Shown here one piece after another: positions 1 to 64,000 of a DNA stretch of 64,000 nt. The notes below the pieces were generated by a model. The model saw nothing but the letters and a program-made list of their open reading frames with translations. It was not told where the DNA came from and did not search any database. Each line of letters opens with the position of its first letter. Within the stretch, counting starts at the first letter, position 1. The stretch comes from an uncultured Desulfobacterales bacterium (GTDB lineage: Bacteria; Desulfobacterota; Desulfobacteria; Desulfobacterales; SpSt-501): positions 1 to 64,000 of the forward strand of contig CALIUY010000024.1 in the NCBI GenBank assembly GCA_938048455.1, read 5' to 3'. The position numbers and the translations under genes were made by a program.

Positions 1-1110
1 GCGGCGCTGCAGCGCGGGATCGACGCCTACGTGCAGAAGGACTACGAGCGGGCGGTCGCCGACTTCAAGCGGGCGGTGGGCTTGGGAAGGGGATCGGCCT
101 TCGCGGCCGATGCGGCGCAGTTCCTCGCCATGGCCTATCTCGCGCTCGACGACAAGGAAAACGCCGTCAAGGCCTACCTCTCCGGCATTCAGATCGACCC
201 TTACCGCGACGATTTGCGCGTCAAGCTGGGAAACATCTACTTCGCCGACAAAAAATTCGAGGAGGCGCGCGCCCAGTACGCCGAGGCCGTCCGCGTGAAC
301 CCCTCGGCGGCGAACCGCTACGCCCTGGGCCAAGCCTTGATCGAGCTTGGCCGCTACGCTGAAGCGGAAGTGCAATACAATGAAATTCAAAGGCTTACGC
401 CCAAGGAAGCGGGGGGCTACCTTGGGATGGGATTGCTCCTGCGGCGCAAAGGCGAACACAACGCCGCCATCCTGCAGTTCGAGCGGGCCTTGTCGCTGGA
501 CGGCAACCTGCACGAAGCACGACTGCAGATCGGGTTTTCGCGTGCGGATTTGCGGGAGATCGAAGAAGCATCCGAAATTGCAAGGTATCTCGAAAGACTG
601 GAGCAAAACGAGCTCGCCGCGACGCTCAAGGACTACATCTACCGGGCCGATCCGCCGCGGATGGTGCTTGCCCTCTCCGGGGGCAGCTTTCCCTTCCCCA
701 TGGGCCGAGGGACGCCGGTGGTGGCTTTCGGCTCATACCTCGCACAGCCCAACGCTTCGAAAACATTGTCCATCCAGATCGCTTTCAGCAAGGCGATGGA
801 CCGGGCCGCGATCGAGAACCCGGCCAACTGGCGGATCGGGCGTGCCGCAGGCGAAGGCCCCGGCCAGGCCTACAACTTCGGGCTTCCGGTTCCGGCAACC
901 GAGGTGCAGCTCTCGCCTCTTCCCATCGCCGTCACCTGGGACGATAAAAATTTGACGGCCACCGTCTATTTCACCGTCACCCAAAACGCGACCGCCGACG
1001 GCACGATCGACCCCGCCCACATCGAATTCCGCTTCTTCGGGAAGGACGAGTACGGCCTCACCATGAACCCGCGCTACGACCAGTTCACCGGCTTCCGCGG
1101 CGTCTACTGA
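1..1110 (+). CDS. TPR-repeat protein, 5' end outside the window
   Basis: The frame is open from base 1 (it reads AALQRGIDAY before the GTG at 31), so the true start lies upstream and the gene is partial. The first 200 or so visible residues are tandem tetratricopeptide-like helical repeats with the usual A/L/Y/P spacing (for example YADKKFEEARAQYAEAVRVNP and GEHNAAILQFERALSLDG in pieces). The last 130 residues are a non-TPR domain that I do not recognise. TPR proteins act as protein-interaction scaffolds. No signal peptide can be judged because the N-terminus is missing. It converges on the next gene, which is on the other strand. Confidence 0.8.
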   Translation, partial: AALQRGIDAYVQKDYERAVADFKRAVGLGRGSAFAADAAQFLAMAYLALDDKENAVKAYLSGIQIDPYRDDLRVKLGNIYFADKKFEEARAQYAEAVRVNPSAANRYALGQALIELGRYAEAEVQYNEIQRLTPKEAGGYLGMGLLLRRKGEHNAAILQFERALSLDGNLHEARLQIGFSRADLREIEEASEIARYLERLEQNELAATLKDYIYRADPPRMVLALSGGSFPFPMGRGTPVVAFGSYLAQPNASKTLSIQIAFSKAMDRAAIENPANWRIGRAAGEGPGQAYNFGLPVPATEVQLSPLPIAVTWDDKNLTATVYFTVTQNATADGTIDPAHIEFRFFGKDEYGLTMNPRYDQFTGFRGVY

Positions 1111-1143
1111 CCCCGGTCCTCCTCCCCCCGGCCGAATCCCGCT

Positions 1144-1172
1144 CCGGCAGCAGGTGTGCCGGCGTTCCTTTA
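1144..1172 (+). terminator. possible hairpin terminator after the TPR gene
   Basis: A 6-bp GC stem (CCGGCA/TGCCGG) with a 7-nt loop lies about 35 nt after the TPR stop codon and is followed by a weak pyrimidine/T stretch. It sits between two convergent genes, where a terminator is expected. The T tract is poor, so the call is tentative. Confidence 0.3.
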
Positions 1173-1193
1173 CGCTCGGCAGGAGAAAGAGCT

Positions 1194-2255
1194 CTAAGTG
1201 TAAATCACGTTTACGGGCAGCGGCGGGTATTTCCAGACACCGGGCTTGGGCAGGATGTGCTGCTCGCCCACGGAGAGCCAGTTGAGGTCGGGCTTGAGAT
1301 CGCGCAGTTTGCCGTCCTCCGGCGGCCGGGCCGGGGTGGTGAGCGCGTAGGTCGCCTGTACGAGGAGCACGCGTTCCTTTCCCTCGCGCGCAAGCACATA
1401 ATACTTCTTCACCTTATGAAAGGAGAGCTGGTTGGCCGCCGCGATCTGCTCGAGGTCGGTCTTCAAAAATTTCATCAGCACGATCTTCGAGACTCCGCGT
1501 TCGCAGATGCGGATGAGGGCGCGGGAGGCGCTGCTGCTCACGTAGACGGTGTGGATGCCGGGGATGCGCCGCAGGTACTGCGAGGCGACCACGGCCGCGG
1601 TGCGGCGGCCGCCGGCGATGAAGGGCTGGTTGTAGTATTCAAAGAACTTGCGCTGCAAATCCTCGGCGTATTTCTCGCCCCTTTCATAAAGCTCCTTCGA
1701 GATGTAGCGCAGGCTCCGGCCGAGATCCTCGGCCGCTTCGCTGATCGGCCAGTCGATGCGCACGTGGAAATGGGAGAGAAAATAGCGGTGCGTCGTTTTG
1801 ACCGCCGGATCACGCTGGATGAGAAGGGCGTAGTCGATCGGCAGCAGCTGGCGGATGAAATTGCGGAAGTGGATCGAGTCGAGGTAGCGGGCCTGGCGTT
1901 CCCCTTCGAGAAGCGAGAAGCCCGCCTCGGCGCGCATGAGATTGATTTTGGTCGTGCGGTTTTCCTCGAAGAAGCGGATGTATTTCTTGTGCTCGGGGGA
2001 GATCGAATCCTCGAGAAAAATCACCAGAAAGACATGATGCAGCTCGTATTCCTGCTCGGGGATCCGCGCTCGGGGCTTGAGCTCGCGTTTTTCCACGAAG
2101 GGGTAGCTGATCCCGCGGCCGACGAAGTTCTGGTAGGAATCGACGAGCGCATACTGGATGAGGAACTGGTCCAGGTCGTCCCGGAGAAGTTCATAGTAGG
2201 AGCGCCGGAGCTTGTGGGCGAGACTGAGTTCTTCGCGGTATTTCCAGTAGGCCAA
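1194..2255 (-). CDS. hypothetical protein
   Basis: 353 residues, starting with TTG (MAYWKYREEL); a GAAGGGA Shine-Dalgarno-like sequence 7 nt upstream supports this start. The protein is soluble, charged and rich in Arg/Lys/Tyr, with no signal peptide, no obvious membrane segment and no cysteine clusters. It has no family motif that I recognise. The codon use looks like its neighbours and the full-length frame is clean, so it is probably a real gene. It lies upstream (in minus-strand order, after) of the VTT membrane protein with a 92-bp gap, so co-transcription is possible but not shown. Confidence 0.7.
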   Translation of the reverse strand: MAYWKYREELSLAHKLRRSYYELLRDDLDQFLIQYALVDSYQNFVGRGISYPFVEKRELKPRARIPEQEYELHHVFLVIFLEDSISPEHKKYIRFFEENRTTKINLMRAEAGFSLLEGERQARYLDSIHFRNFIRQLLPIDYALLIQRDPAVKTTHRYFLSHFHVRIDWPISEAAEDLGRSLRYISKELYERGEKYAEDLQRKFFEYYNQPFIAGGRRTAAVVASQYLRRIPGIHTVYVSSSASRALIRICERGVSKIVLMKFLKTDLEQIAAANQLSFHKVKKYYVLAREGKERVLLVQATYALTTPARPPEDGKLRDLKPDLNWLSVGEQHILPKPGVWKYPPLPVNVIYT

Positions 2256-2347
2256 CGCAGGATCCCTTCGCGCAAGGACAACCCGGCAAGGTCCGCCGCG
2301 CCTTCCTCCTTACCACGGCGATCTGGGAAACGAAAGGCCCGCTTCCT

Positions 2348-3085
2348 TCATCCCTCGGGCGGCGGGCAGACCCGCTTGCGCTGGTGGTTCACCATCCAGC
2401 GGTAGAGCGCATCGCGGTACAAAAAGGCCGCTGCGGCCAGCACCAGGCTGATCGCCGTAATGATGACGAAAAGGATGTAGTCCTTCTGGAAGACCGAGGC
2501 CCCCTGCAAGCTGAGAGCGAGGGTGCCGGGGGCGCGGCCGATGGTCGAGACGGCGAAAAAGACGCGCAGGGGCAGCGTCGTCAAGCCGAGAAACATGCAG
2601 AGGTAGTCCTTGGGGAATCCCGGGATGAGAAAAAAAATAAAAATGTACAGGATCCCCCGGAACTGGACCATCTGGTTGTATTTTTCGTAGGTCTCGCAGG
2701 GAACGAGCTTGCGCACCACCTGCTCGCCCAAAAGCCGGCCGATGCCGAAATTGATGATGGAGCCGATCGTCAGCCCCAGCGTCGAGAGAAGAAAGCCGAC
2801 CGGCGCTCCGAAAAGGTATCCCCCGATGAAACCGGTCAACTCGCCGGGAATGGGCGCCAGCAGCACCTGGCCGATCTGAAGACCCACCAGGATTCCCGCC
2901 GCCGTCCAGGGCGAGCGCTCGACGGCCTGACGGACCCAATCGCGATCGGTGAGCAGATCGTGGTAGGCAAGGATGCGGTCCCAGAGACCGCTGTTCAAAA
3001 ACCCGAAGACGGCCAAACAGGAGAGAAGGAAAATACCGACGATGAGGAAGAGCAGCGTACGGCCCAGGGAGGAAGGTTTTGGCAT
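2348..3085 (-). CDS. VTT-domain (TVP38/DedA-like) membrane protein
   Basis: About 245 residues from the ATG at 3085 (MPKPSSLGRT); the open frame extends further upstream but that part has a non-coding composition and overlaps the preceding small gene. An N-terminal hydrophobic helix (LLFLIVGIFLLSCLAVFGF) is followed by the SNARE-associated/VTT core: a G-rich GELTGFIGGYLFG stretch, GLTIGSIINFGIGR, and the FFLIPGFPKDYLC motif typical of the family. C-terminal helices follow. The family is linked to lipid scrambling and undecaprenyl-phosphate translocation; the specific substrate here is unknown. The start lies 9 nt after the stop of the Cys-rich protein, so it is probably co-transcribed with it. 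Confidence 0.8.
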   Translation of the reverse strand: MPKPSSLGRTLLFLIVGIFLLSCLAVFGFLNSGLWDRILAYHDLLTDRDWVRQAVERSPWTAAGILVGLQIGQVLLAPIPGELTGFIGGYLFGAPVGFLLSTLGLTIGSIINFGIGRLLGEQVVRKLVPCETYEKYNQMVQFRGILYIFIFFLIPGFPKDYLCMFLGLTTLPLRVFFAVSTIGRAPGTLALSLQGASVFQKDYILFVIITAISLVLAAAAFLYRDALYRWMVNHQRKRVCPPPEG

Positions 3086-3093
3086 CGGAGGCT

Positions 3094-3420
3094 TCAATCC
3101 CCGACCTCGCCTGCCGTACGCTTCCGGCGGAAGAGACGGCCCCGGATTCCGCCTGCGGATCCGGCGGCGGCGCTGAGCGTTTTCTTTCTCGCCCAACGCT
3201 CCCAAAACGGCATCGTCCCTGCCTCCCAAGCTCGCCGCAGGCGCTCCTCGCGCACCCGGTATCCCCCCTCCCCTTCGAGCGCATGGCGCAGGCAGGCGGT
3301 CTTGCAGGCGCAGGACAAACACGCCGGCGGGCTGTGACGCAGACCGTCCTCGCCCAGCGGGAACACCCGCTCGAGCCTCCCGAAACATTCGGGAGGCGAA
3401 CTGGGTTCAGGATCGGCCAT
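3094..3420 (-). CDS. small cysteine-rich protein
   Basis: 108 residues from an ATG with a strong GGGAGGGAAA ribosome-binding site. Cysteines C12, C34, C37, C39 and C43 (pattern CLSCACKTAC) could bind zinc or an iron-sulfur cluster. The C-terminal half is very basic and Arg-rich. It overlaps the radC 3' end by 14 bp and is followed 8 bp later by the VTT-protein gene, so translational coupling is likely. I know of no assigned function for such small CxxCxC proteins. The strong RBS and the cysteine pattern argue for a genuine gene. Confidence 0.6.
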   Translation of the reverse strand: MADPEPSSPPECFGRLERVFPLGEDGLRHSPPACLSCACKTACLRHALEGEGGYRVREERLRRAWEAGTMPFWERWARKKTLSAAAGSAGGIRGRLFRRKRTAGEVGD

Positions 3421-4282
3421 TTTCCCTCCCGGCTTGAACCGCAAGGCGCGAATCGCAAAAGATCGATTCTTCACGCCCGAAGCTTCTCGGGGACCCGCTT
3501 GCCGGGGCTTCCATCGGGTTGCGGCTGCAGGATTCCGCAACCGCGGTAAATTCCGCGCGCAGGCGCTCGATCAGCCCCTGCTCGGCGAAGCTGAAGGCGC
3601 CTTTGGCGCCGATGATCAGGTGTTCGTGGACGGCGATCCCCATCACACGCGCGGCGAAAAGAAGCTGCCGCGTGATCGCGAGGTCCTCGGCCGAAGGCCG
3701 GGGCTCCCCCGAGGGGTGGTTGTGCGCGAAGACAAGGCCCGCGGCCCGGTGGCCGAGAGCGGCGCGGATCACCTCCCGCGGGTAGACGGAGGCCGCGGTG
3801 AGCGTCCCCTCGAAGAGGGTTTCGATGGCGAGCACTCGGTTTCGGGCATCGAGAAAGACGCAGACGAAGCATTCCCGGCTCTTGTCGCGGATCGCCGTGT
3901 TCAGGTAATCGAGCAGCTCCACCGGGTTGGATATGGGATCGCGGCCTACGGCGCGCTGCGCCAGGTAACGCTCGGCGAGGGCCTTGACGAGCCGGATGCC
4001 GAAGGCGTTTTTGGGGCCGATCCCCGGAACGGCGAGCAGTTCGGCCGGCGCGGCCTCGAGCACCCCCGGCAGGGTTTTGAACCGGCCAAGGGCTTCCTTC
4101 GCCGCCGCCTTGCAGTCCCGCCGCGGGGTGGCGAGCGTGAGGAGCAGCTCGACCACCTCGTAGTCGAGAAAGCCCTCGAGCCCTCCGGCAAGAAAGCGCT
4201 CCCGCAGCCGCCGTCGATGGCCGAGACGTCCTTCCGCTGCCGTCACCGGTCGGAGCTGGGGCCCGCCGGCTTCGTCCCCCAT
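3407..4282 (-). CDS. radC: RadC-family JAB/MPN-domain protein
   Basis: About 291 residues. The N-terminal UPF0758 region (HRRRLRERFL, then a helix-hairpin-helix with VPGIGPKNA) is followed by the JAB1/MPN-type metal-binding domain with HNHPSG and a downstream Asp (PSAEDL). The family was historically linked to DNA repair, but the biochemical role is unsettled. I chose the ATG at 4282 because GAAGGG lies 8 nt upstream. A GTG at 4306 would overlap the gpsA stop codon as GTGA and is a credible alternative giving 8 more residues. A C-terminal tail of about 50 residues beyond the MPN core is unusual and ends in the overlap with the Cys-rich gene. Confidence 0.9.
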   Translation of the reverse strand: MGDEAGGPQLRPVTAAEGRLGHRRRLRERFLAGGLEGFLDYEVVELLLTLATPRRDCKAAAKEALGRFKTLPGVLEAAPAELLAVPGIGPKNAFGIRLVKALAERYLAQRAVGRDPISNPVELLDYLNTAIRDKSRECFVCVFLDARNRVLAIETLFEGTLTAASVYPREVIRAALGHRAAGLVFAHNHPSGEPRPSAEDLAITRQLLFAARVMGIAVHEHLIIGAKGAFSFAEQGLIERLRAEFTAVAESCSRNPMEAPASGSPRSFGREESIFCDSRLAVQAGRENGRS

Positions 4283-4302
4283 ATCCTTCGCCCTTCGGTT
4301 CC

Positions 4303-5320
4303 TCACTCGTCATCCAGCTCCGGCTTGAGGTTGCGGGTCATGAGTTCCGCAAGCGCCACCGACGGCGGCAGGTCCTCGTACAGGATCCGGTAGACCTGCC
4401 GGCAGATCGGCATCTCGACCCCCAGCTTTACGGAGAGCTGATGGACCGCGCGCGCCGTATGCACCCCCTCGGCCACACTGCGGGTTTCGGCCAAAAGCTC
4501 GGCAAGCTTGCGGCCCTCGGCGATGCGGCGGCCGAGGGTGTGGTTGCGGCTCAGCTCCCCCGTGCAGGTGAGAATCAAGTCGCCGTAACCGGCGAGCCCG
4601 GTGAAGGTCCGCGGGTTCGCTCCCAGCCGTTTTCCCAGGCGGCGGATCTCGGTCATGCCGCGGGTGATCAAGGCGGCGCGCGTGTTCAGGCCCATGCCGA
4701 GGCCGTCGATCATGCCGGCGGCGATGGCGATCACGTTCTTGACCGCCCCCCCCAGCTCCACCCCGATCACGTCGTCGCTCGTGTAGACGCGGAAAACCGG
4801 GGTGGCGAAGGTGTGCTGCACCCGACGGGCCAGATCGGGGTCGGACGAGGCGACGACGACGGCGGTGGGAAAACGGCGCGCCACCTCGACCGCAAAGCTC
4901 GGACCCGACAGCACGCCGATCCGCTCCGGACCGAGCCCGAGTGTTTGGCCGAGGACTTGCGAGAGGGTGCACAAGGTATCGGTCTCGATCCCCTTGGCGG
5001 CGGAGACGACATCGGTCTGCGGCGCAATCGATCCGGAGAGCGCCCGCATCGTCTGCCGCAAGGCGTGGGAGGGGATGACGACGAGGAGGAGGTCTTTGCC
5101 GGAGGCGACGGCGGCAAGCTCGCCCGAAGCGGCAAGGCCCTCGGTGAGCCGGAAGCCGGGCAGGAAGATGCGGTTTTCGTGCTCGTGGTTGATCTGATGC
5201 ACGACCTCGGCTTCGCGCGCCCAGAGATCGACCCGGTGGCCTTTCGTCGCCAACAGATCGGCGAGCGCCGTGCCCCAGCTGCCGGCGCCGAGAACCCCGA
5301 TCCGCAGGGGGGAGCCTGCC

Positions 5321-5340
<20 letters not shown>
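4303..5340 (-). CDS. gpsA: glycerol-3-phosphate dehydrogenase [NAD(P)+]
   Basis: 345 residues, the normal length for GpsA. It has an N-terminal Rossmann fold ([13 protein letters not shown]), the VIPSHALR segment, SAAKGIE, the [11 protein letters not shown] motif, the catalytic-lysine segment [13 protein letters not shown], and the [11 protein letters not shown] and [15 protein letters not shown] motifs. It reduces dihydroxyacetone phosphate to sn-glycerol 3-phosphate for phospholipid synthesis. Its ATG overlaps the 3' end of gyrA by 20 bp, and its own stop is followed directly by radC, so gyrA-gpsA-radC looks like one transcription unit. Confidence 0.96.
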
Positions 5341-7792
<2,452 letters not shown>

Positions 7793-8044
7793 GGGCCTGC
7801 TTCCGTCGAGGGACCTTCCGGGCCGCCGGCGCTGAGGGTGCCGCAAAACGGCGTGCCGGGTTCGCCCCCACGGGCTCGTCCTCCCCCGGGACGCCGTCGG
7901 TTCACCGAATGCGCGGGCTCGATCGGGGAAACGGCGGGAAGGCGGGGTCTATTCGAGATCCGCGTCCGGATGGGCACCGGCCGCCTGCCCCGGCCCCGGC
8001 GTCGGGGAAAGGCGGACGGCCGGTGGTGTCGCGGCCGAAGACCG

Positions 8045-8200
8045 TCAGCGGCTGACGAACGCCCCCGCCGCCGCGAGCAGGAGGATTTCGTAGATCGCAA
8101 CGGCGGTCAGCGAGTCGGAGGCGAAATAGACGATTCCGCCGCCGATGATGGCCGGAACGGCACAAAAGACCAGAATACCCAGCTTGCGCGCAGCGTCCAT
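8045..8200 (-). CDS. small two-helix membrane protein
   Basis: 51 residues (MDAARKLGIL...), mostly two hydrophobic helices, with an AAGGAG ribosome-binding site 9 nt before the ATG and a possible promoter 40 nt upstream. It is too short for most gene callers. No family is recognised. The 250 bp between its stop and the gyrA start hold no convincing gene. Confidence 0.5.
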   Translation of the reverse strand: MDAARKLGILVFCAVPAIIGGGIVYFASDSLTAVAIYEILLLAAAGAFVSR

Positions 8201-8237
8201 ACCCAGCGGCTCCTTCCACAACCCCTTAACTTTACTT

Positions 8238-8266
8238 TCAATATCAAATAGGGAGACCTGTGTAAA
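8238..8266 (-). promoter_or_regulatory. possible sigma-70 promoter for the small membrane protein
   Basis: Read on the minus strand: TTTACA, 17-nt spacer, TATTGA, in the only AT-rich stretch between the thiolase stop and the small gene. The -10 match is weak. Just upstream (8267-8279) is a short palindrome, GGGGA-3-TCCCC on the plus strand, which could be a modest terminator for the thiolase gene. Confidence 0.35.
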
Positions 8267-8286
8267 GGGGAAAATCCCCATCCGTC

Positions 8287-9576
8287 TCAGCAGCTCTCCA
8301 CGACCATCGCCATCCCCATGCCGCCGCCGATGCACATGGTGATCAGCCCGGTGCGGTACCCCTTGCGGCGCATGTGGTGCATGGCGGTGACCGTCTGCCG
8401 GGCCCCGGTCGCGCCGATCGGGTGGCCGAGGGAGATCCCGCTTCCGAGTTCGTTGGGCCGATCGTTGGGCAGCCCCAGCTCGCGCATGCAGCCGATCGCC
8501 TGAGCGGCGAAGGCCTCGTTCAGCTCGATCATGTCGATGTCGGCGAGCTTCAGCCCCGCGGCGGCGAGCGCCTTGCGCACCGCAGGAACGGGGCCGAGGC
8601 CCATGTAGGCGGGGTCAAGGGCGCCTGCGGCGAAGGAGCGGATGCGCACAAAGGGCTTGAGCCCCAGTTCCTTCGCCCGGGCCGCACTCATGAGCAGCAC
8701 GGCCGCGGCTCCGTCGTTGATCCCGGAGGCATTGCCCGCGGTGACGGTCCCGTCGGGCTTGAAGGCCGGTCGTAGCTTGGACATCTTCTCCAGATCGGTG
8801 TCCATGGGCCGCTCGTCGGTGGCGACCACGATGTCGCCCCTGCGGTCGCGGATCACGACCGGAACGATCTCCTCGGCGAAGAGCCCCGTCCGGATCGCCG
8901 CCCGGGCACGCTGGTGGCTGAGGACCCCGAGCTCGTCCTGCTCCCGCCGGCTGATCCGGTACAGAGAGGCGATGCTCTCGGCCGTCACCCCCATGTGGTA
9001 GCCGTAAAAGATCTCGTAGAGGCCGTCAAAGACCATGAGGTCGAGGATCTCCCCTTTGCCGGAGAGTTCCATGCGGTAGCCCCAGCGGGCCTTGGGCAGG
9101 ACGAAGGGCGCGAGGCTCATGTTCTCCATGCCGCCCGCCACCACGATCTCGGCCTGACCGGTCTGGATGGCCTGCGCCCCCAGGGCGATCGCCTTCAAGC
9201 CCGAGCCGCAGACCTTGTTCACCGTCATCGCCGGCGTCTCCTTGCAGAGCCCGGCCCGGATCAGCGCCTGCCGCGCGGGGTTTTGCCCCTGTCCGGCCTG
9301 GAGCACGTTGCCGAGGATGACCTCGTCCACGGCCACGGGCCGGGCCGCGGCGTCCCACTCCCCCGCCTTCTTTTCCAGCTCGATCCGGCCCTGCGACTTC
9401 AGGGCCTCCGGGGCGACCTCCTGCATGAGCCGGCTCGGCTCCGGCCGCAGCCCGGCGCGCTTGAGCACCTCGCGCACGACGAGGGCGGCGAGATCGATCG
9501 CCGGGACATCCTTCAGTGCGCCCCCGAAGGAGCCGATCGCCGTTCGCGCACCGCTTACGATCACCACCTCGTTCAT
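8287..9576 (-). CDS. acetyl-CoA C-acetyltransferase (thiolase)
   Basis: 429 residues with a GGAGGAGGC ribosome-binding site. It has the thiolase N-terminal motif (VSGARTAIGSFGG), nucleophile Cys123 in NKVCGSGLKA, the GGMENMS signature, the GHPIGATGA histidine motif and the C-terminal CIGGGMGMA cysteine. Thiolases cleave 3-oxoacyl-CoA or condense two acetyl-CoA. The protein is about 35 residues longer than the usual 390-395 because of a charged insertion (residues about 45-82) before the DEVILGNVLQAGQGQNPAR segment. The gene stands alone, away from the benzoate operon, so the substrate is undetermined. Confidence 0.93.
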   Translation of the reverse strand: MNEVVIVSGARTAIGSFGGALKDVPAIDLAALVVREVLKRAGLRPEPSRLMQEVAPEALKSQGRIELEKKAGEWDAAARPVAVDEVILGNVLQAGQGQNPARQALIRAGLCKETPAMTVNKVCGSGLKAIALGAQAIQTGQAEIVVAGGMENMSLAPFVLPKARWGYRMELSGKGEILDLMVFDGLYEIFYGYHMGVTAESIASLYRISRREQDELGVLSHQRARAAIRTGLFAEEIVPVVIRDRRGDIVVATDERPMDTDLEKMSKLRPAFKPDGTVTAGNASGINDGAAAVLLMSAARAKELGLKPFVRIRSFAAGALDPAYMGLGPVPAVRKALAAAGLKLADIDMIELNEAFAAQAIGCMRELGLPNDRPNELGSGISLGHPIGATGARQTVTAMHHMRRKGYRTGLITMCIGGGMGMAMVVESC

Positions 9577-9669
9577 GTTCGCCTCCTCCTCGATGGGTTC
9601 CGGTTCCGCCCGCCCGGTCCACTCCGCATGCGCTTTCTCAAGGTGGTTCCCCCCCCCAGGCCATGGCTA

Positions 9670-11052
9670 TCACGGCTTCCCCTGCGGGTCAACGCGCCCG
9701 TCCCCCGCGGGGGGGGAAGCGGTCGGGGCGCCCAGCCTGCGCCAGCGCTGGAGGCGCGCGGCGATCTCCCGCTCCATCCCGTGGGGGCTCGGCCGGTAGA
9801 ATACCCGGCCCTGCAACTCCTCCGGGAGGTGCTCCTGGGGAAGGTAGCCCTCGGGAGAATCGTGGGCGTAACGGTAGCCCCGGCCGTAGCCGAGTTCCCG
9901 CATCAGGCCGGTCGGGGCGTTTCGGAGATGGAGGGGAACGGGAAGGGAGCCCGAATTCTCGGCCGCCTCGCGGGCGAGCCCCCAGGCGAGGTAGACGCGG
10001 TTGCTCTTCGGAGCGGCGGCGAGATAGACCGCGGCCTGCGCCAGCGCGAGCTCCCCCTCCGGGGGCCCGAGAAAACGAAAGGCCTCCATCGCCGCGAGCG
10101 CCAGCGCCAGCGCCTGCGGATCGGCGTTGCCCACATCCTCGGAGGCGAAACGCACCAGGCGCCGGGCGATGTAAAGGGGGTCTTCCCCCGCAGCGAGCAT
10201 GCGCGCCAGCCAGTAGAGCGCGGCATCCGGATCGCTGCCCCGCAGGCTCTTGTGGAGCGCGGAGATCAAATTGTAGTGTTCCTCGCCCTGGCGATCGTAG
10301 AGGAGAACCTTCTTCTCGAGCGCCCGTTCGAGCACCTCGCGCGGGATGACCGCAGGCTCCGGTCCCGCTGCGGGCGGGACCATCGCCGCGGCGATCTCGA
10401 GCGTGTTCAACAGGACGCGGGCGTCGCCGTCGGCCGCACGCACGAGGACTTGGCGGGCCTCGGGGGCGAGTTGGAGGCGGAGTTTCCCCAAACCCCGCTC
10501 TTCGTCGGCGAGCGCCTGCGCGGCGATCGCCGCGAGATCCCCTTCCCCCAGCCGTTCGAGGGTCACGACCCGGCAGCGGGAGAGCAAGGGGGCGATCACC
10601 TCGAAAGAGGGGTTCTCGGTAGTGGCGCCGATCAGCGTGATCAGGCCGGATTCGACATGCGGCAAAAAGGCGTCCTGTTGGCTTTTGTTGAAGCGGTGGA
10701 TTTCGTCGACGAAGAGGACGGTGCGGCGGCGCCGGATGCGCCGCTCTTCGCGCGCCTCCTCGATCACCGCCCGGATATCCTTCACCCCCGAGAGCACCGC
10801 CGAAAAGTGAATGAAGTGAGCCCGCGTTTCGGCGGCGATCAGCCGCGCGAGCGTCGTTTTGCCGCATCCCGGCGGTCCCCACAGAATCATGGAGAAGATG
10901 CGGTCCCGTTCGATCGCCAGGCGCAAAAGGGATCCCTCGCCGACCGCGCGCCGCTGGCCGATGAACTCGGCGAGCCGACGCGGCCGCATGCGTTCGGCGA
11001 GCGGGGCCGAGACCTCGGCCTCACGGCCGGCGAAATGGTCGAAGAGCTCCAT
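9670..11052 (-). CDS. rarA: replication-associated recombination protein A (AAA+ ATPase)
   Basis: About 460 residues. Walker A is GPPGCGKTT, Walker B is LFVDEIHRFNKSQQD, sensor 1 is GATTENPSFEV, followed by LLSRCRVV and the RarA/MgsA C-terminal tetramerisation domain (DPDAALYWLARML, RRLVRFASEDVGNADPQAL). RarA acts at stalled replication forks with SSB. I chose the ATG at 11052, just after the der stop, with AGGAGG 11 nt upstream; an upstream start at 11076 would overlap der. It is in the same operon as der. Confidence 0.95.
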   Translation of the reverse strand: MELFDHFAGREAEVSAPLAERMRPRRLAEFIGQRRAVGEGSLLRLAIERDRIFSMILWGPPGCGKTTLARLIAAETRAHFIHFSAVLSGVKDIRAVIEEAREERRIRRRRTVLFVDEIHRFNKSQQDAFLPHVESGLITLIGATTENPSFEVIAPLLSRCRVVTLERLGEGDLAAIAAQALADEERGLGKLRLQLAPEARQVLVRAADGDARVLLNTLEIAAAMVPPAAGPEPAVIPREVLERALEKKVLLYDRQGEEHYNLISALHKSLRGSDPDAALYWLARMLAAGEDPLYIARRLVRFASEDVGNADPQALALALAAMEAFRFLGPPEGELALAQAAVYLAAAPKSNRVYLAWGLAREAAENSGSLPVPLHLRNAPTGLMRELGYGRGYRYAHDSPEGYLPQEHLPEELQGRVFYRPSPHGMEREIAARLQRWRRLGAPTASPPAGDGRVDPQGKP

Positions 11053-11059
11053 GCGGTCT

Positions 11060-12391
11060 TCAGCCTCCTGCGGCACGGCGTTCCCGCTCGCGCACCCACA
11101 GCCGGATCGGGGTCGCCGTAAGCCCCGTCTCCTCCCGGATGCGATTCACGAGGTAGCGCCGGTAGGAGGACGGCAGGGCCGGCGGATGGTTGGCGAAGAC
11201 GACAAACGAGGGAGGCCGGGTCGCCGCCTGGGTGGCGTAATAGATCTTGACCGGCCGGCCGCGGTGGAGCGGCGGGGCGTTGCGGGCGACCGCCTCGGCG
11301 ACCAGCCGGTTCAGCCTTCCCGTCGGGATGCGCGCGGCGTACTGGGCGGCCACGCGGTCGACGAGGGGGAAGATTTTGCCCACGCCCTTTCCGGTGCGCG
11401 CGGAAACGGCCAGCCGTGGGGCGAAGGAGAGAAAGCCCGCCCGCTCCCGCAGCTGATCGAGGAAGGCCTTCTCGGAGGTTCTTTCGCGCGCCGCCAGATC
11501 CCACTTGTTCGCCAGAAGGATGCAGCCGCAGCCGCGCTCCAGGGCGTAGCCCGCGATCGTGAGGTCCTGCTCCACGATCCCTTCGGAGGCGTCGATGACG
11601 ATCAGCGCGATGTCGCAGCGCTCGAGGCGCTGCAAGGCCTTCAAGACCGAGAATTTCTCCAGCCGGGCTTCCACCGCGGACTTGCGCCGGATGCCGGCGG
11701 TGTCGACCAGGCGGTAGCGCCGGCCTCCGCACTCGTGGTCGATGTCGATCGCATCGCGCGTCGTCCCGGGAATCGGGCTGACGATCATCCGCTCTCGGCC
11801 CAGAATGCGGTTGATGAGCGAGGACTTGCCGACGTTCGGCCGGCCGACCAAGGCGACGGCGACGGGCCGCTCCTCTTGCTCCGGCGCGGGCGGGACGTCG
11901 CGGGTCGGCAGGCGTGCGACCAGGGCGTCGAGAAAATCGTTCCACCCGTAACGGTGCTCGGCCGAAAGGGGATGGATCTCCTCGAGCCCCAAGCGGTGGA
12001 ACTCGGCGAGGCGCACCTCGTCCCGCGGCCCGTCGATTTTGTTCACGACGCAAAGCCGGGGCTTCTCCATCCGCCGTACGAGATCGACGAGGTCGCGGTC
12101 GAAGGGCGAAAGCCCCGCGCGGCCGTCGAAGAGAAGAACGAGCAGGTCGGCCTCGGAGGCCGCCTGTTCGATCTGGCGGCGGATCTCCTCCGAGAACGCG
12201 TCCCCCTCGATGAACCCGCCGGTGTCGACCACGCCGAAGGAAACCCCGTTCCAGGCGGCATGCCCGTAATGGCGGTCGCGGGTCACCCCGGGCAGATCGT
12301 CCACCAGGGCGTCGCGGCTGCGGGTCAACCGGTTGAACAGGGTCGATTTTCCGGCGTTCGGCCGCCCCAGGATGGCCACCAGCGGATCCAT
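11060..12391 (-). CDS. der: ribosome-biogenesis GTPase Der (EngA)
   Basis: 443 residues with the defining pair of tandem GTPase domains. G domain 1 has GRPNAGKSTLFN, DTGG and NKID; G domain 2 has GRPNVGKSSLINR, DTAGIRRK and NKWD, followed by a C-terminal KH-like domain. Der is needed for 50S subunit assembly. The gene lies 7 bp upstream of rarA and 7 bp from the ABC ATPase gene end, all on the minus strand, suggesting one transcript. Confidence 0.97.
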   Translation of the reverse strand: MDPLVAILGRPNAGKSTLFNRLTRSRDALVDDLPGVTRDRHYGHAAWNGVSFGVVDTGGFIEGDAFSEEIRRQIEQAASEADLLVLLFDGRAGLSPFDRDLVDLVRRMEKPRLCVVNKIDGPRDEVRLAEFHRLGLEEIHPLSAEHRYGWNDFLDALVARLPTRDVPPAPEQEERPVAVALVGRPNVGKSSLINRILGRERMIVSPIPGTTRDAIDIDHECGGRRYRLVDTAGIRRKSAVEARLEKFSVLKALQRLERCDIALIVIDASEGIVEQDLTIAGYALERGCGCILLANKWDLAARERTSEKAFLDQLRERAGFLSFAPRLAVSARTGKGVGKIFPLVDRVAAQYAARIPTGRLNRLVAEAVARNAPPLHRGRPVKIYYATQAATRPPSFVVFANHPPALPSSYRRYLVNRIREETGLTATPIRLWVRERERRAAGG

Positions 12392-12397
12392 GAAACC

Positions 12398-13123
12398 TCA
12401 GTGGAGAATCTTTTCGAGAAAGCGCCGCGTCCGCTCCGAGCGGGGTCGGTGGAACAGGGCCTCCGGCGGGCCCTCTTCGAGGATCCTGCCCGTTTCCAGA
12501 AAAACCATGCGGTCGGCCGCGCGCCGGGCGAATCCCATTTCGTGGGTGACGACGATCATGGTCATGCCTTCCCGGGCGAGTTCGGTCATGACGTCGAGCA
12601 CCTCGATCTTCATCTCCGGGTCGAGCGCCGAGGTGGGCTCATCGAAGAGCATCACCCGCGGCTCCATGCACAGGCTGCGGGCGATCGCCGCCCGCTGCTG
12701 TTGCCCCCCGGAGAGTTGCGCCGGATGCTTGTGGGCCTGATCGGCGATGTGGACCTTCTCGAGCATCGCGCGGGCGATCTCCTCGGCCCGCCGCCGGTCG
12801 AGCCCGCGGACGTGGATCGGCCCCAAGGTCAAATTCTCGAGCACCGTGAGGTGCGGGAAGAGGTTGAACTCCTGGAACACCATGCCCACCTCGGCCCGCA
12901 CTTTCTCGAGATGGCGCACCCCCTCCTTCAGCTCGATGCCGTCGACGACGATCCGGCCCCGCTGATGGGCTTCCAGACGGTTGAGGCAACGGATCAGGGT
13001 GGACTTCCCCGATCCCGAGGGGCCGAAGACGACGATCCGCTCCCCCGGTTGAACCGCGAGGTCGATCCCGCGCAGCACGTGCAATTCGCCGTACCACTTG
13101 TGGACGTCCTCGAGAAGGATCAT
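12398..13123 (-). CDS. polar amino-acid ABC transporter ATP-binding protein (GlnQ-like)
   Basis: About 241 residues: Walker [11 protein letters not shown]-loop [13 protein letters not shown], signature [15 protein letters not shown], Walker [15 protein letters not shown] and the H-loop [14 protein letters not shown]. This set matches the GlnQ/HisP/ArtP polar amino-acid uptake subfamily. No permease or periplasmic binding protein is encoded next to it, so it is an orphan ATPase that must pair with components elsewhere. I chose the ATG at 13123 ([12 protein letters not shown]) because family members start there; an ATG at 13168 would add 15 residues. Confidence 0.92.
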
Positions 13124-13283
13124 CGGCCCGGGCGGCCGCGGTCGCGCGGAACGATCCGCTGAAAGCATGGAGGCAGTCTACCAGAGCGGCGTCCGACCTG
13201 GCAAGAAAGGCCGACCGCTCCGGCGGCGAGGTCTCGCAAGCGCCGCAGGCGGGCTTCCGCAACCGGAGGGGCCCTCTTCCGAT

Positions 13284-13312
13284 TTGACAGCCGCCCGCAG
13301 GCTTTCTATGAA
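13284..13312 (+). promoter_or_regulatory. strong sigma-70-like promoter for the Hdr-like operon
   Basis: TTGACA, 17-nt spacer, TATGAA. It lies 39 nt before the ATG of the cysteine hydrolase gene at 13351 and would drive the four-gene operon to 17795. Confidence 0.6.
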
Positions 13313-13350
13313 AGACGTGCCACCCTGTCGTGGAAAGGAAGCCTGCGGCC

Positions 13351-13890
13351 ATGCTGGAGCGAAACGACTGCCTGCTCGTGGTGATCGACCTGCAGGAGAG
13401 GCTTTTGCGCGCGATGCCCGACCGGGAGGTCCTGCTCGACCGCGCCCGACGGCTGATCGAAGGAGCGCGGGCGCTCGGCCTTCCCGTGCTCGCCACCGAG
13501 CAGAACCCCCAAGGGCTCGGCTCTACAGTGCCGGAGATCGCCCGCCGGCTCGAGGGGCTGCGGCCGATCCCGAAAACGAGCTTCGGCTGCCTCGGCTGCG
13601 CCGCTTTCGGCGATCTTCTGCGTCAGAGCGGACGCCGCAGTGTGCTCCTCTGCGGGATCGAAGCCCACGTCTGCATCTACCAGACCGCCTGCGAACTTCG
13701 CGCCGCGGGTTTCCATGTGGAAATCGTCGTCGACGCCTGCTCCTCGCGCAACCCCGCGGACAAGGCGGTCGGCCTCGAAAAAGCGCGCGACGCCGGGGCA
13801 CACCTCACCAGCGTGGAAACGGCCCTCTTCGAACTGCTGCGCGCGGCCGAAGGGCCGGTCTTCAAGGAAATCGCCCGGATCGTCAAATGA
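13351..13890 (+). CDS. isochorismatase-family cysteine hydrolase
   Basis: 179 residues from the ATG at 13351, with AAAGGAAG upstream; a GTG at 13330 is possible. The alpha/beta hydrolase fold has the catalytic Asp in VVIDLQERL, Lys in KTSFG and the nucleophile Cys in GIEAHVCIYQTA, the normal isochorismatase-like/nicotinamidase triad. The sequence resembles the YcaC-type hydrolases of unknown substrate. Its stop codon overlaps the start of the HdrA-like gene (ATGA), so its translation is coupled to an electron-transfer operon, which is unusual company for a hydrolase. Confidence 0.88.
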   Translation: MLERNDCLLVVIDLQERLLRAMPDREVLLDRARRLIEGARALGLPVLATEQNPQGLGSTVPEIARRLEGLRPIPKTSFGCLGCAAFGDLLRQSGRRSVLLCGIEAHVCIYQTACELRAAGFHVEIVVDACSSRNPADKAVGLEKARDAGAHLTSVETALFELLRAAEGPVFKEIARIVK

Positions 13891-14990
13891 ACCCTCCGGT
13901 TTCCTCGCCTTCCTCCTCTGCCTCCTGCCCCCGCGTCCTGGTCCTGGGCGGCGGAATGGCCGGGCTCACGGCCGCCGCCGTCTTCGCCCGCGCCGGTTTG
14001 TTCGTCAGCCTCGTCGAGCGCTCAAGCCGCCTGGGGGGACATGCGGCAAGGCTTTCCTGCAAGGCGACCGACCGCTGCGTCCACTGCGGGGCCTGCCTGC
14101 TGGAACCCGCGCTGCAGGCCGTGCGCGAAAATCCTCGGATCGCCGTTCATACGGGAAGCCTCGCCCGCATCCGCCGCGCGGGCGATCGCTTCGCCTGCGA
14201 GATTCAATCCGCCTGTGCCGCAGGCGGCGTGCCGACGACCGCGGAAGCGGCGGCGGTGTTTCTGGCGACGGGGTTTTCCGTCTTCAACCCCGCCCGGAAA
14301 CCGCTCGGCTACGGCGTTTATGCGAACGTGATCACCCAGCTCGAGCTCGAGGACCGGCTGCGGTCCGCAGAGGGGTTTCTTCGATGCTTCGGGGGCCGCC
14401 CACCCGGCCGGATCGCCTTCCTCCAATGCGTCGGCAGCCGCGACGCCCAGATCGGGCACCTGTGGTGCTCGACCTTCTGCTGCGCGGCCACGCTGCGGGC
14501 GGCGCGCAAGATCCGGCACCGGCACCCGGAAACCGCGATCACCGTCTTTTACATCGATCTCCAGAGCGTCGGGCGGGAGCCGGACGCCTTCCTTGCGGAA
14601 TGCCGCCGCGACCTTCGGCTCATCCGCGCCGTTCCCGGGGAGGCCTTCGGCACGGAAGACGGAGGCGTGCGGCTTTCCTGGTTCGACGAGGCAAGCCGCC
14701 GCAGCCTCGAGGAAACCTTCGACCTGGTGGTGCTCTCGGCCGGCATGGAGCCGCCCGCGGACTTGCCCGAGACGGCGGAGGCGCTCGGGTTGCCGCTCGA
14801 TCCCCTCGGATGGGCCGCGGAGGAAGGGGCGCGCGTGTTTGCGGCCGGCGCCGTGCGGCGGCCGATGACGATCGCCGAGACGATCGCCGACAGCCGCCGC
14901 GCCGCCTTCCGGCTGCTAGCGGCACTGGGACGGGTCCAGATCACTCTTTCCCCGGAGCCTGCGGCGGCCGCGGTGGAGGGTCTCCGATGA
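13887..14990 (+). CDS. HdrA-like FAD-dependent iron-sulfur subunit (short form)
   Basis: 367 residues. The N-terminal FAD-binding motif is VLVLGGGMAGLTAAAVF, followed by GGHAARLSCK and a CVHCGAC cluster, then the HdrA-family block FLQCVGSRD with CSTFCCAATL and a C-terminal VFAAGA/MTIAETIADSRRAA segment. It resembles QmoA/HdrA2-type proteins but is short and lacks the C-terminal two-cluster ferredoxin domain. It should carry FAD and pass electrons within a cytoplasmic Hdr-type complex. Both ends overlap their neighbours by 4 bp (ATGA), so the complex is probably produced stoichiometrically. Confidence 0.85.
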   Translation: MNPPVSSPSSSASCPRVLVLGGGMAGLTAAAVFARAGLFVSLVERSSRLGGHAARLSCKATDRCVHCGACLLEPALQAVRENPRIAVHTGSLARIRRAGDRFACEIQSACAAGGVPTTAEAAAVFLATGFSVFNPARKPLGYGVYANVITQLELEDRLRSAEGFLRCFGGRPPGRIAFLQCVGSRDAQIGHLWCSTFCCAATLRAARKIRHRHPETAITVFYIDLQSVGREPDAFLAECRRDLRLIRAVPGEAFGTEDGGVRLSWFDEASRRSLEETFDLVVLSAGMEPPADLPETAEALGLPLDPLGWAAEEGARVFAAGAVRRPMTIAETIADSRRAAFRLLAALGRVQITLSPEPAAAAVEGLR

Positions 14991-16576
14991 GCGCAGCCGG
15001 CGTTCTTCTTTTCGGCGAAGACCGGATCGCCTGGCAGACGGCGCGGCTCCTCGCATCGTCGCGCCTCCCCGTGACGATCGCCTCCCCCGCCGCGGAGCCC
15101 TCTCCGCCCTTCGATCTCTGGGCCGATTCCGAGGCGCCCCCCCTCGAGGTGCTTTCCGGCGCAAGGCTTCTTTCCTGCAAGGGGGCGGCGGGGGATTTCG
15201 AAGTCCGCCTCACCACCCCGAACGGCATCCTCGTGAGACGGCCGAAGGCGATCGTCGTGGCTTTCCCGGACCGCAAGGTGCCGCTTTTTTCGGATTACGG
15301 GCTCACCCCCGGCGACTCGGTGCGCAGCCTCTCGGATTTCCGTTCGGCGGACTTTCCGCCCCTCCCCCCCGACTCGGCCGTACCGGTCGTCGTCTTCCTC
15401 GAGGGGCTTCTTCGCGAAAGCCGCCCCGAGGCCGCCGGCCGGGTCATGGCCGCGGCCTTCGAGATCGCCTCGCGGGGCAGCGCGCGGGCGTTCGTCCTCT
15501 GCGGCCACTTGAAGGTGGCGGCCGAAGGGCTCGAGGCCTTGGCCCACCGCGCCCGCACGGCGGGCGTGCGTTTTTTCAAATTCGACCGTGAACGCCCTGC
15601 CTTCCGGCCGCTGGCGGACGGAAAAACCGAGATCCGCTTCACCGACCCGGCCTCGGGGGAGGACTTCGTTCTCGTCGCGGATCTCGTCGTCGTCGACGAG
15701 GCCTGCCGTCCCCCTGCGGCGGCGCAGGAGGTCGTACGTGTTCTCGGACTCGAAGAGGACTCCGCCGGGTTTCTCCAGTCCGAAAACGTGCACCGCCTGC
15801 CCGTGTGCACCAACCGTCGGGGCATCCTCGTCGCCGGTCCCGGCCGCAGCCCCGGCGCGGAGCCGGCCGTCGAGGCCGCCAATGCGGCGCTCGCCGTCCT
15901 CGAGAGCCTTGCGGGCGAGGAGGATCCGCAAAGCGCGGCGGCGATCGACCCGGGACGCTGCATCCGCTGCCTGACCTGCTTTCGGCTCTGCGCCTACCGC
16001 GCCGTCGCCTTGGAAGGCGAACGGCCGCGGATACTTCCCGCAGCCTGCGAGCGCTGCGGCGTCTGCACCGCGGAGTGCCCCCGTGAGGCGATCCGCCTGG
16101 AGGGCTTCGACCGTCCGGCACTTGCCCGGCTCCTCGCCGCGAGCCCCCCCCGGTCGGGGGCGCCGCGGATGACGGTCTTCGCCTGCAGCCGCTCCGCCGG
16201 CCCCGCGCTGCGGGAGGCCCGCGCGGCGGGACTCGTCCCCTCGGCCGATCTGCGGCTGATCGAGCTCCCTTGCGCCGGGGCGCTCGCCCCGGAGACGATC
16301 CGCCGGGCGCTCGCCGCGGGAAGCGACGGGGTGCTCGTCCTCACCTGCCACGAGGGCAACTGCCACTCCGGTCACGGAAACCGGCTCGCCCTGCGGCGGG
16401 CCGAGGAGAGCCGCGCCTTTCTCGAACGCGCGCAGCTGGGCGGAATCCGCCTCGCCTGGAGAACGCTGGCCGCGAACATGGCCGCCGAAGCCCAAACGGC
16501 GGTCAGAAGCCTTGCGGAACAACTTACCGGAAGGGGCACGGAAGCCCCCGACCCCGCGGTTCGAAAGGAAGCCTGA
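14987..16576 (+). CDS. HdrA/MvhD-like subunit (QmoB-type architecture)
   Basis: 529 residues. The first 300 or so are a degenerate flavoprotein/NAD-binding domain. They are followed by two ferredoxin-type 4Fe-4S motifs (CIRCLTCFRLC and CERCGVCTAECP) and a C-terminal MvhD/FlpD-like domain (VFACSRSAGPAL, IELPCAGALA, TCHEGNCHSGHGN). Domain order matches QmoB of sulfate reducers. MvhD-type domains receive electrons from a partner oxidoreductase and pass them to HdrA. The partner here is not identified. In the MvhD part the position after VFAC is Ser-Arg-Ser and not Sec as in BamF of this window. Confidence 0.85.
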   Translation: MSAAGVLLFGEDRIAWQTARLLASSRLPVTIASPAAEPSPPFDLWADSEAPPLEVLSGARLLSCKGAAGDFEVRLTTPNGILVRRPKAIVVAFPDRKVPLFSDYGLTPGDSVRSLSDFRSADFPPLPPDSAVPVVVFLEGLLRESRPEAAGRVMAAAFEIASRGSARAFVLCGHLKVAAEGLEALAHRARTAGVRFFKFDRERPAFRPLADGKTEIRFTDPASGEDFVLVADLVVVDEACRPPAAAQEVVRVLGLEEDSAGFLQSENVHRLPVCTNRRGILVAGPGRSPGAEPAVEAANAALAVLESLAGEEDPQSAAAIDPGRCIRCLTCFRLCAYRAVALEGERPRILPAACERCGVCTAECPREAIRLEGFDRPALARLLAASPPRSGAPRMTVFACSRSAGPALREARAAGLVPSADLRLIELPCAGALAPETIRRALAAGSDGVLVLTCHEGNCHSGHGNRLALRRAEESRAFLERAQLGGIRLAWRTLAANMAAEAQTAVRSLAEQLTGRGTEAPDPAVRKEA

Positions 16577-16577
16577 G

Positions 16578-17795
16578 ATGAGCCCGACGGAAGATCTCCT
16601 GGACCCGCAAGCCTCCTGCCCGGCCGACTGGTCCTATTTTCAGGAAACCTGCATGACCTGCGGGATCTGTTCCTCCTCCTGCCCCGTCGCCGGGATCGAC
16701 GGCTTCGATCCGCGCAAAGTCGTGCGGCTCGCCGCGCTGGGTCGGATCGAGGCGCTCGTCGAAGCCCGCTGGCCCTGGATCTGCACCCTCTGCGGCAAAT
16801 GCGAAGCCCTCTGCCCCATGGGAGTGGAGATCGCCGATCTGCTGCGCCGCGTGCGTTCGCGGCGCGAACGCGACCGGGTGCCCGGCATCCTGCACCAGGG
16901 CCTTGCCGCCGCGCTCGAAACCGGCAACAACCTGCGGCTCCCCCGCGAGGACTACCTTTTCATCCTCGAGGACGTCGCCTCCGAAATCCGGGAGGAGGCA
17001 GGCTACGAGAATTTCGAGGTCGCCGTCGACCGCAAAGGGGCGCGCCTGCTCACCACGATTCACAACAAACTCGTCAACACCCACACCGAAGACCTCAAAC
17101 ACTGGTGGAAGATCTTCCATGCGGCGGGCGAACGCTGGACGGTCTCTTCGGAGAACTGGGAGGGAACGAGCTGGGGTTACTTCACCGGCGACGACGAGGC
17201 GATGAAGGTCATGGCGGGGCGGATCCTCCGGCGGATGGAGGAGCTGGAGATCGACACCTTGCTGTGGCCCGAATGAGGGCATGCCTATCTTGCGACCCGG
17301 TCCGGGTTCGAACGGCACTACCCCGAAGCGCTCCGGCGTTTCCGCTTCGTCACGGTCTTCGACCTCCTGGTCGAATACCTGCGCGAGGGCCGCATCCGCC
17401 TGGACTCCTCACGCTTCCGCCGGCGCGTCACCTACCATGACCCCTGCAATTACGGCCGCAGGGCGGAGCGACGCTTCGGACACGGATTTTTCGAAGAGCC
17501 CCGCTGGATCCTCGGGCAATGTGTCCCCGAGTGGGTGGACCTCTACCCCAACCGCACCTTCCAGGTCTGCTGCGGCGGAGGCGGCGGAACCCTGGTGACG
17601 GGGTACAACGAGGAACGCCTCCACTACGGGCGCCGCAAGATGGAGCAGATCCGGGCCACGGGCGCCGAAACGATCGTCGTCCCCTGCCACAGCTGCCACG
17701 CCCAGCTCGAAAGCCTCCGGGACGCATACGGTATGCCCGGGCTGGAAGTGAAATACCTCTGGGAGCTGGTCGCGGATCTGATCGTTCTCCCCTGA
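16578..17795 (+). CDS. selenocysteine-containing HdrC-HdrB fusion (UGA at 17274)
   Basis: 405 residues if UGA at 17274-17276 is read as selenocysteine (Sec233). AAAGGAAG precedes the ATG. The N-terminus is an HdrC-type dicluster ferredoxin (C25/C28/C31/C35 and C69/C72/C75/C79). The C-terminus is an HdrB/HdrD-type CCG domain: PE-Sec-GHAY, DPC290NYGRR, C331C332GGGGG and C370HSC373. The frame continues cleanly after UGA for 172 codons with all downstream family motifs, and the CCG protein BamD in this same window has Cys at the equivalent site (SPHCYH). A SECIS-like hairpin follows the UGA. A gene caller would stop at 17276 and lose the catalytic half. CCG domains bind the noncubane cluster that reduces disulfides or a linked acceptor; the acceptor here is unknown. 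It ends 4 bp before the convergent MFS gene. Confidence 0.88.
17293..17310 (+). promoter_or_regulatory. bacterial SECIS-like hairpin after the HdrCB UGA
   Basis: CGA-CCC, loop GGUCC, GGG, a bulged U, then UCG. The loop starts with GGUC, as in the well-known E. coli fdhF SECIS (loop AGGUCU). Its GGU lies at positions 26-28 counting U of UGA as 1, near the fdhF spacing of 22-24. The folding was judged by eye only. Confidence 0.6.
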
Positions 17796-17799
17796 TTCT

Positions 17800-18993
17800 T
17801 CAGCGGAACCGAAGCCCCCGCGGGAGAACCGCCCCGGCGCCGATCAAGAGCCCCGCCGCCGCAAAACCGGCCGGAAAGGAAACGGCTTCGCTCAAGGCAC
17901 CGATGAGCGAGGGAAGGGCACCGGCCCCGAGCAGAAAGGCGAACGGGGTGACGAGCGAGACGGCGATATTGCGCGCGGCCGGCGGCGCGGTGAGGGCAAT
18001 CGCGGCGAAACCCGCGGGGAAGAAGCACACGGCGAGCGCGGGCTGGATGGCCACGAGATAGGGCACGACGGCCGCGGGGGCGATCCCCAGGGCCACGGTC
18101 AGAAGGCCGTTCACGAAAAGAACGAACCCGATCGTCCAGCCGGGACCGCAACGGTCGGTCAGCCAACCGCTGCCGAAGGCGGCGAGCACTCCCGGAATCC
18201 GCGACAAGGCGATCAACCCGTTCGCCCAAACCCGCTCGAAGCCGTGGCCGCTCACCAGGAAAAGGGGCAGCATCGTGTACAGCCCCATGCTGCCGCCGAT
18301 CCCCAGACCGAAGAGCAGCACCATGAACCAGTAATTGCGGCTGCGGGCCAGAGCGCGCAGCGGGCCGAACGAAGGCGCCTCCCCGGCGAAACCGCCCACG
18401 CGACCCCAGAGGAGAAACACGGCTCCCCCGACGATCGAGCCCGCCCCCAAAGCGGCGAGCACCCCCTTCCAGGACAGAACGGAAAGAAGCGCCTCGGCCA
18501 GAACCGGGGCCAGGACGAAAGCGGCGTTGGGGGCGACCTCGTGGATGGCGATCGCTTTGCCCCAGTGCCGGGAGGGCACAAAGCCGGTGATCGTGGCGAT
18601 CGCCGAGGGAAGGTAGAGCCCGGAGGAGATCCCCACGAGGAATTGTCCCAGGCGCAGTCCGGACAGCGTGTTCGAAGCCGCCGTCAGCCCGAGGGCAAGC
18701 CCCGTCGCCGCCGCCGAGAGGATCATCGTTCGACGGTGGCCGATCCGCGCCGAGACGAACCCCGAACCCAAGAGCGAAAGAAAGTAGCCCGCGGCGAGAA
18801 AAAAGAAGAGCGCGCCCGCCTGGGCGTGAGAGATCCCAAGATCCTGCTCGATGGCGGGCAGAAGCGGCGCCTGGATGATCCGCGAGAGAAAATTCAGGAA
18901 AAAAAGAAGCGTCAGCAGCGTAAGCGCCCCGAGATGCCCCCGGAAGGGCTCCGCGGCCGGCGCCGGGCCTTCGGCGTGCGGGGAAGGGACCAT
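17800..18993 (-). CDS. MFS transporter
   Basis: 397 residues with about 12 hydrophobic helices and the MFS loop 2-3 motif region (GSGFVSARIGHRRTM) and a later GSGWLTDRCGP repeat. The N-terminus (MVPSPHAEG) is cytoplasmic and has no signal peptide. The ATG overlaps the xdhC stop by 1 nt (TGATG). The substrate cannot be told from sequence; organic-acid or nitrate/sugar-phosphate-type subfamilies all fit loosely. It closes the minus-strand group that starts at 22214. Confidence 0.85.
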   Translation of the reverse strand: MVPSPHAEGPAPAAEPFRGHLGALTLLTLLFFLNFLSRIIQAPLLPAIEQDLGISHAQAGALFFFLAAGYFLSLLGSGFVSARIGHRRTMILSAAATGLALGLTAASNTLSGLRLGQFLVGISSGLYLPSAIATITGFVPSRHWGKAIAIHEVAPNAAFVLAPVLAEALLSVLSWKGVLAALGAGSIVGGAVFLLWGRVGGFAGEAPSFGPLRALARSRNYWFMVLLFGLGIGGSMGLYTMLPLFLVSGHGFERVWANGLIALSRIPGVLAAFGSGWLTDRCGPGWTIGFVLFVNGLLTVALGIAPAAVVPYLVAIQPALAVCFFPAGFAAIALTAPPAARNIAVSLVTPFAFLLGAGALPSLIGALSEAVSFPAGFAAAGLLIGAGAVLPRGLRFR

Positions 18994-20060
18994 CAGGCCG
19001 GGGGCTCCTCCGTCTGCGGGGCGGCGCGGAAGGCCGCGCGCTCGCGCACGAGCTCGGCGGCGATGCTGACCGCGATCTCCTCGGGGGTTTCCGCCCCGAT
19101 CGCAAGCCCCGCCGGGCAGTGCACGCGGGAAAGCTTCTCCTCGGCGAGCCCCTCGCGCCGCAGCGCCCGAAAGACGGACTCGCGCTTGCGGCGGCTTCCG
19201 AGCATCCCGAGATAGGCGGTCTCCCTCTCGAGCGCCGCACGCAGGCACTCGCGGTCCGCCTCGTGGGTAGGCCCGGCGATCACGACATAGGGCCGCTCCT
19301 CCGGGGAGAGCTCCGCGAGAAGCTCCGCCGCCCTGCCCGCCCGCACGCGCTCGGCGTCGGGAAAGCGGCCGGGATCCGCAAGCCCGGGACGCGTGTCGGC
19401 GACCCACACCCGGAAGCCGAGACGGTGGGCGATCGGAGCGAGCGCCGCGGCGATATGGCCGGCGCCGAGCAAGAGGAGCACAGGCGCCGGTGTGACCGGC
19501 TCGAGATAGAGAAGCCAGGCGCCCTCGGCTTCCCCAGCCAAGGTTTCGAGCCGAGGGGCAGAGAGCGGCAGGCGGGCGGCAAGCGCCCGGCGCACCCCGG
19601 GAGGAAGTGCGCCCCCCGCCTCGAAGATGTCCCCGGGCGTGATCAACGCGCGGGGGGGGCGGGCGATTCCCTCCACGATGCGGGTTGCAAGCAGGCCCGA
19701 TTCTCCTCGGCTCACGATTTCCTCTCGGGCGCGCAAAAGGCGCATCAGCTCTTCATCCCCGGGGAAGAAAGGTTCGAGGAAGACTTCCGCCGTCCCGCCG
19801 CAGCCCGCCTCGTCAGCGGGCTCGGTCTCGGGGTGCAGGATGAAGGTCCTTCCTTCGCGCAGGATCCGGCCGGCCTGCGCGAGAACGGCCTGCTCGAGGA
19901 GTCCGCCCCCGACCGTTCCCTGCACCTTTCCCCCCGAGGTCAGGAGCAACGTCGCCCCCGTCCGCCGCGGGCCCGGAGACCCTCGGGAGATCAAGCGCGC
20001 CAGAACAACCGGTGTGCCTTCTTCGAGATGCCGCAGCAATGGGAAATCGAATGTGCCCAT
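18993..20060 (-). CDS. XdhC/CoxI-family molybdo-enzyme maturation protein
   Basis: About 355 residues. The N-terminal CoxI/XdhC domain (LARLISRGSPGPRRTGATLLL, GTVGGGLLE, GCGGTAEVFLEP) is followed by a Rossmann domain (LLLLGAGHIAAALAPIA) and the conserved SRRKRESVFRALRREG / VHCPAGLAIGAETPEEIAVSIAAE C-terminal block. XdhC proteins bind molybdenum cofactor and help to insert its terminal sulfur in xanthine-dehydrogenase-family enzymes. No such enzyme is in the window. The ATG start has no strong RBS; an upstream TTG four codons earlier is possible. Confidence 0.88.
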   Translation of the reverse strand: MGTFDFPLLRHLEEGTPVVLARLISRGSPGPRRTGATLLLTSGGKVQGTVGGGLLEQAVLAQAGRILREGRTFILHPETEPADEAGCGGTAEVFLEPFFPGDEELMRLLRAREEIVSRGESGLLATRIVEGIARPPRALITPGDIFEAGGALPPGVRRALAARLPLSAPRLETLAGEAEGAWLLYLEPVTPAPVLLLLGAGHIAAALAPIAHRLGFRVWVADTRPGLADPGRFPDAERVRAGRAAELLAELSPEERPYVVIAGPTHEADRECLRAALERETAYLGMLGSRRKRESVFRALRREGLAEEKLSRVHCPAGLAIGAETPEEIAVSIAAELVRERAAFRAAPQTEEPPA

Positions 20061-20095
20061 GAATTCAAACAACCCCGCATCATCGCCCTGTCGCT

Positions 20096-21013
20096 TCAGA
20101 GGATGGGATACAGCCAGGAGGCGAAGGCCGGCTCGCGGCCGACGGCGATGTCGTTCATCGCGCGGTGAAGCCGGCGGGCGACGGGACCGGGAGCGTGCGG
20201 CAATTCGCGCGATTCGATCCGCCGCACGGGGATCACCGGAAAGGGGGTGCAGGCGAAAAAGAGCTCCTCGGCCGAAAAGAGTGTTGCGGGCGGAAGCCGC
20301 TCCTCCCGGGCCTCGATCCCCAGGTGGCGCGCGACCGCCAGTAGCGAGCGGCGGGTGATGGAATCGAGGACCCCCCCCAGGGGCGGCGTCCGCAGCACCC
20401 CTTCGCGGACAAGGAAAATCGACTCGGTCGCCCCTTCGGCAAGAAAACCCTCGGTGTCGAGCAGGAGGGCGAGATCGGCCCCGCGGCGTCGGGCCTCGAG
20501 GACGGCCATCATTCCGTTCAGGTAGTTTGCCGCCGCCTTGGCCGCAACCGGCACCGTGCGCGGGTCGAGCTTGCGGGTCTCGGCGATGACGGCCGTCACC
20601 CCGGCCTCGAAATCCGCCGGGGGAAGATGGAGGTCCTCCGCCGGGTCGAGAACGAAGACGGCGATGTCGAGCGGACCCTCCGGCGGCAGCACATCGAGCT
20701 TGGGCGCGGCATGATAGCCCACGAGCTTGACGATGCCTCGGGGCAGGCCGTTTGCGGCCACCGTCTCGGCCACCGCACGGCAAAGCATCGCGGCATCCTG
20801 GGCGAGCGGCAGGGAAAGCAGACGGGCGGAGTTTTCGAAGCGCGCGACATGCTCGTGCAGGCGGAAAAGGGCCGGGCCCCGCGCCGTCGAATCGAAGCGC
20901 AGGACCTCGAAGATCGTCGCCCCTCGGGCGAAGCTGTGGCTCAGGAGATGGACGGTCGCCTCCTCCCAGCCGATCAACACGCCGTTGCGATAGACGCGCC
21001 GCTCTTTTTGCAC
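20096..21013 (-). CDS. class IV PLP aminotransferase (branched-chain/D-amino-acid type)
   Basis: 305 residues from a GTG (reads MQKERRVYRNG) with AAAGGAG 6 nt upstream. Fold-type IV features are HSFARGATIFEVLRF, the PLP-lysine block (VPVAAKAAANYLNGMMA), GFLAEGATESIFLV and the ITRRSLLAVARHLGI segment. Candidates are branched-chain amino-acid aminotransferase, D-amino-acid aminotransferase or 4-amino-4-deoxychorismate lyase; the match to IlvE/Dat is best. In this setting it could transaminate aromatic or branched amino acids whose keto acids feed the Ior enzyme 9 kb away, but this is inference. Confidence 0.85.
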   Translation of the reverse strand: MQKERRVYRNGVLIGWEEATVHLLSHSFARGATIFEVLRFDSTARGPALFRLHEHVARFENSARLLSLPLAQDAAMLCRAVAETVAANGLPRGIVKLVGYHAAPKLDVLPPEGPLDIAVFVLDPAEDLHLPPADFEAGVTAVIAETRKLDPRTVPVAAKAAANYLNGMMAVLEARRRGADLALLLDTEGFLAEGATESIFLVREGVLRTPPLGGVLDSITRRSLLAVARHLGIEAREERLPPATLFSAEELFFACTPFPVIPVRRIESRELPHAPGPVARRLHRAMNDIAVGREPAFASWLYPIL

Positions 21014-21024
21014 CGAAGGCTCCT

Positions 21025-21657
21025 TTACGGGGTCATGCCGAACCGCAACCACTTGAAGCGGTTCTGATCCTCGGCCGAGACCCGGGCGCCGATCCGGGCC
21101 ATAAAGATGTTTTCGGGTTTGAGACAGAGGTTGGGTTCGTTCGTTTCGTATTCCTTGAAACCGAAGGGCTCGAAGAGCCGCTCCATCATCTGGCGATACT
21201 GCTGGGCGCTCATGCGGTTTCCGTCGAGGTCCCAAGTCCAGGAATAACCGACGAAATAGACGATCTTCTCCTCGATGAGCGGGTGAACCATCATCATTTC
21301 CACGATCGCCTTTCCGATCCGGTGGGCGCGGAAGGGCCGGCTCACCTCCACGGCGTTCACCTCCATCAGCAGCGGCCCGAGTTGCGCCCAGCGTTCCTCG
21401 GGATCCGGGTAGGCGAGGACCCCGAAGCCGACGATGCGCTTTGCCTCGGCGACGGCGAGAACGACGCTCGCATCCGGGGTGGCGGCGATTCTCTCGAGAC
21501 TCTCCCGTTTCGTGTAGAGCGAGCGATAGTGGGCGTGGGTTCCGAAATGGCCATCGAAGTGAAGCCGACGGATCTGTTCGGGGGTGCAGAAGGAGCGGAT
21601 GCGGAGCTCCCCCTCGGGAGTGGTGAGCAGCATCTCGTTTTGCGGAAACGAACCCAT
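21025..21657 (-). CDS. GNAT-family N-acetyltransferase
   Basis: 210 residues (MGSFPQNEML). A GNAT core is visible (VVLAVAEAKRIVGFGVL, LLMEVNAVEVSRPFRAHRIGKAIVEMMM for beta-4/alpha-3, then a C-terminal domain with LFEPFGFKEYETNEPNLCLKP in pieces). It resembles AcuA-type protein acetyltransferases that control acyl-CoA synthetases, but the target is not proven. The gene lies 8 bp after the second GNAT gene and 11 bp before the aminotransferase gene, in one operon. Confidence 0.78.
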   Translation of the reverse strand: MGSFPQNEMLLTTPEGELRIRSFCTPEQIRRLHFDGHFGTHAHYRSLYTKRESLERIAATPDASVVLAVAEAKRIVGFGVLAYPDPEERWAQLGPLLMEVNAVEVSRPFRAHRIGKAIVEMMMVHPLIEEKIVYFVGYSWTWDLDGNRMSAQQYRQMMERLFEPFGFKEYETNEPNLCLKPENIFMARIGARVSAEDQNRFKWLRFGMTP

Positions 21658-21665
21658 CGGCCGGC

Positions 21666-22214
21666 TCAGAAATCCCCCCAGTCCTTGTGGAGCTGTTTGG
21701 TCATGATCAACAGATCGTGCAGCTCGCCCTCCGGCCCGATGACGAAGTCCTCCAGGAGCGCTTTCTTGAAGAAGTCCAGCTTGCGGGCGGACTCGATGGC
21801 CGCGTCCTCGACGCCGACCACGAAATCGGCCCGCACCTCGCGCAGGCCTTTTTCCATGCCATAGCGGATGAGATCGAGGAGCATCCAGCTTCCCAGGCGC
21901 TTGTGCCGAAAATCGGGGAGCACGATGATGCGCAGCCTCCCCTGGTGATGGTAGCAGCCGAAGCGGTGGGTGTGCAGGCGCGCGTGGGCGATGATCCGCG
22001 GGCCGCATTCGGCGATGATGGAAAAGACCTCCGGCCCGCCGCGGCACCAGCCGCGGATCACCTCGGGGTCGCGCACATCGAAGCGCATGTACCAGCGGTC
22101 GATTTCCGGCACCTCGTCGTAGAAGGCGCGCAGCCGATCCTCATCCTCGGGATTGAGGGGCCGGATGCTCACCTCGGTACAGTTGGTAAGAACGACCTCC
22201 TTGGGGTATTTCAC
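21666..22214 (-). CDS. GNAT-family N-acetyltransferase
   Basis: 182 residues with the GNAT signature (RLRIIVLPDFRHKRLGSWMLLDLI, VEDAAIESARKLDFFKK). It belongs to the small Pat-like single-domain group without a cyclic-nucleotide-binding or acyl-CoA-synthetase-like domain. It is the first gene of a minus-strand operon and diverges from bamA with 285 bp between. Lysine acylation is an established regulator of acyl-CoA metabolism in syntrophic benzoate degraders, which makes these two adjacent GNATs plausible regulators, as inference. Confidence 0.8.
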   Translation of the reverse strand: MKYPKEVVLTNCTEVSIRPLNPEDEDRLRAFYDEVPEIDRWYMRFDVRDPEVIRGWCRGGPEVFSIIAECGPRIIAHARLHTHRFGCYHHQGRLRIIVLPDFRHKRLGSWMLLDLIRYGMEKGLREVRADFVVGVEDAAIESARKLDFFKKALLEDFVIGPEGELHDLLIMTKQLHKDWGDF

Positions 22215-22359
22215 GTCGCGATCCCTCCCAGGCTCAGGTGCGGCTCCGGAGACGAAAAGAGGGTTCCCGCCTCCGGGAGGTCAAGTAACCATGCAAGACG
22301 TCGAGAAGTCAAGAAAAAGAGAATTCTGCGACGCACGGTCGGAAGACCCGATTTTTTCC

Positions 22360-22389
22360 TTGACACAGCCGCTTTGTAGCTAATATATA
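22360..22389 (+). promoter_or_regulatory. promoter of the bamA operon
   Basis: TTGACA (22360-22365) is followed after 18 nt by TATATA (22384-22389), with the alternative -10 TAATAT 15 nt after the -35. It lies in an AT-rich island 111 nt upstream of the bamA ATG. The spacer/-10 region contains two copies of the palindrome TAGCTA (22377-22382 and 22388-22393), which may bind a regulator. Confidence 0.55.
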
Positions 22390-22396
22390 GCTATCC
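22371..22396 (+). promoter_or_regulatory. 26-bp motif shared with the bamB promoter
   Basis: GCTTTGT-N3-TA-N2-ATATAGCTA-N-CC. The same pattern occurs in front of bamB at 63347-63372 (minus), with 20 of 26 identities. Position overlapping the promoter suggests a control site for the benzoate pathway. The regulator is unidentified. Confidence 0.5.
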
Positions 22397-22499
22397 AAAT
22401 TCTAAATTTCGTTTGGCGTTCTCTGAGGTGACGCCCGCAGCCTCGAAACCCGGGTTCAAAAAAACCGCAAAAACCGATCGCAGGAAAGAGGAGGGAAAG

Positions 22500-23639
22500 A
22501 TGGCCGACCTGAGCTGGCTTCCGCGGGAGTCGGGGGGGCTCAAAGACCATTTTCTATACGGCGAAGAGCACTTTTCGAAAGAGGCCCCGGGGGTGATCTT
22601 CGAAAAGAAACCCGTTTTCGACCCCCAGGGCAAGGCCGTCCCCGATCTCTACACCGTCTGGATCGTGCTCAACAACCCCGCGCAGTACAACTCCTACACC
22701 ACGGAGATGATCAAGGGGGTGATCGCCGGATTCCAGCGCGCCTCGGCCGACCCCTCCGTGGTCGCGGCGATCTTCACCGCCGTCGGCGACAAAGCCTTCT
22801 GCACCGGCGGCAACACGAAGGAATACGCCGAGTACTACGCCGGACGGCCGACCGAATACGGCACGTACATGGACCTTTTCAATGCCATGGTCGACGGGAT
22901 CCTCAACTGCAAGAAGCCGACGATCTGCCGCGTGAACGGCATGCGGGTTGCGGGCGGCCAGGAGATCGGCATGGCCTGCGATACGACGATCGCCAGCGAT
23001 CTCGCCGTGTTCGGCCAGGCCGGACCGCGCCACGGGTCCGCCCCCGACGGCGGAAGCACCGATTTTCTCCCCTGGATGCTCCCCATGGAGCTCGCCATGT
23101 GGAACTGCATTTCCTGTGAGCTCTGGAGCGCCTACAAGATGAAGCGCCTGGGGCTCATCGCCAAGTGCGTCCCCGTGATCCAGACCGACAAGGGATTTCA
23201 GCGCAACCCGGCCGTCGTCACCGAAACCTGGCTCGAGGACGGCGAGATCGTCTACGGCGAATTCAAGACCGGCCCCGAGGCGGAAAAGGCGCGCGAGATC
23301 GTGAAAAACGCGAAAATCGACTTCCGCCTGCTCGACGCCGAAGTGAACCGCATCGTCTGGACCTACGCCAACCTCTTCCCCAACTGCCTCCATAAGAGCA
23401 TCGACGGCATCCGCCTCAAAAAGAAGTTCTTCTGGGACCAGGCCAAGGTGATCAACCGCCACTGGCTGGCGGCCAACATGAACTTCGAGGCCTTCCTCGG
23501 CTTCCATGCTTTCAACACGAAGAAAATCACCGGCCGGGACGTGATCGATTTCCTCGAGTACCGCCGGCGCCAGGCGGCCGGGGCGGCTTTCGACGCCGAG
23601 TTCATGGCCGCCGTGCTCGCCCGGCCGAAGACTTCGTGA
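22500..23639 (+). CDS. bamA: 6-oxocyclohex-1-ene-1-carbonyl-CoA hydrolase
   Basis: 379 residues, the length of Oah/BamA enzymes; the ATG follows AGAGGAGGGAAAG. The enoyl-CoA-hydratase-family fold is recognisable (AVGDKAFCTGGNTKEYAEYY, GMRVAGGQEIGMACD, FGQAGPRHGSAPDGGS), together with the long C-terminal FPNCLHKSIDGIRLKKKFFWDQ region typical of this ring-opening hydrolase and absent from ordinary crotonases. It adds two waters to the cyclic oxo-CoA product of BamQ and gives 3-hydroxypimelyl-CoA. It is a reliable marker of anaerobic aromatic degradation. First gene of the long plus-strand operon. Confidence 0.97.
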   Translation: MADLSWLPRESGGLKDHFLYGEEHFSKEAPGVIFEKKPVFDPQGKAVPDLYTVWIVLNNPAQYNSYTTEMIKGVIAGFQRASADPSVVAAIFTAVGDKAFCTGGNTKEYAEYYAGRPTEYGTYMDLFNAMVDGILNCKKPTICRVNGMRVAGGQEIGMACDTTIASDLAVFGQAGPRHGSAPDGGSTDFLPWMLPMELAMWNCISCELWSAYKMKRLGLIAKCVPVIQTDKGFQRNPAVVTETWLEDGEIVYGEFKTGPEAEKAREIVKNAKIDFRLLDAEVNRIVWTYANLFPNCLHKSIDGIRLKKKFFWDQAKVINRHWLAANMNFEAFLGFHAFNTKKITGRDVIDFLEYRRRQAAGAAFDAEFMAAVLARPKTS

Positions 23640-23658
23640 GCGCAAGAAGGGAGGACCC

Positions 23659-24408
23659 ATGCTGCTCGAAGGCAAGAAGGCGCTCGTCACCGGCGGCTCC
23701 CAAGGCATCGGGGCGGCGATCTCGCTCGAGCTCGCGCGGGAGGGGGCCGACGTCTGCTTCACTTACCGCCGGCACGAGGCCGAGGCGCGGGACTACGAAC
23801 GCCAAATCCGCGCCATGGGCCGTCGGGCGCTCGCCCTGCCCTGCGACATCTCCAGCTTCGCCGACGCCGAACGCGTGGTGCAGACCGCCGTCGGCGAGTT
23901 CGGCGCCCTCGACATTCTCGTGAACAATGCCGGCATGAACTGGGACGCGGTCAGCTGGAAGATGACCGAGGAGCAATGGGACCGCGTGATCGCCGTGAAC
24001 CTCAAGGGCTACTTCAATTTCACGCGGCATGTGGCTCCGATTTTCAAGGAGCGGAAGTCCGGACGCATCATCAACATCACCTCGATCAACGGTCTGCGCG
24101 GCAAGTTCGGCCAGACGAATTACTCGGCCTCCAAGGCCGGCATTATCGGCTTCACCAAGGCTTTGGCCAAGGAGCTGGGCGCCTTCCAGGTCACGGTGAA
24201 CGCGGTCGCCCCGGGGCTGATCGAGACGGCGATGCTGCGCGAGTCGGAATCCCGCGACAAGATCGTCGAGATGGCCCTGGCCGAAAGCGCCCTCAAGCGC
24301 ATCGGCCGCCCCGAGGATCTGGCCTGGCTGGTCGTCTTTCTCGCCTCCGAGCGCGCCGCGCACATCACGGGCGAGGTGATCAAGGTGGACGGCGGCCAGT
24401 ACATCTGA
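23659..24408 (+). CDS. short-chain dehydrogenase/reductase (FabG-like)
   Basis: 249 residues. TGGSQGIGAA (NADP/NAD-binding), NNAG, the Ser of NITSINGL and the YxxxK of YSASKAG, with a C-terminal GEVIKVDGGQYI. The classic SDR fold acts on 3-oxoacyl or cyclic hydroxy-CoA substrates. Placed directly after bamA, it may act on 3-hydroxypimelyl-CoA or on a ring hydroxyacyl-CoA, but the substrate is not shown. Its RBS is AAGGGAGG. Confidence 0.9.
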   Translation: MLLEGKKALVTGGSQGIGAAISLELAREGADVCFTYRRHEAEARDYERQIRAMGRRALALPCDISSFADAERVVQTAVGEFGALDILVNNAGMNWDAVSWKMTEEQWDRVIAVNLKGYFNFTRHVAPIFKERKSGRIINITSINGLRGKFGQTNYSASKAGIIGFTKALAKELGAFQVTVNAVAPGLIETAMLRESESRDKIVEMALAESALKRIGRPEDLAWLVVFLASERAAHITGEVIKVDGGQYI

Positions 24409-24473
24409 GCCGCCCCGAGTTCGAACCGGGCGGCTCGGCTTCCCTTCCGCCCCCTTTCCGCGCAGAGGTGCTC

Positions 24474-25643
24474 ATGCGACGCGTGGCCGTGATCGGTGTC
24501 GGGCAGAGCGAATTCGTGCGGGCCTATCCGGGCTCGATCCGCGAACTCGCCTTCGAGGCCTTCCGCGAGGCGATGGAGGACGGAGGGCTGAAACCCGCCG
24601 CGATCGACGCCTCGATCGTCTGTTCGGCTCCCGAGTACGACCGGCAGCGCTCCCCCGCCGGGGTGATCGCCGAATACCTCGGCTTGAACCCTCAGCCCAC
24701 CTTCTACGTCGAGACCCTGTGCTCCTCGAGCACGACCGGCGTGCGGCTTGCCGCCGCGCTGATCGCCTCGGGCCAGCACGACGTCGTCGCCGTGATCGGC
24801 TTTCAGAAGATGTCCGAGATCTCCTCGGCCGAATCGCAGGAGCGCATGGGCCGCGGCGCCGACATCCAGTGGGAGAGCCCTTTCGGGACGATGATGCCCG
24901 CCTACTACGCCATGTACGCCCGCGCCCACATGGCGGCCTACGGGACGACCCTCGAGGATCTTGCCCTGATCCGCGTCAAGTCCTCCGTCTACGGCCGGCT
25001 GAACGAGAAGGCGGTCTACCGCAAGGAGGTGACGCCGGCGCAACTCGCCGATCCGAAGGACCGTATGGCCGGCCCGGTGGCCAGTCCGCTGCGCGTAGGC
25101 GACTGCTGCGCGAACGCCGACGGATCCTCCTGTCTGCTGCTCGCCGCCGAAGACCGGGCGCGCGATTGCCGCAAGAAGCCGGTCTGGCTCCTTGGGGTCG
25201 GCTCGGCCTCGGCGAGCGTCAATCTTACCGGCCGCGATCTCTTCACCGGGCTTTCGGTCGCCCGGGAGGCCGCGCGACGGGCTTACCGCATGGCAGGCGT
25301 GGGCCCCGATGACATCGACGTCGCCGAGGTCCATGACTGCTTCACGATCGCCGAGCTCATGGCTTACGAAGATTTGGGCTTCGCCGAGCCGGGGGGCGGC
25401 CGCGAGCTCATCCGCAACCGGGCGACCTACCGCGAGGGGAAAATCCCGGTGAACGTGGACGGGGGGCTCCTCTCCAAGGGACACCCGATCGGGGCGACGG
25501 GCGGAAGCCAGGTGCGCACGATCGTGCTTCAGCTGCGCGGGGAGGCGGGAGCGATGCAGGTAAAGGAGCCGCGGATCGGGCTCGTGCACAACATCGGCGG
25601 GGTGGGCCTTTACGGCAACGTGCTGATCCTGGGCATCGAGTAG
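24474..25643 (+). CDS. thiolase-like acyl-CoA acetyltransferase (BbsB/SCP-x type)
   Basis: 389 residues. VAVIGVGQSEF start, Cys83 in VETLCSSSTTG, VHDCFTIAE, SKGHPIGATGGSQV and the C-terminal NIGGVGLYGNV. This is the non-canonical thiolase group that works together with a DUF35 Zn-ribbon protein, as do BbsB-BbsA in toluene degradation and SCP-2-type thiolases. The DUF35 gene follows directly. The likely role is cleavage of 3-oxopimelyl-CoA or a related dicarboxylic 3-oxoacyl-CoA; this is inferred from context. Confidence 0.88.
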   Translation: MRRVAVIGVGQSEFVRAYPGSIRELAFEAFREAMEDGGLKPAAIDASIVCSAPEYDRQRSPAGVIAEYLGLNPQPTFYVETLCSSSTTGVRLAAALIASGQHDVVAVIGFQKMSEISSAESQERMGRGADIQWESPFGTMMPAYYAMYARAHMAAYGTTLEDLALIRVKSSVYGRLNEKAVYRKEVTPAQLADPKDRMAGPVASPLRVGDCCANADGSSCLLLAAEDRARDCRKKPVWLLGVGSASASVNLTGRDLFTGLSVAREAARRAYRMAGVGPDDIDVAEVHDCFTIAELMAYEDLGFAEPGGGRELIRNRATYREGKIPVNVDGGLLSKGHPIGATGGSQVRTIVLQLRGEAGAMQVKEPRIGLVHNIGGVGLYGNVLILGIE

Positions 25644-25654
25644 GAGAGACGTCC

Positions 25655-26095
25655 ATGGGCCAAAAAAGCGAAGCCGGACTCGACGACCGTTTCCGGCGTT
25701 TCGGAACGGTCGGCTTCACGGGGATCACCCGCGTCAACGACTTCATCGCGCACCTGGAGGAAGGCCGGGTGGCCGGAACCCGCTGCCGGGATTGCGGGCA
25801 GGTCTTCTTCCCGCCGTGTGCCGACTGCCGGAGCTGCTTTTCGCGGCGGATGGCGTGGTTTGCGGTCGAGGGCGAGGGACGCCTGGTTTCCTGGAGCCGC
25901 CTGGCGTTCGGACCGGCCGGGTTCCAGGAGGACGTCCCTTACACAATCGCGCTGCTCGACTTCGGGGGGTACAAGGTCTTCGGCCGCGTCGACCGCGCCG
26001 TTTCCGAGGAGGAGCTCGCCGTGGGACTGCCCATGAAAGTCCGCGTGGAGCGGCTTCCCGGCGACCGCTTGAGCTACGCTTTCGTGAAAGCCTGA
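25655..26095 (+). CDS. DUF35 OB-fold Zn-ribbon protein (BbsA-like)
   Basis: 146 residues. A rubredoxin-like Zn ribbon (CRDCGQ..CADCRSC) is followed by an OB fold (GRLVSWSRLAFGP, VPYTIALLDFGGYKVFGRV). Family members bind acyl-CoA and form the heteromeric partner of the preceding thiolase-like protein. The 11-bp spacing to the thiolase fits a functional pair. Confidence 0.88.
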   Translation: MGQKSEAGLDDRFRRFGTVGFTGITRVNDFIAHLEEGRVAGTRCRDCGQVFFPPCADCRSCFSRRMAWFAVEGEGRLVSWSRLAFGPAGFQEDVPYTIALLDFGGYKVFGRVDRAVSEEELAVGLPMKVRVERLPGDRLSYAFVKA

Positions 26096-26145
26096 AAAGA
26101 ACCGCCGCGCGAAAGCGGCCGTCGGCCCGTCAAGGAGGGAAAACG

Positions 26146-26916
26146 ATGAGTGCGCTGTCCTTTGCCCGGCTGGAGACGGAGGGCGGGGTTGCGCGGCTGA
26201 AACTTGCGCGCCCCAAGCACAATGTGCTGAACCTCGCCATGATGGAGGAGCTCTGCGGCGTGCTCGAGCGCCTGCGCGCCGACCGCGACCTGAAAGCCCT
26301 CGTGCTCGCCGCCGAGGGACCGAGCTTTTGCGCGGGGGTCGAAGTCGCCGATCACAAACCCGCGCAAGTCGACGCGATGATCGCCGTCTTCAACCGCCTG
26401 CTCGAGGGAATCGAACATCAAGAAGTCCCCACGATCGCCGCCGTTCACGGCGCCTGCCTCGGGGGCGGCATGGAAGCGGCGATCGCCTGCGACATCGTGA
26501 TCGCCGCCAAGAGCGCGGTCTTCGGGCAACCCGAAGTGAAGCTCGGCTTCTTCCCCCCCTACGCGGCGGTCCGGCTGCCGATTCTCGTCGGACCGGCGCG
26601 GGCGATCGAGATCTGCACGACCGGCAGGCGCTACGAGGCCGAAGAGGCGGCGCGCCTCGGATTCGTGACCCGCGCGGTCGAGGACCTGGATCTTGCCGCC
26701 GCCGTGGAGGCGCTCGTCGGCGAGCTCCAGCAGGCGAGCCCTCTCATCCTGCGGCTGAACAAGCTTGCCGTGAAGCGCCACCTGGGGCTGCCCCCGAACC
26801 AAGCCCTTCAGGGGGTGAGCGATCTTTTTCTCCACACGCTCATGAAAACCGAGGATACCCTCGAGGGGATCGCCAGCTTCGAGGAAAAGCGCAAACCGAT
26901 CTGGAAAAACCGCTGA
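26146..26916 (+). CDS. bamR: cyclohexa-1,5-diene-1-carbonyl-CoA hydratase
   Basis: 256 residues from the ATG with AAGGAGGG. Crotonase fold: VLAAEGPSFCAGVEVADH, HGACLGGGMEAAIACD, FGQPEVKLGFFPPYAAVRLP. The FCAGVE/VADH and FFPPYA features match dienoyl-CoA hydratases (Dch/BamR) more than ordinary enoyl-CoA hydratases, though this cannot be proven by eye. It hydrates the class II reductase product to 6-hydroxycyclohex-1-ene-1-carbonyl-CoA. Its neighbours bamQ and bamA catalyse the next two steps. Confidence 0.9.
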   Translation: MSALSFARLETEGGVARLKLARPKHNVLNLAMMEELCGVLERLRADRDLKALVLAAEGPSFCAGVEVADHKPAQVDAMIAVFNRLLEGIEHQEVPTIAAVHGACLGGGMEAAIACDIVIAAKSAVFGQPEVKLGFFPPYAAVRLPILVGPARAIEICTTGRRYEAEEAARLGFVTRAVEDLDLAAAVEALVGELQQASPLILRLNKLAVKRHLGLPPNQALQGVSDLFLHTLMKTEDTLEGIASFEEKRKPIWKNR

Positions 26917-26931
26917 GGGAGGGCGCAGCCG

Positions 26932-28971
26932 ATGTCCGCAATCCGCAAGGTGGGGGTCGTGGGAGCCGGGAACATGGGGAGCGGGATCGCCCAGAAGTTC
27001 GCCCAGGAGGGGATCCCCGTCGTGATGGTCGACCTGAAGGACGAGTTCGTCGCCCGCGGGATCCAGACCATCCGCCGCCTGTTGCAGGAGGGGGTTGAGC
27101 GCCGTCTTTTCAAGCCCGAGCAGGTCGAAGAGATCCTCGGGCGCATCCAGGGCACGACGGATTTTCGGGCGCTCGCCGACGCCGACCTCGTGATCGAGGC
27201 CGTCTTCGAGGACAAGCAGGTGAAATCCGAGCTTTTCCGCCAGCTCGATGGGATCTGCCGACCGGAGACGATCCTCGCCACGAACACCTCGAGTTTCTAT
27301 GTCCGCGAGTTCGCCGCCCAGACCTCCCGCCCGGATCGCTTCATCGGACTGCATTACTTCTATCACCCGGCGAAAAACCGCCTTCTCGAGGTGATCCCCC
27401 ACGCGGGAACGAGCCCGCAGACGCTCGAGGCCTCGCTGCTCGCCGCGCGGCTGCACGGCAAGACGGCGATCCTCGTCCAGGACGCCCCCGGCTTCGCCGT
27501 GAACCGCTTCTTCGTCCCCTTCCTGAACGAGGCCGCACGCATGCTCGAGGAAGGCCTGGCCGGCATCCCCACGATCGAGGAGGCCGGAAAGCGCGCCTTC
27601 CGGATCGGCATGGGCCCCTTCCAGCTCATGAACGTGACCGGCATTCCGATCGCCGTCCACGCCGCAACGACCCTGGGAAACGAGCTCGGCCCCTTCTACG
27701 CCCCCTGCGCGGCCCTGAAGGCGCAGATGGACAAAAAGGAAAACTGGAACCTGGAAGGTCCGCTCGAGGAGGAAAAGATCCCGCCGCTCGTCGACCGCTT
27801 CCACGGCGTCTGTCTCGGCGTGGCCGCGGCGCTCGTCGACGAGGGCGTCGCCTCGATCGAGGACACCGACCGCGGGGCGAAGATCGGCCTGCGCTGGAGC
27901 GAGGGGCCCTTCGAGATCATGAACCGGTTGGGGATCGAGCGCACCTACGAGCTCGTGCAGGCGATCTGCCGCCGTTATCCGGATTTCCGGATGCCGGCGC
28001 TGCTTGAGAAGCAGCGTCGCGAAGGAAAGCCCTTCCGCTTTCGTTTCGTGGATCTCGCCGTGCGCGGGCCGGTCGCGTTCGTCACGATCAACCGGCCCGA
28101 GGCGATGAACGCGCTCAACGAAGCCGTGGTCGAGCAGTTGGCCGAGCGCTTCGCCGAAGCCCAGGCCGATCCCCGCGTGCGGGCGATCGTCTTTTGCGGC
28201 GCCGGCAAGGCCTTCGTCGCCGGGGCCGACATCCGCTATTTCGTGGAAAAGATCCGCGCGGGGAAGATCCCCGACATCGTCGCCTTCACGCGCCGCGGGC
28301 ACGAACTGCTGCTCGCGATCGAGGAGTCCGCGAAGCTCACGATCGCTCTCTTGGACGGCCTCTCCCTCGGCGGAGGAAGCGAGCTCGCCCTCGCCTGCCG
28401 GGCGATCCTGGCCACGCCCGCCGGGTCGCTCGCTTTCCCCGAGACCGGGATCGGCATTTACCCCGGCCTGGGCGGCATGCTGCGCACGGCGCGGCAGCTC
28501 GGCCCCGAACTCGCCAAGTACTTCGCCTGCACGGGCGCGCCGATTTCCGCGCGGGACGCCGTTGAGCTGGGGATCGCCTGCCGCCTCGTCCAACCGGCCG
28601 AAGTGGACGCGGCGATCGCGGGGCTCCTCGAAACGGGCGCTCCGGACAAGTACCGCCCGCGGCCGATCCCCGAGCGCTTCCGGGTCTTTCAGGCCCTCTT
28701 CGCCCCGGCGCCGCTCGCCGAGCTGTTGGCCGGCCGGACGCCCGCGGGGTTCGACGCCGCTGCGGTCGAGCGCGTGGGGAAGGCGCTCAGCGCGAAGGCC
28801 CCGATTGCGCTCCGGCTCGCCTGCGAGATCATCGACCGCCAGGCGGGGCTTTCCCTGCGCGAGGCGATCGAGCTGGAGCTTGCCAAGCTCCCCGAGATTT
28901 TCGCCACCGCCGATGCGCTCGAGGGGCTCTCCTCGCTCGGCCGCAAACGACCCGAGTTCAAGGGAGCCTGA
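26932..28971 (+). CDS. 3-hydroxyacyl-CoA dehydrogenase / enoyl-CoA hydratase fusion
   Basis: 679 residues. The N-terminal half is hydroxyacyl-CoA dehydrogenase (GVVGAGNMGSGIAQ, DLVIEAVFED, TNTSSF, FYHPAKNRLLEV, NRFFVPFLNEA). The C-terminal half is enoyl-CoA hydratase (FCGAGKAFVAGADIRYF, DGLSLGGGSELALACR, PETGIGIYPGLGGMLR). The domain order is the reverse of E. coli FadB/FadJ. It could oxidise 3-hydroxypimelyl-CoA and hydrate dehydropimelyl-CoA in the same protein. Located between bamR and bamQ, so it belongs to the lower pathway. Confidence 0.93.
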   Translation: MSAIRKVGVVGAGNMGSGIAQKFAQEGIPVVMVDLKDEFVARGIQTIRRLLQEGVERRLFKPEQVEEILGRIQGTTDFRALADADLVIEAVFEDKQVKSELFRQLDGICRPETILATNTSSFYVREFAAQTSRPDRFIGLHYFYHPAKNRLLEVIPHAGTSPQTLEASLLAARLHGKTAILVQDAPGFAVNRFFVPFLNEAARMLEEGLAGIPTIEEAGKRAFRIGMGPFQLMNVTGIPIAVHAATTLGNELGPFYAPCAALKAQMDKKENWNLEGPLEEEKIPPLVDRFHGVCLGVAAALVDEGVASIEDTDRGAKIGLRWSEGPFEIMNRLGIERTYELVQAICRRYPDFRMPALLEKQRREGKPFRFRFVDLAVRGPVAFVTINRPEAMNALNEAVVEQLAERFAEAQADPRVRAIVFCGAGKAFVAGADIRYFVEKIRAGKIPDIVAFTRRGHELLLAIEESAKLTIALLDGLSLGGGSELALACRAILATPAGSLAFPETGIGIYPGLGGMLRTARQLGPELAKYFACTGAPISARDAVELGIACRLVQPAEVDAAIAGLLETGAPDKYRPRPIPERFRVFQALFAPAPLAELLAGRTPAGFDAAAVERVGKALSAKAPIALRLACEIIDRQAGLSLREAIELELAKLPEIFATADALEGLSSLGRKRPEFKGA

Positions 28972-29001
28972 TCTTCATCCATTCCCGCGGGGAGGTGCGC
29001 C

Positions 29002-30072
<1,071 letters not shown>

Positions 30073-30109
30073 ACCGCCCAACCCCGATGCGCAGAAAGGA
30101 CAGCGACGG

Positions 30110-31978
30110 ATGCACAAACTTCTGATCGACCGGCCCGGGGAGAAGATGCTCCTTCTCGGAAACGAGGCGATCGCCCGGGGGGCGATCGAGGCCGGAGTGG
30201 CCTTCGCGAGCACCTACCCCGGAACCCCCTCCTCGGAGATTTCGCTGCAGTTTTTCCAAATCTCCCGGGAGTGTGACCTGCACTTCGAGTACTGCACCAA
30301 CGAGAAGGTCGCCGTCGAGGTGGCGGCAGCGGCCGCCGCCTGCGGCGTGCGCAGCATGGCGGTCATGAAGCACGTGGGGCTCAATGTCGCCGCCGACGCC
30401 GTCATGACCCTCGCCTATGTCGGGGTGAAGGGCGGCATGGTCATCCTCACCGCCGATGACCCGGCGATGTTTTCCAGCCAAAACGAGCAGGACAACCGTT
30501 ACTACGCCAAGCTCTCGGGGCTGCCCATGCTGGAGCCCTCCTCGGTCGAGGAGGCCCACCGCATGCTTCCTTACGCCTTCGAGCTCTCCGAGGAGCTCGC
30601 CGAGCCGGTCCTGTTGCGCACGACGACGCGCATCAACCATTCCTCCGGGGTCATCACGTTGGGGGAGATCCGCCCCCGGGCGACACGCGGGCGGTTCGTC
30701 AGGGACCCGCTCAACCTCGTCACGGTACCCGCCGTCTCGCGCCGGCTTCACGTGAAGCTTCTCGAGAACTTCGCCCGCGCGCAGGCCCTCTCCGAAGGCT
30801 CCCCCTGGAACTTCATCGAGGGCGAAGGCCCCTGGGCCGTGCTCTGCAGCGGGGTGAGCTACAATTACGTCAAGGATGCACTCGACGAGCTCGGCATCGC
30901 CGACCGCGTGCGCATCCTGCGGCTCGGCTTCTCCCACCCCCTGCCGGCGCGGCGTATCCAGGAGTTTCTGCGCGGCAGCGAAAAGGCGCTCGTCGTCGAG
31001 GAGGGCGAGCCCTACCTCGAGGAGGCGGCCAAAACCCACGCCCAGGAAGCGGGCTTGACCCTGCCGATCCGCGGCAAGGCGCCGGATCTCTTCTCGCGGC
31101 TCTACGAGCTCGACCCCTCGACCGTGCGTCGCGTCACGGCGCGCTATTTCGGGGTGCCCGACCGCAGCCGGCCGGCGGTCGACGTCTCCGACCTTCCTGC
31201 CATCCCGCAGCGGCCGCCGACGCTGTGCGCGGGCTGCTCCCACCGGGCGACCTTCTACGAGGTGCGCCAGGCGGCCGAAGAGCTCGGCCTCGAGACGGTC
31301 TACCCGACCGACATCGGCTGTTACACGCTGGGGTTGCTCCCTCCGCTCTCCATGGCCGACTACCTCATCTGCATGGGCTCCTCGACCGGCACCGCAGGCG
31401 GCTTTTCCCAGGTGAGCGGCCGCAAGGTCGTCTCCTTCATCGGCGACTCGACCTTCTTCCACGCCGGAATCCCGGGCTTGATCAACGCCGTGTTCAACAA
31501 CCACAATTTCACGCTCGTGATCCTCGACAACGGAACGACGGCGATGACCGGCCACCAACCCCACCCGGGGGTGGACATGAAGCAGCTCAAGCTCGAAAAC
31601 TACGGTCGCGTCTCGATCGAGTCCGTGGTGCGCGGCATCGGCGTCTCCCACGTTACGGTGATCAAGCCCTACCGCGTGAAGAAGAGCATCGAGCAGATCA
31701 AGGAGGCGCTTTCCTTCCCCGGGGTCTCGGTCGTCATCTCGCAGGAACTTTGCGTCCTCTACGCCAAGAGCCTGAAGCTGCCGCGCGGCAAGCCCTTCCG
31801 CGTCGGAGAGAAGTGCAAGAACCATCGCGTGTGCATGACGCGACTGGCCTGTCCGGCCTTCTACATTTGGAACGAGCGCATCCACATCGACGCGAACCTG
31901 TGCACCGGCTGCAGCCTCTGCGCCCAGATCTGCCCCGAGCACGCGATCGTCCCGGCCCGGGAAACAGCGGAGAAATGA
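30110..31978 (+). CDS. iorA: indolepyruvate:ferredoxin oxidoreductase, alpha subunit
   Basis: 622 residues. The N-terminal pyrimidine domain (ASTYPGTPSSEISL), TPP-binding domain (CAGCSHRATFYEV, DIGCYTLG, GDSTFFHAGIPGLINAV, ILDNGTTAMTGHQPHPG) and C-terminal ferredoxin motif (CTGCSLCAQICPEHAI) are in the order of IorA. The enzyme oxidatively decarboxylates aromatic 2-oxo acids (indolepyruvate, phenylpyruvate) to aryl-acetyl-CoA and reduces ferredoxin. Paired with iorB 3 bp downstream. In this operon it can feed phenylacetyl-CoA or similar into the aromatic pathway. Confidence 0.95.
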   Translation: MHKLLIDRPGEKMLLLGNEAIARGAIEAGVAFASTYPGTPSSEISLQFFQISRECDLHFEYCTNEKVAVEVAAAAAACGVRSMAVMKHVGLNVAADAVMTLAYVGVKGGMVILTADDPAMFSSQNEQDNRYYAKLSGLPMLEPSSVEEAHRMLPYAFELSEELAEPVLLRTTTRINHSSGVITLGEIRPRATRGRFVRDPLNLVTVPAVSRRLHVKLLENFARAQALSEGSPWNFIEGEGPWAVLCSGVSYNYVKDALDELGIADRVRILRLGFSHPLPARRIQEFLRGSEKALVVEEGEPYLEEAAKTHAQEAGLTLPIRGKAPDLFSRLYELDPSTVRRVTARYFGVPDRSRPAVDVSDLPAIPQRPPTLCAGCSHRATFYEVRQAAEELGLETVYPTDIGCYTLGLLPPLSMADYLICMGSSTGTAGGFSQVSGRKVVSFIGDSTFFHAGIPGLINAVFNNHNFTLVILDNGTTAMTGHQPHPGVDMKQLKLENYGRVSIESVVRGIGVSHVTVIKPYRVKKSIEQIKEALSFPGVSVVISQELCVLYAKSLKLPRGKPFRVGEKCKNHRVCMTRLACPAFYIWNERIHIDANLCTGCSLCAQICPEHAIVPARETAEK

Positions 31979-31981
31979 CCC

Positions 31982-32581
31982 ATGAAGACCACGCGCCTCG
32001 TCATTGTCGCCGTCGGAGGCCAGGGGAATCTTCTCGCCTCCTCCATTCTCGCCGAAGCCGCCTTGATCGACCGGGTCCCGATCCGCATGAGCGAAATCCA
32101 CGGCATGGCCCAGCGCGGCGGGGTCGTCGAATCGGCCCTGATTTTCGGGCCCGGCCACAGCACGATCATCGCCGACGGCGAGGCCGATCTTTTGGTCGGC
32201 TTCGAGCCGGCCGAGACCCTGCGCGCGCTCGGCAAATGTCACCGCGAAAGCACGGTCATCACCAACCTCGCCCCCCTGATGCCCTTCACGGTGAATATCG
32301 GGCAGGGGGTCTACCCGGACCTCAAGCGGCTGCAGGAGATCATCCGCGCAAAAACGGCGCGTCTGATCGCCTTCAACGCCACCGCCCTCGCCCGCGACGC
32401 CGGAAACGTGCTGGCCGTGAACATGGTGCTGCTCGGCTGCCTGGTCGAAACCGGCCTGCTGCCGATCCAGGCCGCATCCGTGCACACGGCGATGGAGAAG
32501 AAGATCAAGCCCGACTTGCTCGAGGTCAACCGCAGGGCCTTCCAGGCGGGGGCCGCCGCCGCACGGGAGAACGCCGCTTGA
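31982..32581 (+). CDS. iorB: indolepyruvate:ferredoxin oxidoreductase, beta subunit
   Basis: 199 residues. The gamma/beta-type oxidoreductase domain has the VAVGGQGNLLASSILAEAAL and GMAQRGGVVESALIFG motifs. It partners with iorA, 3 bp upstream. No iron-sulfur cluster of its own is visible. Confidence 0.94.
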   Translation: MKTTRLVIVAVGGQGNLLASSILAEAALIDRVPIRMSEIHGMAQRGGVVESALIFGPGHSTIIADGEADLLVGFEPAETLRALGKCHRESTVITNLAPLMPFTVNIGQGVYPDLKRLQEIIRAKTARLIAFNATALARDAGNVLAVNMVLLGCLVETGLLPIQAASVHTAMEKKIKPDLLEVNRRAFQAGAAAARENAA

Positions 32582-32673
32582 ATGCCGGCGGCGACGGCCA
32601 GGCTGCTTTCATCTTCGCCCCGAGACCCCAAACAGCGGGCCCCGGAGGCCAGGACGGGGAGGAGAAGACGACC

Positions 32674-34023
32674 ATGGTGCTCAAAGCGCGCAAAGAAGAC
32701 AAGAAAAGCGAGCGCAAATACTGGGACGAGAAGTTGGAGACCCTGCCGCTTCCGGAGCTCCAGAAGCTTCAGCTCCGGCGGCTCAAGGAAACCGTCGAGT
32801 GGGTCTACGAACGGGTCCCCTTCTACCGCCGCAAGTTCGACGAGGCCGGCGTCAACCCGAAAGCGATCAAGGCGCTCGAGGACATCGCCCGGCTGCCTTT
32901 TACGGTGAAAAACGATCTGCGCGACAACTATCCCTTCGGGCTCTGCGCCGTGCCGCTCAAGGAGGTCGTCCGCGTGCACGCCTCCTCGGGCACGACGGGC
33001 AAGCCGATCACCGGCCCCTACACGGCCGAAGACCTGGAACAGTGGACCGAGCTCATGGCCCGAAACCTGTGGGCGGCGGGGGTGCGGCCCGAGGACATCG
33101 CGCAAAACGCTTACGGCCATGGGTTGTTCACCGGGGGTCTGGGCTTCCATCAGGGGCTGACGCGTCTGGGCTGTACGGTCGTGCCGACGAGCTCGGGGTT
33201 GACCGAACGGCAGATCACGATCATGAAGGATTTCGGGGTGACCGCCCTCTTCTGCACGCCCTCCTACGCCCTCACCATCGCCGAGCGCGCCGTCGAGATG
33301 AAGGTCGACATCCGTGCGCTGCCGCTCCGGGTGGGGGTCTTCGGCGCGGAGCCCTGGTCCACGGCCATGCGCCAGGAGATCGAGGAACGCATGGGCATCA
33401 AGGCCCAGGAGGCCTACGGCCTGACCGAACTCTGCGGGCCGGGGGTCGGCTTCGACTGCGAGGTTCAGGACGGCATCCACATCAACGAGGATCATTTCAT
33501 CGCCGAAATCGTCGACCCCCAGACGCTCGAGCCCCTGCCGCTGGGCGAAAAGGGGGAACTCGTCTTCACCTCCCTGCAACGGCGCGCCATGCCGATGATC
33601 CGCTACCGCACCAAGGACATCACGCGCCTGCGGCGGGAACCCTGCGCCTGCGGCCGCACCTTCGTCAAGATGGACAAAATCTACGGCCGCTCCGACGACA
33701 TGCTGATCATCAGCGGGGTGAACGTCTTCCCTTCGCAGATCGAGTCGCTGCTGCTCGAGATCCCCGAAGTCGAGCCCCAGTACCGTCTCGTCGTGCGCAA
33801 AAAGGGCTACCTCGACCAGCTCATCGTCCAGGTGGAAGGACGCAAGGACGTCTATGAGGCCGGCCCCGAAAAGCGCCTGGAGGTCGCCGCCAAGGTCATG
33901 GCGCACATCCGCGGCATGATGGGTATCGGGGTCGACGTCGAGATCGTCGAGCCCAAATTCATCACCCGCAGCGAGGGCAAGGCGCTGCGGGTCGTGGACG
34001 AGCGGCCCCGGCAGTTCCGTTGA
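32674..34023 (+). CDS. paaK: phenylacetate-CoA ligase
   Basis: 449 residues. ANL family: HASSGTTGKPITGPYT (P-loop), GVFGAEPWSTAMRQEIEERMGI, EAYGLTELCGPGV, GELVFTSLQRRAMPMIRYRTKD and the C-terminal GRSDDMLIISGVNVFPSQIE block typical of PaaK. It activates phenylacetate or a related arylacetate with ATP to AMP and PPi. Directly after iorAB. The 92 bp before its ATG carry a GGGGAGGAG RBS region. Confidence 0.93.
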   Translation: MVLKARKEDKKSERKYWDEKLETLPLPELQKLQLRRLKETVEWVYERVPFYRRKFDEAGVNPKAIKALEDIARLPFTVKNDLRDNYPFGLCAVPLKEVVRVHASSGTTGKPITGPYTAEDLEQWTELMARNLWAAGVRPEDIAQNAYGHGLFTGGLGFHQGLTRLGCTVVPTSSGLTERQITIMKDFGVTALFCTPSYALTIAERAVEMKVDIRALPLRVGVFGAEPWSTAMRQEIEERMGIKAQEAYGLTELCGPGVGFDCEVQDGIHINEDHFIAEIVDPQTLEPLPLGEKGELVFTSLQRRAMPMIRYRTKDITRLRREPCACGRTFVKMDKIYGRSDDMLIISGVNVFPSQIESLLLEIPEVEPQYRLVVRKKGYLDQLIVQVEGRKDVYEAGPEKRLEVAAKVMAHIRGMMGIGVDVEIVEPKFITRSEGKALRVVDERPRQFR

Positions 34024-34053
34024 GCCCGGGATGCGCCGCCTCCGGAGGTTGCC

Positions 34054-35019
34054 ATGAGCGATCCCCGCTCTTTCCGCCCGCGCCGTTTCGCCGTCGTGGG
34101 CGCCGGCCCGGTCGGCTGCATCGTGGCCGCCTTTCTCGCCCGCGGCGGGCACGAGGTGACCCTCTGCGACGTCATCCCCGAGCTTTTGGCTCCGGCCCTC
34201 GACCCGGGGATCGTCCTTGAGGGAGCCGAATCCTTCCGCCAGGCGGTCACCCGGACCTGCCCGGGGGTCGATGATCTGGCGGCCTGGGACCCCGAGGTCA
34301 TTTTCATCACCGTCAAGGCGAACGCGCTGCCGCTCATCGCCTCGGCGCTCGAGGGGTTTCTCGGCCCCGAGCGCTACGTCGTGAGCTGGCAGAACGGAAT
34401 CGACACGGAGCGGGAGCTCGCCCGCACGCTCGGCCGGGGCCGGGTGATGCGTGCGGTCGTCAACTACGGCTGCGGGCTGATCGCCCCCGGCCGCGTGCGC
34501 ATCCCGTTTCACCACCCGCCGCACTTCCTCCAGGAGCTCGACCCCGCGGGTCGGCCGGCCGCGCTCGCCGTGGCCGAAGCGCTCAGCGCCTGCGGGCTGG
34601 AAACCCGGCACACGGACCAGATCGTCTCCATGGTGTGGCGCAAGACGGTCATGAACGCCTCGATGAACCCCGTCTGCGCCCTGACGCGCCTGACGATGTC
34701 GCGCGCGATGAACGACCCGATCGTCTTCGCCATCGTCCAGGCGCTCGTCCAGGAGTGCATCCGCATCGCCCGGGCGAACGAGATCCCGCTCGGCTGGGAG
34801 TACTTCGAGGAGGCGATGGCTTACATGCGCGGGGCCGGCGATCACAAGCCCTCGATGCTGATGGACGTCGAGGCCGGCCGGCGCACCGAGATCGACTACA
34901 TCAACGGCAAGTTCATCGAGTACGCCGAGCGCGCCGGTCTCGACGCCCCGTTCAACCGGGTGATGCGCGCCTTGGTCAAAGGGCTGGAGTCCAGCCTCGA
35001 GCGCCGGATCGGGTCATGA
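34054..35019 (+). CDS. ketopantoate reductase family (ApbA/PanE-like) enzyme
   Basis: 321 residues. RRFAVVGAGPVGCIVAAFLA Rossmann start, ITVKANALPLIASALEGFLG, QNGIDTERELA, a KTVMNASMNPVCALT motif and a C-terminal PSMLMDVEAGRRTEIDYINGK block, all hallmarks of the family (PanE K/N/E residues). The family reduces 2-oxo acids with NADPH. In a catabolic operon, a role in pantothenate synthesis is unlikely; a substrate-specific 2-hydroxyacid dehydrogenase feeding the adjacent dehydratase-like genes is an attractive guess. Confidence 0.9.
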   Translation: MSDPRSFRPRRFAVVGAGPVGCIVAAFLARGGHEVTLCDVIPELLAPALDPGIVLEGAESFRQAVTRTCPGVDDLAAWDPEVIFITVKANALPLIASALEGFLGPERYVVSWQNGIDTERELARTLGRGRVMRAVVNYGCGLIAPGRVRIPFHHPPHFLQELDPAGRPAALAVAEALSACGLETRHTDQIVSMVWRKTVMNASMNPVCALTRLTMSRAMNDPIVFAIVQALVQECIRIARANEIPLGWEYFEEAMAYMRGAGDHKPSMLMDVEAGRRTEIDYINGKFIEYAERAGLDAPFNRVMRALVKGLESSLERRIGS

Positions 35020-35038
35020 ACGGCGGTTTTCGGACACC

Positions 35039-35827
35039 ATGAGCGAAGAGGCGCTCTATGTCGGCTGCGACGTCGGCTCCTCGCGCACGAAGGTCGCCGT
35101 GATCGACGCCGCAGGCCGGCTGCGGGGCCTGGCCGTGCGCAAGTCGGGCACCGATTTCGCGGCGACCGCCGACGGCTGCCTCACCGAGGCGCTCGCCATG
35201 GCCGGCGGGGAGCCCGGACGGATCGCGCGGGCCGTCTCCACCGGCTACGGCCGCATGAACGTCCGCTACGCCCAGGATCAGCGCACCGAGATCGGCTGCC
35301 ACGCGGGAGGCTGCTACCACGCCTTTCCGCGGGCGATCACGGTGATCGACATCGGCGGCCAGGACAACAAGGTGATCAAGCTCGACGCCGCCGGTCGGCG
35401 CACGGGATTCAAGATGAACCGCAAGTGCGCCGCGGGAACGGGCGCTTTCCTGGAGGAGATGGCCGCCCGCCTCGACATCCCCCTCGAGCGCATGAACGCC
35501 ATGGCCGAGCGTTCCGCGGACATGGTGCGCCTGGGGAGCTTCTGCACCGTATTTTCGGCGACCGAGGTTCTCGAGCACATCCGCCACGGCAAGAAGATCG
35601 AGGACATCGTGAAGGGCGTCTTCTACAGCATGATCAAGCGCATCGTGGAAATGGACTCCCTGACCGCCGAGGTCGTGATGACCGGAGGCGTCGTCGCCCA
35701 CAACCCCTACCTCGTCCGCATGATGGAGGAGCTCATCGGTCGCCCCGTCCTCGTCCCCCCGCACCCGCAGTTCACCGGGGCGATCGGGGCGGCCCTCTAC
35801 GCCCGGAGCGGATTCCGGGAATCGTAA
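35039..35827 (+). CDS. ATP-dependent activase of BCR/2-hydroxyacyl-CoA dehydratase type
   Basis: 262 residues, ASKHA fold: GCDVGSSRTKVAVID, STGYGRMNV, DIGGQDNKVIKLD and the two cysteines that coordinate the intersubunit 4Fe-4S cluster (NRKC-AAGTG and SFCTVFSATE). It belongs to the HgdC/BcrD/YjiL-like activators that use ATP hydrolysis to push electrons to a low-potential acceptor. The next gene encodes the only candidate acceptor. A single activase fits HgdC homodimers, unlike the BcrA/BcrD pair of class I benzoyl-CoA reductase. Confidence 0.92.
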   Translation: MSEEALYVGCDVGSSRTKVAVIDAAGRLRGLAVRKSGTDFAATADGCLTEALAMAGGEPGRIARAVSTGYGRMNVRYAQDQRTEIGCHAGGCYHAFPRAITVIDIGGQDNKVIKLDAAGRRTGFKMNRKCAAGTGAFLEEMAARLDIPLERMNAMAERSADMVRLGSFCTVFSATEVLEHIRHGKKIEDIVKGVFYSMIKRIVEMDSLTAEVVMTGGVVAHNPYLVRMMEELIGRPVLVPPHPQFTGAIGAALYARSGFRES

Positions 35828-35865
35828 CCCCTCAACCCTAGGATTTCGATGGAGGTCCGGTTGTC

Positions 35866-37113
35866 ATGAGCGAAGAGAAAAAAGCCCCCCGCAAGAAACT
35901 CGCCGCCGCCGCGGACATCAACCGGTTCATGCGCGATTACTATCTCGAGCTGGACGCCGCCGCGCGCGCCGGCTCCCCCAAGATCGCCTGGTGCACGAGC
36001 GTCGGCCCGGCCGAAATCCTGCGCGCGCTGGGCTTTCTCGTCTATTTCCCCGAAACCCACTCGGCCATGCTCGGAGCGACGCGCATGGCGACCGATCTCA
36101 TCCCCGAGGCGAACGCCATCGGCTACTCCCCCGACATCTGCTCGTACCTCACCGCGGACATCGGGGCCTTTCTGCGCGGCGTGACCCCGCTCCAGAAGGC
36201 CTTCGGCATCCAGAGCATCCCCCGACCCGACGTGCTCGTCTACAACACCAATCAGTGCCGCGACGTTCAGGACTGGTTTGTGTGGTACGGAGAGAAGTTC
36301 AACGCGCCGGTGCTCGGCGTGCACACCTACCGCGGGGTGGACGAGGTGACCGACCGGCACATCGTCTCGATCGCCAAGCAGCTCGAAGCCCTGATCCCGC
36401 CGCTTGAAAAAGTCGCCGGCCGGCGCTTCGAGATGGAAGACCTGCGCCGCGCGGTGGACCTCTCCCGGCAGTGCTCCGAGCTCTGGAAACAGATCCTCGA
36501 CACGGCCGCGGCCCGGCCCTCGCCGATCACCTTCTTCGACGGCACGACGCTGATGGGCCCCGCCGTCGTCGGACGCGGCACGCCCCAGGCGGTCGAAGTC
36601 TACCGCAAGCTCCTCGAAGAGCTCGAAGAGCGCATCCGCCGCCGCGAGGGGGCGGTCGACGAGGAGCGCTTCCGGATCTACTGGGACGGCATGCCGGTCT
36701 GGGGTCGGCTGAGCGCCCATGCCCAGCTCTTCGCCGCGCTTCACGCCAACGTGCTCGCTTCGACCTACTGCAACAGCTGGATCTTTTCGGCGCTCGACCC
36801 GAACGACCCCATCACCAGCATGGCGCGCGCCTACACCGAACTCTTCATCGTCCGCTCCGACGAAGCCAAGGAGGAATACATCCGCCGCATGCTTTCCTTC
36901 TTCCAAGTGGACGGCATCATCTACCACGACGCCAAGACCTGCCCGAACAATTCGAACTGCCGCTACGGCATGCCCCAGCGGCTGGAAAAGGAAACGGGCA
37001 TCCCCAGCCTGATCATCAACGGAGACCTCAACGACTTGCGGCTGATCTCCGACGAGCAGACCAAGACGAACGTCGAGGCGTTCATCGAGCAGCTCGAAGA
37101 GCGCCGCAAATAA
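35866..37113 (+). CDS. HgdB/BcrC-family iron-sulfur protein
   Basis: 415 residues of the FGGY/HgdB-type fold. Cysteines are in WCTSVGPAEILRALG, PDICSYLTADIG, NTNQCRDVQDW, STYCNSWIF and KTCPNNSNCRYGMP. The sequence resembles BcrB/BcrC and 2-hydroxyacyl-CoA dehydratase subunits, and also fits the double-cubane cluster protein group that has one polypeptide plus one activase. Only one such subunit is present here, so a standard heterotetrameric class I benzoyl-CoA reductase is not encoded. Substrate unknown. RBS GGAGG. Confidence 0.86.
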   Translation: MSEEKKAPRKKLAAAADINRFMRDYYLELDAAARAGSPKIAWCTSVGPAEILRALGFLVYFPETHSAMLGATRMATDLIPEANAIGYSPDICSYLTADIGAFLRGVTPLQKAFGIQSIPRPDVLVYNTNQCRDVQDWFVWYGEKFNAPVLGVHTYRGVDEVTDRHIVSIAKQLEALIPPLEKVAGRRFEMEDLRRAVDLSRQCSELWKQILDTAAARPSPITFFDGTTLMGPAVVGRGTPQAVEVYRKLLEELEERIRRREGAVDEERFRIYWDGMPVWGRLSAHAQLFAALHANVLASTYCNSWIFSALDPNDPITSMARAYTELFIVRSDEAKEEYIRRMLSFFQVDGIIYHDAKTCPNNSNCRYGMPQRLEKETGIPSLIINGDLNDLRLISDEQTKTNVEAFIEQLEERRK

Positions 37114-37130
37114 CCTCTAAGGAGGACGCC

Positions 37131-39212
37131 ATGCTGGATTCGCTGTTTCGGCCCCGCTCGGTCGCCGTCATCGGCGCCTCGACCAAGGAGCTCTCCATCG
37201 GCAACCGCGTGATCAAGAACCTGATGGATTTCGGCTTCACCGGCCCGATCTACCCGATCAACCCCAACGCCGACGAGATCCGCGGCTTGAAAGCCTACAA
37301 ATCGATTCTCGACTGTCCGGACGGGATCGACGTCGTCCACATGGTCATCCCGGCGAAGTTCGTGCCCCAGGCGGTCGACGATTGCGGCAAGAAAGGGGTC
37401 AAGCACATCATCATCAACTCGGGAGGCTTCGCCGAAACCGGCCCCGAGGGGGAGGCGATCCAAAAAGACTTTCTCGAACGCGCGCGCCGCCACGGGATCC
37501 GCATCTTCGGCCCGAACTGCCAGGGGATCATCAACACCGACCCGGCGATCCGCGCCTACTGCAATTTCACCTTCACGCGGCCCGAGCCCGGTTTCATCTC
37601 CATCGTCGCCTTAAGCGGCGGGGTCGCCGAGGTCATCCACCAGGCCTTCGCCCAGATGGGGGTCGGAACGCGCATCTACGCCTCCAACGGCAACGCGGTC
37701 GACGTGACCATCCCCGAGATCCTCGATTACCTCGGCCGCGACGAGGGAACGCGCGTGATCGTGACCTACGTCGAGGGGTTGCGCGATCCGGCGAACTTCC
37801 TCAAGGTCGCCTCCGAGGTCGCCGCCCGCAAGCCGGTGCTCGCCATGAAGGCCGGCCGCACGAAGGAGGGCGCCCGCGCGGCGGCTTCGCACACGGGGGG
37901 GCTCGCCAAGGAGGACATCGCCACCGACCTGATCTTCGACAAAGCCGGGATCCTCTCCTTCCGCGACGAGGGGCATCTGATCCAGGCCGCCGTCGCCTTC
38001 GCCACTCAGCCGATCCCCCGCGGCAACCGCATCGGCATCATCACGAACACCGGGGGGCCGGCGGTGATCGCCACCGATGTGCTCGTCGCCTCCGGATGCA
38101 CGCTGCCGCCGCTTTCCGCCCCGACGCAGGAGCGGCTCAAAACGGCGCTCTACGCCGAAGCCTCGGTCGGAAACCCGGTCGACGTTCTGGCCACGGGAAC
38201 CGCCCAGCACTACCGCGCCTGCCTGGAGGCAATGATGGACGATGAGGGCTTTGACGGAGTCTTCGTGAACTTCGTCACCCCCTTCTTCGTGGACAACGAG
38301 GCGATCGCGCGCGAGATCGTGGCCGTGAACCGCGAACGCCGCAAGCCGATCGTCTGCAACCTGATGACCGATCCGAAGCCATGGGCCGAGGTCGTCCGCA
38401 TCCTGCGCGAGGGGGAAGTGCCCTGCTTTCCGCTTCCCGGCGAGGCGGCCCGCGCCATGGCCGCCCTCGTGCGTTACCGGGCCCTGTGCGAGCGCCCGGC
38501 GCGCACGCCGCGTTCCTTTGGCGACTTGAAACGGGACAAGGGGGTGCGGATTTTGGAGAAGGCGCGCGCGGCGGGACGCCACCGCCTGACCGCCGCGGAA
38601 TGCTACCGGCTGCTCGAGGCCTACCGCATTCCCGTCGCCCGCTGGAAAACGGTGGAAACCCCCGAGGAGGCGGCCGAGGCCGCAACGGCGATCGGTTTTC
38701 CGGTCGTCCTCAAGGCCGATGCGGCCGGGCTGTTGCACAAGAGCGACCGCGGCGGGGTGGTGCTCGATCTCGGAAGCCCCTCCGCGGTGAAGCGCGCCGC
38801 CCAGCAGATGAAGAAAGACTTCGACGAGCCGGACTTGCGCTTTCTCGTGCAGAAATTCCTTCCCGGCGGCTTGGAGCTGATCCTCGGCGCCAAGGCCGAA
38901 GAGGGTCTCGGCCATGCCGTGGTCTTCGGTCTGGGCGGCGTGCTGGTCGAGGTGTTGAAGGACGCCGTCTTCGCCCTCACCCCCGTCAGCCCCGCCGAGG
39001 CGCGGGAGATGCTCGAGGGCATCCGGGCGAAAGCCCTGCTCGACGGGGTGCGCGGCCGGCCGGGCGTCGACCGCGAGGCGCTGGTGGAGATGATCGCCCG
39101 GCTCTCCCAACTGCTGATCGATCACCCGGAAATCCAGGAAATGGATCTGAACCCGGTATTGGCTTTCGCCGACCGGGCGGTCGCGGCCGATGTCCGGATT
39201 TCCCTCCGCTGA
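37131..39212 (+). CDS. ADP-forming acyl-CoA synthetase (alpha-beta fusion)
   Basis: 693 residues from the ATG with AAGGAGGAC. CoA-binding domain (FRPRSVAVIGASTKE), succinyl-CoA-ligase-like flavodoxin domain (GPNCQGIINTDP, SLSGGVAE-like ALSGGVAEV, HTGGLA), then ATP-grasp (YRLLEAYRIPVARW, PVVLKADAAGLLHKSDRGGVV, EMDLNPVLAF). The ADP-forming type either makes ATP from acyl-CoA or activates acids at the cost of one phosphoanhydride bond only. In energy-limited aromatic degraders the direction is an open question. It follows the HgdB-like gene with 17 bp between. Confidence 0.92.
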   Translation: MLDSLFRPRSVAVIGASTKELSIGNRVIKNLMDFGFTGPIYPINPNADEIRGLKAYKSILDCPDGIDVVHMVIPAKFVPQAVDDCGKKGVKHIIINSGGFAETGPEGEAIQKDFLERARRHGIRIFGPNCQGIINTDPAIRAYCNFTFTRPEPGFISIVALSGGVAEVIHQAFAQMGVGTRIYASNGNAVDVTIPEILDYLGRDEGTRVIVTYVEGLRDPANFLKVASEVAARKPVLAMKAGRTKEGARAAASHTGGLAKEDIATDLIFDKAGILSFRDEGHLIQAAVAFATQPIPRGNRIGIITNTGGPAVIATDVLVASGCTLPPLSAPTQERLKTALYAEASVGNPVDVLATGTAQHYRACLEAMMDDEGFDGVFVNFVTPFFVDNEAIAREIVAVNRERRKPIVCNLMTDPKPWAEVVRILREGEVPCFPLPGEAARAMAALVRYRALCERPARTPRSFGDLKRDKGVRILEKARAAGRHRLTAAECYRLLEAYRIPVARWKTVETPEEAAEAATAIGFPVVLKADAAGLLHKSDRGGVVLDLGSPSAVKRAAQQMKKDFDEPDLRFLVQKFLPGGLELILGAKAEEGLGHAVVFGLGGVLVEVLKDAVFALTPVSPAEAREMLEGIRAKALLDGVRGRPGVDREALVEMIARLSQLLIDHPEIQEMDLNPVLAFADRAVAADVRISLR

Positions 39213-39252
39213 GGAGGAAGGCAAGGTACCCGCAACGGAAGGAGGCGATCCC

Positions 39253-40821
39253 ATGGCGGCGGCATGGCTCAACCTGGGCCAGATTCTCAAGGTGAACGCC
39301 AAGAAATTCCCCCGCACGGTCGCCCTCAAGGACAGCCGCCGGGCCTTCACCTACCCCGAGGTCAACCGGCGGGTGAACCGCCTGGCGCACCGGCTCCTCG
39401 AGCTCGGATTGCAACCGGGGGACAAGGTCGCGGTGCTCCTCGAAAACAGCATCGAGATCGTCGAGCTCTACCTCGCCACGGCGAAGACGGGGATCGTCAT
39501 CGTACCGATCAACTTCCGGCTGATCTCCTCCGACGTCGAATACATCGCCCAGCACGCCGACGCCGAGGCCTTCGTCGTGCACGACGACTTCCTGCCCACC
39601 GTGGATCCGATCCGCCCCCGGCTGACGCGCATCCCGGCCGACCGCTACATCGTGGTCGGCCAGCGCGCCGAGGGCTACCGGCCCTACGAAGAATGGATCG
39701 CCGGGGCCCCCGAGACCGAGCCCGACCTGCCGGTCCGGCCCGAGGACCCCTGGATCCTGATCTACACCTCGGGGACCACGGGGCGGCCGAAGGGGGTCGT
39801 GCGCACGCACGAATCGCACATCGCCTTCTACCTGATCAACGCCGTCGATTTCGGCTTCAGCGAGCACGACGTCTGCATGAACGTCATGCCGCTGTGCCAC
39901 ATCAATTCCACCTTCTTCACCTTCACTTTCACTTACATCGGCGGCACGGTCTACATCCATCCGGCGCGCTCCTTCCGGGCCGAGGAGATTCTGGAGATCA
40001 TCGCCCGCGAGCGCATCACCTTCATCTCGCTCATTCCGACACACTACAATCTGATCCTGAACGCCCCCGCCGAAGCCCGCCGCCACGACCGCAGCTCGAT
40101 CCGCAAGCTGCTCTGCTCTTCGGCCCCGGTGCGCCGCAAGATGAAGCTCGACATCCTGGAGTTTTTTCCCGGCGTCCAGCTCTACGAGGCCTACGGCTCG
40201 ACCGAGGCGGGGATCGTGACCGTGCTCAAACCCGAATACCAGTTGGAAAAACTCGGCTCGATCGGCTTCGAGTCGCTCGGCACCGAGTTCGTCCGGCTCC
40301 TCGGCCCCGACAAGCGCGAGGTTCCGGTCGGGGAGGTGGGCGAGCTCTACTCGCGCGGACCGATGCTCTTCCGCGAGTATTACAAGGACCCCGAAAAGAC
40401 CCGCGCCGCGTTCCACGAGGGCTGGTTCTCCGCGGGCGACATGGCGCGCCGCGACGAGGACGGCTTCTTCACGATCGTCGACCGCAAGGACAACATGATC
40501 ATCACCGGCGGCGAACACGTCTACCCGAGCGAGGTCGAGGAGGTCGTGGGCAGCCACGAATGCGTCTTCGACTGCGCCGTGGTGGGCGTTCCCGACGAGA
40601 AGTGGGGCGAGAAGGTGACCGCCGTCGTCATCCCCAAGCCGGGGGTGGATCCCCAGCGCATCACCGCCGAGGAGATCCTGCGCTGCTGCCGCGACAAGCT
40701 CGCCGGCTACAAGCGGCCGAAGGAGGTGGTCTTCATCTCCCCGGAGGAGATGCCCCGCACCCCCACCGGAAAAATCCTGCACCGGATCCTCAAAGAGAAA
40801 CTGCGCACGCCGAAGCGCTGA
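39253..40821 (+). CDS. AMP-forming acyl-CoA ligase
   Basis: 522 residues from the ATG with AAGGAGG; the frame opens at 39190 but the extension overlaps the previous gene. ANL motifs: YTSGTTGRPKGVV, YEAYGSTEAGIV, the GWFSAGDMARRDEDGFF aspartate and DRKDNMIITGGEHVYPSEVE hinge, PTGKILHRILKEKL with the catalytic lysine. Fatty-acid or aryl/cycloalkane-carboxylate ligase are both possible. It provides a second entry ligase besides PaaK in the same operon. Confidence 0.91.
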   Translation: MAAAWLNLGQILKVNAKKFPRTVALKDSRRAFTYPEVNRRVNRLAHRLLELGLQPGDKVAVLLENSIEIVELYLATAKTGIVIVPINFRLISSDVEYIAQHADAEAFVVHDDFLPTVDPIRPRLTRIPADRYIVVGQRAEGYRPYEEWIAGAPETEPDLPVRPEDPWILIYTSGTTGRPKGVVRTHESHIAFYLINAVDFGFSEHDVCMNVMPLCHINSTFFTFTFTYIGGTVYIHPARSFRAEEILEIIARERITFISLIPTHYNLILNAPAEARRHDRSSIRKLLCSSAPVRRKMKLDILEFFPGVQLYEAYGSTEAGIVTVLKPEYQLEKLGSIGFESLGTEFVRLLGPDKREVPVGEVGELYSRGPMLFREYYKDPEKTRAAFHEGWFSAGDMARRDEDGFFTIVDRKDNMIITGGEHVYPSEVEEVVGSHECVFDCAVVGVPDEKWGEKVTAVVIPKPGVDPQRITAEEILRCCRDKLAGYKRPKEVVFISPEEMPRTPTGKILHRILKEKLRTPKR

Positions 40822-40839
40822 CCCCGAGGAGGTCGTCCC

Positions 40840-42033
40840 ATGCTGAACAAAGCCTACATCCCCTACAAAGGCTATTTCAGTTCCCCCTTCGCCCGCTGGC
40901 AGGGCACGATGGCGAACGAACACGCCATCGTGCTTGCGGCCGAGACGACCAAACGCTGGCTCGCCGAGAAGCGGATCGATCCCCGGACCTTCGACTACGT
41001 GTACCTGGGGCTCACGGTCCACCAGCACCAGGGCTTTTACGGCGGCCCCTGGGCGGCGGCCCTGATGGGCGCGACGGGGGTGCCGGGGATCTGGGTGAGT
41101 CAAGCCTGCTCCACCTCCACGGTCGCCGTCTATTCCGCGGCCATGGGCGTCGAGTGCGGCCTCTTCCAGGCCCCTTTCTGCCTCATGACCGACCGCTGCT
41201 CGAACGGACCCCACGTGGTGTGGCCGAACCCCCTCGGCCCCGGCGGTCAGGTGATCTCGGAAAACTGGATGATGGACAACTTCAACAAGGACCCCTTCGC
41301 CGGGCAGGCGATGATCCAGACCGCCGAGAACGTGGCCCGCGAAGAGGGCATCTCGCGCGAAGAGTGCGATGCGGTCACCCTCGAGCGCTACCGCCAGTAT
41401 CAAGAGGCGCTGGCCAACGACCGCGAGTTCCAGAAGCGCTACATGTTCCCGGTCCTGATCCGCGTTTCCAAGAAGGAGACCGTTCTGCTCGAGGCCGACG
41501 AGGGCGTCATGGAAACCACGGCCGAAGGGCTTGCCCGACTGAAGCCCGTGCTCCCGAACGGGGTGCTGACCTACGGCAGCCAGACCCACCCCGCCGACGG
41601 CCACTGCGGCATCATCGTCGCCGAGCGCGAGCGCGCCCGCTCGCTCAGCGCCGACCCCACAGTCGAGATCCGGGTCGTCTCCTACGGCTACGCGCGGACC
41701 AAACCGGCCTTCATGGCGGCCGCAGTCTACCCGGCGGCGAAAATGGCGCTCGACGGGGCGGGCATCGACGCCCGGCAGTGCGCGGCGATCAAGACCCACA
41801 ACCCCTTCGCCGCCAACGACGTCTTCCTGGCCCGCAAACTCGGGATCGACGTCATGCGCGGGATGAACAACTACGGCTCCTCCCTCATCTACGGCCACCC
41901 CCAGGGGCCGACGGCGGGGCGGCTGATCATCGAGGGCATCGAGGAGGTGGTGATGAAGGGCGGGGGGTACCTGCTCTTCGCCGGCTGCGCCGCAGGCGAC
42001 ACCGCCGCCGCTCTCGTGCTGCGGATCGGCTGA
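40840..42033 (+). CDS. thiolase-family acyl-CoA acetyltransferase
   Basis: 397 residues. Thiolase fold with Cys90 in VSQACSTSTVAVYSAAMG and a C-terminal NNYGSSLIYGHPQGPTAGRLIIEG motif with Gln in place of the usual Ile in HPxG. The N-terminus (MLNKAYIPYKGYFSSPFARWQG) differs from the classical KTR/RTP start. It is a divergent member near the BktB/thiolase-II group; substrate unknown. Last gene of the operon; a terminator follows 22 bp later. Confidence 0.88.
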   Translation: MLNKAYIPYKGYFSSPFARWQGTMANEHAIVLAAETTKRWLAEKRIDPRTFDYVYLGLTVHQHQGFYGGPWAAALMGATGVPGIWVSQACSTSTVAVYSAAMGVECGLFQAPFCLMTDRCSNGPHVVWPNPLGPGGQVISENWMMDNFNKDPFAGQAMIQTAENVAREEGISREECDAVTLERYRQYQEALANDREFQKRYMFPVLIRVSKKETVLLEADEGVMETTAEGLARLKPVLPNGVLTYGSQTHPADGHCGIIVAERERARSLSADPTVEIRVVSYGYARTKPAFMAAAVYPAAKMALDGAGIDARQCAAIKTHNPFAANDVFLARKLGIDVMRGMNNYGSSLIYGHPQGPTAGRLIIEGIEEVVMKGGGYLLFAGCAAGDTAAALVLRIG

Positions 42034-42055
42034 AGCCCGAAGAGAGGCGACCGCG

Positions 42056-42098
42056 CCGGCAGCCGCCGGGGAGACCCGGCGGCTGCCGGTTTCTTTTT
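42056..42098 (+). terminator. strong rho-independent terminator
   Basis: A perfect 15-bp GC-rich stem (CCGGCAGCCGCCGGG with its complement) and GAGA loop is followed by TTTCTTTTT. It lies 22 bp after the thiolase stop and ends the 22500-42033 operon. Confidence 0.9.
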
Positions 42099-42159
42099 GC
42101 CGTCGGCGGCGATGAAACCGCCGATCGGGGGGATCGGAGGGTTCGGCCGCAGGGGCCGC

Positions 42160-42597
42160 TTACACGGGGATCATCACGACCGGAACCGTCGTGCACTTGA
42201 GGACGCGCTCGGCCACGCTGCCGAAGTTGAAGTGGCCTTCGCTTCCGCGGCTGGCCATCACCACGAGGTCGATCTTCTCGCGCTCGATCACGCGCAGGAT
42301 CTCCTTGGCGGGCTCCCCCACGGCGATGTGGCGGATGTAGAGAGGGCACTCGTTCAAGAACTTGTCGCAGATTTCGGCCAGCCGCCCTTCGGCGGTCTTT
42401 TTCTCCCACTCCTGCATCTTTTTCCACTCCTCGGGGTCGAACTGGCCGTAGTGCGCGCCGAAGGCGGGGTAGTCTTTCATGACGTAGAGGATGTGGATTT
42501 CGGCCCCGAATTTCTGGCTGAGCTGGGTGACGAGCGGAAGCGCGGCGGCGGCGTTTTCCGAAAAATCGGTCGGCCACAGGATCCGTTGAATCTCCAT
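42160..42597 (-). CDS. universal stress protein (UspA family)
   Basis: 145 residues from the ATG at 42597 with AAAGGAGC. Typical UspA fold: RILWPTDFSENAAAALPL, HILYVM, IDLVVMASRGSEGHFNFGSVAERVLKCTTVPVVMIPV with the ATP-binding GxxG-9-GS motif. It is downstream of the moaD-like gene (94 bp) on the same strand and may be co-transcribed or have its own promoter. Its cellular partner is unknown. Confidence 0.9.
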   Translation of the reverse strand: MEIQRILWPTDFSENAAAALPLVTQLSQKFGAEIHILYVMKDYPAFGAHYGQFDPEEWKKMQEWEKKTAEGRLAEICDKFLNECPLYIRHIAVGEPAKEILRVIEREKIDLVVMASRGSEGHFNFGSVAERVLKCTTVPVVMIPV

Positions 42598-42691
42598 CGG
42601 GGGCTCCTTTCCTCGCAAGGGATCGAATCGGGGCGCACCATAGCATGGCTTCCGACCCCGCGCAACGCCGCGCCATTCCCGCCGCCTCTTT

Positions 42692-42982
42692 CTACCCGCC
42701 GCCGACGAGGAGCATCAGCCGGACCCGGTCTCCTTCGCGGAGCCGCCGCGTGGGAAGCTCGCCGCGGGAAACGAAGCCTTCCTCGTTCAGCAGGATCTGG
42801 ATCGTGAGATCGAGTTTTCCCTCGCGGTCGAGAAGCCCCTCGCGCGCCCGGGGCCCGAAACGCGAGACGATGTGCCCGACCAGATCCTCGAGGCTTGCCC
42901 CGTCGGGAAGCTCGATTTCGGTTTTCTTGCCCAGGACGGCGGCGAGCGTGGGCAGCCCGAGCGTTTCCACGATCACCTTCAT
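42692..42982 (-). CDS. MoaD/ThiS-family sulfur-carrier protein
   Basis: 96 residues with a C-terminal ..LVGGG tail; the family ends in Gly-Gly, which is activated as thiocarboxylate to deliver sulfur to the molybdopterin. Slightly long, with an insert, but of the ubiquitin-like fold. The ATG abuts the ferredoxin stop. Placement in a tungsten aldehyde oxidoreductase operon fits a role in pterin (tungstopterin) synthesis. Confidence 0.84.
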   Translation of the reverse strand: MKVIVETLGLPTLAAVLGKKTEIELPDGASLEDLVGHIVSRFGPRAREGLLDREGKLDLTIQILLNEEGFVSRGELPTRRLREGDRVRLMLLVGGG

Positions 42983-43471
42983 TCATCCCCTCCCGAAGCG
43001 GCGCAGAAGGGCGGAGTACTGCTCGCCGGCCTCCCGCATGCGCACGCAGCCCAGGCGGTCCGCCTCCACGTAGTCCACGGCCTTCATGTCGCAGAAGCGC
43101 ACGCACTGGGGGTCGCCCTGACAGAGGTCGCACTTGAAGACGCGGCCGCGCTCGGCGTCCCAGCCCATGGCCCCGAAGGGACAGGCCTGCACGCAGAGTT
43201 TGCAGCCGATGCAGCGCTCGTAGTCGATCTGAACGCAATCGAGGGCCTCGTTCCGCGAAATCGCACCCTTCGGGCAGACGGCGAGGCAGGGAGCCTCGCG
43301 GCACTGCTGGCAGCGCATGGGGAGATAGAAGCCCTCGTTGTCCCACTTGACGACATGGATGCGGGCGAGCGCCGGGTTGCTCACCCCGTCGTGTTTCACC
43401 GAGCAGACGATCTCGCAGAGCCGGCAGCCGGTGCACTTCTCCGGGTCGGTGATCAGGATTTTCTTTCCCAT
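42983..43471 (-). CDS. 4Fe-4S ferredoxin-type electron carrier
   Basis: 162 residues. Several cysteine quartets (CTGCRLCEIVC, CQQCREAPCLAVCP, CIGCKLCVQACP, CDLCQGDPQCVRFC) indicate up to four 4Fe-4S clusters, as in HycB/AOR-linked ferredoxins. ATG at 43471, with AGGGGAT upstream. It lies 25 bp after the AOR gene, its likely electron donor. Confidence 0.9.
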   Translation of the reverse strand: MGKKILITDPEKCTGCRLCEIVCSVKHDGVSNPALARIHVVKWDNEGFYLPMRCQQCREAPCLAVCPKGAISRNEALDCVQIDYERCIGCKLCVQACPFGAMGWDAERGRVFKCDLCQGDPQCVRFCDMKAVDYVEADRLGCVRMREAGEQYSALLRRFGRG

Positions 43472-43496
43472 GGGATCCCCTCCTCGCGGCTTCGCT

Positions 43497-45401
43497 TCAA
43501 GCGGCCGGCTTCGGTTCGGCGATTCCGAGCCGCGCGAGCGTCTCGGGGGTCGGAACCCCGTTTTCGTCCCACCCGTGCAGGCGGTAGTATTCATCGAGCA
43601 TCGCCCGGAATTTCTCGCGGTCGATGCACTTGCCGCGCGCCACGGGAAGCCCCAGGCGCGTAGGCTCGTCGAAGTAGCGGTCGGGCAGCCAGTCGTCTTT
43701 ACGCGTCATGCCCTCGCGCAGGTTGAAAAGACGCTCGATCGTGTAGCAGCGCTCGGCGATGTCCCAGATCTCTTTTTCGCCGAATTCCAGGCCCGTGTTC
43801 AGGTAGATCAGGCGCGCGAATTCCTGGAACTGCGGGTGATTGGGGCTGAGGAACACCGTATGGTATTTGCAGACGCCCAAGGAATCGACCGCCATGTACA
43901 CCAGCTCCTGCCACTGGACCATGCGCGGTTTGCCCTCGTACTCGGAGTAGCGGTTCGTGAGGGGGCCGGTGTACCCGTCGGGGTTGCGGTAGACCCGCTC
44001 GAGCACCGGGAGCGGAAGGTTGTAGAGATCGATGGCCGGACGGCCCCGGAGATGGTCGGCGCCCCGGCTGGAGACGGCGATGTTGAGGGCGAGCGCCGGG
44101 GTGGGACGCTCGTCGGAGTGAAGGTTGCTCATGCCCTTGACGTGGATCAGGTAGGGCAGGCTCTGCGGACCGATCCGCTCCGCCGCCCGGAGCGGGCCCT
44201 CGGCGAGAATGTCCCCGATGTCCCGGCGGAAGGCGATGCGTTTGACGAGTTCGATCACCGCCTCGTCGTCCCCCCAGGCGAGCCGGAGTCCTCCGGTGTC
44301 CTTCTCGGTCAAGATGCCCTTTTCGAAGAGCTCCATCGCCCAAGCCATCATGCTGCCCACCTCGAGCGTGTCCATGCCGTAGTCGTTCACGAGGTGGTTG
44401 CCGACCAGCACGGTGTTCAGGCTGCGGCAGCCGACCTCGGCGCCGAACGCCCCCTGGCTCGTGTACTCCGGGCCCTGGGCGTAGGTCCCGGCATAGGGCC
44501 CTTCGGGGATGATGTAGCGATGGCGGCAGTGGACCTGGCAGCCGAAGCATCCGTCCAACCCGATCGAGACCTTGTCGAGGTTTTCGCACTCGATGTCCTC
44601 GCTGTTCGGAAGCTGGTTGTACTGGAAGTTGCGACAACGGACGAGACCCGTGGTGTTCGTGACGCCGAAGATAAAGCCCGTCCCCCAGCGCTGCATGATC
44701 TGCGAGACCTTCGTCGAGACCACCTGGTCGATGATCTGCTTGTTGTACTCGAGCGCCTCCTGCGGGTAGCGGATGGCGATGCTCTGGGTGCCCCGGCAGG
44801 CGACGGCCTTCAGGTTTTTCGCCCCCATGACCGCGCCCATGCCCGTGCGGCCGCCGGCGTTCTTGCGGCCGGTCATGACATTGGCGAAACGCACGAGGTT
44901 TTCGCCCGCCTGCCCGATGCAGAGAATCTGGGTCTCGGGATCATTCAGTTCGCGACGGAGGAGATCCTGGGTGTCGTAGACGCCGGCTCCCCAGAGGTTC
45001 TCGGCGCGGCGGATTTCGATCTCCCCGTTGTGGAGGTAGAGATAGACGGGCTTCTCCGCCCGCCCCCGGATCACGAGATGGTCGAATCCCGCCCAGCGCA
45101 GCTCGGGAGCGAAAAATCCCCCCATGTTCGCCGATCCCAGAAGTCCCGTGAGCGGCGATTTGGCCATGATGTGCGTCCGGGCCGAAGCCGAGGCCAGGGT
45201 GCCGACCAGCAGCCCGGCGCTGATCAAAAGCACGTTTTCCGGCCCCAGCGGGTCGGCCTGGGCCGGACAATGGGTGTAAAGGAGATAGGCGTCGAGACCT
45301 CGCCCCCCGATGTATTTTCGGCGCCAGTCGAGGGGAATCGGCTCGGTGCGCGTCTGGCCGGTGGTGAGGTCGATGAAGGCGATCTTGCGGTTGAGCGCCA
45401 T
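43497..45401 (-). CDS. tungsten-containing aldehyde:ferredoxin oxidoreductase
   Basis: 634 residues. Tungstopterin/4Fe-4S family motifs: GGRGLDAYLL, TGRKNAGGRTGMGAVMGAKNLKAVA, the CFGCQVHC cluster region and the C-terminal DxxGxC-like DSLGVCKYH motif. It oxidises aldehydes to carboxylic acids with ferredoxin, or the reverse. A benzaldehyde or phenylacetaldehyde substrate would fit the pathway. It is paralogous to BamB at 61195. It is preceded by a small zinc-ribbon gene and followed by ferredoxin and moaD-like genes. Confidence 0.93.
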   Translation of the reverse strand: MALNRKIAFIDLTTGQTRTEPIPLDWRRKYIGGRGLDAYLLYTHCPAQADPLGPENVLLISAGLLVGTLASASARTHIMAKSPLTGLLGSANMGGFFAPELRWAGFDHLVIRGRAEKPVYLYLHNGEIEIRRAENLWGAGVYDTQDLLRRELNDPETQILCIGQAGENLVRFANVMTGRKNAGGRTGMGAVMGAKNLKAVACRGTQSIAIRYPQEALEYNKQIIDQVVSTKVSQIMQRWGTGFIFGVTNTTGLVRCRNFQYNQLPNSEDIECENLDKVSIGLDGCFGCQVHCRHRYIIPEGPYAGTYAQGPEYTSQGAFGAEVGCRSLNTVLVGNHLVNDYGMDTLEVGSMMAWAMELFEKGILTEKDTGGLRLAWGDDEAVIELVKRIAFRRDIGDILAEGPLRAAERIGPQSLPYLIHVKGMSNLHSDERPTPALALNIAVSSRGADHLRGRPAIDLYNLPLPVLERVYRNPDGYTGPLTNRYSEYEGKPRMVQWQELVYMAVDSLGVCKYHTVFLSPNHPQFQEFARLIYLNTGLEFGEKEIWDIAERCYTIERLFNLREGMTRKDDWLPDRYFDEPTRLGLPVARGKCIDREKFRAMLDEYYRLHGWDENGVPTPETLARLGIAEPKPAA

Positions 45402-45413
45402 GGCGGTCTCCTT

Positions 45414-45626
45414 TCAGATGTTTTCCTCGTTGCCGAGAGGAAAATTCTCCCACACCGGGCCACGGACCCGCGCCGTCTTGGGATACGGCCAAGAGATGCG
45501 CCACTCCATGCCGCATTGGGGACAGCGGGCACGATCGACCCCCAGTGCCGGGCGGAAGCGCTGGAAACAGGTCAAGCAACGCACCTCCCCGTCGCGGGGG
45601 CCTTCATTGATTTTGTGGATTTTCAT
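45414..45626 (-). CDS. small zinc-ribbon protein
   Basis: 70 residues with CLTCFQRF... and CPQCGMEW (two CxxC knuckles) and a strong AAGGAGG RBS. First gene of the AOR operon, under a strong promoter with an overlapping operator. The function is unknown; similar small Zn ribbons accompany AOR genes in anaerobes. Confidence 0.75.
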   Translation of the reverse strand: MKIHKINEGPRDGEVRCLTCFQRFRPALGVDRARCPQCGMEWRISWPYPKTARVRGPVWENFPLGNEENI

Positions 45627-45682
45627 CGAGCCCTCCTTCCTGGAAAAACGGACCTCGGCGGCCGCCCGAAGGCAGATGCCGT

Positions 45683-45702
45683 ATGTTCAATATAGAGAAC
45701 AT
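45683..45702. promoter_or_regulatory. operator 1 (IclR-type inverted repeat)
   Basis: ATGTTC-N8-GAACAT: 6-bp arms with an 8-nt spacer. It overlaps the transcription start region of the minus-strand promoter at 45713-45740. The same half-site and spacing recur at 45844-45863. Confidence 0.6.
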
Positions 45703-45712
45703 TATGGGCTTC

Positions 45713-45740
45713 AGTATAGCAGGACGCCGACCCGTGTCAA
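45713..45740 (-). promoter_or_regulatory. sigma-70 promoter of the AOR operon
   Basis: On the minus strand: TTGACA (45735-45740), 16-nt spacer, TATACT (45713-45718); a near-consensus promoter. Operator 1 begins about 11 nt downstream, so a bound regulator would block initiation. Confidence 0.75.
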
Positions 45741-45813
45741 GAGGTTTGATCCAACGGATCAGCCTTCTATCATTGTATTTAGTGGACACAGCAGAGGCTC
45801 GAGCGTTTTCCGG

Positions 45814-45842
45814 TTGACAGCCGGGATAAATACGGATACAAA
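45814..45842 (+). promoter_or_regulatory. promoter of the iclR gene
   Basis: TTGACA, 17-nt spacer, TACAAA. The expected start site (about 45849) is only about 4 nt before the iclR ATG, so the mRNA may be almost leaderless, or a later start codon is used. Operator 2 begins 2 nt after the -10. Confidence 0.65.
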
Positions 45843-45843
45843 T

Positions 45844-45863
45844 TTGTTCACTATGATGAACAA
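45844..45863. promoter_or_regulatory. operator 2 (IclR-type inverted repeat) over the iclR start codon
   Basis: TTGTTC-N8-GAACAA, perfect 6-bp arms, spanning the iclR transcription start and the first codons. Same half-site TGTTC and spacing as operator 1. Predicts autoregulation. Confidence 0.6.
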
Positions 45864-46644
45864 TCAAAAAACCCCGCCGGCCGGGTCCGGCGTCTATCGG
45901 GCCCCGGCGGTGTCCCGGGCTTTCCGGCTGCTCGAGACCGTGGCCGCCGCACGCGGCCCGGTCACGCTGAGCGAGCTCGCCCGACGCTTAGGCTACAGCA
46001 AGGGGACGCTCCACGGGTTGATCCGGGCCCTGCTCGACTGCGACGCCCTCTACGAAAGCCCCCACCGCCGCGGCTACGCCATCGGCCCGGCCGTCGTCGA
46101 GCTCGCCTTCCGCAGCCGCAACTTCTTCCGCATCGGAGAGCAGGCCCAGCCGGTGCTCGACGCCCTGCGCGACCGCATCGGGGAGACGGTCTGCCTGGGG
46201 GTCTTGAGCCGCTCGCGGGGGCTGATCGTCGCCACGGCGGAGGCCGGCAAGCCGCTCAAGATCTCGGCGCCGCCGGGGACCTCCATTCCGATCCTCGCCG
46301 GAGCCGTGGGCAAGGTATTCCTGGCCGGCCTGCCGCGTTCGCGCGCCGAGGCGTTGATCCGCAAACAGGGTCTGCCGGCTTACACGCCGCGCACGATCAC
46401 CGACCGCCGCCGCTACCTCGAGGAGCTCGAGACGGCGCGCCGCCGGGGCTTCGCCGTCGACCGGGAGGAATACCTGCCGGGGGTGAGCGCCGTCGCCGTG
46501 GCGTTGGGATCGCCGGCGGGACTGCCGCTCGCCCTCTGGGTGGTGGGCCTGGCGGAAACGATGACCGGGAGCACCCTGGAATCGATTGCGGCCGAAACAC
46601 AAAGCGCCGCGCGTCGCCTGCAGGAAATCCTGGCGAGGAGCTGA
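45853..46644 (+). CDS. IclR-family transcriptional regulator
   Basis: 263 residues. N-terminal winged helix-turn-helix (AVSRAFRLLETVAAARGPVTLSELARRLGYSKGTLHGLIRAL in pieces) and a C-terminal IclR effector-binding domain (GETVCLGVLSRSRGLIVATAEAG, GTSIPILAGAVGKVFLA, YLPGVSAVAVAL). Ligand unknown; aromatic acids are common. The ATG at 45853 has no Shine-Dalgarno sequence and overlaps operator 2. Its stop overlaps the M24 gene start by 1 nt (TGATG). Confidence 0.9.
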   Translation: MMNNQKTPPAGSGVYRAPAVSRAFRLLETVAAARGPVTLSELARRLGYSKGTLHGLIRALLDCDALYESPHRRGYAIGPAVVELAFRSRNFFRIGEQAQPVLDALRDRIGETVCLGVLSRSRGLIVATAEAGKPLKISAPPGTSIPILAGAVGKVFLAGLPRSRAEALIRKQGLPAYTPRTITDRRRYLEELETARRRGFAVDREEYLPGVSAVAVALGSPAGLPLALWVVGLAETMTGSTLESIAAETQSAARRLQEILARS

Positions 46645-47873
46645 TGCCCGAAGGAATCGAAAACGAAGATCTTCCGGAGGAGCCCTCTTTCCGGGTGCCC
46701 GCCGTGGAAATCGAGGATCGGCTCGCCCGCCTGCAGCAGGCGCTCGGGGCCGAAGAGCTCGAAGCCGCCTTTCTCGTTCAGACGGTGGACCGCTTCTATT
46801 TCACCGGCACCGCCCAGGATGCCTTTCTTTTCGCTCCCGCGCAGGGACCCGCGCTGCTTTTCGTGCGGCGCCATGTTCCCCGCGCCCGCGAGGAATCTCC
46901 GCTTGCGGAAATCGTACCGATCGAAAGCGTACGCCGCATCCCGGAGCTCTTGAAAAAACGCTTCGGCCGGCTTCCGGCGCGGCTGGGCCTCGAACTCGAC
47001 GTCCTGCCGGTGAACGACTTCCGGTTCTTCCGCGATCTCCTTGCGCCGCAGGACATCCGCGACATCTCCCCCTGCATCCTCCGGCTCCGCAGCCGCAAGT
47101 CGGCTTGGGAAATCGCGCAACTCGAAGCGACCGCCGAGATGAGTCGCCGCACCTTCGAATTCATGCGCCGCTTTCTCGCCCCCGGCATGACGGAGATGGA
47201 GTTCGCCGCGCAGGCCGAGGCCTTCAGCCGCCGCCGGGGGCATGCCGGAGTGCTTCGGGTGCGCGGGTTCAACGCGCTCGGCTATCCCGGCCACGTCCTG
47301 AGCGGGCCGAACGGCGGCCGCCCCGGTCTGCTGGACGCACCGGCGACCGGCTCGGGCACTTCCTGTGCCTTTCCCGCCGGCGCCGGGCCGCGGCGGATCC
47401 GCCCGCACGAGCCGGTTCTCGTCGACTTCGGCTCCGTGAAGAACGGCTACCACCTGGATGAGGCACGCATGTTCGCCGTCGGCGGCATGCCCGAGGAAGC
47501 GATGGCCGCCTGCCGCGCGGCCATCGCGCTGCACGACCGGCTGATCGCCGCCGCACGTCCCGGCGTGACGGGCGCGGCGCTGTTCGAGCAGGCCGTGACC
47601 TTCGCCGCCGCCCTGGGCTATGAAGAGAGCTTCCTCGGCCCGCCGGGGCACAAGGTCCGCTTCGTCGGCCACGGCATCGGGCTCGAGCTGGTCGAACCCC
47701 CCTTTCTCGCGCGCGGTCATGAAACGCCGCTCGAAGAGGACATGGTGTTGGCCCTCGAGCCGAAATTCGTCTTCGCGGGCCGTTTCGCCGCCGGCGTGGA
47801 AAGCGTCTTTCGCGTGACCCCCGAGGGAGGACGCCTGCTGAGCCGCGTCCCGGTCGAGGTTTTCGTCTGCTGA
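46644..47873 (+). CDS. M24-family Xaa-Pro aminopeptidase/creatinase-like protein
   Basis: 409 residues. Creatinase N-terminal domain followed by the pita-bread fold; metal ligands lie in LVDFGSVKNGYHLDEARMFAV, VGHGIGLELVEPPFL and LEPKFV. The first Asp pair is partly changed (DFGSV..DEAR), so metal binding may differ from typical aminopeptidase P. Prolidase, aminopeptidase P or a creatinase-like hydrolase are the candidates. Confidence 0.85.
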   Translation: MPEGIENEDLPEEPSFRVPAVEIEDRLARLQQALGAEELEAAFLVQTVDRFYFTGTAQDAFLFAPAQGPALLFVRRHVPRAREESPLAEIVPIESVRRIPELLKKRFGRLPARLGLELDVLPVNDFRFFRDLLAPQDIRDISPCILRLRSRKSAWEIAQLEATAEMSRRTFEFMRRFLAPGMTEMEFAAQAEAFSRRRGHAGVLRVRGFNALGYPGHVLSGPNGGRPGLLDAPATGSGTSCAFPAGAGPRRIRPHEPVLVDFGSVKNGYHLDEARMFAVGGMPEEAMAACRAAIALHDRLIAAARPGVTGAALFEQAVTFAAALGYEESFLGPPGHKVRFVGHGIGLELVEPPFLARGHETPLEEDMVLALEPKFVFAGRFAAGVESVFRVTPEGGRLLSRVPVEVFVC

Positions 47874-47884
47874 AAGGAGCCCGC

Positions 47885-49660
47885 ATGCCCTCGCCTTTTC
47901 CCGCCAAAGACCGTCGCACGCTTCTCGGCCTGATGCAGACGGCGCTCGGCCGGGAGCCGGCCGATCTGGTCATCGAAAACGCCCGCCTGGTCAACGTCTT
48001 CACCGGAGAGATCGAGCCCGAAAGCGCGGTGGCCGTGCGGGGGCCCTGGATCGCGCGCGTGGCACGGGAGACCGCGGACGTCATCGGGCCGCACACGCGC
48101 CGCATCGACGCCGCCGGACGGTTTCTCACGCCGGGTCTGATCGACGCTCACACCCACCTCGCCTGGATCGCCTGTGCATCGCAGATCGTCCCCTATGCGA
48201 TCGCCTCCGGGGTGACGACGATGGTCACCGAAACGCTCGAACCCTATCCCGTGGCCGGCCTCCCGGGAGTGCTCGAGTTTCTCGCCTCCCTCGCCGATCA
48301 GCCGATCCGGTTCCTGGCGACGGCGCCCGCCATGGTGTCCATCAGCACGGCCGCCCGGGGGGTCGCCGCCGCGGATCTCGAGGCGCTGGTCGCCCGCGAG
48401 GAGGTCCTCGGCCTGGGGGAATCCTACTGGCAGGCCGTGCTGCAGGATCCGGCGGTTTATCTCCCGGCCATCGAGACCGCCCTTGCGGCGGGAAAACTCG
48501 TCGAGGGGCATTCGGCGGGAGCCGCGGGGAACAAACTCGCCGCCTACCTGGCGCTCGGGGTTTCCTCCTGCCACGAGCCGATCGACGCCCCCCAGGCGCT
48601 ATCGCGGCTTCGGGCGGGGGTCCATGTGCTCGCGCGCGAAGGCGGCATCCGCCGCGACCTCGCCGCCATCGCCAAAATCCGGCAGGCCGGAGTCGACCTC
48701 CGGCGCCTGGCGCTCGCCAGCGACGGGCTCTCGCCCCGGGACTGGGTGGCGGGGCGGGGGCTCGACGCGGCGCTTCGCTGTGCGATCGCCTCCGGGATCC
48801 CGCCGCTCGAGGCCGTGCGGATGGCGACCCTCCACCCCGCCGAGCATTTCCGGCTCGATTCCCTGCTCGGCGCCGTCGCCCCGGGCCGTCTGGCGGATCT
48901 CGTGCTCACGGCCGACCTCGCGGATTTCCGGCCCGAGACCGTGATCTGCGGCGGCAGGATCCTCTTCGAGGCGGGCCGGCTCGCCTGCAGCCCGCGGCGA
49001 CATGCCTTCTCGTGGCGGAGCCTGAACACCGTGCACCTGCCGCGGCGACTCACGGCCGAGGACTTTCGTCTGCAGGGCTTTCCGGAGCCGATCGAGGCCG
49101 AGGTGCGGGTGATCGAGCTCGTCAGCGACCTGGTGACCGCGGAGCGCCATCTTCGGCTTCCGGTACGGGAAGGGGAGCTCCGTCTTCCCGCGGGAGGGGA
49201 ATTCCAGAAGGTCGCGGCGGTCGACCGCGCCGTACGGCCCGGAAAGCTCTTCACCGGCGTTCTCCGCGGCTTCGGGCTTTCCCGCGGCGCGGTCGCCTGC
49301 AGCGCGGCCTGGGACGGACCGGACATCGTCGTGGTCGGGACGGAGGAAGAAGCGATGGCGGCCGCGGTGAACCGCGTGGCCGAGCTTCAGGGCGGGGCCG
49401 TTTTGCGCGGGGCGGGAGTCCAGGAGAGGGAAATCCCGCTTCCCGTCTTCGGTCTGGCGGCCGACCGGCCGCTCGCGGAACTGGCGGCGGAGTTCGAAAC
49501 CTTCAACGCCGCCTTGCGTGAGCTGGGGGCGAACTTTCCCGATCCGCTGCTCACGCTCGTCACCTTGACGGGAGCCGCCATCCCGTACCTGCGGATCTGC
49601 GAGGAGGGGCTGGTCAACCTGCGCGACGGCCGCACCGTCGGGCTGCGGGTGGGGGGATGA
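47885..49660 (+). CDS. adenine deaminase family amidohydrolase
   Basis: 591 residues, the length of adenine deaminase. Metal-site motif PGLIDAHTHLAW, GHSAGAAGNKLAAYLALGVSSCHEP and the C-terminal domain (VGTEEEAMAAAVNRVAELQGG) follow the Ade family. Adenine deamination to hypoxanthine is the prototype, but the family includes other imidazole or purine hydrolases. The GHSAG variation and the operon with IclR and an M24 peptidase leave the substrate open. AAAGGAGC RBS. Confidence 0.82.
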   Translation: MPSPFPAKDRRTLLGLMQTALGREPADLVIENARLVNVFTGEIEPESAVAVRGPWIARVARETADVIGPHTRRIDAAGRFLTPGLIDAHTHLAWIACASQIVPYAIASGVTTMVTETLEPYPVAGLPGVLEFLASLADQPIRFLATAPAMVSISTAARGVAAADLEALVAREEVLGLGESYWQAVLQDPAVYLPAIETALAAGKLVEGHSAGAAGNKLAAYLALGVSSCHEPIDAPQALSRLRAGVHVLAREGGIRRDLAAIAKIRQAGVDLRRLALASDGLSPRDWVAGRGLDAALRCAIASGIPPLEAVRMATLHPAEHFRLDSLLGAVAPGRLADLVLTADLADFRPETVICGGRILFEAGRLACSPRRHAFSWRSLNTVHLPRRLTAEDFRLQGFPEPIEAEVRVIELVSDLVTAERHLRLPVREGELRLPAGGEFQKVAAVDRAVRPGKLFTGVLRGFGLSRGAVACSAAWDGPDIVVVGTEEEAMAAAVNRVAELQGGAVLRGAGVQEREIPLPVFGLAADRPLAELAAEFETFNAALRELGANFPDPLLTLVTLTGAAIPYLRICEEGLVNLRDGRTVGLRVGG

Positions 49661-49664
49661 GCCC

Positions 49665-50108
49665 TCAGTTCCAGAATTTTTCCCGCGCCACCCCCAAGCG
49701 GCACCAGGCATAGAGCGCGTCGAAGACCTCGAACTGGTGTTCCAGGTTCTGAAGATCGTCCGGGTAGCGCACGCTGTAGCCCACGGCGATCGCCTCCAGC
49801 CCCGCCGCCACCGCGTCTTTTTCGGGCTTGCCGGATTCCGAGGCGTTCACGATTTTCGCCAGCCGCTGAAGCGCCCGATCGGTCAAATTGTAATTGTGCA
49901 GGATCGCTTCAAACGTGGACAGTTCCCCCTGGCGGTAGAGACCGGCGCCGGGAACATCGAAAGGGATCGCCCCTTCCCGCTCGGCCAGGGGCAGGACTTC
50001 GCTCTGGGGAACGAAAATGAACTGGGCGTCCGAATCGATGAAGCGGGCGATCAGCCAGGAACAGGCCGCGCGGCAGAAATCGATATGGGAACGCGTCACC
50101 CAGAGCAT
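49665..50108 (-). CDS. ChrB-type (C-terminal domain) chromate resistance protein
   Basis: 147 residues from the ATG at 50108. The sequence matches the ChrB C-terminal domain: ACSWLIARFIDSDAQFIFVP, EREGAIPFDVPGA, TFEAILHNYNL, PDDLQNLEHQFEVFDALYAWC. Lacks the N-terminal ChrB DNA-binding half. The family is found with chromate transporter ChrA; here the upstream partner is an MFS carrier, overlapping by 13 bp. Confidence 0.8.
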   Translation of the reverse strand: MLWVTRSHIDFCRAACSWLIARFIDSDAQFIFVPQSEVLPLAEREGAIPFDVPGAGLYRQGELSTFEAILHNYNLTDRALQRLAKIVNASESGKPEKDAVAAGLEAIAVGYSVRYPDDLQNLEHQFEVFDALYAWCRLGVAREKFWN

Positions 50109-51331
50109 GGCGTGGATTCTCCTTCGTAGAGATTTTTCTTCGTCCCGGGCTCCGGCCGGCGCAACTCCAGAATTCCGAGTCCGAAGATCGCAAGCGCCAT
50201 TCCGGCGCCGACGACGCAGACCCCGCCCCAGCCCGCCCCCTGGTAGGCCTGGCCGCACAGGGTGATGCCCGCCGTCCCGCCGAGGTAATAGCCCAGAACG
50301 TAGAGCGCGTTCGCCCGACCCCGGCCGGCCTCAAGCCTGCGGTTCAGAGCGCCCACCGCCGCGGCATGCACCGAAAAAAAACCGAGGCAGGCCCCGCACA
50401 AGCCCAGGATCACGGCGGTATAGAACGGAACGAGCGTCAGTGCAAGAGAACCTCCCAGGACCACCGCGCCGGCCGCCATCGTGACGCCGTTTCCGAAGCG
50501 GTTGCTGATGCGCCCCGAGAGCGGGGCGATGAGCACCCCCAGAAGGTAGACGAGATAGAGGCTCGTGATCCGGCCGGTCGAGGCCCGAAAAGGCTCGCCG
50601 GCGAGGTAGAAGGGCAGGTAGTTGAAGAGCGCCGAGAAGACGAAAAACGCACCGAATCCCGCCGCGATCGGCCGCTGAAGCCCCGGACGCCGGAGCAGAG
50701 CCGAGATTGCAGGTTCCATCCCCGGTTCGTTTCGCCCTCGCCCGCCCTCGCGCGGCAAGACCCGGAGGGCGAGCAAGGTCGCCAGGGCGGTGAGCCCGGC
50801 GCAGACCCCGAACCCCCAGCGCCAGTGGAGAAGGGGATGAATCCAACCTCCGACCAAGCGTCCGCCGAGCCCGCCCACGACCGTCGCCGCGACATAGGAT
50901 CCGAGGATCACATTGAGCCGCGCCGGAGGAAGGCGGCGGGCGAGATCGGCGGCGATGCAGGTCGTGAGCGCCGGCAAAAAGAGCCCCTGCAGGAAACGAA
51001 GGCCGATCAGGACCTCCAGCGAAGGCGCCAGCGCGCAAAGCAGGCTGCACCCGGCGACGACCCCGCCCCCGGCGAGGATCAGCGGCGGAACGGGATGGCG
51101 GTCCGCCAGACGCCCGAAAGGCAGGTTGGCGAGCGCAATCCCCAGGATCACGGCGGAAACGGCGAAAGAAGCCGCGGTTTCTCCGGCGCCGAATTCCGAC
51201 TGGAGCACGGGAAGCACGGGCTGGACGAGGTAGATGTTCGTGAAGCCCGAGGCGACCAGGAAAAAAACCGCCGTCTGCAAGCGGCGGGAAACGGGGGGGA
51301 AGGCTTCCGGAAGCCCAAAGGAAGGGTTCAA
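50096..51331 (-). CDS. MFS transporter
   Basis: 411 residues from a TTG (MNPSFGLPEAF) with GGGGAG 7 nt upstream; the frame has no ATG at the right place. Twelve hydrophobic segments, the MFS motif LPFGRLADRHP and later repeats (LSGRISNRFGNG). It may pair with the ChrB-like protein through the 13-bp gene overlap. Substrate unknown; sugar efflux/drug export (YnfM-like) is the closest appearance. Confidence 0.82.
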   Translation of the reverse strand: MNPSFGLPEAFPPVSRRLQTAVFFLVASGFTNIYLVQPVLPVLQSEFGAGETAASFAVSAVILGIALANLPFGRLADRHPVPPLILAGGGVVAGCSLLCALAPSLEVLIGLRFLQGLFLPALTTCIAADLARRLPPARLNVILGSYVAATVVGGLGGRLVGGWIHPLLHWRWGFGVCAGLTALATLLALRVLPREGGRGRNEPGMEPAISALLRRPGLQRPIAAGFGAFFVFSALFNYLPFYLAGEPFRASTGRITSLYLVYLLGVLIAPLSGRISNRFGNGVTMAAGAVVLGGSLALTLVPFYTAVILGLCGACLGFFSVHAAAVGALNRRLEAGRGRANALYVLGYYLGGTAGITLCGQAYQGAGWGGVCVVGAGMALAIFGLGILELRRPEPGTKKNLYEGESTPCSG

Positions 51332-51350
51332 GGTCAAGCTCCCCGAGGCG

Positions 51351-51884
51351 TCACGGCCGAAGCCGGTAGCAGAAATCGCAGCTCGCGGCACTCTCCAGGA
51401 TTGTCGGGCCGCGGTCGAGACGGATCGCGGGATTGAAGCCCGAGACGAGCGCCGCGTCCCGGGCGCAGGAGAGAAGAACGCCGAGTTCGGGGATTCCGAG
51501 CTCGCGGTACAGTTCCGCATACCGGCAGCGCGTGACCCGGTAAGCCCATACGCTTTCGCTTTCTTCCCGCGGCTCGACTTCGATCGCCCCGCCCCGCATC
51601 CAGGGCTCCATCGCCCGGCGAAAGTGGATCAGCGACCTGCCCCCCGCCCGCTCGGCGAGCTCGGCGCCCTGGCGCCTCGCCGCCGCTTCGATCACTCGGG
51701 TCAGGGTCTCGACCACGGGCTCCCGGCCGCACCGGGCTTCCAGCGCCGCCAGAAGGGGGGCGAGAATCCGGGCCTCGACTTCCCGGCGCACGAGAACCCC
51801 AATCCGCGCATTCAGTTCATCCGGCGGCAACCGCGCGAACGCCTCCGCGATGATCTCTTCCGGGTCAGGGGAGCCTTTCGCCAT
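51351..51884 (-). CDS. L-2-amino-thiazoline-4-carboxylic acid hydrolase family protein
   Basis: 177 residues. The conserved C-terminal half (CRYAELYRELGIPELGVLLSC, then FNPAIRLDRGPTILESAASCDFCYR in pieces) matches the ATC-hydrolase family. Such proteins occur widely as orphans and are usually of unknown substrate. I used the ATG at 51884 because GGAG lies 6 nt upstream; the ATG at 51890 is very close to it. A likely promoter lies at 51915-51943. Confidence 0.78.
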   Translation of the reverse strand: MAKGSPDPEEIIAEAFARLPPDELNARIGVLVRREVEARILAPLLAALEARCGREPVVETLTRVIEAAARRQGAELAERAGGRSLIHFRRAMEPWMRGGAIEVEPREESESVWAYRVTRCRYAELYRELGIPELGVLLSCARDAALVSGFNPAIRLDRGPTILESAASCDFCYRLRP

Positions 51885-51914
51885 GGGCATCTCCGCTTTT
51901 CGCTGGGTTCGAAT

Positions 51915-51943
51915 ACCATAAAGGCAGCCGTCCCGGAAAACAA
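51915..51943 (-). promoter_or_regulatory. promoter of the ATC-hydrolase-like gene
   Basis: Minus strand: TTGTTT, 17-nt spacer, TATGGT, 31 nt before the ATG at 51884. Moderately good match. Confidence 0.45.
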
Positions 51944-51959
51944 GATCGGATCTCTTCGA

Positions 51960-51988
51960 TTGCGAACCGGCCGCAATCGGCGTATGCT
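51960..51988 (+). promoter_or_regulatory. promoter of the ferredoxin-ZIP-LysE genes
   Basis: TTGCGA, 17-nt spacer, TATGCT. The start site would be near 51995, which argues for the ATG at 52057 rather than the GTG at 52000. Confidence 0.5.
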
Positions 51989-52056
51989 ACCGTCCACCCG
52001 TGCGCCATGCGCTTCGCCACCGCGACGGGTTGGCCGCCGGGGACGTTCGTCGGACG

Positions 52057-53022
52057 ATGCAACCGCTGCCCTCCACCGTCTCTTTTCTCCAGGCCCTCCG
52101 CCGCCGCTTCGGCTGGAACTTCGGCCAATGGCTCCACGCCTGGGCCTATATCCGCTTTCCCTACACCTACATCGCCCTCGCCACGGGGGCACACCCCCTC
52201 TGCCGTCGGTGGCCAAAGCGGAGACACCTTGAGCGCCCCCGGCGAACGGGCGTCCTCGGGCGCGCCTTCGCCGACGGCTACCACGGCAAGGTCATCCTGC
52301 CGCCTGCCGCCAGACGTCTGGTGACGCTGGAGAAACCGCTTCACCTGCCCCGGCTGGAAACGGTCCTCCCCTACCCTCGGGCGCGCGATCTGATCCTCGA
52401 ACACCCCGACCACCTGGTTCTCCTCGACTGCCCCTGCCGCAGCGCACGGTCGAACCCCTGCCTGCCGCTCGATGTCTGCATCATCGTCGGCGAGCCGTTC
52501 GCCTCTTTCGTCGCCGATCATCACCCGCGGCGCAGCCGTCGGGTTTCGCCGGAGGAAGCCCTCGCCGTGCTCTCCGCCTGCCGGCAACGCGGAAATGTGC
52601 ACCATGCCTTTTTCAAGGAGGCCATGCTCGGCCGCTTTTATGCGATCTGCAACTGCTGCCCCTGTTGCTGCGGCGCCCTCCAGGCCTGGAGAAGGGGGAT
52701 CCCCATGCTCGCCCCCTCGGGATATCGACCGCGCATCGAGGACGCCGCGTGCCGGGGCTGCGGGACCTGCCGCGCGCGCTGCCCGTGCGGCGCGATCGAT
52801 CTGAAGGAAGGTCGCGCACGCCTGAACCCCGGGCGCTGCCTCGGCTGCGGGCTCTGCACCGAGGCATGCCCCGCCGGAGCGATACACCTGGAGCGCGCTC
52901 CCGAAACCGGTGACCCCTTGGATCTCCCGCTGGCCGGGCGATCCGACCGGCAGCCGCCTGTCCACGGCCCGGGTCTCCCGGGAATCCCACGGCAGAGAGA
53001 AAATCACCGGAGGCGCGGATGA
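52057..53022 (+). CDS. 4Fe-4S cluster protein with CC-rich motif
   Basis: 321 residues. The first half has a DCPCRS motif (about 125) and a dense cysteine run ([12 protein letters not shown], about 197-207). The C-terminal half has two ferredoxin quartets ([16 protein letters not shown] and [16 protein letters not shown]). A 4Fe-4S dicluster protein of unknown partner, perhaps electron transfer. The RBS is weak. It overlaps the ZIP gene by 4 bp (ATGA). Confidence 0.8.
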
Positions 53023-53831
53023 TCGAAGGCTTTGCTTCTCTCTCCCCCATCCTGCAGGCCTTTCTGGCGACTCTCTTTACGTGGTTTCTGACCGCTCTCG
53101 GAGCGGGGCTCGTCTTTTTCTTCCGGGAAATCCGCCTGCAGGTGCTGAACGGCATGCTGGGCTTCGCCTCGGGCGTGATGATCGCCGCCAGCTACTGGTC
53201 GCTTCTCGCTCCGGCGATCGAGATGGCCGAGGAAGGGGGGGGGACTCCATGGATCCCGGCGGTTACGGGATTTCTCGCCGGGGGTCTTTTCATCTGGGGC
53301 ATCGACCGTCTGCTTCCTCACCTGCATGCCGGCCTGCCGCGGGAGAGCGCCGAGGGGCTCCCCAGCTCCTGGCGCCGGAGCCTCCTGCTCGTGCTCGCCA
53401 TCACGATCCACAACATTCCCGAGGGGTTGGCGGTGGGCATCGCTTTCGGCGCGCTCGCCGCCGATCTCCCCTCCGTTTCGCTCGCCGGCGCCGTGGCGCT
53501 CGCCCTGGGCATCGGCATCCAAAATTTCCCGGAGGGTGCCGCCGTCGCCATCCCGCTGCGGCGCGAGGGGATCTCGCGCCGCAAAAGCTTTTGGCTCGGG
53601 CAGGCCTCGGGCATGGTCGAACCGGCGGCCGGCGTGCTGGGAGCGGCGGCCGTGGTTTTCATCCAGCCGATTCTGCCCTTTGCGCTCGCCTTCGCCGCCG
53701 GTGCGATGATCTACGTCGTAGTCGAGGAGCTGATCCCCGCCGCCCGGCAGGAAAAGCACAGCGATTTCGCCACGTTGGGGGCCATGCTCGGCTTCGCCGC
53801 CATGATGACCTTGGACGTCGCTTTCGGCTGA
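53019..53831 (+). CDS. ZIP-family metal transporter
   Basis: 270 residues, eight hydrophobic segments with the ZIP metal-site motifs [10 protein letters not shown] and the [17 protein letters not shown] block (ZupT/GufA group). Likely zinc or another divalent-metal uptake. Translational coupling to the upstream ferredoxin gene is likely. Confidence 0.93.
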
Positions 53832-53840
53832 CCGCTTGCG

Positions 53841-54470
53841 ATGGAGATTTTCCCCGGAGACCTTCTGCTGCGCGGCTTGGTGCTGGGGCTCGCCGCCGGC
53901 TTCTCGCCCGGGCCGCTGACCGTGCTCGTCGTCTCCGAAACTCTGCGCCACGGCCTGCGCTCGGGGTTGATGGTCGCGCTTGCCCCTTTGCTGACCGATC
54001 TGCCGATCATCGTCCTCGCCGTCTTTCTGCTCGACCGGCTCGCGGAGCGGCCGGCGCTCCTCGGCGGGATCGCCCTTCTCGGCGCCGCGTACCTCTTTCA
54101 CCTCGGCTGGGAGAGTCTTCGACCGCCGCGGCCGGGCGGGATTCCGGCCTCCCCCGCCCCCCGGGCCCTGCTGCGGGGGATGGGCGCCAATTTTCTCAAC
54201 CCGAACCCCTACATCTTCTGGGTCGGGGTGGGAACGCCCTTGTTGCTCGAGGCCGGTGCGCGCTCCGGACTGCACGCGGCCGCATTCGCCGGCGCTTTCT
54301 TCTTCTTTCTCGTGGGCTCGAAGATCGCGCTTGCGCGCCTGGTCGATCGATCGCGCGGCTTTCTCGAGGGCAAGGCCTTCCGCCGGATCCAGGCGCTGCT
54401 CGGCCTTTGCCTGATGGCCTACGGAGTCCTGCTCGTGAAGGAGGGAATCCGGCGTTTAGCGGGGGGATGA
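53841..54470 (+). CDS. LysE-family exporter
   Basis: 209 residues, about six hydrophobic helices. GLAAGFSPGPLTVLVVSETLRHG and NFLNPNPYIFWV are family motifs (RhtB/LysE amino-acid or homoserine-lactone efflux). Substrate unknown. Lies 9 bp after the ZIP gene and converges with fdhD. Confidence 0.87.
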   Translation: MEIFPGDLLLRGLVLGLAAGFSPGPLTVLVVSETLRHGLRSGLMVALAPLLTDLPIIVLAVFLLDRLAERPALLGGIALLGAAYLFHLGWESLRPPRPGGIPASPAPRALLRGMGANFLNPNPYIFWVGVGTPLLLEAGARSGLHAAAFAGAFFFFLVGSKIALARLVDRSRGFLEGKAFRRIQALLGLCLMAYGVLLVKEGIRRLAGG

Positions 54471-54517
54471 GGGAAGGGCTCCGCGGCGTGCGGCGGGTAG
54501 GGCGCCCGCGATGCCGA

Positions 54518-55360
54518 TCATTCGGCGAGGCGGTCCTCGCCGCTGAAGACGAGAAACCCCTCTTCGCCCTCGCCGCAGAGCAAGCCAAGATGAAGCTTGC
54601 GGGCCATTTCGACGGCGAGCGCCGTCGGCCGGGAAAGCGCGAGGATGGCACCGATCCGAGCCCGGGCGGCCTTCTGGACGAGTTCGTAGCTGACGCGGGA
54701 GGAAAGGACGAGCAGGGAGGCCTCCGCCAGCCTCCGTTCGAGGAGAAGCTTTCCGACCGCCTTGTCGACGGCGTTGTGCCGGCCGACATCCTCGGCGAAA
54801 GCGAGCCCGTGAGCTTCCCGGTCCACGAGAAAAGCGGCGTGGGAGCCGCGGGTGCTGCGGTAGCATTGCTGCCTGGCGAGCAGGGAGCGGACCGCCTCGC
54901 GCAGAACGCCCCTCGCCGGAAGAGGCGCCGGAGCGAGAGGCTTGATCTGCTGCATCAGCTCCTCGAGCATCTGCTTGCCGCAGATCCCACAGCTGGTCTG
55001 GCTGAGAAATCCGCGGCGCGCCAGCAAGGGAGCGACGGCCCGAGCGCGTTCCGGCCGGAGTCGGATTTCGACCACGTTCGGGTCAAGATCGGCGCAGAAG
55101 CCGATCCCGGCGAAATCCTCGGCCGCCTCCACGAGGCCTTCGGCCAGACAAAAACCCGCCGCGTGGGCGATCTCCTCGCCCGGCGTGCGCATCACCGCCG
55201 CGTAGGCGGAGCCCTCGATGCGGAAGAGAAGCGGCTCCTCGCCGATCAGCTCGCGGGAATCCGCCTTGGCCCCTGCGGCGTCCAGATGGAGCACGGGGCG
55301 TCGGACGCTGCGGGAAGAAGCGGAAGTCGGCTCGTCGGTATCCCGGGGACGGTCCGTCAT
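54518..55360 (-). CDS. fdhD: formate dehydrogenase accessory sulfurtransferase FdhD
   Basis: 280 residues. Conserved RTPGEEIAHAAGF, the catalytic SC124GIC127G pair, AFAEDVGRHNAVDKAVG and SSRVSYELVQKAARARI motifs. FdhD transfers sulfur from IscS to the molybdenum/tungsten bis-PGD cofactor. It starts 7 bp after the bamF stop, in the bam operon. No formate dehydrogenase is in the window. Confidence 0.95.
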   Translation of the reverse strand: MTDRPRDTDEPTSASSRSVRRPVLHLDAAGAKADSRELIGEEPLLFRIEGSAYAAVMRTPGEEIAHAAGFCLAEGLVEAAEDFAGIGFCADLDPNVVEIRLRPERARAVAPLLARRGFLSQTSCGICGKQMLEELMQQIKPLAPAPLPARGVLREAVRSLLARQQCYRSTRGSHAAFLVDREAHGLAFAEDVGRHNAVDKAVGKLLLERRLAEASLLVLSSRVSYELVQKAARARIGAILALSRPTALAVEMARKLHLGLLCGEGEEGFLVFSGEDRLAE

Positions 55361-55367
55361 GGAGGGT

Positions 55368-56210
55368 TCAGTCGGCGGCGGCTTTTTTGCGGCGGACGAG
55401 AGTGCGCTGTTCTTCGGTCGGAGGCGGCGGCGGCGGCGCGCCGACGGCGACCCGCACCGCCTGGAAGCGCTCCGGGCAGACGGCAAGGCAGGTGCCGCAT
55501 TTGATGCAGCGCTCCTGGTCGATCACGTGAATGCGGTTCTTGCCGCCGTCGATCGCCTCGACCGGGCACCGGCGGCCGCAGATCGTACAGGCCTGGCATT
55601 TCTCGGGATCGATGAAGTAGGCGGGAACCTCGCGGAATAGCGCTTCGATTTCGGCTGCGGTGAAGTGCCGCTCGCGATCGTCCTCGCGGGTCAGGCGCGC
55701 GGCAAGCTTGTCCCGCTTGGCGAGCTTGATCCAGGGGACAAGCTTCGCGACCCCGGACAACCGCGCGGCGGTCTCCCCTTCGGCGAGGCCCTCGCTGCGG
55801 CCCAGGGGACCGAGGGCCCGGATGGTTTTGACGAATTCGTTCACCCCGTCGGCGAACAAAATCCCGTCCGCCGAGGTCATGAATTCGATCCGCAGTCGAT
55901 CCGGGTTTAGCCCGATGTGCTCGAGAATTCTTTTCCCGAGCAGCACCATGGCGAGGGCATCGTAATTGCCGTGGGTGATGTAATTGCACTCGTTCAAACG
56001 GCAGCCGCCGATGTATACTCCGTCCATGCCGTTTTGAAAGGCGCGGATCACGTGGGCGAGATCGACCCTTCCCGAGCACATCACCCGGATCAGCCGAAAC
56101 TCCGTCGTATATTGCAGTCTGGAAACTCCAGCCAGGTCAGCCGCGCCGTAGGCTCACCAGTGACAGACCAAGCCCAGCACTTTCGGTTTGAAGGCACGTT
56201 CCGCGTTCAT
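55368..56210 (-). CDS. bamF: BamF-like MvhD/ferredoxin protein with Sec19 (UGA at 56154-56156)
   Basis: 280 residues if UGA codon 19 is read as selenocysteine: the MvhD/FlpD motif is VCHW-Sec-AYGAADLAG, followed by VMCSGRVD and GCRLNEC. Without readthrough the ORF would start downstream and lose the flavin/thiol motif. The C-terminal third (residues 203-248) carries two 4Fe-4S quartets (CQACTICGRRCP, CIKCGTCLAVCP). Selenocysteine-containing MvhD-type BamF proteins are known from class II benzoyl-CoA reductase clusters. It passes electrons toward HdrA-like BamE. A SECIS-like hairpin follows the UGA. Confidence 0.9.
56119..56131 (-). promoter_or_regulatory. SECIS-like hairpin after the bamF UGA
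   Basis: CUGGA, loop GUU, UCCAG. The loop is at positions 31-33 counting U of UGA as 1; it begins with GU, a requirement of bacterial SECIS loops. Small but perfect stem. Judged by eye. Confidence 0.5.
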
Positions 56211-56235
56211 CGAGGGTTCCCTTCCGGAGAAAGGT

Positions 56236-59200
56236 TCAGCTGCGCTGCGCCGCGGCCGCCTCGGCCGCGGCGGCGTCGATCTGACCGAACAGCTCCTCGT
56301 CGGTGAAGTGTTTGAGAACGATCGCCCCGGTGGGGCATTTGGCGTTGCACAGGCCGTCGCCTTTGCAGATGACCGGGTTGACGACGGCCTTGCGGCCGGA
56401 GGCGGTCTCGCGAAACTCGATGGCGCCGTAAGTGCAGGCGGCGATGCAGGCCCCGCAGCCGATGCACTTGCGTTCGGCGACTTCGCAAATCGCTCCGGAG
56501 GCGACGATCGTGTCGCGGGAAAGCAGCGTCAGCACTCGGCCGGCGGCGCCGCGGGCTTGTTTGAGCGTTTCCGGCAAATGCTTGGGATAATGGGCCATCC
56601 CGCAGAGGAAGACGCCGTCGGTGGCAAATTCGACCGGCCGGAGTTTCACGTGCGCCTCTTTGAAGAAACCGTCGGGCCCCAGGGCCACCTTGAACAGGCC
56701 TGCGATTTCCGGGGCGTCCTCCGCCGGAACGACGGCCGCCGCGAGGGCCAGCACATCGGCATCGACGGCGAGTGTGCGGCCGAGGATCTCGTCGTTCACC
56801 GAGACCCGCAAGAGCTTCGTCCCGTCCTCCTCCACCGCCTCGACCCGCGGCGGGTCCGAAGGCTCGAAGCGGATGAAGCGCACCCGGCGCTCGGCCGCCT
56901 CGCGGTAGGCATCCTCGCGGAACCCGTAGGTCATCATGTCCCGGTAGAGGATGGTCACATCCACCGCCGGGTTGATCTCCTTCAAGCGCAGCGCGTTCTT
57001 GATCGCGGCGCTGCAGCAGACCCGGCTGCACCAGTTGCGCTCTTCGTTGCGGCAGCCGACGCATTGGATCATGACGATTCTTCCCGCGCCGACGACCCGT
57101 TGCTCGCCCCGGGCGATCGCTTCCTCCAATTCGAGCAGCGTGAGCACCCGCTCGTCCTGCCCGTAGCGGTACTCGGTCGGGCGGTAGAGGGCGGCACCGG
57201 TGGCGATCACGGTCGCCCCGTGCCGGATCTCGACCGTCCCGCGATCGGAGCTGACCCGGGTCAGGAAATTGCCGATGTAGCCCGAAGACGAGGTGATGCT
57301 CGCCCCGGTGTAGACGTGGATCTCAGGATGGCGGTAGACCTGCTGCACGAGATCCTCCACCAGGGCCGGAATGTCCATACCGTCGAGGCTGGTGTGCAGC
57401 CGCCGGGCCAGACCTCCGAGCCGGTCTTCCTTCTCGACCAGGTGCACCGGATGTCCCTGAGCGGCGATCGAAAGCGCGCAGCTCATGCCGGCGACCCCGC
57501 CGCCGACCACGAGGGCGGCCTTGTTCACCGGCAAGGGGAATTCCTGCAGCGGCTCGAGCCGGCTTGCCCGTGCGACCGCCATGCGCACGATGTCCTTCGC
57601 TTTGCGCGTGGCGGCTTCTTTTTCCATCGCGTGGACCCACGAGCAATGCTCGCGGATGTTGGCCATTTCGAAGAAATACTGGTTGAGCCCCGCTTCGCGC
57701 AAGGTGTCGCGGAAGAGCGGTTCGAGCGTCCGCGGGCTGCAGGCGGCGACGACCACCCGGTTCAAGCCTTTCTCGCGTGCAAACTCGGTGATTTCCCTGG
57801 CGCAGTTCGTGGCACAGGAAAAGAGCTGCTCCTGGGCGTAGACGACGTTCGGCAGGCTGCGGGCATAGTCGACCGTGGAGGGAACATCCACCACCCGGCC
57901 GATGTTCGCCCCGCAGTGGCAGACAAAGACCCCGACCCGCGGTTCCTCGGCTCCGGTGTCCTTCTCCGCCGGATAGGTTCGTTCCCGGGTGAGGCGGCCG
58001 CGCCGCCGGGAGAGCAGCTCGCCGCAGCGGGCACTTGCCGCGCTCGCGGCGAAGACGGACTCGGGGATGTCCATCGGCCCCTGGAAAGCTCCGCTCACGA
58101 AAATCCCCGGACGGCTCGTCTGGAGGGGATCCGCCGGATCGACGCGGCAGAAACCGCTGGGGGCGAGCTCGATGCCGAAACGCTCCGCCAGCCGCATCGC
58201 GTCGGCCGGCGGATTCAGCCCGACGGAAAGCACCACGAGATCGAACTCCTCCTCACGGACCCCGTCGGCGGGGGTGGCGTAACGCAGGACGACATTGCGG
58301 CTGCCGGGCACCTCGCGGACGATCGAGACGTAGCTGCGGATAAACCGGACTCCGGACAGGCCCGCGGTTCTCCGGGCGAAGCGCTCGAAATCTTTGCCGA
58401 AGGAGCGGATATCGTTGTGGAAGACGGTGCAGGCGGCCTCGGGATCGTGGTCTTTGGTCAGGATCACCTGCTTTTGGGTGTAGGTGCAGCAGACGGCCGA
58501 GCAGTAGCTGTTTTCCCCTGGGGTGACGCGACGTGAGCCGACGCACTGCACCCAGGCGAGGTTACGGGGGTGCCGGCCGTCGGAGGGCCGCCGAATCTCG
58601 CCTTCGGTAGGGCCGGTAGCGCACATCAGCCGCTCGAAGTCCATGCTGGTGACGACGTTCGCCATTCGACCGTACCCGTAGCGTTCGACGGGCCGCGGGT
58701 CGAAGGGCTCGAAGCCGGGGGCGAGGATGACGGCGCCGACCTGAATCTCGATCGTCTCGGGCTTCTGGCGGAAGTCAATCGCCTCGTTTTTGCAGACCGC
58801 TTCGCAGATGCGGCATTTCTTTTCCTGAAGATAAAGGCAGCTCTCGTCGATGTAGGCGATCAGCGGAATGGCCTGGGCGTAGTAAATATGGATCGCCTTG
58901 CTCTTCGACAATTCCTGGTTGAACGCGTCGGGGCAGAGGGCCGGGCAGTATTCGACACAAGTCGTGCAGCCGGTACACTTGTCCTCGAGGACGTAGCGGG
59001 GCTTGCGGGTGAGCGTGACCGTAAAGTCGCCCGCCTGACCGGCGATGCGGTCCACTTCCGTCAGCGTCAGGGTTTCAATGTTGGGGTGCCGGCCGACCTC
59101 GACCAGTTTCGGGGAAAGAATTCACATCGAACAGTCGTTGGTCGGAAAGGTCTTGTCCAGCTGGGCCATACGGCCGCCGATGGCCGGTCCTTTATCCACC

Positions 59201-59352
59201 AGGGTCACCTGGAACCCGGCGGAAGCGAGGTCCAAGGAAGCCTGGATGCCGCTGATGCCCCCCCCGACGACCAGCACGTCTCCGAACCGATGGCTGCCCA
59301 TCGTCCGAAACAGATCCTGAATTTTTCCCTCAAGCGTCGATCCGTTTGCCAT
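56236..59352 (-). CDS. bamE: BamE-like HdrA protein with Sec77 (UGA at 59122-59124)
   Basis: 1038 residues with UGA as Sec77. HdrA family start: [18 protein letters not shown] (FAD), [18 protein letters not shown][19 protein letters not shown]; other HdrA proteins have Cys at this position. Next come the C126[10 protein letters not shown] cluster and FVQCVGSR-type block (WVQCVGSR), then a second HdrA-like flavin domain ([37 protein letters not shown]) and a C-terminal dicluster ferredoxin ([23 protein letters not shown]). The protein is thus a double HdrA. Reading stops at 59122 would split it into two apparent genes. It is the flavin-containing electron-bifurcating candidate of the complex. 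Confidence 0.9.
59089..59106 (-). promoter_or_regulatory. SECIS-like hairpin after the bamE UGA
   Basis: Stem CUGGUC/GGCCGG (6 bp with two G-U pairs), loop GAGGUC; GGU in the loop lies at positions 27-29 from U of the UGA. It resembles the fdhF SECIS loop AGGUCU. Confidence 0.5.
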
Positions 59353-59420
59353 AACCTTCTTTCCTCAAGCCGTCCGCCGTCGGTCGGCCATACGCTGTCG
59401 GAGCTTTTTTCCCGAAGCCG

Positions 59421-60575
59421 CTAGAGGGCTTCGGCCGCCAGCTCCGTCAGGTCCCGGATCTCGATCTTCTCCGCGAGCCCCGTGTTCAGGCGGCTGTCCT
59501 CGAAATTGGCGATGCAATACGGGCAGCAGGTGACCAAAACGCCCGCGCCGGCCTCGATCGCCTGCGCAAGCCGCAGATCGGAAAAGCGCTCCCCCCGCGG
59601 CGTCTCCATCCAGATCCGCCCGCCGCCGCCGCCGCAGCAAAGGCTGTCGGCACGCGATTCGGGCAGTTCGACCGTCGTGACGCCGGGGAGGCGCCGGAGC
59701 ACCTCCCGCGGCGCCTCGTAAAGTCCATTGTGCCGTCCGAGGTAGCAGGGGTCGTGGAAGGCGACCGTCTGGGCGCGGCCGTTGGCGAAGGTCAGGCGCC
59801 CCGACACCAGCAGCCGGGCCAGAAGCTCGGCGATATGGATCACCTCGAAGGCGACGCGAAACTCGGCGTACTCGTTTTTGAAGGTGTGATAGCAGTGGGG
59901 AGAGGAGACCAGGATTTTTTTCACCCCGCGGTCGACGAAGGCCTTGATGTTTTCCCGCGCCAGGCGCTTGAAGACCTCCTCGTCGCCCGCCTTGCGGATA
60001 CTCTCCCCGCAGCAGTTCTCCTGCTCCCCCAGGATCCCGAAATCGACCCCCGCCCGCAGAAGCAACCGCGCCGTGGCTCGGGAGACCTTTTTGAGCCGGG
60101 GGTCGTAGCAGAGGTAGCAGCCGGGAAAATAGAGATATTCGGTTCCCTCGGTGAAGGAGGGAACCCCGAGGCCGTCGGCCCAGGCGGCCCGCTTGCCTCG
60201 CGGCTCGTTCAGGGGGTTTCCCTCGGCCATCAGGCTGCCGCGCACCCCCCGGATCGGGCGGGCCGTGGAGGGAAAGACCCCGTACTCGGTGGCGATGCGC
60301 CGCAGCGCCGTGCCGGAATCGATCTGTCGCACGTCCCGCGGGCATTGCTGGGGGCAGCGGCCGCAGGTCGTGCAGCGCCAGAGGTCCTCGCTTTCGATGT
60401 CGGTGAGACCGAAGGCGGCCTCGCGTACGATACGCCGCATGCTGAATTGCCGGAACCGATTCCACGGGCAGACCACGTCGCACAGCCCGCACTGGAAGCA
60501 GCGCTTGAAGGCCTCGCCCCCGTGGGTGCGGATGAGCTCGACGATTTCTTGGTAATCGGCCAGATTGTCCGCCAT
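59421..60575 (-). CDS. bamD: BamD-like HdrD-type CCG iron-sulfur protein
   Basis: 384 residues from the ATG at 60575. N-terminal dicluster ferredoxin motif (CFQCGLCDVVCP, CTTCGRCPQQCP) followed by two CCG domains: PGCYLCYDP..NCCGES and SPHCYH..HDPCYLGRHNG..CCGGGGGRI..CCPYC. It is the HdrBC-like part of the class II benzoyl-CoA reductase complex and gives a Cys reference for the Sec position of the HdrCB fusion at 17274. Lies 20 bp after bamC. Confidence 0.92.
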   Translation of the reverse strand: MADNLADYQEIVELIRTHGGEAFKRCFQCGLCDVVCPWNRFRQFSMRRIVREAAFGLTDIESEDLWRCTTCGRCPQQCPRDVRQIDSGTALRRIATEYGVFPSTARPIRGVRGSLMAEGNPLNEPRGKRAAWADGLGVPSFTEGTEYLYFPGCYLCYDPRLKKVSRATARLLLRAGVDFGILGEQENCCGESIRKAGDEEVFKRLARENIKAFVDRGVKKILVSSPHCYHTFKNEYAEFRVAFEVIHIAELLARLLVSGRLTFANGRAQTVAFHDPCYLGRHNGLYEAPREVLRRLPGVTTVELPESRADSLCCGGGGGRIWMETPRGERFSDLRLAQAIEAGAGVLVTCCPYCIANFEDSRLNTGLAEKIEIRDLTELAAEAL

Positions 60576-60595
60576 GCGCCTCGAGCCTCTTGAGC

Positions 60596-61156
60596 TTAGG
60601 GCTTTTTCGCCGCCGACATCCGCGTGACGGCCTCCAAGAGCTGATCCATGCCGAACCTGTCGGCCAGCGCCTCGAGGCCGACCTCGAGCTCCTGCGCAGG
60701 CGCGGGTTCTTCCTCGACTTCCTCCTCGCGTTCCTCGTAGGTGAGGGCATCGGTGATGCACCACTGGACGCACATCGGCTCCTGAAGCTGGGGGTCATCC
60801 TGGCACATATCGCACTTGAGAGGAAGCTTCGAGTCGGGCTCTTTGAAGAGGTCCCGCGAGGGGCAGGAGGCGCGGCAGAAGCCGCACTCGTCGTACTGCT
60901 TGCCCTCGATCGTGTAGCGGTCCCGGCCGCAGCACTCGGCCGGCGCGTAATCGCCGGCATAGACCGGCACGTAGAGATCCCGCAGAGGGTCGAAGAGCAC
61001 ACGTACGCGCGATCGCGCGGGGTTGTTGCTGGCATACCGCGGCCGGGCATGAAAGGTCGAGCAGGCCATCTCGCAGGCCCGACAGCCGTTGCACTTGTCG
61101 ACATCGATGCGGATGGTCTTGACGACCTTTTTCTTTTTGGGGGTTTCGGCCTTCAC
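60596..61156 (-). CDS. bamC: BamC-like ferredoxin subunit
   Basis: 186 residues with several Cys quartets (CNGCRACEMACSTFH, CCGRDR, CGFCRASCP, CDMCQDDPQLQEPMCVQWC) and an acidic C-terminal extension. It forms the BamBC core of the class II benzoyl-CoA reductase, transferring electrons to the tungsten site of BamB. 38 bp after bamB. Confidence 0.93.
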   Translation of the reverse strand: MKAETPKKKKVVKTIRIDVDKCNGCRACEMACSTFHARPRYASNNPARSRVRVLFDPLRDLYVPVYAGDYAPAECCGRDRYTIEGKQYDECGFCRASCPSRDLFKEPDSKLPLKCDMCQDDPQLQEPMCVQWCITDALTYEEREEEVEEEPAPAQELEVGLEALADRFGMDQLLEAVTRMSAAKKP

Positions 61157-61194
61157 GATGTCCTTCCTTCGTACGGCTCCGCCGCGGCGGGGCT

Positions 61195-63186
61195 TCAGGC
61201 TTCGACGGCGGCCGGAGCTTCCTCCCGCAGGACCTTCCGCCGGATCAACTCCTCGGCCACATCGCCCAGCTCAAGGCGCTCGAGGGTTTCGCGCGTCGGC
61301 ACCCCCTCGGCGTTCCAGCCCTTGTAGCGATAATAAGTTTCGAGCAGCCGCGCCTCGAGCTCGGGGAAGCGTTTTTTCCAGTGATCCTCCGGGGGCTTCT
61401 CATCCCGGCGCCGCAGCCCGAGCCGGTTGTTGACGGCCCGGACCAGCGTGCGGTTGCGGTTGGCCGCCCGCCACAGCGTCTCCTCGTCGTAATCGATTCC
61501 CGTCGCCGCGGAGACCAGCGGCGGCAGGTTGTGGATGTGGTACGGGGGTTTGATCGGAAAAGAAGAAAGTCCCGCGCAGATGCCGAGCGCGTCGTCGAGG
61601 TAATGCATCATCTCCTGCCACTCGACGAGTTCGCAGGTCACCTCCGGCGGTGGGTAATGGGGAAAGGCGCGCTCCCCGCGCGGCTCCCAGTTGAGGAAAT
61701 ACTCCTTGAAGCGCTCGTGAGGGACCTGGATCCAGTCGCGCACGAACTCCTCGCGCTCCTCGCGGGTCTCGAAGGGCATCTGGGGCATCTGCCCTTCGAT
61801 CTGGGTGATGTTGATCTTCTCGCCCGTCGCATACATGATGAAGTAAATGGGATTGAGCATGCCGAGCTTGATCGGGATCTGCTCGTGCTTTTTGATCGTG
61901 TTGTGGTCGAAGGCCTCCGCCCCCCGGCCGATGCGCCGCGCGGCCCAATAGACCCCGTCGGCCAGCACCTCGCCGATACCCTCCCGGCGTGCGATCCGGT
62001 CAAGCAGCCAGAAGAACTTCTCCTCGTGGTTCTCGGGCATTCCTTCCACATCCGCCGGGGTCAGGATGCCGGCCTCCAGCAGCTCCATGGCGAAAGCCAT
62101 CACCTGCGGCGTGGTGTAAGCGTCGACGCCGTATTCCTGAGCGCGTCCGGCGATGCGGAATCCGAAATCGAGATCGTCGACCATGGCCCCCATGACGTAG
62201 GTGAGCTTGGAGTAGCATTTCATCATGTACTTCGAGATCCCGAGGGCCGGAAACCGCACGATCGCCCCACACTTCAGCGGGCAGTTGTAACAAGAGATGA
62301 GCCGTTCGATGGCCTGCTCCTGACTGCGGCGCCAGCGCTCCTCGTTTTCCCGGGTCCAAAAATCCTTGCGGCGATGACGCGCATTTCCCCAGGCGAAGTT
62401 GGTGGTGTGCCACTCCTCGTCGTGGATGGCCATTTCCTGGGGCGAGCCGATCCCCGCCAGAATGGCCGGCACCCCCTTGACGGGATTGTCCCGGCGCCAT
62501 TGGATGTAACGCAAGACTTCGCGGCACAGCTCCATGAACTCCGCCGGCCGCGCCACCGGCAGATCCCGGGTCCCGCGCACGGCGATCGCCTTGAGATTTT
62601 TGCTCCCCATGACCGCCCCCAGGCCGCCGCGGCTGGCGCTGGAGCGGGCATGCTCGATGGAGGCGAAATAGACACGGTTTTCGCCGGCGAGTCCGATCGC
62701 CGCCACCTGCAGGTTCGGGTCCTTCAGCTCGCTTTTGATGCTCTCGGCGGTCTCGATCGCCCCCTTGCCCGCAAGATGACGGGCGTCACGGATCTCGATG
62801 CGGTCGTTGTGGATCAAGAGATAGACGAGCTCGGGAGCGCGGCCGCGGAACACGATCTTGTCGTAGCCCGCGTATTTCAGCTCCGGGGCGAAGAACCCGC
62901 CCATCATGGAATAGGCCATGAGGCGGGTTTGGGGCGAAACGGCGGACACGATGGTGCGGTTGGCCCCGGTCGCCGGGGTGCCGCCGAGAAGCCCGGCGCT
63001 GAAGATGAGCACGCTCTCCGGAGAAAGCGGATCGTTTTCCGGCGGCATCCGCTCCCAGAGAATGCGCGCGTTGGTCCCGAGCCCGCCCAGGTGAAGCTCG
63101 GTCAGGCGCGGATCGGTCTCGACCCGCTCGATGTTGCCCCGCGAAAGATCAACCTCGAGCTGGAATCCGGTCTCGGCATAACGCAT
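61195..63186 (-). CDS. bamB: class II benzoyl-CoA reductase, tungsten subunit BamB
   Basis: 663 residues of the AOR family: MRYAETGFQLEVDLSRGNIERVETD, GGLGTNARILWERMP, SSASRGGLGAVMGSKNLKAIAVRG, C-x2-C-x3-C cluster region (SCYNCPLKCG) and DALGICAGLS near the C-terminus. The active site contains a tungstopterin that reduces the aromatic ring of benzoyl-CoA to cyclohexa-1,5-diene-1-carbonyl-CoA without ATP. The operon order bamB-C-D-E-F and absence of class I subunits support the assignment over a generic aldehyde oxidoreductase. Confidence 0.93.
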   Translation of the reverse strand: MRYAETGFQLEVDLSRGNIERVETDPRLTELHLGGLGTNARILWERMPPENDPLSPESVLIFSAGLLGGTPATGANRTIVSAVSPQTRLMAYSMMGGFFAPELKYAGYDKIVFRGRAPELVYLLIHNDRIEIRDARHLAGKGAIETAESIKSELKDPNLQVAAIGLAGENRVYFASIEHARSSASRGGLGAVMGSKNLKAIAVRGTRDLPVARPAEFMELCREVLRYIQWRRDNPVKGVPAILAGIGSPQEMAIHDEEWHTTNFAWGNARHRRKDFWTRENEERWRRSQEQAIERLISCYNCPLKCGAIVRFPALGISKYMMKCYSKLTYVMGAMVDDLDFGFRIAGRAQEYGVDAYTTPQVMAFAMELLEAGILTPADVEGMPENHEEKFFWLLDRIARREGIGEVLADGVYWAARRIGRGAEAFDHNTIKKHEQIPIKLGMLNPIYFIMYATGEKINITQIEGQMPQMPFETREEREEFVRDWIQVPHERFKEYFLNWEPRGERAFPHYPPPEVTCELVEWQEMMHYLDDALGICAGLSSFPIKPPYHIHNLPPLVSAATGIDYDEETLWRAANRNRTLVRAVNNRLGLRRRDEKPPEDHWKKRFPELEARLLETYYRYKGWNAEGVPTRETLERLELGDVAEELIRRKVLREEAPAAVEA

Positions 63187-63346
63187 CGTTCGTTCCTTCC
63201 TGAAACTCGGGTCGGCGGCGGCCGAAAACGGTGTAACGGCTTTGTTCGGCTCAAGGCGTCCTACACCAGAGGACAGCGCCCCGCCCGGCCCTTCTCAAAA
63301 CACCATGGCCATCCTCCTTCACGACCGGAAGGACGGATGAAATTTA

Positions 63347-63372
63347 GGCTAGCTATATCATAATCACAAAGC
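63347..63372 (-). promoter_or_regulatory. 26-bp motif shared with the bamA promoter
   Basis: Read on the minus strand as GCTTTGT-N3-TA-N2-ATATAGCTA-N-CC, identical at 20 of 26 positions to 22371-22396. An additional TAGCT site (63373-63377) lies next to it. Suggests a regulator common to both benzoate operons. Confidence 0.5.
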
Positions 63373-63384
63373 AGCTACAATGTA

Positions 63385-63413
63385 TTTTTATTCCCGCCAA
63401 ACCGTATTGTCAA
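63385..63413 (-). promoter_or_regulatory. promoter of the bamB operon
   Basis: On the minus strand: TTGACA (63408-63413), 17-nt spacer, TAAAAA. Good -35 and weaker -10, 199 nt upstream of the bamB start, with the shared motif between them. Confidence 0.5.
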
Positions 63414-63446
63414 GGAAATAGATTTCTTGAAAGGGTCCGCGGCGAT

Positions 63447-63475
63447 TTGCCGGCGGAACGCTTCTTTGGTAAACT
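63447..63475 (+). promoter_or_regulatory. possible promoter of the thioesterase gene
   Basis: TTGCCG, 17-nt spacer, TAAACT, 38 nt upstream of the ATG at 63514. Confidence 0.4.
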
Positions 63476-63513
63476 TTCATGATAGGTTAACCTGGACTCT
63501 CCGGGAGGAGGCG

Positions 63514-63936
63514 ATGGAGGAGCGGGTGCGAGCGGCGATCCGGAATGCCGTATTGCGGGAGCCTTTTGCGCGCGAGCTGGGGATCGAGCTTGTTTTCCTG
63601 GAAGACGGCCGCTCCCGGGTGGAGATGGTCTACGATCCGTCGCGCCAGGACAACATTTACGGACGGGCGCACGGGGGAGCCATTTTCGGTCTGATCGACG
63701 AGGCTTTTGAAACCGCGGCCCAGTCCGACGGCACGGTCGCCGTCGCCATGAACGTGAACGTCACTTACATCGCCAGCCCCGATCCGGGCGCCCGACTTGC
63801 CGCCGAGGCGCACGAGATCTCCAAAACGAAGCGGACCGCCTCCTACGAGATCCGCCTCCTCGACGACCGCGGACGCCTGATCGCCGTCTGCCAGGCGCTC
63901 GCCTTTCGCACCGGAAAGCCGATTCCTTTCCTGTAG
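63514..63936 (+). CDS. PaaI-like hotdog thioesterase
   Basis: 140 residues from the ATG with GGAGGAGGC. The hotdog fold signature is HGGAIFGLIDEAFETAAQ; NVTYIASPDPGARLAAEA and VCQALAFR follow. It hydrolyses acyl- or aryl-CoA thioesters, perhaps as a safety valve for CoA-bound aromatic intermediates. It diverges from bamB, so co-regulation is plausible. Confidence 0.88.
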   Translation: MEERVRAAIRNAVLREPFARELGIELVFLEDGRSRVEMVYDPSRQDNIYGRAHGGAIFGLIDEAFETAAQSDGTVAVAMNVNVTYIASPDPGARLAAEAHEISKTKRTASYEIRLLDDRGRLIAVCQALAFRTGKPIPFL

Positions 63937-63944
63937 CTCCGCGC

Positions 63945-64000
63945 TCAGATCCCGCGCTCGCGCACGCGCGGATCCTGCCGGAGGCGTTCCTGGATGCCCC
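63945..64000 (-). CDS. possible C-terminal fragment of a gene entering from the right
   Basis: An open minus-strand frame ends with RQDPRVRERGI and a TGA at 63945-63947. It resembles the tail of a helical protein and would continue past the window edge. The thioesterase stop lies 9 bp away. Too short for identification. Confidence 0.35.
   Translation of the reverse strand, partial: GIQERLRQDPRVRERGI

Follow-up and report, generated by a model that had tools for sequence, protein, structure and literature searches.

A UGA codon almost certainly read as selenocysteine in an HdrD-type iron–sulfur protein of an uncultured Desulfobacterales bacterium

In a 64,000-nucleotide stretch of DNA from an uncultured Desulfobacterales bacterium (the window), the reading frame of an HdrC–HdrB fusion protein contains a TGA codon. 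The question raised is whether this codon ends the protein or is read as selenocysteine (Sec) and, if it is read, what a Sec residue might do in an iron–sulfur subunit of this kind. The frame was translated through the TGA, which was its sole interruption; 172 codons lie beyond it, and the next in-frame stop is the TGA at 17793-17795. A first-pass annotation made from the sequence alone had described an in-frame UGA at residue 233 of a 405-residue protein, in the context PE-Sec-GHAY and with all downstream motifs retained. The translation agreed with this description in full, Cys290, Cys331-Cys332, Cys370 and Cys373 being encoded past the UGA. Annotating the codon as a stop would cut the subunit short after residue 232 in many genomes of Desulfobacterales. 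The features of the locus are listed in Table 1.

Table 1. Coordinates of the features in the window
Feature	Position	Strand	Basis
Isochorismatase-fold hydrolase	13330..13890	+	PF00857 1.3e-31; ATGA overlap with the HdrA half downstream
HdrA N-terminal-half FAD protein, 367 aa	13887..14990	+	HdrA2 8e-51; relatives in 29/37 long loci
HdrA C-terminal-half / MvhD (FlpD) protein, QmoB-like, 529 aa	14987..16576	+	HdrA2 3.2e-43, FlpD 2.4e-24
Sec-containing HdrD-type gene (HdrC–HdrB fusion), 405 residues, U at 233	16578..17795	+	Read-through translation, Pfam, orthologues
HdrC-type region, two [4Fe-4S] motifs (Cys25/28/31/35, Cys69/72/75/79)	16647..16826	+	Invariant columns, Pfam Fer4_8
Sec233 codon UGA, motif WPE-U-GHAY	17274..17276	+	TGA in 93/93 distinct orthologous sequences
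bSECIS-like hairpin, apex GGUC	17293..17310	+	22-23 nt past UGA; -8.1 kcal/mol; family test; compensatory pairs
C-terminal CCG domain, noncubane [4Fe-4S] ligands Cys290, 331, 332, 370, 373	17427..17708	+	Pfam CCG 6.7e-13

Orthologues were searched for in two sets, consisting of 58 related genomes and of 80 loci from a public genome collection. They were present in 26 of the 58 genomes (45-100% identity), each with one TGA, and a codon census over both sets gave 107 TGA and six TGC. At ~45% identity or more, every distinct orthologous sequence had TGA at the Sec233 codon (Table 1). A phylum-wide search (296 genomes) yielded additional TGA orthologues and some with Cys. The aligned codon was TGA, TGC or TGT in every homologue read, so that the comparison at residue 233 proposed with the annotation returned just Sec or Cys codons. 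For the close pairs in which it was computable, dN/dS was 0.09-0.24 before the TGA and 0.13-0.28 after it; purifying selection acts on the sequence beyond the UGA at about the same strength as on the upstream part.

The source genome was also inspected for the Sec machinery, as the annotation had suggested. The selA, selB and selD genes were all found above curated cut-offs, as was tRNA-Sec (selC, 76.1 bits); within the 64-kb window, ARAGORN found no tRNA. The selD gene (G000:C9:11255-12181, L011) carries an in-frame TGA of its own, which makes SelD itself probably a selenoprotein.

UGA does end genes of this genome in the ordinary way: the neighbouring genes stop at TGA (14990 and 16576), as does the gene itself (17795). 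A true stop at 17274 would give a 232-residue HdrC-like product, with the remainder a decaying remnant. This is highly improbable: the UGA is fixed in the 93 distinct sequences, the 172 later codons are under purifying selection with all of the ligands kept, homologues have Cys and no other residues at the position, and the Sec machinery is in the genome. In a draft genome of 64 contigs the codon might also result from faulty sequencing or assembly, or UGA might stand for some other amino acid; this is even less credible, as the same UGA occurs across many genera and families in genomes independent of one another, the flanking genes stop at TGA and homologues have Cys. Conservation across genomes excludes both explanations in practice, and there can be very little doubt that UGA 17274 is decoded as Sec by the cell.

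The region following the UGA was examined against the published bSECIS model, which specifies a loop of 3-9 nt, a stem of 4-16 bp and a G in the first two loop positions, together with a spacing of 16-37 nt and an MFE at or below -7.5 (PMC13188914). The hairpin at 17293-17310, which the annotation had also noted, has a GTC (or GGTCC) loop and a 4+3 bp stem and, with the spacing and energy given in Table 1, lies within these limits. As a null, sequences were recoded synonymously using the codon usage of each locus. On its own the hairpin of the window counts as weak evidence, as ~7.5% of the recodings reach an equal stem length. Over the family, in which two registers occur (loop GGUC or loop GGUCN), stems of at least 4 bp were found in 93 of 93 sequences (33% expected from recoding) and stems of at least 5 bp in 74 of 93 (9% expected). 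The mean local MFE was -8.8, compared with -4.7 in the recodings, and was below the sequence's own null mean in 92 of 93 cases. In nine first-register hairpins two pairs covary (C-G to U-A and A-U to C-G) and 45 of 45 cells pair; shifted versions of this alignment came nowhere close to the true register. The nine were picked by eye for diversity, and the compensatory pairs are therefore support and not proof. Across the whole family the evidence for the hairpin is strong. It is absent from five Cys orthologues (L173-L177). A sixth, L172 (G275:C51:16702-17847), keeps a strong stem whose apex is UUCUU and not GG, apparently left over from an ancestor with Sec. An Rfam search of the whole 64-kb window gave no match.

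The order of motifs in the product, two [4Fe-4S] motifs followed by a CCG domain of the form CX(n)CCGX(n)CXXC, is that of an HdrD-type protein. Pfam matches to Fer4_8 and CCG support the HdrC–HdrB fusion of the annotation, and the HdrC-type region matches HdrC of solved Hdr complexes. The five Cys residues of the C-terminal CCG domain occupy invariant columns and align with the ligands of EtfD and HdrB. A second five-Cys CCG motif was not found in the N-terminal domain, and Pfam CCG matched once. The UGA had been assigned to the first Cys position of the CCG domain; it does lie at a Cys site of such a domain, but the site is the leading Cys of the CxxC that closes the N-terminal CCG domain and not the first Cys of the domain. 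Sec233 is the only ligand left there.

A structure model was calculated with AlphaFold2 from 40 sequences, with Cys substituted for Sec and no cofactors (mean pLDDT 89.7, pTM 0.88). The closest structure was EtfD (Z 25.7, 361 residues aligned, rmsd 3.0); HdrB chains gave Z 18.9-20.0 and rmsd 2.6-2.9. Using the HdrB part alone as the query, phmmer returned no match at E 0.1, whereas profile alignment did match. In the profile alignment to EtfD, U233 falls on Cys581, His235 on His583 and Ala236 on Cys584, and Cys290/331/332/370/373 fall on the five noncubane ligands. In EtfD, Cys581 and Cys584 are ligands of a linear [3Fe-4S] cluster, and the noncubane cluster is completed by His583 (PMC13083937). 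As U233 and Ala236 occupy the positions of the [3Fe-4S] ligands, the first cluster has been lost, with Sec233 remaining in place. Sec233 would thus stand two residues from His235, a likely ligand of the noncubane cluster, and the structural and profile alignments are in keeping with the earlier proposal that the Sec lies beside the noncubane-cluster site. The UGA almost certainly encodes a Sec at the active site of an iron–sulfur electron-transfer protein.

The resemblance to EtfD also gives rise to the main rival explanation for the function. The EtfD authors consider its His-ligated noncubane cluster to be non-catalytic (PMC13083937), and since His235 corresponds to that His it counts against a catalytic reading. 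The protein might be an electron conduit like mycobacterial EtfD, in which the His-ligated noncubane cluster only relays electrons to a partner while Sec233 adjusts the potential or ligates iron, with no disulfide as substrate. In favour of this, EtfD is the closest solved structure, with its cluster ligand His583 at the place of His235 (PMC13083937); however, EtfD is membrane-bound and has three more Cys residues for its first cluster, whereas the window protein keeps only Sec/Cys, and Sec is retained at a cost in many genera. The retention of Sec/Cys after loss of the first cluster, and of costly Sec across genera, suggests a chemical role, and we regard a pure conduit as unlikely.

The gene neighbourhood was compared in 37 long loci. 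A relative of the HdrA/MvhD protein is encoded 5′ of the Sec gene in all of them, and a relative of the HdrA half in 29, some of the loci being cut short; the orientation of both is constant. The two HdrA genes of the window are joined by an ATGA overlap. The conserved unit, a putative operon judging by gene order, is split HdrA, HdrA/MvhD and Sec-HdrD without hydrogenase, and Sec-HdrD is very probably a subunit of an HdrA-type complex. The description of the operon as Qmo-like holds for the HdrA-like and QmoB-like subunits; the term is loose, as there is no QmoC membrane subunit. The QmoC model gave 50.9 bits with the third gene of the window (cut-off 300), and a true qmoC with 474.9 bits lies elsewhere in the source genome. 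Like QmoABC, the unit has an HdrA-type FAD protein followed by an HdrA/MvhD protein; unlike QmoABC, its third subunit is a soluble Sec-HdrD and not a QmoC with a cytochrome b-type membrane domain.

A conserved fourth gene was sought in the 37 loci, and just a PocR-sensor-like gene was found upstream in 13 of them. It lies directly 5′ of the HdrA half (e.g. L104:2422-3042, the locus in which the domain was checked) and might regulate the operon. At this place the window instead has the isochorismatase-fold gene, which is probably cotranscribed with the three-gene unit; a shared function is only putative. No conserved electron-donor gene adjoins the unit in the loci compared. Outside the window clade the partners vary. 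In L118 (Desulfogranum marinum) the order is D-HdrA-MvhD-VhuG-VhuA, the Sec protein being 53% identical with UGA at the same codon, and in L122 Sec-HdrD follows HdrA and two sulfhydrogenase beta/gamma-related proteins, a Flx-like set. In L122 (2737-5993) and L110 (1764-5895) Sec-HdrD is found behind Flx-like or second HdrA genes and not behind hydrogenase, from which electron donors seem to vary among lineages. It seems, then, that various electron inputs are served by Sec-HdrD as a module in the place of HdrBC.

On the most probable account, the protein is a selenoprotein and would be a terminal HdrCB-type subunit in which Sec works together with a noncubane cluster; that orthologues stand in for HdrBC in HdrA-MvhD-VhuGA and Flx-like operons supports it. 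SelB and tRNA-Sec would read UGA 17274 as Sec, aided by the hairpin, and the HdrD-like product would form a soluble complex with the FAD-HdrA half and the HdrA/MvhD half. FAD or the MvhD [2Fe-2S] region might be the point of entry for electrons, which would pass over the two HdrC cubane clusters to the single noncubane [4Fe-4S] cluster of the C-terminal CCG domain, presumably in that direction. This cluster would be held by its five Cys ligands and probably also by His235. Sec233, in the cluster-less N-terminal CCG domain, should point into the noncubane site, where the selenolate and a cluster iron could jointly split a disulfide or trisulfide substrate. In place of the second noncubane cluster that HdrB has, Sec233 would bind one half of the substrate as a selenosulfide, the other half going to the remaining cluster.

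Disulfide-type chemistry at the Sec is favoured by a small margin only. Within a soluble FAD-Hdr complex the protein most likely acts as the terminal (poly/di)sulfide reductase, and the likeliest substrate in a sulfate reducer would be oxidized DsrC or a small thiol disulfide. The source genome encodes a DsrC that has both C-terminal Cys residues, as well as the true qmoC away from the window gene, and published work cited in PMC10553843 treats DsrC as a partner of Flx-Hdr complexes; DsrC is thus a plausible, if tentative, substrate. More specifically, the protein might be a one-cluster heterodisulfide-type reductase in which Sec233 either does duty for the second of HdrB's noncubane clusters or is bound through selenium to the remaining one, selenolate and cluster together cutting one disulfide or trisulfide; we hold this to be possible but rather doubtful. 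Should it apply, Desulfobacterales would have, in the split-HdrA/QmoB-like/Sec-HdrD unit, a branch-point enzyme not described before. What a selenolate does next to a noncubane cluster can be tested directly in this family, given the natural Sec/Cys pairs, the loss of the first CCG cluster and the conserved His close by.

The Sec family itself is already on record (2006-2009). It was reported as a GlpC selenoprotein with the operon glpC-hdrA-frhD-frhG-frhA (PMC1794560, 2006) and has been tabulated as 'Fe-S oxidoreductase-like', PTHR43551, with the motif UGH (PMC13188914 Table 1, 2026). The window protein resembles this 'Fe-S oxidoreductase (GlpC)' family of Deltaproteobacteria, having U-G-H in a CCG iron–sulfur protein, and the order in L118 is that of the published operon; the window clade differs in lacking hydrogenase genes and in having HdrA split into two short proteins. 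In PMC2702500 (2009), HdrD4 of Desulfobacterium autotrophicum HRM2 is an HdrC–HdrB fusion with selenocysteine, a likeness by description rather than alignment to the protein found here in another sulfate reducer; HdrF2 of the same organism also belongs with the closest known systems and is membrane-bound, unlike the window protein. With the UGH GlpC family and HdrD4 in print, the 'new chemical setting' claimed in the first-pass annotation is unsupported. In the open-access literature no description was found of the split-HdrA three-gene unit without hydrogenase or of Sec as the remnant of a lost cluster, no paper on a Qmo/HdrD selenocysteine operon beyond those cited, and no biochemistry of the Sec-HdrD subfamily; as the search was limited to open-access papers, such absence is weak evidence.

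Among other known systems, methanogen HdrABC-MvhAGD (5ODC) shares the HdrB fold (Z 18.9), the HdrC ferredoxin part, the C-terminal CCG ligands and the HdrA/MvhD partners. Its HdrB has two noncubane clusters and the system uses two chains, whereas the window protein has one cluster site plus Sec in one chain. The best whole-chain match, Mycobacterium smegmatis EtfD (9OJN, PMC13083937), has the same noncubane ligands and His; it carries a linear [3Fe-4S] cluster and a membrane domain, whereas the window protein has only Sec233 at that site. GlpC of anaerobic glycerol-3-phosphate dehydrogenase was rejected as an identity (TIGR03379 32 bits, cut-off 279.9). The best NCBIfam matches were DsrK, HmcF and TmcB (E 8e-41 to 1e-52), with scores of 140, 180 and 168 bits that are far below the curated cut-offs of 400, 750 and 735, respectively. 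The partners of these three proteins are membrane complexes.

A tree of 89 proteins required seven changes between Sec and Cys labels; BamD could not be used as the root owing to its long branch. The window protein falls inside a well supported clade of 30 rows (99/99) that contains Sec members alone. Deeper in the family Sec and Cys occur together, which means that the residue was exchanged repeatedly, and from this interchange Sec seems dispensable for the fold. L041, L042 and L178-L182 form a Cys-only clade with the motif PDCGGGS, in which the adjacent His is lost and the cluster environment may therefore differ.

Cys paralogues in the source genome carry an ECGH motif. A second Sec-type HdrD paralogue is also present (G000:C54:17310-18437, L144:9212-10543; 35% identity, NTE-U-GHELF), with its own hairpin past the UGA; its UGA clade is widespread in the phylum. 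It was rejected as a member of the published operon, its neighbours being a Zn-dehydrogenase-like gene and a molybdopterin oxidoreductase, with no frh genes. In the window itself, the BamD-like protein (59421-60773, - strand) has Cys at the position aligned with Sec233 (SPHCYH), as the annotation had stated. Together with an aldehyde-ferredoxin-oxidoreductase (BamB-like) gene at 61195-63186 (- strand), it points to a class II benzoyl-CoA reductase cluster.
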